Assembly (NCBI GenBank): GCA_025350055.1
Contig: JANXYK010000073.1
Span: forward strand, 1-36,655
Direction: 5' to 3'
From: Gammaproteobacteria bacterium
Lineage (GTDB): Bacteria > Pseudomonadota > Gammaproteobacteria > Steroidobacterales > Steroidobacteraceae
Length of the DNA: 36,655 bases
Both the position numbers and the translations under genes were made by a program. The notes under the pieces were generated by a model, which saw nothing but the letters and a program-made list of their open reading frames with translations, was not told where the DNA came from and did no database searches. Of the stretch, positions 1-36,655 are shown piece by piece. Within the stretch, counting starts at the first letter, position 1; every line of letters begins with the position of its first letter.

Positions 1-458
1 CAGACCCCGCGGGCGATCAGCGTGGATTCTATCGTCTTGACGGCCTCAATCGCAGCCGGCTTTGGCACTCTTGAGATCGTCATGGCCTGGTCGGGGTGCT
101 TGCCCAGGTAGTAGGCGATGTCGGCCGCGTAGTAGCTCTGCGAAATCAACTCCAGCACCTGCGTCGACATCGGTGTCTGGCCCTGCGTCACGACCTGGTC
201 GAAATCCTTGTAGTGCCACTTGCGCAGCTTCACTGCCGCCATGAATTTGTCGATCAGCCCCTGGTGCTCGAGGTCGGCGCGGCGCTTGTCTTCCAGTTGC
301 CGCATTTCACGCAGGATTTCCTGCTGCCGATCGCTGCCATTGGGATTCACGCTGCCATCGGCCACCGGTGAAGCCTGAACCGGCATGGCGGCTGCGCCTG
401 CCACGACAATGCCTGTGGCGATGGCAAGACCAACCCTGAAGCGGCTGTAGTGTTTCAT
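1..458 (-). CDS. Secreted hypothetical protein, C-terminus cut by window edge
   Basis: The reading frame is open from an ATG at 458 down to the left edge of the window, giving at least 152 residues, so the C-terminus is missing. It begins MKHYSRFRVGLAIATGIVVA, a basic start followed by a hydrophobic segment and a likely cleavage after PVQA, so export to the periplasm is expected. After a charged stretch (RQQEILREMRQLEDKRRADL) comes a segment rich in Tyr (SYYAADIAYYLGKHPDQA). I do not recognise the family with confidence and propose no activity. It starts 24 bases downstream of the SPOR gene stop on the same strand and may be the last member of that operon. Confidence 0.6.
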   Translation of the reverse strand, partial: MKHYSRFRVGLAIATGIVVAGAAAMPVQASPVADGSVNPNGSDRQQEILREMRQLEDKRRADLEHQGLIDKFMAAVKLRKWHYKDFDQVVTQGQTPMSTQVLELISQSYYAADIAYYLGKHPDQAMTISRVPKPAAIEAVKTIESTLIARGV

Positions 459-482
459 TGCGATCCCTCGCGTTTCCTGATT

Positions 483-1100
483 TCAGGGGCAGGAGCCCCA
501 CTGGGGCACGCTGCCGAGATTGAGTCCGGTCACCAGCGCGGCAACTGCCGGCAATGGTACGTCTGCGGGCAGGTTCACATCGAGCCAGAACTGTTCCACG
601 CTGTGACTGCGCGGCTCGATCACCGGTTCGAAGCCCGCGGCGCGCACGGCTGCCGCGCGCTTGTCGGCGCCCGCCTGTTCGTTGAACAGGCCCACCGACA
701 CCTGGCCGCTGTCGGCCAGCGCCGCAGCGTCGCGCAGACCCGCACTGCTCAGGCGCTGCAGTGCACGCGCGCGTGACTGTGCATCGTTCAGCTTGTCGAT
801 GTAGACCCAGTAGCCCTCGGTCTGCACCGCGGTGGCCTGGCGCTCGCGTGCCTGGAGATTCCGCGCCTGCAGTGTCACGCGCAGCGCGGTGGCATCGACC
901 GCGGCGGCGAGCGGCCCGAGCGAGGCGCAACGCGCGCCAGTACCGGAAGCGGCGCCGGTGCCAGCTGCCGCCGTGTTCGCGGCGGTCGCGGCCAGCAAGG
1001 GTGTAGACCGGTGCGCACCAGGGCGCACCACATCGATCCAGTGCGCCCAGCTGAAGAACAGCACATTGGTGAGCAGCAGTGCGTAGAGGAGCGCGCGCAT
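483..1100 (-). CDS. SPOR-domain membrane protein
   Basis: This 205-residue protein has an N-terminal hydrophobic anchor (residues 1-20, MRALLYALLLTNVLFFSWAH), an Ala-rich linker, and a C-terminal region at about 95-175 with the SPOR pattern: a first strand GYWVYIDKL, an Ala/Arg helix (ALQRLSSAGLRDAAAL), then VSVGLFNEQAGADKRAAAVRAAG. SPOR domains bind denuded glycan strands of septal peptidoglycan, so a role in the envelope or at the division site is inferred. A SPOR protein directly after coaX is a common arrangement in gammaproteobacteria. It starts 9 bases after the coaX stop, so the two are probably cotranscribed. The last 30 residues show nothing recognisable. Confidence 0.75.
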   Translation of the reverse strand: MRALLYALLLTNVLFFSWAHWIDVVRPGAHRSTPLLAATAANTAAAGTGAASGTGARCASLGPLAAAVDATALRVTLQARNLQARERQATAVQTEGYWVYIDKLNDAQSRARALQRLSSAGLRDAAALADSGQVSVGLFNEQAGADKRAAAVRAAGFEPVIEPRSHSVEQFWLDVNLPADVPLPAVAALVTGLNLGSVPQWGSCP

Positions 1101-1109
1101 GCGGGCATC

Positions 1110-1886
1110 TTAGCCGGAATGGCCGGCGGCCAATACGGCCAGTCCACACAGCACCAGATCATCCGCGCGCACGGGTTTTTTCTTAAGGCGCGGTAGCACC
1201 CGCGCAGCGCCGCCGCCCGCCAGCAGCAGTCGCGGCCTGCGACCGAGCAAGCTTGCGGCCTCGCTCAATGCACGCTCGATCAACGCAGCAGCAGCAAGCT
1301 CGCTCCCGGCCTGCAATCCGGCGCGCGTGCTGCGCGCGAACACCAGGCCGGCAGCCGCTGCCGGCGCGCGCTGCTGCGCGCCAGCGCGCCGGCGGATGCC
1401 GGCCGTGTAGCGCAGCAGCGCATCAACCATCAGTGCCGGCCCCGGCACCAGCAGGCCGCCGCGGTGGCGCCCCTGTTCATCCAGCAGATCGATCGTCATG
1501 GCGGTGCCAATGTCGACGATGCACAGCGCGCGCGCTGGCAGCAATGCGCGCGCACCGATCATGGCGAGCCAACGGTCGGCGCCGAGCCGCCAGGTATCGG
1601 CGTAGCCGTTGCGCACGCCGGCCGCACGCCGCGCGCTGCGGATGAACAGCGGCCGCGGCAGTTGCGCCGCGCGCGCCGCTGCGCGCAAAGCGCGCTCCAG
1701 CGGCAGGCCCGCGACACTGCACACCAGGATGCGCGTGGCACCCGCACCATCGCGCAGCACACCCCGCGCGGCGCGTGCCGCGGAGGCCGCTTTCCAGGGC
1801 AGCGCCTGCACCCGACCCGCGCGCGCGCCCTGCAGTACGCGCCACTTGAGTCGGGTGTTGCCCGCGTCGACAAGCAACTGTTTCAT
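1110..1886 (-). CDS. coaX: Type III pantothenate kinase
   Basis: CoaX phosphorylates pantothenate, the first committed step of coenzyme A synthesis, in the cytoplasm. The 258-residue protein has the ASKHA-fold phosphate-1 motif at residues 6-12 (VDAGNTR), a GADRW motif near residue 103, and a second acidic motif VDIGTAMTIDLL near residue 124 followed by GGLLVPGP. The C-terminal part contains LLLAGGGAARVLPRL, the adenosine-side glycine motif. Length fits the family (about 240-260). Its ATG overlaps the birA stop in an ATGA (1883-1886), which suggests translational coupling. CoA supply links loosely to the PHA genes nearby, since PHA monomers are CoA thioesters, but that link is only contextual. 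Confidence 0.95.
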   Translation of the reverse strand: MKQLLVDAGNTRLKWRVLQGARAGRVQALPWKAASAARAARGVLRDGAGATRILVCSVAGLPLERALRAAARAAQLPRPLFIRSARRAAGVRNGYADTWRLGADRWLAMIGARALLPARALCIVDIGTAMTIDLLDEQGRHRGGLLVPGPALMVDALLRYTAGIRRRAGAQQRAPAAAAGLVFARSTRAGLQAGSELAAAALIERALSEAASLLGRRPRLLLAGGGAARVLPRLKKKPVRADDLVLCGLAVLAAGHSG

Positions 1887-2881
1887 TTCTGTGCCCGTAC
1901 CGAGACTTCAGCGGTTGTGAATCGCTGCAGGCCGGTGACGCCCTGCACGCACAGCGCGCCTTCGGCGTCGATGCCACGCGCGTGACCGACCACGCGACCG
2001 CCGGGCGTATCGACATTGACCACGAGGCCGGCGAGCGCATCGGCGGCGCGCCACTCGGCGGCAAAGGCCGCGAGGCCGCGATCCGTGAACTGCAGCAGTC
2101 CGCGCACCAGCTCGCGGGTCAGCGCTGCCGCCAGCTGATTGCGATCGATGGGGTGCAGACCCAGTGTCGCAAGATCCACCGGCGTGGTGCCCGATTTCAG
2201 CACCCGGCGGCTGAGGCCGGCGCCCAGCTCGCAGTTGATGCCGATGCCGATCACCACAAACGCCGGGCCCGCACTCTCGGCCTGTAGTTCGATCAGGATG
2301 CCGCCGAGCTTGCGCCCTTGCGCATAGAGATCGTTGGGCCATTTGAGTTGCACGGGCGCACTGGTAAACGACGCCAGCGCGCGCAGCACGCACACGCCTA
2401 CCGCCAGGCTCAGCGAGGGCGCTTCGCGCGGCAACGTGGCGAAGCTCCAGCCCAATGACAGGCACAGCGCGCCGCCGGGCGGTGCGAACCAAGGCCGGGC
2501 GCGGCGTCCGCGGCCGGCACTCTGGTGTTCAGCCAGTTGCAGGTCGAATTCGCCGCTGGGCGGCGCGCCGCGCGCCAGCAGGCTGTCGTTGGTGGATTCC
2601 AGCGACCAGGCCACATCCAGATGGCGGCGCCGCGCGCGCACCTCAGCCGTGAGCTGCGCCTCGATCGGCGCGACCGCGAGCGGCAGGAATGGCGCAGCCA
2701 GCTGATAGCCGCGATGCGGCGTGGCGCTGATCGTGACGCCCATGTCACGCAAGGCACCGACTGCTTTCCACACGGCGCTGCGGCTCACGCGGGCACGTGC
2801 CGCCAGCTGCTGGCCCGAGTGCACGCCACCATCGGCCAGTGCGCCCAAAACACGCTGTACTAGTGGCGCAACGCGGCTCAA
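1883..2881 (-). CDS. birA: Bifunctional biotin-protein ligase / biotin operon repressor BirA
   Basis: BirA makes biotinyl-AMP, transfers biotin to acyl-CoA carboxylase subunits and, in forms with an N-terminal helix-turn-helix, represses biotin synthesis genes. The N-terminus carries the winged HTH (SGQQLAARARVSRSAVWKAV, then RGYQL). The catalytic part has the glycine-rich biotinyl-AMP loop (GRGRRARPWFAPPGGALCLS) and KWPNDLY...GRKLGGILIE. I chose the TTG at 2881 (332 residues, close to E. coli BirA at 321) because GGAG lies 8 bases upstream and the codon overlaps the upstream stop (TTGA). A GTG at 2890 is an alternative. The frame stays open upstream to 3052, but that part overlaps the CtlX-like gene and does not look like BirA. 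Confidence 0.93.
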   Translation of the reverse strand: MSRVAPLVQRVLGALADGGVHSGQQLAARARVSRSAVWKAVGALRDMGVTISATPHRGYQLAAPFLPLAVAPIEAQLTAEVRARRRHLDVAWSLESTNDSLLARGAPPSGEFDLQLAEHQSAGRGRRARPWFAPPGGALCLSLGWSFATLPREAPSLSLAVGVCVLRALASFTSAPVQLKWPNDLYAQGRKLGGILIELQAESAGPAFVVIGIGINCELGAGLSRRVLKSGTTPVDLATLGLHPIDRNQLAAALTRELVRGLLQFTDRGLAAFAAEWRAADALAGLVVNVDTPGGRVVGHARGIDAEGALCVQGVTGLQRFTTAEVSVRAQK

Positions 2882-3852
2882 GGCTCGCACTCCGGCACTT
2901 CCGCCAGCATGCAGCGCACGCTGCCCCCGCCGATGTTCTCGATCGTGGGCACCGGCACGCACAGCACGGTATCGACCGAGCCTTCGAGCTGCCGCAGCGT
3001 GCCCGCACCCAGCGCGGCACGCGCACTCGACGACATCACCAGCAACGAGCAATCGCCGAGCGCTTCATCCCAGCTCGCCAGCTCGAGCAGATTGCCTGCG
3101 AAAGCCGCGACCGCGGCGCGATCGATCTCGATCAGCTCGCGTCCACCCGCGCGCAGGCGTGCGCAAACGCGTGTGCGATCGGACGGCGGCAAGGCTTCGC
3201 TGCAAAGCACCGCGGCGCGGGTGCCGATCCACAGCATCACGTTGGTGTGGTAGTAGGCCAGGCCCTGCGCATCGATGGCATCGAACACCACCGGCTCGTA
3301 GTCCAGCGCTCGCGCCCACTCGCGCACCAGCGCTTCATCGGTGCGCGCCGAGCGACAGGCATAGGCCAGCCTGCCGACATGATCGAGCACCAGGCTGCCA
3401 GTGCCTTCCAGAAAGCGCCCGGCGTTCTCGTGCGCTGTCAGGTCGAGTCGCCGGCGCGGCCTGAATGCCAGTGTCTCGCACAGCTGGTCGATGAGCTCTG
3501 CGCGTCGCTCGGCGCGCCGGCTCGGCGCCAGCATCGGATAGAGCACCAGCGTGCCGTCGCTGTGCAGGCTGATCCAGTTGTTCGGGAATACCGCATCGGG
3601 CCGGCGTGGTGGCGAGGCGTCTTCGGCCAGCAGCACCTGCACGCCTTCGCTGCGCAGGGCTTGGCAGAGCGCCGCGGTCTCGGCGCGCGCGCGCGCGATC
3701 ACTGCGCTCGCGCCATCCGCGCTCGGGTGTTGCAGCACATTGCTGGCCGCGGTCTCGGCGTTGTAGCCGAAGCAGGCCGGATTCACCATGAACACCTTGC
3801 TGGCGCACTGTCGGCGTCCATGCGCCGGCGCGGCTGTCACAGCGTCGTTCAC
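2878..3852 (-). CDS. ctlX: CtlX-like amidinohydrolase (arginine deiminase-related)
   Basis: This 324-residue protein belongs to the guanidino-group-modifying (amidinotransferase/DDAH) superfamily, closest in motif pattern to the citrulline-utilisation hydrolase CtlX. Visible motifs are the substrate-binding PDAVFPNNW (about residues 83-91), HENAGRFLEGTGSLVLDH with the Glu of the active site, YHTNVMLWIG with the catalytic His, and GGGSVRCMLAEV near the C-terminus with the nucleophilic Cys. The start is a GTG at 3852 with AAGG 6 bases upstream; an in-frame ATG at residue 22 is possible but would remove the first conserved strand. The exact substrate (citrulline, arginine or a methylated arginine) cannot be told from sequence. 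It overlaps birA by a TTGA, so it may head the birA-coaX transcript. Confidence 0.85.
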   Translation of the reverse strand: MNDAVTAAPAHGRRQCASKVFMVNPACFGYNAETAASNVLQHPSADGASAVIARARAETAALCQALRSEGVQVLLAEDASPPRRPDAVFPNNWISLHSDGTLVLYPMLAPSRRAERRAELIDQLCETLAFRPRRRLDLTAHENAGRFLEGTGSLVLDHVGRLAYACRSARTDEALVREWARALDYEPVVFDAIDAQGLAYYHTNVMLWIGTRAAVLCSEALPPSDRTRVCARLRAGGRELIEIDRAAVAAFAGNLLELASWDEALGDCSLLVMSSSARAALGAGTLRQLEGSVDTVLCVPVPTIENIGGGSVRCMLAEVPECEP

Positions 3853-3961
3853 GCCTGCCCTTCCCCCACAGCAGTATTCATGTCCAGATCATAGATGGCC
3901 GGCGGCGGTAGCGCGCAGGTATGCAGTGCGTCAGGATTTTCATGCGCTGCTCACGTTTGTA

Positions 3962-3979
3962 TTTATCACACCTGATAAA
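3962..3979. promoter_or_regulatory. Perfect palindrome upstream of phaR, candidate operator
   Basis: TTTATCA (3962-3968), CACC, TGATAAA (3973-3979) is a perfect 7-base inverted repeat in an unusually AT-rich stretch (about 3945-4035) between the divergent ctlX and phaR genes. Its size fits a site for a dimeric regulator. It does not match the FNR/CRP consensus. The regulator is unknown. Confidence 0.4.
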
Positions 3980-4003
3980 CTTAACTTAATGAATACATTA
4001 AAA

Positions 4004-4018
4004 AAATCAGTTTGATTT
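4004..4018. promoter_or_regulatory. Second short palindrome upstream of phaR
   Basis: AAATCA (4004-4009), GTT, TGATTT (4013-4018) is a perfect 6-base inverted repeat 24 bases after the first palindrome. Both contain TCA-TGA half sites, so one regulator could bind both, or this may simply reflect AT-rich composition. Confidence 0.3.
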
Positions 4019-4050
4019 ACCAATGATCAGCAAATTTGTGAGCGGCGCGT

Positions 4051-4080
4051 TTGTGCGCCGCATAGAGCCTGGGGTAGCAT
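4051..4080 (+). promoter_or_regulatory. Candidate phaR promoter with PHA-locus motif
   Basis: TTGTGC (4051-4056) and TAGCAT (4075-4080) with an 18-base spacer look like sigma-70 elements. The block GCATA-n-A-nn-CCTGGG-n-TAG-n-ATG recurs upstream of the phasin gene, and in both cases the -10-like hexamer ends exactly 50 bases before the start codon. The predicted transcript start is near 4087. In known systems PhaR represses itself and the phasin gene, so part of this block may also be a PhaR operator (inference). Confidence 0.5.
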
Positions 4081-4129
4081 GCACCGGCCTTTGTGGCACC
4101 TCATTTCGAGACTACGACCGGAAGCACAC

Positions 4130-4678
4130 ATGCCAGAGCCGCGCGTCATCCGCAAATACGCCAATCGGCGTCTCTACGACGCCACTGCCAGCCGCCACGT
4201 CACCAATGACGATATCCGCCGACTGATCGCGGGTGGAGAGCGCGTGCAGGTGGTCGATGACCGTTCGGGCGAAGACCTGACGCGCACCGTACTGCTGCAG
4301 ATCATCGCCGAGCAGGAACAGTTCGGCGCACCGGTGCTGAGCGTGCAGCTGCTCGAGGGCATCATCCGCTTCTACGGCAATCCGGTGCAGGACCTGCTCT
4401 CGCGTTACCTGGAGCAGAGCCTGGGCACCGTGATGCAGCAGCAGCGCAGCGTGCAGGAACAAATTGCCAAGGCGATGGAAGGCCCGCTGGCGCCGCTCGC
4501 GCCGCTCGCCGAACTCACGCGCCAGAACATGGAAATGTGGAACCGCATGCAGAACTCGATGCTGGCAGCACTGGCGCCGCGCAATGCGCACAAGCCCGGC
4601 TCGCCCCAAGACGATGCGGCCAACGACGCCGGCCCCGGTGCCGAGGGGCCCGCCCCCACCGAACCTCCAAAGCGCTGA
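4130..4678 (+). CDS. phaR: PHA synthesis repressor PhaR
   Basis: PhaR binds DNA and PHA granules; when granules form it leaves its operators and phasin synthesis rises. The 182-residue protein opens with the diagnostic N-terminal DNA-binding domain (RVIRKYANRRLYDATASRHV, then TNDDIRRLIAGGERVQVVDD), followed by the PHB-accumulation domain at about 63-110 (EQFGAPVLSVQLLEGIIRFY). The tail is a helical, Gln/Met-rich stretch and a Pro/Ala/Gly-rich end. I chose the ATG at 4130 because GGAAG lies 5 bases upstream and the family begins here; an upstream ATG at 4079 lies on the predicted promoter and adds unrelated residues. It is followed 11 bases later by the reductase gene. Confidence 0.93.
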   Translation: MPEPRVIRKYANRRLYDATASRHVTNDDIRRLIAGGERVQVVDDRSGEDLTRTVLLQIIAEQEQFGAPVLSVQLLEGIIRFYGNPVQDLLSRYLEQSLGTVMQQQRSVQEQIAKAMEGPLAPLAPLAELTRQNMEMWNRMQNSMLAALAPRNAHKPGSPQDDAANDAGPGAEGPAPTEPPKR

Positions 4679-4689
4679 AGGATCCGTTC

Positions 4690-5451
4690 ATGCAGTTGCA
4701 GGCCAAGACCGTGGTCATCACTGGCGCAGCCCGCGGCATCGGCCGCGCTCTTGCCGAAGAGTTCGCCGCACACGGCGCCAATCTCGCGCTGATCGACATC
4801 AACGCCGATGACATCGCCGACACGCAGCAAGCCTGCTGCGCGCGCGGCGTTACTGCACGCGCCTATGGCGCCAGCGTCAGCAACGAAGAACAGGTGATCG
4901 CGACCTTCGATCGCATCGTCAGCGATTTCGGTCGACTCGATGGCCTGATCAACAACGCCGGCATCCTGCGCGATGCGCTGCTGGTCAAGGCCAAGGATGG
5001 AGTCGTCACTGGCAAGATGAGCCTGGCGCAATGGCAGGCCGTGATCGATGTGAATCTCACCGGCGTGTTCCTGTGCGGCCGCGAAGCCGCGGAGCGCATG
5101 GTGAAGCTCGGCAATGGCGGCGTGATCATCAACATCTCGAGCATCTCGCGCGCCGGCAACGCCGGGCAGTCCAACTACACAGCGGCCAAGGCGGGCGTGG
5201 CCGCGATGGCCGTGGTGTGGGCACGCGAGCTGGCGCGCTTTGGCATCCGCGCCGCGGCGATCGCGCCCGGCTTCACGCAGACCACGATCCTGGATGCGAT
5301 GAAGCCCGAGATGCTGGAGAAGCTGCTGGCACCGGTGCCGATCGGGCGCCTGGGGTTGCCCGATGAGATCGCACATGCCGCGCGCTTCATCTTCGAGAAC
5401 GATTTCTTTGACGGGCGGGTGCTGGAACTGGACGGCGGGCTGCGGCTCTAG
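4690..5451 (+). CDS. SDR-family 3-oxoacyl-ACP / acetoacetyl-CoA reductase
   Basis: This 253-residue short-chain dehydrogenase has the cofactor motif TGAARGIG (11-18), NNAG (88-91), Asn122 in VNLTG, and the Ser-Tyr-Lys triad with S150/S151, Y163 and K167 in SNYTAAKAG. It ends with the FabG-like ELDGG. The ATG at 4690 has AAGGA 7 bases upstream and lies 11 bases after phaR, so both are probably cotranscribed. In this setting the likely role is NAD(P)H reduction of acetoacetyl-CoA to 3-hydroxybutyryl-CoA, the monomer for PHA synthases (PhaB role). FabG activity in fatty-acid synthesis is the alternative; sequence alone does not separate them. An insertion of about 8 residues (KAKDGVVTGKMS) follows NNAG. 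Confidence 0.85.
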   Translation: MQLQAKTVVITGAARGIGRALAEEFAAHGANLALIDINADDIADTQQACCARGVTARAYGASVSNEEQVIATFDRIVSDFGRLDGLINNAGILRDALLVKAKDGVVTGKMSLAQWQAVIDVNLTGVFLCGREAAERMVKLGNGGVIINISSISRAGNAGQSNYTAAKAGVAAMAVVWARELARFGIRAAAIAPGFTQTTILDAMKPEMLEKLLAPVPIGRLGLPDEIAHAARFIFENDFFDGRVLELDGGLRL

Positions 5452-5474
5452 AATTGTGCGCGCTGCGTTAGTCT

Positions 5475-5491
5475 GGCCTGTTTTTCAGGCC
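5475..5491 (+). terminator. Short hairpin after the SDR gene
   Basis: GGCCTG (5475-5480), TTTTT loop, CAGGCC (5486-5491) lies 23 bases after the reductase stop. There is no U-run after the stem, so it is at most a weak terminator separating phaR-SDR from the phasin gene, which has its own candidate promoter. Confidence 0.25.
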
Positions 5492-5581
5492 GCACACTGC
5501 AGCGGTTGAAATTGTTATTACTTCTAAATCAATAGTTTACTAGAGAATTGACCCTGCTCAACCGTCTCTGTAAGAATTATC

Positions 5582-5610
5582 TTGCAGTGCATACAAACCT
5601 GGGTTAGGAT
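5582..5610 (+). promoter_or_regulatory. Candidate phasin promoter sharing the phaR motif
   Basis: TTGCAG (5582-5587) and TAGGAT (5605-5610) are separated by 17 bases and contain GCATAC, A and CCTGGGTTAGGATG, nearly the same block as in front of phaR. The -10-like hexamer ends 50 bases before the phasin ATG, as for phaR. A further pair, TTGACC (5548-5553) and TAAGAA (5571-5576) with 17-base spacing, may be a second promoter just upstream. Confidence 0.5.
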
Positions 5611-5659
5611 GGCTTCCGTGGTAAGCAAAGCCCCCAATACATTCTTCGGAGCATTCGAC

Positions 5660-6019
5660 ATGACCGACCAGACTTTTGACCCGAACGCGCTGCTCGAGAC
5701 CTATCGCAACGCGCTCGCCCCGGCCCTTCATGCGCAGCAGGAAGGCCTCAAGGCCCTCGACCGCCTGGCCCGTTACCAGTACGCCGTTGCCGGCGACTAC
5801 CTGGAGTGGAGCCTGTCGCAGGCCCAGGCTCTGCTGGGTGCGAAGACCCCGGCCGAGATCGTTGCCAAGCAGTCCGAGTTGGGCTCGAAGATCAGCGAGC
5901 AGCTGCGTGGCCGCGTGCAGGAACTGAACACGATCGCCAGCGAAGCCCAGAGCACGCTGAGCCAGCTGTTCAACGAAGCTTCGGCCAAGGTGGCCGAGCT
6001 GACCAAGAAAGCTGCTTAA
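5660..6019 (+). CDS. Phasin family protein (PHA granule surface)
   Basis: Phasins are small amphipathic helical proteins that coat PHA granules and control their number and size. This 119-residue protein is almost wholly helical and lacks Cys: MTDQTFDPNALLETYRNALA at the start, a central ALDRLARYQYAVAGDYLEWS, and the phasin_2-type pattern of spaced Ala/Leu (QAQALLGAKTPAEIVAKQSE) ending AKVAELTKKAA. I chose the ATG at 5660 because GGAG lies 8 bases upstream; the frame is open upstream to 5582, but that segment holds the predicted promoter. It sits between the SDR and the class I synthase and ends at a strong terminator, so it can be expressed apart from phaC. Confidence 0.88.
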   Translation: MTDQTFDPNALLETYRNALAPALHAQQEGLKALDRLARYQYAVAGDYLEWSLSQAQALLGAKTPAEIVAKQSELGSKISEQLRGRVQELNTIASEAQSTLSQLFNEASAKVAELTKKAA

Positions 6020-6051
6020 ACCAAGACCCCCTTCTTGTTTGAGCGGACTCG

Positions 6052-6083
6052 ACCCCGGGGGAGCAATTTCCCGGGGTTTTTTT
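6052..6083 (+). terminator. Rho-independent terminator after the phasin gene
   Basis: ACCCCGGG (6052-6059) pairs with CCCGGGGT (6070-6077), followed by a run of T to 6083. It lies 33 bases after the phasin stop and only 15 bases before the phaC ATG. Readthrough, or a phaC promoter inside this region, would be needed to express the synthase, which probably sets a high phasin-to-synthase ratio. Confidence 0.8.
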
Positions 6084-6098
6084 AAGGATGCGCTGAGC

Positions 6099-7853
6099 AT
6101 GAGCAACGCAGTGGCTACGCGACCCAGAACCGAGCGTGCCGGCGAAGATCCGGTGCTGCTGCTGGCGCACAACCTGCGCGCGCAACTGGCGAGTGTCAGC
6201 GGTGGCCTGGCCACCGACGACTACCTGCGCGCCTGGTGGGAGTGGTGGCTCAGCCTCGCCGCGCACCCGACCACACAATGGATGATGCTGCAGGAAGGCC
6301 TGGAGCGCGCCGCCGACAGCTGGCAATTCGCGCTGAGCGCTGCCGCGGGCAAGCCGCTGGCGCACGAACATCCGGATCCGCATTTCAAGGCTGATGGCTG
6401 GAACCAGTTTCCGTACAACGCGCTGGTGCGCAGCTACGGCAACATCGAACAATGGAGCGAGCAGCTGCTGGGCGGCACGGCCGGCATCAGCAGCGAGAAC
6501 ACGCAGCGCCTGGAATTCATGCGTCGCCAGCTGCTCGAGACGCTCTCGCCCGCGCACTACCTCGCCACCAATCCCGAGCTGATCGAGCAGACGCGCGCCG
6601 AAGCAGGCGCGAACCTGCTGCGCGGCTGGCAGCACTGGCTCGAGGATGCGCAGCGCATGCTGGGCGGCGGCGCCGCGCCAGGCACCGAAGCCTTCCGCGT
6701 CGGCGAGCAGCTCGCGATCACACCGGGCAAGGTGGTGATGCGCAATGAACTGATCGAACTGATCCAGTACGCGCCGCAGGGCGCGAGCGTGTATGCCGAG
6801 CCGATCCTGATCACGCCGGCGTGGATCATGAAGTATTACGTGCTCGATCTTTCACCGCACAACTCGCTGGTGAAGTACCTGGTCGAGCAGGGCCACACCG
6901 TGTTCATGATCTCGTGGCGGAATCCCGAGGCGCGCGATCGCGAACTGGGCATGGATGACTACCTGCGCCTTGGCGTGCATGCGGCGCTCGAAACGATCCA
7001 GACCATCGTGCCGGGCCGGCGCATCCACAGCGTGGGCTATTGCATCGGCGGTACGCTGCTGTCGATCGCTGCCGCGCAACTCGCACGCAGTGCCTCGAAT
7101 ATCCTGGCCTCGGTCACGCTGCTGGCGGCACAGACTGATTTCAGCGCACCGGGAGAATTGTCATTGTTCATCACGCCCAGTCAACTGGGCGCGCTCGATG
7201 CGCTGATGCAACGCGACGGCGTGCTGGCGAGCGAGCGCATGGGCGCGGCCTTTGCGCTGCTGCGCTCGAGCGATCTGATCTGGGATCCGGCGATCAAGAC
7301 CTACCTGCGCGGCGAGCGCAGCAAGCTCAACGACCTGATGGCCTGGAACGCGGATGGCACGCGCATGCCCTGCCGCATGCATAGCGAATACCTGAATCGC
7401 CTGTACCTGCACAATGAACTCGCCAACGGCAGCTTCACGATCGATGGCCAGCCGATCGATTTGCGCCGCATCAACGTGCCGATGTTCGTGGTCGGCACCG
7501 AGACCGATCATGTGGCGCCTTGGCCTTCAGTGCTGAAGACCCGCGCGCTGACGCGCTCGGAAGATTTCACCTTCCTGCTCACCAGCGGCGGGCACAACGC
7601 CGGCATCGTCAGCGGCCCCGTGCACCCCAAGCGCCGCCATCGCATCTACCAGTGGAACGACAATCACTCGACCCTGAGCCCGGCCGAGTATGAGCAGGCG
7701 GCGCAGATGCACAGCGGCTCATGGTGGCCGAGCTGGCAAGGCTGGCTGGCCGCGCACTCGAGCAGCGAACAGCAGTCAGCGCCGCAGCTGGGCAACAGTG
7801 CTGCGGGTTACCCGCCGCTGTGCGCCGCGCCCGGCGGCTACGTACACGGCTGA
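6099..7853 (+). CDS. phaC: Class I poly(3-hydroxyalkanoate) synthase
   Basis: PhaC polymerises short-chain 3-hydroxyacyl-CoA into PHA at the granule surface. The 584-residue protein has the N-terminal PhaC domain (about 75-245) and an alpha/beta-hydrolase core. The lipase-like box is GYCIGG with nucleophile Cys315; Asp470 lies in ETDHVAPW and His499 in GGHNAG. These positions nearly match the Cupriavidus necator enzyme (C319, D480, H508), which together with its length and single-subunit form marks class I. Typical family motifs WWEWW and NSLVKYLVEQGHTVFMISW are present. I chose the ATG at 6099, with AAGGA about 10 bases upstream; the longer frame from 6039 would run through the terminator. 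The gene converges on the Calx-beta gene with a 2-base gap. Confidence 0.95.
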   Translation: MSNAVATRPRTERAGEDPVLLLAHNLRAQLASVSGGLATDDYLRAWWEWWLSLAAHPTTQWMMLQEGLERAADSWQFALSAAAGKPLAHEHPDPHFKADGWNQFPYNALVRSYGNIEQWSEQLLGGTAGISSENTQRLEFMRRQLLETLSPAHYLATNPELIEQTRAEAGANLLRGWQHWLEDAQRMLGGGAAPGTEAFRVGEQLAITPGKVVMRNELIELIQYAPQGASVYAEPILITPAWIMKYYVLDLSPHNSLVKYLVEQGHTVFMISWRNPEARDRELGMDDYLRLGVHAALETIQTIVPGRRIHSVGYCIGGTLLSIAAAQLARSASNILASVTLLAAQTDFSAPGELSLFITPSQLGALDALMQRDGVLASERMGAAFALLRSSDLIWDPAIKTYLRGERSKLNDLMAWNADGTRMPCRMHSEYLNRLYLHNELANGSFTIDGQPIDLRRINVPMFVVGTETDHVAPWPSVLKTRALTRSEDFTFLLTSGGHNAGIVSGPVHPKRRHRIYQWNDNHSTLSPAEYEQAAQMHSGSWWPSWQGWLAAHSSSEQQSAPQLGNSAAGYPPLCAAPGGYVHG

Positions 7854-7855
7854 AC

Positions 7856-8728
7856 TCAGCGCGGCAGCAGGAACACTGCCGCGCGCTGTGTGTCGCCGAG
7901 CTGCGCTCCGCCCTCGGGATCACCGATCATCACGTAGAAGAATTCCGTGTGCCGGCGCGCGGGGTTCTTCAGTATCGGCACCGTCAACTGCACGGCACTG
8001 GTACCCGGCGGTATCGACACGCGCTCGGCCATGTGGCCACGGTAATCGGCTCCAGCCTTCGCGCCCGCAGCCTGCGTCCACCACCTGAAGCTTACGGCAC
8101 CGTCGCTGCCATCGAGGCGCGTCACGCTGACCAATGCGCTCTGACCGCCAGGCTGCACAATGAAAGTATCGGCAGCGAGCGTCAGCCGCCCTGGCACAGC
8201 AATGCGCGTTAGCTGCGCCATGCGCAGCGGCGCGGCATTTTCGCGCTCATCCAGTGCCTGCGATGCGCCCACCGCGAGCATGAAGACAACCACCGACATC
8301 AACTGCACGGAGCGCGCTGGCCACCGCCAGGCCGCGTGACGACGCGTCAAAGCCAGTCGCGGCAACGCCAGACGCGTGGGACGCGCCGCTGCGTCGGCCA
8401 GGCTGTCGATGCAACTCTGGTTCGCCGCTTCGAGCTGCGTGAGATCGAACTGCCGCTCGACGTTGGCATGCTCGCTGCCGTGTATGCCGAGCGCGCGACG
8501 CTGGATGCTCTGGCTGATAGTGCGTTGCAGATCGCGCGGCAACTTGCCGCGTCGCTGGTATTGATCGAGCAGCGCCAATGCTTCCCAACTGGCGCGCGGC
8601 ATGGCCGCGCAATGCGCCAGCAGATTTTCAGTCAGTGCATGTGAGCTGCATTCACCGGCGACATAGGCGTCGAGCCGCTGCTGCAGGATGTCGTTGCCCT
8701 TCATCGTAACCAGCGCTGTTGCGCGCAT
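7856..8728 (-). CDS. Single-pass membrane protein with C-terminal Calx-beta-like domain
   Basis: The 290-residue protein has no obvious family match over its N-terminal half, a helical region (ILQQRLDAYVAGE, SWEALALLDQYQRRGKLPRDL) likely to be cytoplasmic. A single hydrophobic segment follows at about 142-158 (VQLMSVVVFMLAVGAS), then a beta-rich C-terminal domain from about 180 resembling Calx-beta: LTLAADTFIVQPGGQSALVS, AGADYRGHMAERVSIPPGTS, VQLTVPILKN. The acidic Ca-binding residues typical of Calx-beta are not clearly conserved. It follows phaE-phaC on the same strand but has its own promoter-like sequence. A second ATG at 8704 is an alternative start. Its presence inside a PHA island is unusual and its role is unknown. 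Confidence 0.7.
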   Translation of the reverse strand: MRATALVTMKGNDILQQRLDAYVAGECSSHALTENLLAHCAAMPRASWEALALLDQYQRRGKLPRDLQRTISQSIQRRALGIHGSEHANVERQFDLTQLEAANQSCIDSLADAAARPTRLALPRLALTRRHAAWRWPARSVQLMSVVVFMLAVGASQALDERENAAPLRMAQLTRIAVPGRLTLAADTFIVQPGGQSALVSVTRLDGSDGAVSFRWWTQAAGAKAGADYRGHMAERVSIPPGTSAVQLTVPILKNPARRHTEFFYVMIGDPEGGAQLGDTQRAAVFLLPR

Positions 8729-8750
8729 CCGTGATTATTCTTGCAGCCAG

Positions 8751-8779
8751 CATATACAACTGCCGCTGCAGGCATTCAA
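8751..8779 (-). promoter_or_regulatory. Candidate sigma-70 promoter for the Calx-beta-like gene
   Basis: Read on the minus strand, TTGAAT (8779-8774) and TATATG (8756-8751) are separated by exactly 17 bases. Transcription would begin near 8744, leaving a leader of about 16 bases before the start at 8728 or 40 before the alternative start at 8704. Confidence 0.45.
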
Positions 8780-8828
8780 TCGTGTGAGGGTCTTATGTAA
8801 ATTGCGGCGCGCGCCGGAGCGCCGTCGC

Positions 8829-9869
8829 TCAGCGTCGCTGCAGCCAGCCAGCGATCGACTGCGGCAATTCGCGCTGCACGCGGCCGCTGACGTACATGCC
8901 GATGTGGCCGACATCCAGGCCGAGCGCCAGGTAGTCGCTGTTGCCCACCAGGCTCTGCATCGCTGTCGATGCGGCCGGTGGCACCAGGTGGTCCTGCTTG
9001 CCGTAGATGTTGAGCACCGGCTGCGTGATGCGACGCAGATCGACCGGTTGGCCGCCGATGCTGAGCGTGCCCTTGAGCAGGCGGTTTTCCTTGTAGAACC
9101 AGTTGCTGAACTCGCGGAACGCGGCACCAGCCTGGTCGGGACTGTCGAAGATCCATTTTTCCATGCGCATGAAATTGTCGGCCTGCGCCTGGCTGCCAGT
9201 GGTGTCGAGCAGGTCGACATATTTCTGCTGCAGCAGGCGGAACGGCATCAGCGAGACGTAGGCGGCGTTCAGCACATCGCCAGGCACCACGCCGTGCGCG
9301 GCCACCAGCGCATCGACGTCGATGCTCTGCACCCAGCGCGAGAGCAGGTTGTCGGGCGTCTGAAAATCGACCGGCGTCACCATCGTGATCAAATTGCGCA
9401 CCCGCTCAGGGTGCAGCGCCGTGTAGCACAGGCTGAAGGTGCCGCCCTGGCAGACACCGAGCAGCGTCGCCGAGGGCAATTGATGTTCGCGCAGCACCTC
9501 CGACAGGCAGCGATCGATGTAACCGTTGATGTAATCGTTCAGATCGAGGTAACGATCGGCGCCGTCGGGATAGCCCCAGTCGATCAGGTAGATGTCGAGA
9601 CCGAGTTCGAGCAGGCGACGGATCAGCGAGCGATCGGGCTGCAGATCCATCATGTACGGGCGATTCACCAGCGCGTACACGATCATGATCGGCGGCAGCT
9701 TGGCGCTCGCCGCCAGCGGTCGGTAGCGATACAGCGTGAGCTTGTCCTCGCTGTAGACGGCGTCTTTCTCGGAGCAGCCGAAAGTGACTTCGGAAGCGGC
9801 CTGCAGTGCCTGCAGGCTCTGCGTCAGCTTGCCCTGCAGCTCGCCCAGTTCCTCAAGCGGACTGCTCAT
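8829..9869 (-). CDS. phaC: Class III PHA synthase catalytic subunit PhaC
   Basis: This 346-residue protein is the short, class III form of PHA synthase, active only as a complex with PhaE. The nucleophile is Cys140 in LLGVCQGG, with Asp293 in YGKQDHLVPP and His322 in DVGHIGMYVS. All three are shifted by nine residues from the Allochromatium vinosum enzyme (C149, D302, H331), which supports the class assignment. Other class III hallmarks are VYALVNRPYMMDLQPDRSLI and DIYLIDWGYPD. The ATG overlaps the phaE stop (ATGA, 9866-9869), so the subunits are probably translationally coupled at similar levels. This second synthase lies only about 1 kb beyond the end of the class I phaC, on the opposite strand. 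Confidence 0.94.
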   Translation of the reverse strand: MSSPLEELGELQGKLTQSLQALQAASEVTFGCSEKDAVYSEDKLTLYRYRPLAASAKLPPIMIVYALVNRPYMMDLQPDRSLIRRLLELGLDIYLIDWGYPDGADRYLDLNDYINGYIDRCLSEVLREHQLPSATLLGVCQGGTFSLCYTALHPERVRNLITMVTPVDFQTPDNLLSRWVQSIDVDALVAAHGVVPGDVLNAAYVSLMPFRLLQQKYVDLLDTTGSQAQADNFMRMEKWIFDSPDQAGAAFREFSNWFYKENRLLKGTLSIGGQPVDLRRITQPVLNIYGKQDHLVPPAASTAMQSLVGNSDYLALGLDVGHIGMYVSGRVQRELPQSIAGWLQRR

Positions 9870-10861
9870 CGCCGCAGCGCTGCCTTCAGCTCGCGCAGTT
9901 GCTGATGAATACTGTTGAGTTCAGCGCGCGTCGGCAGGTCGAACTGTTTGGCCCATTCCTCGAGCAGCTCGCGCTGCCCGCTGCGCAGCTGGCTGAGCGA
10001 GTTGGTAAGCTCGGCCTGCGCCTGCACAAAGGCCGCGCCGCGCGCCGCCTGCGCATAGACCGATTCAGCCGAGTCGACCCACAGGTCATAGACCTCTTTC
10101 ATCGACGCAGGTGCGCCGCCGCTCTTGAGGCGCGGCGCGATGCGCTCGCCCAGTTCGCGCAGCGCTTTGCCGATGATGTCATTCCACTGCCCGCTCACCT
10201 GTAGCTGCGCCTGCGCGCAGCGCATGCCCAGCTGCGCGAGTCGCTGCATCGACTCCTGGCTCTCGCGTGTCGGGCCCAGCGCCGGCATGTTGAATGCCGA
10301 AGCGGCCTGGCCCGGCGCGCCGAAACCCGCCATGCCAATTCCTGGCATGCCAAATCCTGGCAGGCCAAACGCAGGCGCACCGACTCCTGGCGCGCCAAAG
10401 CCCGGCATCCCGAATCCCGGCATCGAGAAATTCGCCATGCCCGGTACAGCAGCTGCGGCCGCGCCAGGATTGAAGGGACTGGTGGCGGCAACACTGGCGG
10501 CACCGAAGGGCGTCGCCGCCCACAGGTTGGCGAACTGCTGCTGCAAACCGCCGAGGCCGTCGGTGAACACGCGCGCGCGCTGCTCGTTGTCGGTACTCGA
10601 GCTGGCGCGGCCCAGCAGTTCCCAGAGCGAGCGTGATACGCCCAGGTACTGCTCGCACTGGCGCAGGAAATGGCGCGCGATGTCATCGGCACCGCCCGCA
10701 GGCCCGCCCGAAGCCGCACTCGGCGCGGCACCCGCCGCAGCGCCAGCCGCAGCACCCGCCTTCGTCCAGGCGTTGCCAAGTTCCGTCCACTGCCGCAGCA
10801 GTTCGGCCTGGGCCTTCTGCATCGCCGCCGCCCAGTCGCCCGTGATCGCTTCAGGTCCCAT
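9866..10861 (-). CDS. phaE: Class III PHA synthase subunit PhaE with elastin-like repeats
   Basis: PhaE is the partner subunit of class III PhaC. The 331-residue protein shows the expected helical N-terminus (AAAMQKAQAELLRQWTELGN), a middle segment with GLGGLQQQFANLW, and the conserved C-terminal part GQWNDIIGKALRELGERIAP, VYDLWVDSAESVYAQAAR and a terminal helix. Two low-complexity stretches are unusual: an Ala/Gly linker at 35-58 and pentapeptide repeats at 147-184 of the form MPGFG/APGVG/LPGFG, like elastin. The ATG at 10861 has GGAGG 5 bases upstream. It overlaps phaC by ATGA. Confidence in PhaE rests on the context and C-terminal motifs. Confidence 0.9.
   Translation of the reverse strand: MGPEAITGDWAAAMQKAQAELLRQWTELGNAWTKAGAAAGAAAGAAPSAASGGPAGGADDIARHFLRQCEQYLGVSRSLWELLGRASSSTDNEQRARVFTDGLGGLQQQFANLWAATPFGAASVAATSPFNPGAAAAAVPGMANFSMPGFGMPGFGAPGVGAPAFGLPGFGMPGIGMAGFGAPGQAASAFNMPALGPTRESQESMQRLAQLGMRCAQAQLQVSGQWNDIIGKALRELGERIAPRLKSGGAPASMKEVYDLWVDSAESVYAQAARGAAFVQAQAELTNSLSQLRSGQRELLEEWAKQFDLPTRAELNSIHQQLRELKAALRR
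10310..10423 (-). repeat. 15-bp tandem repeats encoding elastin-like pentapeptides in PhaE
   Basis: About seven and a half copies of a 15-base unit, diverged from each other (for example GCCAATTCCTGGCAT and GCCAAATCCTGGCAG on the plus strand), encode (M/A/L)-P-G-(F/V/I)-G pentapeptides. The frame is kept throughout. The number of copies may vary between strains by replication slippage. Confidence 0.85.
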
Positions 10862-10903
10862 GTCGCCTCCAGCAGAATTTTGTCAGCGCACCCCGACAAT
10901 GAA

Positions 10904-10931
10904 ATCATACGCCGGCTACCCCGCGAGGTAA
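10904..10931 (-). promoter_or_regulatory. Candidate phaE promoter
   Basis: On the minus strand, TTACCT (10931-10926) and TATGAT (10909-10904) are 16 bases apart; the -10 matches consensus at five of six positions. The predicted start is near 10897, leaving a leader of about 36 bases to the ATG at 10861. The spacer contains GGGGTAGC, which also occurs in the phaR promoter block. Confidence 0.45.
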
Positions 10932-10973
10932 CCTTCGCGGCCTCGAGGCTACCGTGCCGGCAGGAGTCAGGTC

Positions 10974-11801
10974 ATGAAATTCAAGGCAATTGCCGCGCTG
11001 GCTGTGCTGCTGGCGCTGGGGAGCGTGGCCGCCTGGCACTGGTGGCCGCGCATTGCACCGGCACCGACGCCGCCGCCCCCGGTGGTCGCCCCGCCCGCAC
11101 CCGAGCCGGAACCTCCGGCGCAGATCGCCAACCCCATGCCGGCCGCGAGTGACGCTGCCGCCACCCCAGCGCTGCCGGCACTGGCGCAGAGCGATCAGCC
11201 CTTCCACGCGTCGCTGCTGCAACTGAATGGTGCACAGTCTGCCGCCGCGCTACTGGTGCCCGAAAACCTGATCCGGCACCTGGTCGCCACCGTCGACAAC
11301 CTGCCGCGGCACCGGCTCAGCGTGGAGGTGCGGCCGCTCCGCGCGACCGCGGGCTCGTTCAAGGCCACGGGCGACGAGTTGCACGCCACCCTCGATGAGG
11401 ACAATGCCAACCGCTACCAGCTGGCCGCGACCCTGCTGCGCCAGATCGACATGAGCGCGGTGGCGCATCTGTATCAAAGCTACTACGCGCTGTTCCAGCG
11501 TGCCTATGAGGACCTGGGCTATCCGCACGGCTATTTCAACGACCGGCTGGTGGCGGTGATCGATCACCTACTGGCAACGCCGGAACTTTCTGGCCCCGTG
11601 CAGCTGGTGCGCCCCAAGGTGTTCTGGGAATACGCGGATCCGGAACTGGAAGCGCGCTCGGCTGGCCAGAAATTCCTGCTGCGCATCGGCAACGCGAACG
11701 CGACCCTGGTGCGCGAGAAACTGCGCGCCCTGCGTGCGCAGATTGCCGCGAGCGCACCGACGGGCGCGCCGTCAACGGCGCCCGCTAAGGCGCCGCGTTG
11801 A
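10974..11801 (+). CDS. DUF3014 family membrane-anchored protein
   Basis: The 275-residue protein has an N-terminal anchor (MKFKAIAALAVLLALGSVAA, then WHWWPR), a long Pro/Ala-rich periplasmic linker (about 29-70), and a globular domain from about 78 typical of DUF3014: LVPENLIRHLVATVDNLPRH, the Tyr-rich LYQSYYALFQRAYEDLGYP, and GPVQLVRPKVFWEYADPELE. The family has no established function; the layout suggests an envelope protein. AGGAG lies 7 bases upstream of the ATG. Its 3' end overlaps the convergent aminopropyltransferase-like gene by 17 bases. Confidence 0.8.
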   Translation: MKFKAIAALAVLLALGSVAAWHWWPRIAPAPTPPPPVVAPPAPEPEPPAQIANPMPAASDAAATPALPALAQSDQPFHASLLQLNGAQSAAALLVPENLIRHLVATVDNLPRHRLSVEVRPLRATAGSFKATGDELHATLDEDNANRYQLAATLLRQIDMSAVAHLYQSYYALFQRAYEDLGYPHGYFNDRLVAVIDHLLATPELSGPVQLVRPKVFWEYADPELEARSAGQKFLLRIGNANATLVREKLRALRAQIAASAPTGAPSTAPAKAPR

Positions 11802-13272
11802 GCAGATTCGCGGGCGAGTACTGATCGGTCAGCAGGCGCGCGCTGGTCTTCCAGTCGACCTTGCGCGAATACAGTTCCAGCAGTGACAGCGGCGAGAAGC
11901 CGAACGGCTTGAAGGCGCCCACGAGCTGCTCGGCATTGGCGCGCAGGCTCGGCGCATCGGGCAGCGCGCCCAGGCGCGCGAGGATCACGCGGTTGTTGGC
12001 GCGCAGGTTGTAGAACTCGCCGAACACTTTCGCGTAGGTCACCGACTCGTTATCGTACAGGTGGCTGTTCGAAAAGGTATTGGCGGCCAACACCGCGCCC
12101 GGCCGCAGGAGCGAACGCACTTCCTGCAGGAATTCCGCGGTCAGCATGTGCTCGGGAATGTACTGGTGGTCATAGGCATCAAGCATGATCAGGTCGTAGC
12201 GCTGCGCGCCACGCACCGTGCGCCGCACGAACGCGCGCCCGTCTTCGGTGTGCACATGCAGTCGATCGCTGGCGTGAAAGGAAAAGTAGTCCGCGGCCAC
12301 ACGCACCACCGCGGGATCGATCTCGACCAGGTCGATCTGCGCCTGTGGCAGCAAAGTGGCGAGCGCGCGCGGCAGCGATCCGCCGCCCAGCCCGATGACC
12401 AGCACATCGTGCGGCGCAGGGTTCAGCAGCAAGGCACCCAGCATCATGTGCGCGTACTGGAACACCAGCTGGTCAGGCTGCGCCAGGTTCATGCACGACT
12501 GCCGGCCGATGCTGCACATCCGCGTGAAGCACAGGCAGCGCGAGCCCGCCCCTTCGTAGATCAGCACCTGGCGATAGAGCGAGCGCTCGGAATGCAGCAG
12601 GCGCAGCGGCGCGGATTCGCCCTCACCCGCAGCCTGCGCGCACGGCGGCAGGCTTAGCGGCAGCGCCGCCAGCAGCGCAGCGGCTGCCAGTGGCCGACGC
12701 AGCGCGCCGAGCGCGCCGATCACGGCCGAGATCGCCACCATCGCCCAGAGGATCTGGTTCACCTCGAAATACAGCACCAGATAGAACGAGGTCAGCAATG
12801 TGCCGGCGGCACTGCCGAAGGTGGACACGAAATACAGGCGACCGGTATCGAGCCCGGCACTGTGCCGATCGGCCACCAGCAGGCGTACCGCGTAAGGCGA
12901 CACCATGCCGGATATCGCGGTCGGCACACTGAACAGCAGCAGCGCCGCGCACAGCGAACCGGCACGCGGGTCTGTCAGGCGCAATGAAAGCGCATCGAGC
13001 AGGCTGGCGCCAAAGAGCATGATGGGCGCCGCGCTCGCGGCCGCGAGCCACAGCAGCAGGCACAGCCGGCGCAGGCTCGGGTTGGCGCGCGAGTAGTGGC
13101 CACCGAGCAGGTAGCCGATTGACAGGGCCAGCATGAACACCGTGATGATCGCGCCCCACACGTAGATGCTGCTGCCGAAGTAAGGCGCCAGCAGGCGACC
13201 GCCCAGCAACTCGAGCGCCATCACGAAAAAGCCGGACCAGCCGGCCACCAGGTACAACATCACGCGGTGCAT
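11785..13272 (-). CDS. Spermidine synthase-like protein fused to a membrane domain
   Basis: From the ATG at 13272 this is 495 residues. Residues about 5-210 hold several transmembrane segments (VWGAIITVFMLALSIGYLLG, LLTSFYLVLYF) of the MFS-like type found in membrane-bound aminopropyltransferases. Residues about 225-480 form a Rossmann methyltransferase-like domain with VIGLGGGSLPRAL (292-304) and DLVEIDP (314-320), then DGRAFVRR and LIMLDAYD, where spermidine synthases place their catalytic Asp. Such fusions are widespread, but their substrate is usually unproven. Four cysteines (246, 248, 253, 260) cluster at the start of the soluble domain. An in-frame GTG at 13302 could extend it by ten residues. 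Confidence 0.82.
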   Translation of the reverse strand: MHRVMLYLVAGWSGFFVMALELLGGRLLAPYFGSSIYVWGAIITVFMLALSIGYLLGGHYSRANPSLRRLCLLLWLAAASAAPIMLFGASLLDALSLRLTDPRAGSLCAALLLFSVPTAISGMVSPYAVRLLVADRHSAGLDTGRLYFVSTFGSAAGTLLTSFYLVLYFEVNQILWAMVAISAVIGALGALRRPLAAAALLAALPLSLPPCAQAAGEGESAPLRLLHSERSLYRQVLIYEGAGSRCLCFTRMCSIGRQSCMNLAQPDQLVFQYAHMMLGALLLNPAPHDVLVIGLGGGSLPRALATLLPQAQIDLVEIDPAVVRVAADYFSFHASDRLHVHTEDGRAFVRRTVRGAQRYDLIMLDAYDHQYIPEHMLTAEFLQEVRSLLRPGAVLAANTFSNSHLYDNESVTYAKVFGEFYNLRANNRVILARLGALPDAPSLRANAEQLVGAFKPFGFSPLSLLELYSRKVDWKTSARLLTDQYSPANLLNAAP

Positions 13273-13395
13273 GCAGCCAGTGTACCTGCTGCCGGGCAGC
13301 ACCCGCGGCCTGGCGGCCTGATGATTGACAGCCGCGCCCGCGAACGCCTACGGTGCACTGAACCTTTGTTTCCCCGGCAGGTCTGCTGCTCAGCC

Positions 13396-14046
13396 ATGAA
13401 TTCCACGCCCAAGGTCGCCCTCACCGCCGCGCTGCTGGCGCTCATCGTCACTTTCGGGGGTTGCAGCTCGCTCGATGCCCGTCCGGCGCCAGGCCCGCAG
13501 GCACCGGCGATCTTCGGCCACTGGGAGCGCGATGCCGCGCACAGCGACGACTTCGATGCCAAGCTCAACCAGCTGCTGAAGGAGCGCCAGCAACGCATGC
13601 GCGCGCGTCACGGCATGGGCACACGCCGCGGTGAAGGCGGCAGTCTCGACAGCCGTGATTTCGACCGGCTCGAATTGCCGCAGGAAGGCTCGGATCGCTT
13701 CCGTACCCGCACCAGCGACGATCTGCGCCCGGCGCGCCAGCTGAGCATTGCCAGCGAGGCCGACGGCGAAGCCTTCATCGTGAAGCAGGATGCGGAGACC
13801 GTGGGGCGCCGCTATCAGCCTGGCCAGACCGTCTCGCGCATCGATGACAGCGGCGCCGCGCAGATCAACTGTGGCTGGAAGCTGCAGGCCTTCGAGGTGC
13901 ACGCGCGTTACGTGCATGGCGCCACGCGCGACTGGCAATACCAGATCGAACCTTCCAGCGGGATGCTGCTGCTGCGCTTCGAGGTCAATGACCCGGAGAT
14001 CGGTCGACTGGCGATGCTGAGCCGCTATCGGCGCGTGTCGCCGTAA
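13396..14046 (+). CDS. Putative lipoprotein, unknown function
   Basis: The 216-residue protein starts with a lipoprotein signal (MNSTPKVALTAALLALIVTF) and a lipobox ending in GGC, so Cys24 should be lipidated and the protein placed in the outer or inner membrane. The mature part is hydrophilic, beginning FGHWERDAAHSDDF and later rich in Arg, with a likely beta-rich C-terminus (WQYQIEPSSGMLLLRFEVND). I do not recognise a family. The ATG at 13396 was chosen because the signal begins there; the open frame upstream to 13267 has no signal character. It is divergent from the aminopropyltransferase-like gene and no operon partner is evident. Confidence 0.75.
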   Translation: MNSTPKVALTAALLALIVTFGGCSSLDARPAPGPQAPAIFGHWERDAAHSDDFDAKLNQLLKERQQRMRARHGMGTRRGEGGSLDSRDFDRLELPQEGSDRFRTRTSDDLRPARQLSIASEADGEAFIVKQDAETVGRRYQPGQTVSRIDDSGAAQINCGWKLQAFEVHARYVHGATRDWQYQIEPSSGMLLLRFEVNDPEIGRLAMLSRYRRVSP

Positions 14047-14094
14047 CGTTGCGGCGCTGACGCTCAGCCGCCGCGCGCGCCTTGCCGAGCGCGC

Positions 14095-14484
<390 letters not shown>

Positions 14485-14592
14485 TTATCCGGGGCCCGTT
14501 TTCGCTGTCCGGTGGCCGAACCAAGGCTCCCGGCGCACAATGGGCAATTGGCTTAGGTTAGGTGCACAGGGGCACCGCCTGGCTGCAGGGGT

Positions 14593-15516
14593 TTGTCACT
14601 GTCCAGCGAATATCAACGCCGCAGCGCCTTTGCGCTTGCACTCCTGACCGCGATTCTGTGGGGCGTGTTGCCCCTGGCGCTGCGCGTGCTGCTGCCCGCG
14701 ATGGACACCTGCACGATCACCTGGTATCGCTTCGGCTCGGCCGCGATCGTGGTGGGCCTGTTCCTCGCCAGCCGTTCGGCGATTCCCAATCCTTTGCGCC
14801 TGCATGGCAAGCTGCGAATACTGCTGCTCATCGCGGTGGTTGGCCTCACGATCAACTACACCATGTTCGTGCTGGGCGTGCAGCTCACCACGCCCGCGAT
14901 CGCGCAGACCGTCACGCAGCTCTCGAGTATCTTCCTGCTGTTCGGCGGGCTGGTGATTTTTCGCGAGCGCTTCGTGCGGCTGCAATGGGTAGGCCTGGCA
15001 CTGTTGCTGGCCGGGCTGCTGCTGTTTTTCAATCATCGTCTGCCCGAGATCTTCAACCGCGACTCGCACCTCGGCCTCGGCGTATTGCTGCTGTTGTTCG
15101 GCTCGCTCGCCTGGGCCAGCTACGGCTTGTCGCAGAAGCGGCTGCTGCGCGACTACAGCTCGGCGCAGATCCTGTGGCTGCTATACATGGGCGGCTTCGT
15201 GCTGCTGCTGCCCATGGTGCACCCGGCGAGCCCGCTGCACCTGGATCGCGCGCAGACCTGGGCGCTGGTCTTCTGCTGCTTCAATACGCTGGTGGCCTAC
15301 GGCGCCTATGCGCGGGCGATGGCGCTGGGCGAAGTCACGCGCGTCAGCGCCACAGTGACCACCTCGCCCTTGTTTGCACTGCTCGGCAGCGCGCTCGCCG
15401 CGGTCTGGGTGCCGGGTTTCGCAGCCCCTGATTCCCCCAACCTGCTCAGCATCCTGGGCGCCTGTGGCGTGGTCGCGGGCTCGGCGCTGTGCGCACTGGC
15501 CAGTGCCAGATCCTGA
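14593..15516 (+). CDS. EamA/DMT family transporter
   Basis: The 307-residue protein consists of ten predicted transmembrane helices arranged as two EamA repeats, beginning at about residues 12-140 and 158-305. Examples are ALALLTAILWGVLPLALRVL, TVTQLSSIFLLFGGLVIFRE and the mirrored VTTSPLFALLGSALAAVWVP. Drug/metabolite transporters of this type export amino acids or metabolites through the inner membrane; the substrate is not predictable. The only in-frame start before the first helix is a TTG at 14593, with AGGGG unusually close; a CTG at 14599 would give better spacing. Translation initiation may therefore be weak. Confidence 0.85.
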   Translation: MSLSSEYQRRSAFALALLTAILWGVLPLALRVLLPAMDTCTITWYRFGSAAIVVGLFLASRSAIPNPLRLHGKLRILLLIAVVGLTINYTMFVLGVQLTTPAIAQTVTQLSSIFLLFGGLVIFRERFVRLQWVGLALLLAGLLLFFNHRLPEIFNRDSHLGLGVLLLLFGSLAWASYGLSQKRLLRDYSSAQILWLLYMGGFVLLLPMVHPASPLHLDRAQTWALVFCCFNTLVAYGAYARAMALGEVTRVSATVTTSPLFALLGSALAAVWVPGFAAPDSPNLLSILGACGVVAGSALCALASARS

Positions 15517-15587
15517 GGGCAGCACTTAAACCCGGCGCCATCGGGCTGCGTCCAAGTCCACAATAGAGCCTTGTAGCGAGCACCCTT

Positions 15588-16187
15588 GTGGCTGACGCCC
15601 AGCTTCTGCAATTCAGGATGCGCCCGACACCGGCAGCGCAGCCCGGTGCCAACCCGGTTGCACCCGGGGCCGCAGAGCCCGGCGCCCTGGAGTTCGAGGC
15701 CTTCTACCGCCTGCATGTGGCGCGCGTCTACGCGCTGTGCCTGCGCATGATCGGGCAGCCGGCGCTGGCCGAAGACTGCACCCAGGAATGCTTCATCTCC
15801 GCCTGGAAGGCGCTGGGCGGCTTTCGGGGCCAGAGCAGCCATTCCACCTGGTTGCACCGCATCGCCGTGAACGCGGTGCTGGGGCAGCGCCGGCGTGGCC
15901 AATCCGATCTCGCACGCGCAGCGCTGCCGCTCGATGAGCTGGCCTTTGCGGTCAGCGACGGTTCGCTGCAGGCGAGCTCACAAGCCCACACGCAGGATCT
16001 CGAATCCGCCCTGGCACGACTCCCTCGCGGCGCGCGCGATGTCGTGGTGCTGGTCGGCCTCTACGGCCACAGCCACGAGGAGGCGGCGCAATTGCTCGGC
16101 ATTGCCGAGGGCACGAGCAAGGCGCAGCTGCATCGCGGCCGGCGGCTGCTCGCGCAGCACCTGGGTCTTTCGCAGGAGCAGGCATGA
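15588..16187 (+). CDS. ECF-subfamily RNA polymerase sigma factor (module 1)
   Basis: The 199-residue protein has sigma region 2 at about 37-100 (FYRLHVARVYALCLRMIG, then AEDCTQECFISAWKALGGF and STWLHRIAVNAVL) and region 4 at about 140-193 (ALARLPRGARDVVVLVGLYG, SHEEAAQLLGIAEGTSKAQL). It lacks regions 1 and 3, as expected for ECF factors. The first 30 residues are a Pro/Ala/Gly-rich extension. The start is GTG at 15588; an ATG at 15618 is possible. It overlaps the next gene by ATGA, a layout typical of sigma/anti-sigma pairs. Its target promoters are unknown, but such factors often control their own operon. Confidence 0.9.
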   Translation: MADAQLLQFRMRPTPAAQPGANPVAPGAAEPGALEFEAFYRLHVARVYALCLRMIGQPALAEDCTQECFISAWKALGGFRGQSSHSTWLHRIAVNAVLGQRRRGQSDLARAALPLDELAFAVSDGSLQASSQAHTQDLESALARLPRGARDVVVLVGLYGHSHEEAAQLLGIAEGTSKAQLHRGRRLLAQHLGLSQEQA

Positions 16188-16726
16188 ACAGTCCACGGCA
16201 TGACTCCCTCAATGCGGCACTGGCCAGCCTGCCACTGGAATTTGCGCCGGCGCGCGATCTTTGGCCCGGCATCCAGCAGGCCACGCGCGGCCGGATGCGC
16301 CATCGCTGGCCCGTGGCCATGGCGGCGAGCGTGTCGCTGTTCACGCTGGTTGGCACGCTCTCGTGGTCGGTGTGGCACCACACCGATGGCGAGCCCATGG
16401 CGGCGCAGCCTGTCATCGTGGGCTCGGGCCCGCAGCGACTGGTGAGCTATGAACTGCCGCAGGACTCCGCCTACCAGGCGGCCCGCGGCGCGCTCGAGCG
16501 CACCTTCGAGGAACGCCTGAAGCTGCTGGCCCCCGCCACGCGCGAGCGCGTGCAGCAGGACCTGGCCATCATCAGGAAGGCGAATGCCGATATCCAGGGC
16601 GCGCTGCGCGCCGACCCGGCCAGTCCACTGCTGCTGCAGCTGATGCGCAGCACCTGTCAACAGGAAATCAACCTCTACACCACCGTCACCCATACCACCG
16701 ACACCCTGCTCACGAGGAGAACCTGA
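16184..16726 (+). CDS. Putative membrane anti-sigma factor (module 1)
   Basis: The 180-residue protein has a short cytoplasmic N-terminus (MNSPRHDSLNAALASLPLEF), one transmembrane helix at about 43-63 (WPVAMAASVSLFTLVGTLSW), and a periplasmic helical domain ending in ANADIQGALRADPASPLLLQ, a pattern seen in proteins coupled to ECF sigma genes. No zinc-binding HxxxCxxC is present, so it is not a ZAS-type anti-sigma factor. Its position, ATGA-coupled to the sigma gene, is the main reason for the call. It is followed two bases later by the DUF4097 gene. Confidence 0.65.
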   Translation: MNSPRHDSLNAALASLPLEFAPARDLWPGIQQATRGRMRHRWPVAMAASVSLFTLVGTLSWSVWHHTDGEPMAAQPVIVGSGPQRLVSYELPQDSAYQAARGALERTFEERLKLLAPATRERVQQDLAIIRKANADIQGALRADPASPLLLQLMRSTCQQEINLYTTVTHTTDTLLTRRT

Positions 16727-16728
16727 TC

Positions 16729-17643
16729 ATGAAAGCGCAGATGAACACGCGTCGCGGCACGCGCACTGTCCTGTTGACCGCATTGCTGTGCACGGCCGCA
16801 CTGCCGGCGCTCGCCGCGCTGCGCACGGTCAATGAACACAAGGCCGTTGATGCCAATGGCACGGTCGAGATCATCAATGTGGCCGGCACTGTCGACGTGT
16901 CGCCCTGGGATCAGGCCGAAGTCGCGGTCACCGGCGGCATCGGCGCTCGCGTCGAGCGCGTCGAGGTCACGGGCACTGGTACCCATGTGACGGTGCGCGT
17001 GGTGGTGCCCAACGGCAACTCCTACCACGATGAAGGCGAAGCGCGGCTTAAGATCCAGGTGCCGCGTCACTGCGCGCTAGAAGTCTCGCTGGTGAGCGCT
17101 GACCTGCACGTCACTGGCATCGACGGCGATGCCGAGCTGCAAACGGTGAGCGGCGATATCACCGGCGACACGAGCGGTTCACTGCAGGTCAACACCGTGA
17201 GCGGCGACGTGCGGCTCGAGGCGCGCAACGCGAAGTCGATGCGCGTCAAGACGATCAGCGGCGATGCCACGCTCAACGGCGGCAGTGGCGAGGTGAATGT
17301 CGAATCGGTCAGCGGCGACGCCAACCTCAAGCTCGGCACGCTTAGGCACGCGCACTTTGAGAGCGTCTCGGGGGACCTGCATATCGCCGGCACACTCGAA
17401 GCCGGCGGTCAGCTCGATGCCTCCTCGGTGAGCGGCCATGTGCACCTGAGTTTCGGCGCCGCACCCGATGCGGATATCGACCTGCAGACCTTGAGCGGCG
17501 ACATCAGCAACTGCTTCGGGCCCAAGCCGATCGAACAGCAGTACGGGCCCGGCAGCCGGCTGAATTTCCGCAGCGGCCAGGGCGGCGGCAGGGTGCATGC
17601 CGACACCAAGAGTGGCGATCTGTCGTTGTGCGCGGGTAAGTAA
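16729..17643 (+). CDS. Secreted DUF4097 beta-repeat protein (module 1)
   Basis: The 304-residue protein has a cleavable signal peptide (LLTALLCTAALPALA, mature from about residue 30) and then a chain of short beta-strand repeats marked by TVSGD/SVSGD at roughly every 20-25 residues (LQTVSGDITGD, VNTVSGDVRLE, VKTISGDATLN, VESVSGDANLK, FESVSGDLHIA, LQTLSGDISNC). This is the pattern of DUF4097, predicted to fold as a right-handed beta-solenoid. The function is not established, though the family is often found with ECF sigma/anti-sigma pairs, as here. AGGAG precedes the ATG and only two bases separate it from the anti-sigma gene. It ends near a strong hairpin at 17697-17730. Confidence 0.85.
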   Translation: MKAQMNTRRGTRTVLLTALLCTAALPALAALRTVNEHKAVDANGTVEIINVAGTVDVSPWDQAEVAVTGGIGARVERVEVTGTGTHVTVRVVVPNGNSYHDEGEARLKIQVPRHCALEVSLVSADLHVTGIDGDAELQTVSGDITGDTSGSLQVNTVSGDVRLEARNAKSMRVKTISGDATLNGGSGEVNVESVSGDANLKLGTLRHAHFESVSGDLHIAGTLEAGGQLDASSVSGHVHLSFGAAPDADIDLQTLSGDISNCFGPKPIEQQYGPGSRLNFRSGQGGGRVHADTKSGDLSLCAGK

Positions 17644-17696
17644 CGAGGCGCTGGCAAGCATCAGGCGTCGGCCAGCGACGCCGGCGCAGCCTTAAG

Positions 17697-17730
17697 CAGA
17701 GGCCCGCAAGCGCAAGCCTGCGGGCCTCTG
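17697..17730. terminator. Perfect 12-bp hairpin between convergent genes
   Basis: CAGAGGCCCGCA (17697-17708) and TGCGGGCCTCTG (17719-17730) pair perfectly around a 10-base loop. It lies between the convergent DUF4097 and psiF genes and could stop transcription from both sides, although neither strand has a long U-run. Confidence 0.65.
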
Positions 17731-17755
17731 GCTATTCAGGCATCGACTAAAGCTA

Positions 17756-18067
17756 TCAGGCTCCTGCCGACAGGCAGGTCTTCATGTAGCTCTTGCGGTC
17801 TGCGCCCTTGAGCGCCTTAGTCTTGGCATCGCTCGAGCAGGTCTCCATCTTCTCCTGTTGCGGCGTCATCGTCTTGGCGGGAGCCGCAGCGGCGCCACCA
17901 GCCGACAGGCAGGTCTTCATGAAGCCCTTGCGCGCATCGCCCTTGAGCGCCTGCTCCTTGGCCTGCGCCGAGCAGTTCTTCATCTTGTCGTTTTGGGAAT
18001 TGGCGGCGTTGGCACCGAGCGCCGCGGCACACAGCAGGATCGCGAGTATCGATTGACGTGTGGTCAT
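17756..18067 (-). CDS. psiF: PsiF-repeat periplasmic protein
   Basis: The 103-residue protein has a signal peptide (residues 1-21, LAILLCAAALGANA) followed by two PsiF repeats: MKNCSAQAKEQALKGDARKG with FMKTCLSAG, and METCSSDAKTKALKGADRKS with YMKTCLSAG. Each repeat has two cysteines, presumably disulfide-bonded in the periplasm. In E. coli psiF is phosphate-starvation inducible, but its activity is unknown. AAGGGGG lies close upstream of the ATG. The two repeats are also similar at the DNA level (GACAGGCAGGTCTTCATG occurs twice), which points to internal duplication. I saw no clear Pho box. Confidence 0.88.
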   Translation of the reverse strand: MTTRQSILAILLCAAALGANAANSQNDKMKNCSAQAKEQALKGDARKGFMKTCLSAGGAAAAPAKTMTPQQEKMETCSSDAKTKALKGADRKSYMKTCLSAGA

Positions 18068-18174
18068 GTAGCCCCCTTAAGGCTCAGGAAACGAACGATG
18101 GCATTGTGGGCGTCACGCGCAGGAAGTCGCCTTAATTTTCAGTAATTCCCGCGTATGCACAGGATCTGGCCCGC

Positions 18175-19101
18175 TCAACTGCGCGGCAGCTGCGCGGCGC
18201 GCGGCACCACCACCTGCGCGAGCTGCTCGAAATTGCGCTCCTGCGTGAGATCCATGCCCGCCAGGATCACACCATCGGCGCCAGCCGCGGCCACCTTCGC
18301 CATGTCGGCCAGCAGGGCTTCAGGATCTTCGCGATGCATCATGATCACGGTCTTGTCGATCGCGCTGTAGTCGCGACCCAGACGCTCGCAGTGGTCTTTC
18401 AGCACCGCGAGCTTGGCGCGCAGCGTGTCCGCGTCACCGAAGATATTGCAGGCCTGCGCGTACTGCGCAACCATGCGCAGCGTTTTCTTCTCACCGCTCC
18501 CGCCGATCATGATCGGTGGCCGCGGCCTCGACAGTGGCTGCGGCACGCACAGCGTTTCCTGCAGTTGATAGTGGCGCCCGTGGTACGGGCCATTCTCCGG
18601 CGACCACATCTGCAGCGCGATCTCGAGTGTTTCCTCGAGTCGCTCGAAGCGCTCGCGCAGCGGCGGAAACGCCACGCCCAGAGCCAGATGCTCGCGCTCG
18701 TACCAGGCTGCGCCGAGCCCCAGCCATGCGCGCCCACCCGAAAGCACATCGAGGGTGGTCACGGTTTTCACCAGCACGCCGGGATGGCGATACATCACGC
18801 CCGTGACCAGCGTGCCCAGCCGCACACGCTGCGTGTGTGCAGCAAGGAACGCGAGCACGCTGTAGCCTTCGTGCATGTCGGTTTCGGGCGGCGCGAAATT
18901 CGGTATCTGGAAAAAATGATCCATCACCCAGATCGATGACAGACCCGCTGCTTCGCCGCGCGCCGCGGCTTTGCCCAGCAGCGCGCTAAGCGCCGGTGGC
19001 CCACCCGGATATTCAAATTTGGCGATGGTTATCGAGACATGCATCGGCGGGTGATTATGCGCTTCGCCGCAGTTCGCACGCGGCTGGGTAGAGTTTGACA
19101 T
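18175..19101 (-). CDS. LLM-class flavin-dependent oxidoreductase, F420 type
   Basis: This 308-residue protein has the luciferase-like TIM-barrel pattern: LSSIWVMDHFFQIPNF, LAFLAAHTQRVRLGTLVTGV, RHPGVLVKTVTTLDVLSGGR, LGLGAAWYEREHLALGV and PPIMIGGSGEKKTLRMVAQY. This set is typical of the F420-dependent LLM group, but FMN use cannot be excluded, and no F420 synthesis gene lies in the window. The substrate is unknown. The ATG at 19101 was chosen because AGGA lies 8 bases upstream; the internal ATG at 19044, where homology seems to begin, has no visible ribosome binding site. It is divergent from the fused cytochrome-porin gene and shares its palindrome-rich upstream region. Confidence 0.82.
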   Translation of the reverse strand: MSNSTQPRANCGEAHNHPPMHVSITIAKFEYPGGPPALSALLGKAAARGEAAGLSSIWVMDHFFQIPNFAPPETDMHEGYSVLAFLAAHTQRVRLGTLVTGVMYRHPGVLVKTVTTLDVLSGGRAWLGLGAAWYEREHLALGVAFPPLRERFERLEETLEIALQMWSPENGPYHGRHYQLQETLCVPQPLSRPRPPIMIGGSGEKKTLRMVAQYAQACNIFGDADTLRAKLAVLKDHCERLGRDYSAIDKTVIMMHREDPEALLADMAKVAAAGADGVILAGMDLTQERNFEQLAQVVVPRAAQLPRS

Positions 19102-19175
19102 AACATCGGTCCTGGAGCGATTTCGGCCCGATTGAACCGTGCCCTACCGGTCAGGTACTCACCTCACCAGAGATT

Positions 19176-19220
19176 GTTTGCATTACAAACTAATGCTTGC
19201 ACTGCGCTAAATTTGCAGTG
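19176..19220. promoter_or_regulatory. Cluster of inverted repeats between LLM and Cyc2-like genes
   Basis: Three short perfect inverted repeats sit close together: GTTTG-CATTA-CAAAC (19176-19190), GCATTA-CAAAC-TAATGC (19180-19196, overlapping the first) and CACTGC-N9-GCAGTG (19200-19220). They lie about 75-120 bases upstream of either divergent start, a suitable place for a shared operator. No regulator is identified. A further repeat CCTTA/TAAGG lies at 19283-19301. Confidence 0.35.
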
Positions 19221-19317
19221 TTTCCCACACTCTTCTACCCACTATCCCCCGCTTACAGCAGCCCGCCACCTTGTTATTTTGACCTTAGGGATTTCTTAAG
19301 GTGCATGAGGGTTGGCC

Positions 19318-20682
19318 ATGTCTAGGTCCATCGGTTTTCGGGGCGTCCTGGCGCGTGCGCACTGGTTCGCGTTGCTGGCTGCAGCAGCCTTGCTGTCGTC
19401 GGCTCCCGCCCGTGCCGTGCCCAGCTTTGCCCAGCAGACCGGGATGCCCTGCCAGCAGTGCCACACCACGGCCTACGGGCCGGCACTCACCGACTATGGT
19501 CGGCAGTTCAAACTCAACGGCTACGTGTTCGGCGACAACAAGCCGCTGATGCCGCTCGCGCTGATGGTTCAGGGCGGTTACACCCGCACCAGTGCCGACC
19601 AACCCGCACCGCCGTCACCGCAGTACGGCCTCAACGGGCAGACTTCGCTTGACCAGGTGAGCCTGTTCGTCGCCACGCGCCTGAGCTCGCACCTCGGCCT
19701 CTTTTCACAGGTCACCTATGACGGCAACGCTCATGTCACACACTGGGACAACACGGACTTGCGCTACGCGCGCAGCTTCAACGTGGGCCAGACCGCGCTG
19801 GTCACCGGCATAAGCGTCAACAACAACCCGACGGTCCAGGATCTGTGGAACTCGACTCCCGCCTGGGGATTTCCCTACATCGGCTCGGCGCTGGCACCCA
19901 CGCCCAGTGCCGGACCCTACATCGGCGGCCTGGGTGCTGCGGTGCTGGGAGCGACCGGCTACGTGATGGTGAACAACCGCTACTACCTGGAGCTGGGCGG
20001 TTACCGCGGCGTGTCCAATCATTGGCTCGATAAACTGGGGGTCGGCGCCGACTCCAGCCCTCACTTGAGCGGCCTTGCGCCGTACTGGCGGGCAACCGCC
20101 CAGTTCATCAACGGCCCGCATTCCTATTCATTCGGCACGTTCGGGCTCGACGCGCGGGTGCAGCCGGATCCGACTGCGCCGGAAAAGGATCACTTCACGG
20201 ACTTCGGCTTTGATGCGACCTATCAGTACACCGGACCCACCAAGAGCATTGTCTCGGCCAACGCCTCGCTGATCCATGAGCGCCAGGACCTACAGGCCAC
20301 GCTTGCCGGCGGCGGCGCCGATCGCGCCAGTCAAAGTCTGGACTTCCAGAGCGTCGATCTGGCCTATTCCTACGATCGCACCTGGGTGGCCACGGTCAAT
20401 GAATTCACGACCAGTGGCAGCACCGACGCTACGCTCTACGCCCCCAGCCAGCTCAGCGGCTTCGCCAATGGTTCACCGGACAGCTCTGGCTACCGGCTGC
20501 AACTCGAGTACGTGCCCTTCGGCAAACTCGATTCGCCGGCGCGCCCGTGGCTGAACCTGCGGCTGGGCCTGCAGTACACCAACTACACCAAGTTCAATGG
20601 TGGTAGCAGCAACTACGACGGCGCCGACCGCTCGGCCAGCGACAACAACACCTTGTTCGCGTTTCTCTGGGTCATCATCTAA
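19318..20682 (+). CDS. Fused monoheme cytochrome c - outer-membrane porin (Cyc2-like)
   Basis: The 454-residue protein has a signal peptide (cleavage near APARA/VPSF, residue 33-34), then at once a heme c site CQQCH at residues 45-49 within VPSFAQQTGMPCQQCHT and YGRQFKLNGYVFGD. The remaining 370 residues are a chain of amphipathic, aromatic-flanked beta strands without further CxxCH, ending in FAFLWVII, as expected for an outer-membrane barrel. One heme at the mature N-terminus followed by a barrel is the plan of Cyc2, the iron oxidase of Acidithiobacillus and neutrophilic iron oxidisers; Cyc2 homologues also exist in organisms not known to oxidise iron. The ATG at 19318 has GAGGG 6 bases upstream. 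Azurin follows 16 bases later. Confidence 0.8.
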   Translation: MSRSIGFRGVLARAHWFALLAAAALLSSAPARAVPSFAQQTGMPCQQCHTTAYGPALTDYGRQFKLNGYVFGDNKPLMPLALMVQGGYTRTSADQPAPPSPQYGLNGQTSLDQVSLFVATRLSSHLGLFSQVTYDGNAHVTHWDNTDLRYARSFNVGQTALVTGISVNNNPTVQDLWNSTPAWGFPYIGSALAPTPSAGPYIGGLGAAVLGATGYVMVNNRYYLELGGYRGVSNHWLDKLGVGADSSPHLSGLAPYWRATAQFINGPHSYSFGTFGLDARVQPDPTAPEKDHFTDFGFDATYQYTGPTKSIVSANASLIHERQDLQATLAGGGADRASQSLDFQSVDLAYSYDRTWVATVNEFTTSGSTDATLYAPSQLSGFANGSPDSSGYRLQLEYVPFGKLDSPARPWLNLRLGLQYTNYTKFNGGSSNYDGADRSASDNNTLFAFLWVII

Positions 20683-20698
20683 TCACCGCAGGTAGGCT

Positions 20699-21211
20699 AT
20701 GAAAAACGTAAACCGCGCAACGAGAACCGCAGCCGCCGCGACAGTGCGTTGGCCGCTGGCCGTCGCTTTGCTCGCATTGACGGGCGCCGCGCAGGCGAGC
20801 AACTGCCACCTGAACATCGAAGCCAACGACCTGATGCAGTTCAATGCCCGGGCACTGCAGATCGATCCGGAGTGCAGTGAAATCCAGCTGACGCTCAAGC
20901 ACGTCGGCAAGCAGCCCGCGCATGTGCTCGGCCACGACTGGGTGCTGGCGCGCACCTCTGATGTAGCAGCCCTGGCCAATGCCGGCATTGCCGCCGGCCT
21001 CGACAAGGGCTACCTCCCGGCGGGCGACCACCGCATCATTGCGGCCACCAAGGTGGTCGGGGGCGGTGAGGAGACCACCATCAGCTTCAACGCCGCGGCG
21101 CTGGTGCCAGGCGTTGATTACAGCTATTTCTGCTCGTACCCGGGCCACTCGACCTTCATGCGCGGCCGCGTGATGCTGGCCGACAAGGCCAAGCTGGCGG
21201 TCAACCGCTAG
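20699..21211 (+). CDS. azu: Azurin, periplasmic type 1 copper protein
   Basis: Azurin carries single electrons in the periplasm. The 170-residue precursor has a signal peptide cleaved near AQAS (residues 31-34), after which CHLNIEANDLMQFN matches azurin's N-terminus. Copper ligands are all present: His79 in LGHDWV, Cys145 and His150 in FCSYPGHSTF, and axial Met154, with the Gly78 carbonyl. Cys36 and Cys59 should form the usual disulfide. The gene follows the Cyc2-like gene by 16 bases and is closed by a hairpin, so the two are very probably one transcript. This suggests azurin accepts electrons from, or gives them to, the outer-membrane cytochrome, as rusticyanin does with Cyc2 in Acidithiobacillus (inference). 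Confidence 0.95.
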   Translation: MKNVNRATRTAAAATVRWPLAVALLALTGAAQASNCHLNIEANDLMQFNARALQIDPECSEIQLTLKHVGKQPAHVLGHDWVLARTSDVAALANAGIAAGLDKGYLPAGDHRIIAATKVVGGGEETTISFNAAALVPGVDYSYFCSYPGHSTFMRGRVMLADKAKLAVNR

Positions 21212-21233
21212 TCGCCGCGCCCCGCCTTGCATC

Positions 21234-21265
21234 CAGGGCCCCGGAATTGGGTTTCCGGGGCCCTG
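21234..21265 (+). terminator. Perfect 13-bp hairpin after azurin
   Basis: CAGGGCCCCGGAA (21234-21246) and TTCCGGGGCCCTG (21253-21265) pair perfectly around TTGGGT, starting 22 bases after the azurin stop. There is no U-run, but the stem is very stable and probably ends the Cyc2-like/azurin transcript before the ECF gene. Confidence 0.65.
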
Positions 21266-21384
21266 CTGTCATAATTCCCTAAGATTTCCGCCAGGCCACG
21301 CTGATGGCTTAGGCTCTGCTGCGCCCGCACGGCTGCCGGCCCCGGGGCGTCATTTTTCTGCAACTTTTCCTGCAGGCGCGCGTT

Positions 21385-21999
21385 GTGCACTTAACAGATG
21401 ACACCGCAGTGCAAACCCCCACGCAGGACAGCCCCAGCCCGGCCGAATTCACCACTTTTATGCGCACCTACCAGAACATGGTCTATTCCACCGCTGCGCG
21501 CTTAACCTGCGATCCGGCGCAGGCGGAGGATATTTCGCAGGAAGTGTTCCTACGGGCGCATCGCGGCTTCGCTCAGTTGCGCGGCAATCCGCGCGCCGCA
21601 GGCTGGCTCAAGACCGTCGCCACCAATCTCACGCTCACGCACCTCACGCGCTATCGCAAGCGCTGGGTGTTCTTCTCGCAGATGCACAATGACGACGACG
21701 GTGCGGACGATGCGGTGCTCGATTTCCCGTCCGGTGAGTCCGTGGTCGCGGATGTCGAAGCCGACCAGCGCCAGGGGGTGATCGAGGAAGCCCTGCAGCG
21801 TCTGCCCGAACACCAGCGCGTGCCACTGGTGCTGTTTCATTTCGAAGAGCTGCCTTACGAAGAGATCGCCACGCGCCTGCGTGTCTCGCTGCCGAAGGTG
21901 AAGACCGACATCCATCGTGCCCGCGCTGCACTTGCGCGCGTACTCGCGCAGCGCGGCATCGATATCACCGAACTCGAATCTTCGAGGGAACCCTCATGA
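21385..21999 (+). CDS. ECF-subfamily RNA polymerase sigma factor (module 2)
   Basis: The 204-residue protein has region 2 at about 22-90 (FTTFMRTYQNMVYSTAARLT, then AEDISQEVFLRAHRGFAQLR and AAGWLKTVATNLTLTHLTRY) and region 4 at about 135-190 (ALQRLPEHQRVPLVLFHFEE, YEEIATRLRVSLPKVKTDIH). An acidic insertion between the regions (NDDDGADDAVLDFPSGE) is notable. The start is probably GTG at 21385; a second GTG at 21409 is possible. It overlaps the following gene by ATGA. It lies 173 bases after azurin behind a hairpin, so it is probably a separate unit. Confidence 0.9.
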   Translation: MHLTDDTAVQTPTQDSPSPAEFTTFMRTYQNMVYSTAARLTCDPAQAEDISQEVFLRAHRGFAQLRGNPRAAGWLKTVATNLTLTHLTRYRKRWVFFSQMHNDDDGADDAVLDFPSGESVVADVEADQRQGVIEEALQRLPEHQRVPLVLFHFEELPYEEIATRLRVSLPKVKTDIHRARAALARVLAQRGIDITELESSREPS

Positions 22000-22478
22000 A
22001 CACACCACAGAACGATGCCGAGCGCCTGGAGCGACAGGTACACGCCGCACTGCGAAGGCTCCCGCCGCTGAGTGCGCCCTCGACGCTCGAGTCGCGCGTG
22101 CTGCGCGAGCTGGTGCGACGCGAAGCGCGCCCCTGGTGGCGCCAGGGTTTTGGCCGCTGGCCGCTGGCGGCGCGGCTGCTGTTCGTGCCGCTGTCGGCGG
22201 GCTTCGTCAAGCTGGCCTTCCTCAGCGTGGGCACTTTCGGTTCGATCGTCGACACCGCACAGCGCACCACGGCGCTGGGGTCGGTCGAGAACCGGTGGCA
22301 GACGTTGAGCAACATGTTCCAGACCATGCGCACCGTCGGCTCCCTCATCATGCAGAACGTGCCCCAGGTCTGGGTCTATGGTCTGGTGGGCTTCGGCCTG
22401 CTGCTCTACGTCTCGTTGTTCGGCATCGGTGCCGCCGCCTTCCGCTCACTCGTTGTTACACCCAATACTGCCCGGTAG
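21996..22478 (+). CDS. Putative membrane anti-sigma partner (module 2)
   Basis: The 160-residue protein begins with a charged cytoplasmic segment (NDAERLERQVHAALRRLPPL, then TLESRVLRELVRREARPWWR), followed by a hydrophobic segment at about 58-82 (ARLLFVPLSAGFVKLAFLSV) and a clear C-terminal transmembrane helix (WVYGLVGFGLLLYVSLFGIG). No zinc motif is present. Coupling to the sigma gene by ATGA and the N-terminal pattern common in sigma-linked membrane proteins suggest an anti-sigma role, but no direct motif proves it. It is followed 6 bases later by the bactofilin-like/RDD gene. Confidence 0.6.
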   Translation: MNTPQNDAERLERQVHAALRRLPPLSAPSTLESRVLRELVRREARPWWRQGFGRWPLAARLLFVPLSAGFVKLAFLSVGTFGSIVDTAQRTTALGSVENRWQTLSNMFQTMRTVGSLIMQNVPQVWVYGLVGFGLLLYVSLFGIGAAAFRSLVVTPNTAR

Positions 22479-22484
22479 TGATTT

Positions 22485-24293
22485 ATGAACAAGACATCCA
22501 CACTCCTGCTCTCCTCGCTCGCTGGCCTGCTGCTGTTTAGCGCGCCGCGACACGTAGCAGCCGACGAAGCCACTGCGTCCGCGCCCGCGCCAGTCGAAGC
22601 CGCTGCTGCGCCTTCGGTTGCAGCACCGCCGGCTGCGCCCACGACCGACGAGAAGGTCGCCGAAAAGGTGCATGCCAAGGTCAAGTCGCTGACCGAGAAG
22701 ATCGAAGACAAGCTGCACAAGAAGATCACCATCGCCGCCACGGCCAAGATGTCGGACCAGAGCTCTGACAAGGCGGATGCCGCCGATGAGGCTGACGCCG
22801 CCTCGCACCACCACCACAACGCCGTCGTCTCCATCGGGCACGACTCGCATCTGCCGGCCGACGGCCACGCGGATGCGGTCGTCTCGGTGCTCGGCTCTTC
22901 GACCAGTGAAGGCGAAGTCGACGATGCGGTCGTCTCCATCTTCGGCGATACCAGGGTGACAGGCCCAGTGGGTGATACCGCTGTTGCGGTGCTGGGCAAC
23001 ACCTACGTCGACAGCACCGTGAAAGGTCAAGTCGTTGCCGTGATGGGTGATGTCGAGCTGGGCCCGCATGCGGATGTCGCGGGCGACATCGTGGTCGTCG
23101 GCGGCACGCTCAAGCGCGATCCGGCGGCCGTCGTGCGCGGTGATGTGAACAACGTGGTGATGTTCGGGCCCGGTGGCCACCTCGAGTGGCTGCACCAGTG
23201 GGCGCAGCAGTGCCTGTATTACGGCCGCCCGCTGGCGCTGGCTCCGGGGTTGGGCTGGGCCTGGGGCGTCGCGCTGTGCTTCCTCGGCCTGTACCTGCTA
23301 TTCGCGCTGCTGTTCCCGAAGGCGGTCGAGCAGTGCACGCGCACGATGGAAGAGCAGCCCGGTCGCTCGGTGATTGCCGCGATACTGTCGGTATTCGCCA
23401 CACCGATCGTGTTCGTGCTGCTGTGCGTAACGGTGATCGGCATCGTGCTGGTGCCGTTCCTGGTGATGGGCCTGTTCCTGGCCGTGCTGTTCGGCAAGGC
23501 CGTGGTATTGGCCTGGATCGGACGACGCGTGCTCGCGATCGGTGGCGAAGGCCGCCAGCATCCGCCGGTGCTCGCGGTATTGATCGGCGGCATCGTAGTG
23601 CTGGCGCTGTACCTGGTGCCCTTCCTCGGCTTCGTGATCTACAAGGGCCTCGACATCCTGGGGTTGGGCATCGTGGTCTACACGCTGATCAGCAGCTCGC
23701 GCGCTGCCCGCGAAACGGCGGCCAAATACAAAGCCGCGAGCCTGCCCGGCGGTACGACCGCCGCAGGCGCTGGCGCGGCCGCCGCCGCCGCGTTCGAAGG
23801 CAGCGCGTCAACGTCCGCTGCAGCGCCCGGGGTCGATGCGGCGCCCGCCGCGCAGCCTGCGGCGCAGGCGGCACCCGCTCCCGCCATGCCCGTGGCCGAT
23901 GCCACGATGGAGCGCGCCGGCTTCTGGATCCGCACGGCCGCGCTGCTGCTCGATATCATCCTGATCGCGATCGTCGGTTCGCTGCTGCCCTTCGGCCATA
24001 GCGACAGCCACCACGTGAGCCTGCTGCTGCTCGCGCTCTACGGCGCGGTGATGTGGAAGTACAAGGGCACCACCATCGGCGGCGTCATCTGCCACCTGCG
24101 CGTGGTGCGGCTCGATGGTCGCGCCATCGACTGGCCGACCGCTGCGGTGCGCGCGCTCGGTTGCTTTCTGTCGCTGGCGGTCGCGGGCCTCGGGTTCCTG
24201 TGGGTGGTGTTCGATCCGGAACGCCAGTCATGGCACGACAAGATCGCCGGCACGGTGGTGGTGCGCGTACCCAAGGGCACGCCGCTGGTCTAG
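22485..24293 (+). CDS. Bactofilin-like repeat protein fused to membrane and RDD domains (module 2)
   Basis: This 602-residue protein combines unusual parts. There is a signal-like start (residues 1-26), an Ala/Pro linker, a charged helix (55-85), and a His-Asp-rich beta-repeat region at about 112-228 (AVVSVLGSST, AVVSIFGDTRVTG, AVAVLGNTYVDS, VVAVMGDVELG, IVVVGGTLKRD), which resembles bactofilin/polymer-forming repeats. Transmembrane helices follow at about 255-278, 295-348 and 362-402, then an Ala/Pro linker (420-470). An RDD domain fills 475-597, with Arg477, Asp490 and DPERQSWHDKIAGT. RDD proteins are membrane proteins of varied, often transport-related, role. Its stop shares CTAG (24290-24293) with the convergent GumN-like gene. 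Confidence 0.8.
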   Translation: MNKTSTLLLSSLAGLLLFSAPRHVAADEATASAPAPVEAAAAPSVAAPPAAPTTDEKVAEKVHAKVKSLTEKIEDKLHKKITIAATAKMSDQSSDKADAADEADAASHHHHNAVVSIGHDSHLPADGHADAVVSVLGSSTSEGEVDDAVVSIFGDTRVTGPVGDTAVAVLGNTYVDSTVKGQVVAVMGDVELGPHADVAGDIVVVGGTLKRDPAAVVRGDVNNVVMFGPGGHLEWLHQWAQQCLYYGRPLALAPGLGWAWGVALCFLGLYLLFALLFPKAVEQCTRTMEEQPGRSVIAAILSVFATPIVFVLLCVTVIGIVLVPFLVMGLFLAVLFGKAVVLAWIGRRVLAIGGEGRQHPPVLAVLIGGIVVLALYLVPFLGFVIYKGLDILGLGIVVYTLISSSRAARETAAKYKAASLPGGTTAAGAGAAAAAAFEGSASTSAAAPGVDAAPAAQPAAQAAPAPAMPVADATMERAGFWIRTAALLLDIILIAIVGSLLPFGHSDSHHVSLLLLALYGAVMWKYKGTTIGGVICHLRVVRLDGRAIDWPTAAVRALGCFLSLAVAGLGFLWVVFDPERQSWHDKIAGTVVVRVPKGTPLV

Positions 24294-25180
24294 TGCTGCT
24301 CGACGCTGTAGCCGCGCTCGCGCAGCAGCGCTACCAGGCCGTCCTTGCCCACCAGGTGCAGCGCGCCGACCACGACCAGGTAATCCTGCGTGCCGTTCAG
24401 CAGCGGCTCCAGGATCTGGAGCCAGCGGCGATTGCGCTCGGTGGTCAGGGTGCGAAACAGCTCGGGGAAATCCTCGAACCCTTCGCCCAGCAGTCGCTCC
24501 AGCGTGCGCGTGTCGCCGCTCTGCCAGGCCGCGACCATGTCCTTGAGTTCGCCGGCGGCGCGATCGTGTTCGTCGAGCGTGTAGCGCAGGTAGTGCTGCT
24601 GCTGCGCGAGCGACAGATGCGCGAACAGCCCGAGCTGCTCATCCACGGTTTCAAGCCCGATGATGCGCTTGTGATCGGCGGCGGCGCGCTGCGCGAACTG
24701 CTGATCCACTCCCGCTGCGGTCTCGTAACCGAGGCGCGCCATCTGCGCCTGGTCGAGCATCAGGGCCGCCATCCAGGGCTGCAGGTGCTCGAGCAGTGCG
24801 GCGTCAAGCCCATCCGCGCGCGCCTGCGTGGCGAAGCGGGCGTACAGCGCGGGCCCCAGCACTTGTTCGAGCGTCTGGTCCTGCGGCAAGGCACCGAGCG
24901 TTGCCATCGACAGCATCATGTCTTCAGGCTTCACGGAGTTGAGGTCCAGTTCCATCACCAGTGCCGTGGCATGCGCATAGGCCTGCAGCGCCTCGGCAGG
25001 CAGCTGGCTGTCATCGGGCTTGAGCACGTGCACTGAACCGAGCAGGACCAGCTGGTTGCCGTGGCCCTTTACCACCCAGAGCGAATGATGGGCGCCATCG
25101 GCCCACGCCGCGCTGGCGGCCGCGATGGCCAGCAGGCATGGCAGCACGCGTGAGCGCAGCTGACGCTTGATGCGGGTCAC
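24290..25180 (-). CDS. TraB/GumN family protein
   Basis: The 296-residue protein has a signal peptide (LRSRVLPCLLAIAAASAAWA) and the TraB/GumN pattern: WVVKGHGNQLVLLGSVHVL with the GSVH motif near residue 45, an acidic ALVMELDLNSVKPEDM, GLETVDEQLGLF, and a C-terminal YLVVVGALHLVGKDGLVALL with the second conserved His. Family members are proposed metalloproteases related to Tiki, but most bacterial ones are uncharacterised. I chose GTG at 25180 because it lies 13 bases after the tyrS stop and begins just before the signal peptide; the open frame further upstream overlaps tyrS. Probably cotranscribed with tyrS. Confidence 0.8.
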   Translation of the reverse strand: MTRIKRQLRSRVLPCLLAIAAASAAWADGAHHSLWVVKGHGNQLVLLGSVHVLKPDDSQLPAEALQAYAHATALVMELDLNSVKPEDMMLSMATLGALPQDQTLEQVLGPALYARFATQARADGLDAALLEHLQPWMAALMLDQAQMARLGYETAAGVDQQFAQRAAADHKRIIGLETVDEQLGLFAHLSLAQQQHYLRYTLDEHDRAAGELKDMVAAWQSGDTRTLERLLGEGFEDFPELFRTLTTERNRRWLQILEPLLNGTQDYLVVVGALHLVGKDGLVALLRERGYSVEQH

Positions 25181-25193
25181 GGCCGACTCGCGG

Positions 25194-26441
25194 CTATTGC
25201 ACTCGAAGCAGCACATGTTTCTTCTTGCCCACCGACAGCTTGATCGCCTCGTCGCAAAGATCGGCAAGCGTGAGCGGCCGCTCGACCTGCAGTACCACGT
25301 TGTTGACCTTGAGCGCCTGTGCGGCGAGGTGCCGGCGCGCCTCGCCCTTGGAACTCACCAGCTTCGCGGCCAGGAAGGCCTCGAACAGCGGATAACCCTG
25401 CGCCAGCGTGGTGCGCGGCACCTCGAATTGCGGCAATCCTGCGTCGGCCGCGCCTTCATCGAAGGTGCGCCGCGCGGTTTCGGCTGCGGCCGCGGCCGCC
25501 TCGCTGCCGTGGATCCAGGCCGTGGCCTCGGTGGCCAGCACTTTCTTGGCCTCGTTGATCTCGGCGCCACCCAATGCCGCAAGCCGCGCCACCTCGCTCA
25601 TCGGCAGGCGCGTGAAGCGCGCCAGGAGCGTCGCCACGTCGGCATCCTCGACATTGCGCCAGTACTGCCAGTAGTCGTAGGCGCTGCACAGATCGGCGTT
25701 GAGCCACACAGCGCCGTGCTCGGTCTTGCCCATCTTGCGGCCGGAAGCAGTGGTCAGGAGCGGCGTGGTGAGACCGAAGGCCTCGACGCCATCCTTGCGC
25801 CGGCACAGCTCCACGCCATTGACGATGTTGCCCCACTGGTCGGAACCGCCCATCTGCAGGCGGCAACCGTAGCGCCGGTAGAGCGCGTGGAAATCGTAGG
25901 CCTGCATCAGCATGTAGTTGAATTCGAGGAAGGTCATCGGGCTCTCGCGCTCGAGCCGCAGCTTCACGCTGTCGAAGGTGAGCATGCGATTGATCGTAAA
26001 CAGGGTGCCGTAGTCGCGCAGGAACTCGACGTAGCCCAGCTTCGCGAGCCATTCGTCGTTGTCGGCCATGATGGCATCACGCGCGCCACTGCCAAAATGC
26101 AGGAACTTCGCAAACACGCCCTTGATCGAATCGAGGTTGGCGCGGATCTCGGCATCCGAGAGCAGCGTGCGCTGTGCATCCTTGCCCGAAGGATCGCCCA
26201 CCTTGGTGGTGCCACCGCCCATCAGCGCGATCGGCCGGTGGCCAGTCTGCTGCAGCCAGTAGAGCATCATGATCTGGATCAGGCTGCCGATGTGGAGCGA
26301 GCGCGCCGTGGCATCAAAGCCGATGTAGCCGGTGACGATCTCGCGCGCCGCGAGCGCATCGAGTGCGGCCAGGTCGGTGCCCTGGTGGATGAAGCCGCGC
26401 TCGTCGAGCACGCGCAGGAATTCGGACTTGTAGTTCGGCAT
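25194..26441 (-). CDS. tyrS: Tyrosyl-tRNA synthetase
   Basis: TyrS charges tRNA-Tyr. The 415-residue protein has the class I HIGH-type motif LHIGS (49-53), the tyrosine-binding GGSDQWGN (198-205), the KMSKS-type motif KMGKT (236-240), and a C-terminal S4 RNA-binding domain at about 345-405 (LVSSKGEARRHLAAQALKVN). Other typical segments are GYIGFDATARSLHIG and NYMLMQAYDF. Length and motifs fit the TyrRS subgroup with KMGKT. The ATG at 26441 follows the DUF3857 stop by 73 bases. The frame is intact and carries no sign of transfer. Confidence 0.97.
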   Translation of the reverse strand: MPNYKSEFLRVLDERGFIHQGTDLAALDALAAREIVTGYIGFDATARSLHIGSLIQIMMLYWLQQTGHRPIALMGGGTTKVGDPSGKDAQRTLLSDAEIRANLDSIKGVFAKFLHFGSGARDAIMADNDEWLAKLGYVEFLRDYGTLFTINRMLTFDSVKLRLERESPMTFLEFNYMLMQAYDFHALYRRYGCRLQMGGSDQWGNIVNGVELCRRKDGVEAFGLTTPLLTTASGRKMGKTEHGAVWLNADLCSAYDYWQYWRNVEDADVATLLARFTRLPMSEVARLAALGGAEINEAKKVLATEATAWIHGSEAAAAAAETARRTFDEGAADAGLPQFEVPRTTLAQGYPLFEAFLAAKLVSSKGEARRHLAAQALKVNNVVLQVERPLTLADLCDEAIKLSVGKKKHVLLRVQ

Positions 26442-26494
26442 GAATCAGTGCTGGCAATGGCTGGACGCTCAGCGCCCGCGAACCGCTAATGCTA

Positions 26495-26519
26495 GCAGTT
26501 TCAGGCTGGCAGTTTCAGG
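26495..26519. repeat. Short direct repeat at the 3' end of the DUF3857 gene
   Basis: GCAGTTTCAGG occurs at 26495-26505 and 26509-26519. The stop codon of the DUF3857 gene (26515-26517) lies in the second copy. It looks like a small local duplication. Confidence 0.6.
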
Positions 26520-28527
26520 TGCCCGCGGGCTTGAGGATCGCCAGCTGCCGCTCGTCGTCGGAGATCACGCGATACAGTTCCTTGAGCTTGCCCACTTTTT
26601 CGATCGGCACGTGCAGCTGCCTGATCTCGAAGCTGCGACTGTAATGCAGCACGTGGTCCTTGACCGTGGTGCTGCTCTGGTAATTGGCGAAGCCGTAGTC
26701 GGCGTTGACCGCCGGGGGCAGGTCGTCCGGCTCGTAGCCCGCGGGCAAGGCGATATCGAACTCCGAGGTATCGCGGCGAGGGCCTTCGAATTCTACCGCG
26801 TAGCGGCGCGGCTCGTCGGTCTCGAGCAGGCCGCTCGATTCGCTGCCCAGGATGCGCGGACGCACCATCATCAGGCCGCCGGTGATCTTGGCGTAGTTCT
26901 CGACTTCCAGCGAATAGTTCCACTCGAAGGGTCGTTTGGTGTCCTGCAGGTTGGCGATCGTGGCCTTGAGGATGCGGTAGGTCGACAGCGAGGCCGCCGC
27001 CACTTCTTCCACGGGCTTGATGCGATCGGTATCCAGTGTGGTCGAGCGCAGCAGGTAACGTTGCTCCCATGCCAGATCGCCGATGCGCGATTCATGCACA
27101 TCGCCGCGCAGCACGCCTTTGGCATCGAGGCTCATCTTCGCGACGCGCTGCAGGCCGTTGGCGGCACTGCTCAGCTGCGGCAGCTCGATCAGCTCGCCGC
27201 CCTCGGCGCCGGTCAGCAGCCCGACATTGGCCTGCAGCGCTCCGCCCAGGCTTCCGAAGGGCGTCAGGTGATCGGTCGGATCGAAGAACAGCAGCCGCCC
27301 GTACTTCGGATGTTTCACGACGGCTAGCAACGAAGGATCCTGCATGTCAGCCGGCAGCACCACGGCCAGCATCATGTGATTGAATCCGAAATACGGCGGC
27401 GTGCTCGCGCTGATCGAGCCGCGCGTAGAGTTGATCACCACCAGGCTGGACTCGATACCGATCTGCTTGAGCATGGTGCTGAGCAGGGTCGACTTGTCCT
27501 TGCAGTCACCAAAGCGATTGCTGAACACGTCGCCCGCGGGATGAGGCTGATGCCCCCCGATGCCCAGATGTATGGCGACGTAACGCACGTCGTTCTGCAC
27601 AAAAGACGCCAGCGCACGCATCTTGCCCAGCATCGTAGGTTCGGCGGCCGTCAGGGCAGTGACCCTCTCCTGGATCGCAGGCGTAGCCGTACGCCGCTCG
27701 CGCGCCAGGTTGTAGTACCACGCGCCCATGTCGCTCCAGCTGCGCACGCCCGGGGTCTGCGACGCAGGCGGAAACAGCGCGAGCGCCATGCTGCGGGCGA
27801 TGCCTTCCCAGGGTGGCATGGCGCGCTCCGGCCGGATGGCATCGACGTTGGTCACGGTCCAGGTCCAGCGACCCGGGCCAGCGGCCACCGGCGGCAGCGG
27901 CTCGCCGTTGACCCATACGGCGCGATAGTCCCAGCCTGGCGGCAGCTGCAACGTGTAGTGGGCTTCGCGTACCGGCTCGGTACCCTGGAAGTCCCAGCTA
28001 TAGCTGGCCAGGTAGGGTCGCTCTTCCTGTTCGAGCTCGTAACCCACGATGTTGCCGGGCCGCGCCGCCGGCAACATCAGCAGCTTGGTCTGCACATCGG
28101 TCAGCAGGATGCTTTCATCGACGCCGTAGACCGAGGATTCCACCGCGCTCTTCTCCTTGACCTCGTAGACCTTGCCATCCGCGGGAATGGTCCAGCCGTG
28201 TATGGCGCTGATGCGGCTCTGCGCATCGAACTGCACGCGCACCAGTCCCAGCGACCCGCCGTCGGGCCGCAGGATCCGGTAGGCCCGGCGCTCGAATTCC
28301 TTGATGCGGCCATCCGGCTGCACCGTGAGCACATTCTCGCGATACAGCTCGACGCCGTCGGTCTTCTCATCGTGCGGTGGCAGCGGCGCGTTCACCTGCG
28401 CGCGCAGCCACTCGGGCGCGTCAGCCGCGGCACCCCTGGTCGCTGCTGCCATCAGCAGCCACAGGCCGAGCCAGGCGCTAGCTCTTGGGCTTGGGCGCTG
28501 CGCGCGTAAGTACAATCTGCTCTTCAT
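26515..28527 (-). CDS. DUF3857/transglutaminase-like protein with intact triad
   Basis: The 670-residue protein has a signal peptide (AWLGLWLLMAAATRGAAA), an N-terminal DUF3857 beta domain (about 50-255), and a transglutaminase-like core with Cys342 in FGDCKDKSTLL, His384 in FNHMMLAV and Asp416 in LFFDPTD, the expected Cys-His-Asp triad. The C-terminal 220 residues are beta-rich. Such proteins are periplasmic and their reaction (protease, transglutaminase or amidase) is usually unproven. The ATG at 28527 has GAGG 7 bases upstream. The 5' end overlaps the preceding paralogue by 50 bases, which indicates coupled translation. Compare the next entry, whose Cys is lost. Confidence 0.85.
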   Translation of the reverse strand: MKSRLYLRAQRPSPRASAWLGLWLLMAAATRGAAADAPEWLRAQVNAPLPPHDEKTDGVELYRENVLTVQPDGRIKEFERRAYRILRPDGGSLGLVRVQFDAQSRISAIHGWTIPADGKVYEVKEKSAVESSVYGVDESILLTDVQTKLLMLPAARPGNIVGYELEQEERPYLASYSWDFQGTEPVREAHYTLQLPPGWDYRAVWVNGEPLPPVAAGPGRWTWTVTNVDAIRPERAMPPWEGIARSMALALFPPASQTPGVRSWSDMGAWYYNLARERRTATPAIQERVTALTAAEPTMLGKMRALASFVQNDVRYVAIHLGIGGHQPHPAGDVFSNRFGDCKDKSTLLSTMLKQIGIESSLVVINSTRGSISASTPPYFGFNHMMLAVVLPADMQDPSLLAVVKHPKYGRLLFFDPTDHLTPFGSLGGALQANVGLLTGAEGGELIELPQLSSAANGLQRVAKMSLDAKGVLRGDVHESRIGDLAWEQRYLLRSTTLDTDRIKPVEEVAAASLSTYRILKATIANLQDTKRPFEWNYSLEVENYAKITGGLMMVRPRILGSESSGLLETDEPRRYAVEFEGPRRDTSEFDIALPAGYEPDDLPPAVNADYGFANYQSSTTVKDHVLHYSRSFEIRQLHVPIEKVGKLKELYRVISDDERQLAILKPAGT

Positions 28528-30442
28528 CACCCGCCCTCACCGCCTGGAAAAAATCGCGCACCTGGTCGTAGAACTTGGTCTGCACCACAGTGAGATGCAG
28601 CTGCACCGACCGCTTGATGTGCAGCATCTGCCCATTGCCCTCGGTCACGAGGGTGTAGATCAGCGCTTTCTTGTCGACGTTCTTGGCCGCCGGCACGCTG
28701 CTGACCTGCCATCCGGGGGGCAGTTCTATGCTGATGTCATCCTGGTCCAGGTACGGGAAATAAAAGTACAGCGGGTGCACGCGCGTGGCATGCACGAATC
28801 TCGATTTGTCGGAATTGGCGAACAGGCCTGGCGCCATCAGCACCCGCTTGCCGGCGGAATCCCCCCAGCCTGGCACCTCGAGATCGAACTCGGCCACCAG
28901 CGTGGTCGATGAACTGCTCCAGTCGGGTTCGTTGCCGAGCTTTACAGTGATGCCCACGGGCACGAAGCCCTTGACGTCGTCTTCGAGGAAATTGCGGCGC
29001 GCAGTGGCATCGTCATCGCGCTCCTCGAGTCGCCGCCACAAGGCCTGCAGCCCCGTGTAGGTGACGGTCAGCTTGCCCTGCAGCGTGCCATGCTCATTGA
29101 GCTTCAGCACCGCGTGGCGATCGATGCGCGACTCGGGCGGCGGCGGCAAGGGCGTGGTGACCCACTCGCCACCATCCTTGTGCAGGCGCAGGCCCTGCAC
29201 CGCGGTCTCGTACCAGGGCAGCATGCCGTAGGGCGTGAAGGCTGCGCCCGGATCCACGTAGATCTCCTTGTCAGGCAGCTTCACCACCACCACGTTGGTG
29301 TTGAGCTCGTTGGGGTTCATGAGGCTGCGATCGAAGAAGTAGCGATCGCGTGTCGGGATCAGCACCGCATCAGCCGAAAAACCCGCGGTGCGCGCCAGCG
29401 CCAGGAACAGCCAGGTGACCTGCAGGCCATCGCCGTAGCCGCGCTTCCAGACATCGTCCACATCGTGCACGGGCTTGAGCTTCTCGCGCTTGATCTCCTC
29501 TTCGGTCTTCTGGCGTTCGAAAGACACATTGCGGATCTGCTGGCAGCGATCGTAGATCTTGTGCAACTTCTGCTCGTTGCTGTCACCCGGCTGCACGATC
29601 TGCGCCAGCGCCTGCTCCATGCTGCGCCGCTGGTCGACGAAATCCTCGACCTTGCGGTACATGCGCTTCGCGTATTTCTTCCAGTAGACGTCGGGATCCT
29701 TTTCCAGGTCATCCTCGCTGCTGTAGTTGAAATCGACCCGCATGCGCAGCTGGTTGTCCGGCGGCATGTCATCCTCGATCGGAAAGGCCGGTATGTCGTG
29801 CGCGTCGAGGCGGATCCTGCCGTAGGTCTCCTTGGGTGCCGCGGTGTCCGGCGGCAGTCCGCGTGGCCAGCTCCAGGTGAGTGCGAAATCGCGCGAGGGA
29901 TTCAGCGAGAACTTCGCCTGGCGCGTGTACAGCTCCTGGCTGAGGATCCAGTGCGAATCGAACACGTAGCCGGTTTCTAGATAGTGGTGGTAGCGATATT
30001 CGATGATGCTGCCGACCTGCACATCCGGCAGCGCCAGGGTCTTGGCCAGGTATTTCACGCCGCGGCCCTTGACGATGGTCTTCTCGAGGACCTGACCATC
30101 GAACTTCAGGATCGTGCCATCCGGACGGATGGTGCGCGCCTGCACGTTGTTGACCGCCTCGCGCGACTTCTCGAAGCGAATCTCGAGGTTGGCGTACTTG
30201 CGCCCTTCCTCGCTCAGGATCTTGATGCGCTCGTAGACCATCTCCATCGGCGAGGTGTCGTCGCGATCGACCTGTCGATACAGATAGATCGCCGCCGCGC
30301 CGGGCGCCTTGGGCTCGCTGGTCATCTTCAGGTCTTCGGGCGCAATGGGTTGCCAGTCATCGGCAAACGCTGGCATTGCAATGCCAGCCAACATCAGCGA
30401 TGGCAGTACCCACAGCCATACCGCGCGCAGCGCATGACGCAC
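28478..30442 (-). CDS. DUF3857/transglutaminase-like paralogue lacking the catalytic Cys
   Basis: From the GTG at 30442 this is 654 residues (GGGGG 6 bases upstream; a TTG at 30448 is too close to it). It has a signal peptide (LWVLPSLMLAGIAMPAFA), a DUF3857 domain (about 35-260: VNNVQARTIRPDGTILKFDG) and a transglutaminase-like core. Where the neighbour has FGDCKDK, this protein has YGDGLQV, with Gly339 in place of the Cys; the His position reads LNTNVVVV. The Asp is kept (IYVDPGA). It is therefore probably not an active Cys enzyme and may bind ligand or partner with the downstream protein. The frame is intact with no sign of decay. Confidence 0.82.
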   Translation of the reverse strand: MRHALRAVWLWVLPSLMLAGIAMPAFADDWQPIAPEDLKMTSEPKAPGAAAIYLYRQVDRDDTSPMEMVYERIKILSEEGRKYANLEIRFEKSREAVNNVQARTIRPDGTILKFDGQVLEKTIVKGRGVKYLAKTLALPDVQVGSIIEYRYHHYLETGYVFDSHWILSQELYTRQAKFSLNPSRDFALTWSWPRGLPPDTAAPKETYGRIRLDAHDIPAFPIEDDMPPDNQLRMRVDFNYSSEDDLEKDPDVYWKKYAKRMYRKVEDFVDQRRSMEQALAQIVQPGDSNEQKLHKIYDRCQQIRNVSFERQKTEEEIKREKLKPVHDVDDVWKRGYGDGLQVTWLFLALARTAGFSADAVLIPTRDRYFFDRSLMNPNELNTNVVVVKLPDKEIYVDPGAAFTPYGMLPWYETAVQGLRLHKDGGEWVTTPLPPPPESRIDRHAVLKLNEHGTLQGKLTVTYTGLQALWRRLEERDDDATARRNFLEDDVKGFVPVGITVKLGNEPDWSSSSTTLVAEFDLEVPGWGDSAGKRVLMAPGLFANSDKSRFVHATRVHPLYFYFPYLDQDDISIELPPGWQVSSVPAAKNVDKKALIYTLVTEGNGQMLHIKRSVQLHLTVVQTKFYDQVRDFFQAVRAGDEEQIVLTRAAPKPKS

Positions 30443-30487
30443 TATCAACCCCCGATCAGTTCAATCCCTGAACCCAGCCCCCGCGCC

Positions 30488-30493
30488 ATTATA
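30488..30493 (-). promoter_or_regulatory. Consensus -10 element for the DUF3857 pair
   Basis: On the minus strand the sequence TGCATATAATGG contains a perfect TATAAT (30493-30488). No good -35 hexamer lies 16-18 bases upstream, only the AT-rich TATAAAAG. The predicted start near 30481 gives a leader of about 38 bases before the GTG at 30442. Confidence 0.5.
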
Positions 30494-30541
30494 TGCACGC
30501 GGCAATGACCTTTTATAGCGTGGCAGGAAGCGAGAGAGTCA

Positions 30542-31450
30542 TTAAGGACGGCGCCACATCAGCAGCACCACACCGCTCAGCACGATGCCCACCGACAGCC
30601 ATTCGAAGCGCGTCACCAGCTCGCCGCCGAGCGTGACGCCGAGCACCAGGGCGACCACGGGATTCACATAGGTGTAGCTGACTGCGATCGAGGGCGAGGT
30701 GCGCTCGAGCAGCAGCATGTAGGCGGTATAGCTGATCAGCGAGCCGGCGAAGGCGACATAAGCCCAGGAGGCCACGGCGATCGGCTGCGGTGGCCAGCTC
30801 GGCTTTTCGCCCAGCAACCACGAGGCGATCAGCAGCATGGCGCCACCCATGAGCATCTGGCTGGCGTGCCCCATGAAGCCCGGGGCAACCCGCAGGCGCG
30901 CGCCGCCCGGCAGCCCATGCACCGACCAGACGCTGCCCAGCACCCAGCCGACGCAGGCGCCGCTGATGGATAGCAACCCCGTCAGCGAGGCGCTGAAGCC
31001 CTGGCCTTGCGTCATCATCACGATGCCGCACAGGCCGATGATGACGCCGATCAATTGCCGCCATGCCGGCCGCACGCCGTAGGGTAATTCGCCCAGCACG
31101 ACCATGGCTGGCACGATGGCGGTGAAAGCCACGACCAGGCCCGAGCTGACACTGGTCTCCGCAAGTGCCGTGAGACCATAACCCGCGCCCAGCATCAGGC
31201 AGCCCAGCAGCGCGCCGCCGGCCCATTCCATGCGCGCGGGCCAGTCCGCGCCGCGCGCGCGCGCCACGATCGCGAGCAGCGCGCCCGCGGCCATGAACTG
31301 CGTGCCTATCTGGTAGAAGGGCGGGAAGCTCGCCAGCGCCCACTTGATCGCCAGGAACATCGTGCCCCAGATGAACCAGGTGGCGCCGAGGCAGACGATC
31401 ACCAGCGGTGACCAGGCGGTAGCGGCGGTAGTGGGGGCAGTGGTGTTCAC
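30542..31450 (-). CDS. EamA/DMT family transporter (second)
   Basis: From the GTG at 31450 the protein has 302 residues and ten predicted transmembrane helices in two EamA repeats: LVIVCLGATWFIWGTMFLAI with the family TWG/FIWGT motif at the first helix, TSVSSGLVVAFTAIVPAMVV, and in the second half YTAYMLLLERTSPSIAVSYT with VNPVVALVLGVTLGGE. That last motif is typical of the YedA/RhtA-like exporter group. Substrate unknown. The start lies 14 bases after the cupin stop; the frame is open upstream into the cupin gene, but the hydrophobic domain begins here. It is likely the last gene of the GT-cupin-transporter operon. Confidence 0.83.
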   Translation of the reverse strand: MNTTAPTTAATAWSPLVIVCLGATWFIWGTMFLAIKWALASFPPFYQIGTQFMAAGALLAIVARARGADWPARMEWAGGALLGCLMLGAGYGLTALAETSVSSGLVVAFTAIVPAMVVLGELPYGVRPAWRQLIGVIIGLCGIVMMTQGQGFSASLTGLLSISGACVGWVLGSVWSVHGLPGGARLRVAPGFMGHASQMLMGGAMLLIASWLLGEKPSWPPQPIAVASWAYVAFAGSLISYTAYMLLLERTSPSIAVSYTYVNPVVALVLGVTLGGELVTRFEWLSVGIVLSGVVLLMWRRP

Positions 31451-31464
31451 GTCGGCGCGCCGTC

Positions 31465-31809
31465 TCAACGGATCATGTAGACCTTGGTGACTGTCTCGTG
31501 CACCGTGCACACGCCGCGCCAGTTTTCGGGAAAGAAGGCTGCGGTGTCGGGCGTGATCTCGATCACCTCGCCACTCTCGTGCACATAGGTGCAGCGCCCG
31601 CCGAGGAAATGACAGAACTCATCGCTGGTCACGTGGCACTGCCACTTGCCCGGCGTACAACGCCAGATGCCACACTCCGAGCGACCGCCCGGGCCTTTGT
31701 GCAGCACTTTGCCGGAAGTGCGCGACTGCCCTTCGATCATGGTCGGAATCACGCCCCAGTCGACGAGATCGGTGTGCGCCAGGGGTGTGCGCAGGTACGG
31801 AGTGCTCAT
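31465..31809 (-). CDS. Cupin-domain protein (DUF861/cupin_3 type)
   Basis: The 114-residue protein is one small cupin barrel: SECGIWRCTPGKWQCHVTSD then EFCHFLGGRCTYVHESGEVI and DTAAFFPENWRGVCTVHETV. The arrangement WxxxPGxW...E.C.xLxG...G and a final FPxxWxGxWxxxE-like motif is that of cupin_3 proteins, some of which are ureidoglycine aminohydrolase-like. Its metal ligands are not clear enough to predict a reaction. The ATG at 31809 lies 22 bases after the glycosyltransferase stop. Linked by short gaps to the glycosyltransferase and the EamA exporter. Confidence 0.8.
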   Translation of the reverse strand: MSTPYLRTPLAHTDLVDWGVIPTMIEGQSRTSGKVLHKGPGGRSECGIWRCTPGKWQCHVTSDEFCHFLGGRCTYVHESGEVIEITPDTAAFFPENWRGVCTVHETVTKVYMIR

Positions 31810-31831
31810 AAGTCGGGTTCCTGGTGTCGAA

Positions 31832-33124
31832 CTAATTCTTCTCGAGCAGACCTGCAAGTAGGCACGCCGCCTTCGCCGGACCATCCTGCGCGCGCATGTG
31901 TGCACTGGTCGCCGCCAGGCGCGCGCGCAATTTCGCATCGTGCAGGCAGTCATGCAGGCGCCGCGCGAGCTCGGCTTCGGTCCATCCGGCGCGCGTCAGC
32001 TTGAATCCGTGGCCGGTCTCCTGCACGCGCGTCGCATTGTCGTGGCCGTCCCAGGCAAAGGGCATGATGATCGCGGGCTTGCCGAACAGCAGGCACTCGG
32101 TGAAGGAGTTGTTGCCGCCGTGGTGGATCACCACGTCCACCTGCGGGATCAGCGAGGGCTGCGGAAACCAGCTGTCGATGATCACGTTACCGGGCAGATC
32201 GCGATACTGATCCTTGTAGCCGCCGACATTCACCAGCGCGCGACAGGGCAATTTCCCCAGCGCCGCGATCAGCCGCTGCAGCAGGGGCACATCGCCAGCG
32301 CCCAGACTCCCGAAGGACATATAGATCAGCGGCGCGCCCGCCTGCGCCGCGAACGGCGGCACGGTGTACGCGGCTTCCTGGCGCACACAACCTTCCAGGT
32401 ACTGGAACTGCGCCGGCGGCAGCGGCACCGAGCGCTGGAACTTCACGGATTCGGGATACAGCAGCAGGTTGAGGTAGGGCGAGTTCTCGAAGAACTGGCC
32501 AAGTGGATAGGGCTGCTCACCCTGCGCACGCAGGAATTCGTTGAACTGCTCGTGCAGCGGGCGGATGACTTCATTGAAGCGCGCGCGAAAGCGCGCGTGG
32601 CAGTTGCGGTCGGTGGCGCCGCAACCGGAAAGGTGCGGCGGTATCGCCGGATCCTCGATCTCGTTCTCGGAACAGGAGACGATGCGCACCCAGGGCGCGC
32701 CGTGCTGCTTGATGGCCGGGAACAGGATTACATTGTCGATGCAGATCAGGTCGGGTTGCGCCTGGCGCAATACACCCGGCAGATCGCGTTGCGCATAGCG
32801 CGCGCTGTCGATGATCGCCGCCCAGCAATCCTTCACGTAGTTGTCGATCTGCTCGTAAGGCGACTTGTAGAAATTGGGGATGTGGCCGTTGATGAAATCT
32901 TCCCAGAAGCGCGCCATCTGCTCAGGGGGCAGCGGCTCGGAAAGATTCACCGGCAGGGTCTCGAAACCGTAGCCGCGATAGACCTCGACGAAACCGGGGT
33001 CGGAGAGGAACACCGCGCGATGGCCGAGGTGCGTGACCGCCTGGGCAATGGCCACGGAATTGAGCGCCGGCCCGTAGGCGGCTTCGGGGAAAAAGGCGAT
33101 CGTGCGTTGGCGTCGGTGAGTCAT
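31832..33124 (-). CDS. GT1-family glycosyltransferase (UDP-glucosyltransferase-like)
   Basis: The 430-residue protein has the GT-B layout of macrolide and UDP-glucuronosyl-type transferases. The N-terminal acceptor domain begins RRQRTIAFFPEAAYGPALNS with a conserved GHRAVFL, and the C-terminal donor domain has PLIYMSFGSLGAGD and the signature VDVVIHHGGNNSFTECLLFG, then KPAIIMPFAWDGHDNATRV. It should transfer a sugar from a nucleotide donor to a small hydrophobic acceptor; sugar and acceptor are unknown. The ATG at 33124 is preferred; the frame stays open to 33169 without family similarity. It is followed by the cupin and EamA genes, so the product may be exported (inference). Confidence 0.87.
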   Translation of the reverse strand: MTHRRQRTIAFFPEAAYGPALNSVAIAQAVTHLGHRAVFLSDPGFVEVYRGYGFETLPVNLSEPLPPEQMARFWEDFINGHIPNFYKSPYEQIDNYVKDCWAAIIDSARYAQRDLPGVLRQAQPDLICIDNVILFPAIKQHGAPWVRIVSCSENEIEDPAIPPHLSGCGATDRNCHARFRARFNEVIRPLHEQFNEFLRAQGEQPYPLGQFFENSPYLNLLLYPESVKFQRSVPLPPAQFQYLEGCVRQEAAYTVPPFAAQAGAPLIYMSFGSLGAGDVPLLQRLIAALGKLPCRALVNVGGYKDQYRDLPGNVIIDSWFPQPSLIPQVDVVIHHGGNNSFTECLLFGKPAIIMPFAWDGHDNATRVQETGHGFKLTRAGWTEAELARRLHDCLHDAKLRARLAATSAHMRAQDGPAKAACLLAGLLEKN

Positions 33125-33192
33125 TATATTTTGCGGCCCATTGTAGCGGCCGCGCATATCCGCGCGCACTCTTGATCGGCAGTGCGCGGTGC

Positions 33193-33864
33193 CTACATGC
33201 CGCCGGCAACCGGCTTGGCGGCCATGGGCGGTGCGGCCGGGCAGTATTGCCGCAGATAGGTCTGGTGGCCGGGCAGTTGCGCCACCGTGCGATCGACGCC
33301 AGCGCTGATGCCATTCAGGAAGCTGCGCAGCTCTTCATCGTTCATCACACCCGCGACCGGGTGGTACTGCTGCGGCACGATGCCCTGCCTCATCATCACC
33401 TGGATCCAGGAGTATTCCTGGAACAGTTCATTGGGCCCGCGAAACACACGCCCGGTCTCGCGGAACAGGCGGATGCGATGCGCCAGCGAGGCCGGAATCT
33501 CCATGCCGCGACAGTGCCGCCAGAAGGGCGTGTCCTGCCGGTCGGTCACGTGGTAGTGGAGAATGATGAAATCGCGGATGTGCTCGAATTCCACTTTGGT
33601 CTGTTGATTGAATTCATCAATGTCGGATGGCGATATGCCAGCGAACGGAAACAGCTGCATCAGGCGGATGATGCCGCGCTGGATCAGATGGATGCTGGTC
33701 GATTCCAGCGGCTCGATGAAACCGCTGGCGAGGCCAATGGCAACGCAGTTCTTCACCCAGTGGCGCCGGCGCTGGCCGGCATGGAATTTCAGCACCCGCG
33801 GCTCGGTGAGCATCTTGCCTTCGATATTCTCCACCAGCGTCTTGCGTGCCTGCTCGTCGCTCAG
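33193..33864 (-). pseudogene. C-terminal fragment of a flavin-dependent (tryptophan-type) halogenase
   Basis: From LSDEQARKTLVENIEGKML to the stop, about 220 residues match the C-terminal half of FAD-dependent halogenases: RRRHWVKNCVAIGLASGFIE followed by PLESTSIHLIQRGI, with the active-site Glu in PLEST, then FRGPNELFQEYSWIQVMMRQ. Intact enzymes have about 500 residues; the FAD-binding GxGxxG, the WxWxIP motif and the catalytic Lys are absent. The frame can be read up to a TTG at 33924, but those extra residues belong to the neighbouring retropepsin remnant in another frame. It is probably inactive. It ends 68 bases before the glycosyltransferase start, so the original gene may have formed a set with it. 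Confidence 0.8.
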
Positions 33865-34252
33865 CGACGGCAACTGTCTGGTTCGGCAATCGCAGTCCGA
33901 GCGCCGCGAGCGTGACGCCCTCAACTACAGATGCCTGGAACGAGGACTGGCCAGATCCCTGGCCGGTCACGGCTGGGCCGCGGCCCAGCTTCAGGCTGGC
34001 CGCGAACGCGCGATCCAGAATCGTCGTCTCCGCCGCCGAGTCGAGCAGGGCAAACACATGCCTGCCATTCACGGCAGCGTCGATGTACAGACGCGTGTCT
34101 GGCCCCTGGGTAAGTTTGTAGCTGTGCGCGGGTGGCTTCGGTGTTCCTGCCGCGGCCGACGTTGCCGCGATCAGTCCGGGCAGAACCAACGTGCCGATGA
34201 TGGCAATCGCGAGTCTGCGCGCGCGCCGTCGACGAGCGTCGGTTGCTTGCAT
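33865..34252 (-). pseudogene. N-terminal fragment of a retropepsin-like aspartic protease gene
   Basis: A true gene start is visible: ATG at 34252 with GGAGG 8 bases upstream, then a signal or anchor (RRLAIAIIGTLVLPGLIAAT). The mature part reads LYIDAAVNGRHVFALLDSAA followed by ETTILDRAFAASLKLG, the Asp-Ser/Thr region of retroviral-type aspartic proteases. Family-like sequence continues to LRLPNQTVAVA, near 33866, and then stops abruptly. The frame stays open to 33617 as a chimera but reads antisense-like sequence of the halogenase fragment. The rest of the protease domain is missing, so the product should be non-functional. The junction coincides with a 7-base palindrome (33855-33869). Confidence 0.65.
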
Positions 34253-34287
34253 CTTGTGGGCCTCCAGTCTCAAGCTGGAGCCTAGTG

Positions 34288-34322
34288 AAAAAAGCCCCGG
34301 GGCCTAACGGCCCCGGGGCTTT
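34288..34322 (-). terminator. Rho-independent terminator for the small Lys/Ala-rich gene
   Basis: AAAGCCCCGGGGCC (34291-34304) and GGCCCCGGGGCTTT (34309-34322) form a perfect 14-base stem with a 4-base loop. On the minus strand it is followed by a U-run (A at 34288-34293 on the plus strand), 24 bases after the stop at 34346. Confidence 0.9.
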
Positions 34323-34345
34323 CCTGCCTTAGAGCCAGGCTTCGC

Positions 34346-34636
34346 TTACTTCGACTCGCCTTTCTTGTCGTCCTTGTCCTTGCTCTTGTCTTTGTCCTTG
34401 GCGGCGTCCTTCATCTTCTGAGCGTGATGGTGCGCCTTGGCCTTGTGCTCCGCAGCCTTGGCCTTGGCCTCTTCCTTGGTCGCACCTTTGGTGACAGCAG
34501 CCTTGGCCTGATCACCGGCCTGCTCGGTCTTCTCGACGGCGGCCTTGGCGGCTTCCTTGACGGTTGTGGTTACCTGCGCATAGGCGCCAGCGGACAGCGC
34601 CATGGCGGCCAGCATAATGGTCAGTTTCTTCATCAT
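34346..34636 (-). CDS. Small secreted Lys/Ala-rich protein
   Basis: The 96-residue protein has a signal peptide (MMKKLTIMLAAMALSAGAYA) and a mature chain of about 76 residues made almost only of Lys, Ala, Glu, Asp, Thr and His: VKEAAKAAVEKTEQAGDQAK, then AAEHKAKAHHHAQKMKDA and a tail KDKDKSKDKDDKKGESK. It has no Cys and no aromatic residue and should be helical or disordered and highly soluble. No family is recognised; similar periplasmic proteins are often annotated as hypothetical or histone-like. GGAGG lies 8 bases before the first ATG at 34636. Its own terminator makes it a single-gene unit, apparently well expressed. Confidence 0.75.
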   Translation of the reverse strand: MMKKLTIMLAAMALSAGAYAQVTTTVKEAAKAAVEKTEQAGDQAKAAVTKGATKEEAKAKAAEHKAKAHHHAQKMKDAAKDKDKSKDKDDKKGESK

Positions 34637-34732
34637 CGTGTATTCCTCCAGAATTGTAGTACCCGCCCAGCATACGACACCGGCACCCTGGCCCAACATG
34701 ACAGCCACGTCACGTAGGCCACCGCGCGCAGC

Positions 34733-36493
34733 TTATGGCGACGCGTCACCTGGCACGGCCGCGTCTTCGCGAAAGCGCCCCTGTCGGTCGAGTTCCGCAA
34801 ACATGCCACCCCGCTCGACTAGCTCGCGGTAACGCCCCTGCTCGACCAGCCGCCCATGATCCAGCACCAGGATCAGGTCCGCATTGCGCACGGTCGAGAG
34901 GCGATGGGCGATGACAAAGGTGGTACGTGCGTGTGTCAGCGCTTCGAGCGCCGCCTGCACGCGCGCTTCGGTCGAGTTGTCGAGCGCACTGGTTGCTTCA
35001 TCCAGTATCAGGATCGGCGAATCCTTGAGCATCGCCCGCGCGACCGAGACCCGCTGGCGTTCGCCGCCCGAGAGCGATCGACCGCGCTCGGCCACCAGCG
35101 TGGCGTAGCCCTCGGGTTTGACGACGATGAAATCGTGTGCCTGCGCGGCGCGCGCCGCATTTTCCAGCTCCTTAGCCGTGGCCTCAGGCTTGCCGATGCG
35201 GATGTTGTCGGCGATCGAGCGATAGAACAGCCCGGGATCCTGGAACACGACCGCGATGTTTTCCCGCAGCGAATCCACGTCCACGGTTTTGATGTCGATG
35301 CCGTCGATGGTGATGCGCCCGGCGCTCGGATCGTAGGCGCGATACAGCAGGGCCAGCGCCGTGGTCTTGCCCGCGCCAGTCGGGCCCACCAGCGCCACCG
35401 TCGATCCCGCTGGCACCGAGAAGCTGATGTCATGCAGTGCGACCTGCCCTGCCTGGTAGCCGAACGATACATGCTCAAAGGCCACGCTTCCCTTGATAGG
35501 GGGCAATCGTGGCGCAGTACCGTGCCCGCGAATGGCCGCCGGGGTATCCAGCACCGTGAAGAAATCGCGCAGCGATGGCACCTCGAAAAACAGCGTGGAG
35601 ATGAAATTGGAGAATTGATCGAGCCGGCCGATCAGCATCAATGCAAAGCCCACGAAGCTGACGATCGTGCCGACCGATACTTCGCCCTGTCCGTGCAGCG
35701 CACTGCCGAGCGCAAAGATCGCCACCACGGTCAGCGTGCTGGCAGTGCGATTGGCCACCGACAACCAGGCCCAACCGCTCAAAACCGGGTACTGGGCAGC
35801 GAGCACCTGTGCGCCCAGCGCTTTCAGCTCCGCCACTTCCGCCGCGATGCGCGTGTAGGTTTGCACCACCAGCACGTTGCCGAACACATCGCTGGTGCGT
35901 TCAGCGAGCTCGTTGTGCAGCTGCTCGACCCGCCCTTGCGCCGTGCCAGTGCGGTGCATGGCGATCGCGTTGCCCACCGAGTAGGTCGAGAGCAGCGCCA
36001 CCATCAACAGCGCCAGTTTCCAGTTCATCGTGAAGGCCAACGGCAGCATCACCAGGATCGACAGCAGTGTCGCCAGGTGCTCGCGCATGAATCCCAGCCA
36101 CAGGCCGAACAGGTTGCTGCTGCCGTTCTGCATGATGCGCAGCAGGCGGCCGGTGTGATGCTGGCCGTGATAGCTCAGTGGCAGCGCGATCGCATGTTCG
36201 AAAAACCGGGTGATGACCGCAACACGCCGTCGGTGCGCCAAGCGATCGGCGTGCAGCGAGACCCAGGTGCCCGCCACCACACCGACCAGACCGACGAGCG
36301 CCCACCAGGCAATCCAGCGGCGCGCGCCTCCAGCCAGGTGGCCGGCCAGTGCATCGACCACATGGCCGAACAGCCAGGGCTCGAGCAAGAAGATTCCCGC
36401 CAATAGCAGGTTGAGCAGCAGCAGGAAGATGGCCAGTGCGCGCTCGGGGCCGAGCAGCGCAATGACGCGAAAATACACCCGCAAGTGCGACAT
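34733..36493 (-). CDS. ABC transporter, fused permease/ATPase, NdvA-like (glucan exporter type)
   Basis: The 586-residue protein has an N-terminal type I exporter domain with six transmembrane helices (about 15-300) and a C-terminal ATPase: Walker A GPTGAGKT (370-377), Q-loop Gln418, signature LSGGE (474-478), Walker B ILILDE (494-499) and switch His531. In the membrane domain, ADRLAHRRRVAVITRFFE, SNLFGLWLGFMREHLATLLS and NVLVVQTYTRI resemble NdvA/ChvA, which export cyclic beta-1,2-glucan; no glucan synthase is in the window, so the substrate is uncertain. AAGG lies 7 bases before the ATG at 36493. The frame is open upstream to 36613, but that part lies in the 5S terminator and 5S gene and is not coding. 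It follows the rRNA operon. Confidence 0.87.
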   Translation of the reverse strand: MSHLRVYFRVIALLGPERALAIFLLLLNLLLAGIFLLEPWLFGHVVDALAGHLAGGARRWIAWWALVGLVGVVAGTWVSLHADRLAHRRRVAVITRFFEHAIALPLSYHGQHHTGRLLRIMQNGSSNLFGLWLGFMREHLATLLSILVMLPLAFTMNWKLALLMVALLSTYSVGNAIAMHRTGTAQGRVEQLHNELAERTSDVFGNVLVVQTYTRIAAEVAELKALGAQVLAAQYPVLSGWAWLSVANRTASTLTVVAIFALGSALHGQGEVSVGTIVSFVGFALMLIGRLDQFSNFISTLFFEVPSLRDFFTVLDTPAAIRGHGTAPRLPPIKGSVAFEHVSFGYQAGQVALHDISFSVPAGSTVALVGPTGAGKTTALALLYRAYDPSAGRITIDGIDIKTVDVDSLRENIAVVFQDPGLFYRSIADNIRIGKPEATAKELENAARAAQAHDFIVVKPEGYATLVAERGRSLSGGERQRVSVARAMLKDSPILILDEATSALDNSTEARVQAALEALTHARTTFVIAHRLSTVRNADLILVLDHGRLVEQGRYRELVERGGMFAELDRQGRFREDAAVPGDASP

Positions 36494-36520
36494 GTGCCGA
36501 CCTTGAAAGTTGCAACAAAG

Positions 36521-36552
36521 AAAAAAGCCCCGACGCCGCAAAGCGTCGGGGC
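36521..36552 (-). terminator. rRNA operon terminator
   Basis: GCCCCGACGC (36527-36536) and GCGTCGGGGC (36543-36552) form a perfect 10-base stem, followed on the minus strand by a U-run (A at 36521-36526). It lies 15 bases past the 3' end of 5S rRNA. Confidence 0.92.
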
Positions 36553-36566
36553 CTTTCCCTGTATGA

Positions 36567-36655
36567 GAGCCTGGCAGTGACCTACTCTGGCATGGCAACT
36601 GCCACACTACCATCGGCGCAGAGCATTTTCACTTCCGAGTTCGAAATGGGATCGG
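36567..36655 (-). rRNA. rrf: 5S ribosomal RNA, 3' part, cut by window edge
   Basis: Read on the minus strand, the last 89 bases contain the conserved 5S segments CCGAACTCGGAAGTGA-like (here CGAACTCGGAAGTGA), GCGCCGATGGTAGTGTGG and AGAGTAGGTCACTGCCAGGC at the 3' end. The 5' part, about 30 bases, lies outside the window. The 3' end is estimated at 36567-36569 from the match to the terminal stem. The gene is followed by a strong terminator, so this is the end of an rRNA operon running leftwards, with 23S rRNA expected beyond the right edge. Confidence 0.93.

Follow-up and report, generated by a model that had tools for sequence, protein, structure and literature searches.

The question raised by this locus is whether a fused cytochrome-porin and the azurin encoded directly behind it form an electron route across the outer membrane, and whether the cytochrome-porin may be called Cyc2. 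The window, i.e. the whole stretch of DNA analysed (36,655 nucleotides), carries both genes on the forward strand. The initial annotation had described a signal peptide with a lone CxxCH behind it (residues 45-49), an azurin 16 bases on and a hairpin, and re-reading of the sequence bore out both the description and its coordinates. The features are as follows:

19318..20682, + strand: Cyc2-related fused cytochrome-porin, 454 aa (ORF and translation)
19318..19416, + strand: signal peptide, residues 1-33, cleavage ARA/VPS (judged by eye from the sequence)
19450..19464, + strand: single heme c site CQQCH, residues 45-49 (sequence)
19555..20676, + strand: predicted 16-stranded barrel, residues 80-453 (low-confidence model and porin matches)
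20690..20696, + strand: AGGTAGG, ribosome-binding-site-like, ahead of azurin (sequence)
20699..21211, + strand: azurin, 170 aa including signal peptide (TIGR02695; PDB azurins)
20933..20935, + strand: copper ligand H79 (alignment to PDB azurins)
21131..21160, + strand: copper loop C145-H150-M154 (alignment to PDB azurins)
21234..21265, + strand: 13-bp GC-rich hairpin 3' of azurin, candidate transcript end (sequence)

The cytochrome-porin has no family match in Pfam, NCBIfam or PHROGs. Both cysteines and the histidine of its heme site are invariant among 48 aligned cytochrome-porin sequences. The predicted structure contains 16 strands matching porins, in agreement with the barrel-like remainder that had been proposed; this is a low-confidence model (mean pLDDT 48.2), in which the heme segment is not resolved. 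The hydrophobicity autocorrelation of the porin showed no significant two-residue periodicity and hence no barrel signal, so this analysis by itself lends no support to a barrel. Searches of PDB sequences with the single protein and with the 48-row profile retrieved no porin, and the matches were at chance level.

The azurin gene starts 16 bases past the end of the porin gene, with AGGTAGG inside the spacer. Its product matches TIGR02695 over the full length (163.4 bits; curated cut-off 105.1) as well as azurins in the PDB (best E 2.3e-37). The ligand set is complete in the alignment to PDB azurins, namely G78, H79, C145, H150, and M154; we take these Gly, His, Cys, His, and Met residues to be the type I copper ligands of azurin. 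The identification as an azurin with all copper ligands therefore stands. What sets this protein apart from the family TIGR02695 is that it is encoded beside a cytochrome-porin. A PF00127 search of the same genome revealed two other cupredoxins; this search was not exhaustive, since it missed the window azurin itself. The hairpin at 21234-21265 has no U-run and was not called by the terminator scan, and a sigma-70 promoter scan found nothing.

The criteria for Cyc2 given in the accessible part of Keffer 2021 (PMC8406198) are an AXPXFAR[Q/K][T/Y] motif ahead of CXXCH, PXL four residues past CXXCH, a single CXXCH, a length of at least 365 aa, and a fused 16-strand beta-barrel. The window porin has one CXXCH, 454 aa and, in the low-confidence prediction, the fused 16-strand barrel. 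Its N-terminus, AVPSFAQQTGMPCQQCHTTAYGPAL, reads AVPSFAQQT, with the arginine of FAR replaced by Q, and the P of its PxL is the sixth residue after the heme H (HTTAYGPAL), not the fourth. Similar deviations were found among the 24 family loci L041-L064: exact PXFAR[Q/K][T/Y] occurs in six, while the residue at +6 after the heme His is P in 22 and V in the other two, and P at +4 is absent from all 24. The strict Cyc2 label was rejected because two motif criteria fail (FAQ for FAR; PxL at +6, not +4).

The same genome encodes a paralogue (G000:C19:48577-49956) that shares 41% identity with the window porin over residues 19-452 (E 2.1e-67), so that the similarity extends well beyond CxxCH. The paralogue differs from the window porin in having the canonical FARQT/PEL motif, its N-terminus (AVPSFARQTGMACEACHTLYPEL) fitting the consensus in the accessible part of Keffer 2021 (PMC8406198), and a diheme cytochrome c gene next to it. 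In this region (G000:C19:41000-57000; L026 6913-8993), the end of the paralogue gene overlaps the start of the latter by 4 bases, if the first start codon is used.

More distant comparison was made with 12 proteins from the genome family f220, which we presume to be Mariprofundaceae. The 48-sequence profile matches these proteins with 99.3% probability, in its first 125 columns only; in the 97-row tree, branches of great length (2.67 and 2.45 changes per column) set them off. The porin trees contain no characterised Cyc2. The window porin group thus shares N-terminal profile homology with the probable Mariprofundaceae Cyc2, but the match ends after column 125. With Cyc2 of Mariprofundus PV-1 and Acidithiobacillus and Cyt572 of Leptospirillum, the window porin has in common the signal peptide, one N-terminal CxxCH, 16 predicted strands, and a length above 365 aa; it differs from Cyc2 in FAQQT for FAR[Q/K][T/Y], in PxL at +6 instead of +4, and in its azurin partner. 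Judged from sequence, the window protein is Cyc2-related and apparently built like Cyc2, yet we do not file it as Cyc2, because the motif criteria fail, the f220 match is limited to 125 columns, and the branches are very long. The label Cyc2-like in the initial annotation is thus retained as regards relatedness, given the near full-length similarity to the canonical-motif paralogue, and dropped as regards Cyc2 in the strict sense.

The distribution of the gene pair was surveyed in 217 genomes of the family with a profile of seven members. Matches of any strength occurred in 93 genomes and matches of at least 446 bits, the threshold for the window porin's group, in 32. Twenty-two of these 32 group members were included in trees and form one clade; L160-L166 are in no tree and were placed in the group by profile scores. 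Azurin is the next same-strand gene in 25 of the 32 group genomes. The porin gene lies at a contig end in two others (L054, L064), and the remaining five (L051, L063, L065, L165, L166) have other downstream content in 500 to 1,497 bases. The pair is kept across six genus codes and several genomic contexts. Within genus g1 (15 genomes), all seven porin carriers have exactly one azurin match, above the cut-off; among the eight genomes without the porin, no azurin above the cut-off and one weak match were detected. Azurin is also present in seven family genomes lacking the window-type porin and is, therefore, not dedicated to the porin role. The porin gene of one azurin-paired locus (L060) contains an in-frame TAG, which is either a pseudogene mark or a sequencing error. 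Of the four relatives on named contigs, three come from MAGs of uncultured Gammaproteobacteria and the fourth from a MAG of Betaproteobacteria.

The genes flanking the pair vary. In the window, azurin is followed in turn by genes for an ECF sigma factor, for a product that matches anti-sigma factors weakly, and for an RDD-domain protein; an ECF sigma factor downstream is common to six loci, and a different upstream block is common to four others. Outside the pair, no ORF in the stretches taken from G008 (20.0 kb) and G016 (15.9 kb) matches the window or the other loci. Since the flanking genes are not conserved, the pair represents a unit of its own. The ECF-sigma/anti-sigma cluster was considered as part of the module and rejected, since these genes are missing beside the pair in G008 and G016. 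Conservation of the pair argues for a shared function: the two genes stay together in many related bacteria and thus probably form an electron route into the cell. Because the genomes surveyed are relatives of one another, each count does not stand for an independent event.

Other homologues of the porin have other neighbours. A diheme cytochrome c gene comes next to the own-genome paralogue, where PF00034 is matched in two stretches, and to most of the paralogue's sampled relatives in the family. In four further members the next gene encodes a plastocyanin-type cupredoxin; L066 and L067 belong to the same family, L135 and L140 to other families within the phylum. Homologues were also present in nine plasmid records, seven of which were examined. 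A c-type cytochrome is encoded within about 500 bases downstream in six of these seven plasmid loci and about 2 kb upstream in the seventh (Paraburkholderia); the Caballeronia locus has a HiPIP gene upstream as well. Azurin was absent beside the porin at all seven. No c-type cytochrome was seen at the 12 f220 loci within 497-789 bases downstream.

The 48-row porin tree sorts these partners. The azurin-linked porins fall into one clade of 22 rows, 19 of them azurin-linked (support 100/99), the plastocyanin-linked porins make up one clade of four (100/99), and nine monoheme-cytochrome-linked porins belong to one clade of 11 (99/97). A larger clade of 40 rows (100/98) encloses all three partner clades and leaves outside eight proteins of the canonical type. 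Five partner labels mapped on this tree required 8 changes, compared to a mean of 26.0 after shuffling, and none of 200 shuffles was as low. The recognised partners are small electron carriers, and their kind follows the porin lineage. In eight of the 40 clade rows no carrier is encoded by the next gene; L054 is one of these, at a contig end, and in L133 a cytochrome c is found two genes on. In the 97-row tree, 27 of the 85 non-f220 rows received the label 'none seen'. Eleven loci were left out of a 69-row tree (L015, L020, L021, L036, L060, L064, L065, L092, L097, L098, and L099), mostly for being fragmentary, disrupted or largely incomplete; there was no need to omit L015, which is included in the 97-row tree. 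In L072, a more distant member, a multicopper oxidase-like gene (recognised by eye) lies about 420 bases downstream of the porin.

The histories of the two genes appear to differ in places. For G002 and G004, the porins cluster with the G016 porin in the 48-row tree (100/99), but the azurins cluster with the G001 and G013 azurins in the azurin tree. The latter tree has poor resolution and does not prove co-divergence. The G001 and G004 proteins are 55% identical in the porin and 91% in both the azurin and the ECF sigma factor. At the DNA level (L028 versus L033, 200-base bins), identity is 58-66% in most bins of the porin body (L028 8400-9500), 80% at the signal-peptide end of the gene, and 81-89% in azurin. 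Values in the remaining flanks lie mostly at 77-89% but fall to 57-70% at some places, both upstream and within the RDD gene. This is explained most simply by an exchange of the porin body for a divergent allele from within the azurin-paired group, presumably also in G002, with azurin being kept. Such gene-internal recombination at an outer-membrane protein, with retention of azurin, would support the link between porin and azurin.

We consider, with a probability of roughly 0.7, that the pair is an electron-entry module, consisting of a conduit in the outer membrane and, at this locus, azurin as its partner in the periplasm. The barrel would reside in the outer membrane and, by analogy with Cyc2, hold heme c inside or at its periplasmic mouth. 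A small extracellular or pore-accessible donor would reduce the heme by one electron per step; from there the electron would pass to periplasmic azurin and on to the respiratory chain. Both genes are probably co-transcribed. The donor is the least certain part of this scheme, the leading candidate being Fe(II) at near-neutral pH, which is only plausible in this role. Potentials reported in the accessible parts of the literature are +208 mV for PV-1 Cyc2 (PMC8406198), +315 mV for Pseudomonas aeruginosa azurin, and +667 mV for rusticyanin (PMC11881046). By these values, which come from proteins other than the window pair, a hand-over from Cyc2 to azurin would be downhill. As a copper carrier, azurin would suit near-neutral pH in the way that rusticyanin suits pH 2. 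Two matches to heme-copper oxidases and no match to RuBisCO were obtained in the same genome; therefore, the electrons would supplement organotrophic respiration.

In Acidithiobacillus ferrooxidans, the rus operon comprises genes for Cyc2, Cyc1, rusticyanin, and aa3 oxidase. As far as described in the accessible part of PMC10654088, this operon and the window pair both encode an outer-membrane cytochrome-porin together with a type I copper protein. The window pair differs in having no adjoining oxidase or Cyc1 gene, so that it lacks the rus layout, in which cyc2 is accompanied by the genes for Cyc1, the oxidase (cox), and rusticyanin; it is a free-standing two-gene unit, and its azurin would work at about +0.3 V compared to about +0.67 V for rusticyanin (literature values). 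The proposal that azurin takes the place of rusticyanin is a fair functional analogy; the same place in relatives is occupied by cytochrome c (many), by a plastocyanin-type cupredoxin (four), or by no recognised carrier (others). As to the electron-transfer module postulated in the initial annotation, the predicted barrel, the azurin partner, and the conservation of the pair, pointing to shared function, speak in its favour, while iron as the donor is not supported as stated.

A stricter version of the conduit, overlapping with it in probability as a special case, is a Cyc2 iron-oxidase pathway in which dissolved Fe(II) is oxidised for energy and azurin stands in for rusticyanin or Cyc1. Homology to Cyc2, the canonical-motif paralogue in the same genome, and a literature potential of azurin that suits neutral pH make this version possible, although we regard it as less than probable: two strict sequence criteria of Cyc2 fail, the probable Mariprofundaceae Cyc2 are set apart by very long branches, and RuBisCO was not found in the genome, although an organotroph could use Fe(II) without it. 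A single hint for iron comes from L166, a group member without azurin, whose porin gene (L166:2884-4227, minus strand) is convergent with an FTR1-type iron permease gene; the product of the latter matches PF03239 (69.9 bits, residues 10-191 of 447), and its C-terminal half is without a Pfam match. Electrons might also flow in reverse, from azurin via the barrel heme to an extracellular acceptor or as disposal of excess electrons. Sequence does not fix the direction, and the carrier partners are presumably reversible. This is unlikely nonetheless, since the +315 mV of azurin in the literature would make outward reduction of many acceptors uphill and the characterised Cyc2 proteins covered in the accessible part of PMC8406198 oxidise iron.

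Azurin might instead belong to a different pathway, for example nitrite reduction or the handling of copper, and merely share an operon with a porin-cytochrome acting as a sensor or channel. Azurin without the porin in seven family genomes would fit such a role; iron sensing by Cyc2 has been suggested (accessible part of PMC12016527), and the genome has a match to the cytochrome-d1 domain (36.8 bits; cut-off 25.5). The latter spans only 79 of 368 positions and is, despite its score, not taken for NirS, and the NirK match is far below the cut-off (36.2 versus 296.3 bits), so the canonical use of azurin in denitrification was rejected. Linkage of azurin in 25 of 32 group genomes and the fact that the partners recognised at the same place in relatives are electron carriers too also make this explanation improbable. 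Coincidental adjacency without any functional link could draw only on the exceptions lacking azurin next door and on the relatedness of the genomes, which makes the counts dependent. Given azurin as the next gene in 25 of 32 genomes and a pair kept across six genus codes and several contexts, we reject chance adjacency as very improbable.

The electron conduit with azurin may belong to a larger pattern. We suggest tentatively, at slightly less than even odds, that the cytochrome-porin clade apart from canonical-motif Cyc2, mostly marked by CH-x3-[F/Y]-G-P-x-L, comprises portable two-gene electron-entry modules, whose periplasmic carrier (cytochrome c, plastocyanin-type cupredoxin, or azurin) was exchanged in evolution. 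The azurin version would be a near-neutral-pH counterpart of the Cyc2-rusticyanin route in heterotroph-like bacteria, beside a second route with Cyc2 and a diheme cytochrome in the same cell. To our knowledge, the periplasmic exit of electrons from Cyc2 is poorly defined outside Acidithiobacillus. No account of a pair of Cyc2-type porin and azurin was found among the literature matches listed, which comprised titles and abstract starts, few subscription papers, and no bioRxiv preprints. Interchangeable modules, including periplasmic cytochromes behind Cyc2, were proposed for Zetaproteobacteria in the accessible part of McAllister 2020 (PMC7029218); in the present case, the exchange of carriers takes in copper proteins as well and can be read from the pairing of the genes. 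The portions available of two other reports mark a Steroidobacteraceae MAG for Fe(II) oxidation (PMC8357290) and mention cyc2-like genes, of open function, in organisms not known to oxidise iron (PMC8406198). A conserved pair with azurin, a well-studied and easily purified acceptor, makes the exit route of Cyc2 and the function of cyc2-like genes testable in vitro. With two homologues and different partners in one genome, the choice of carrier can also be tied to donor or oxygen conditions.

Several other genes in the window were identified. The pair lies between two genes for ECF sigma factors, and a DUF4097 protein is encoded upstream (15588-24293), an arrangement conserved in part of the genus only. 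An F420-dependent LLM-class oxidoreductase (18175-19101, minus strand; TIGR03560, 302.4 bits, above the cut-off) is divergent from the porin gene. Also, domains of a PhaC-type polyhydroxyalkanoate polymerase and of PHA synthase subunit E are encoded at 6039-10861, which fits a storage-forming heterotroph.
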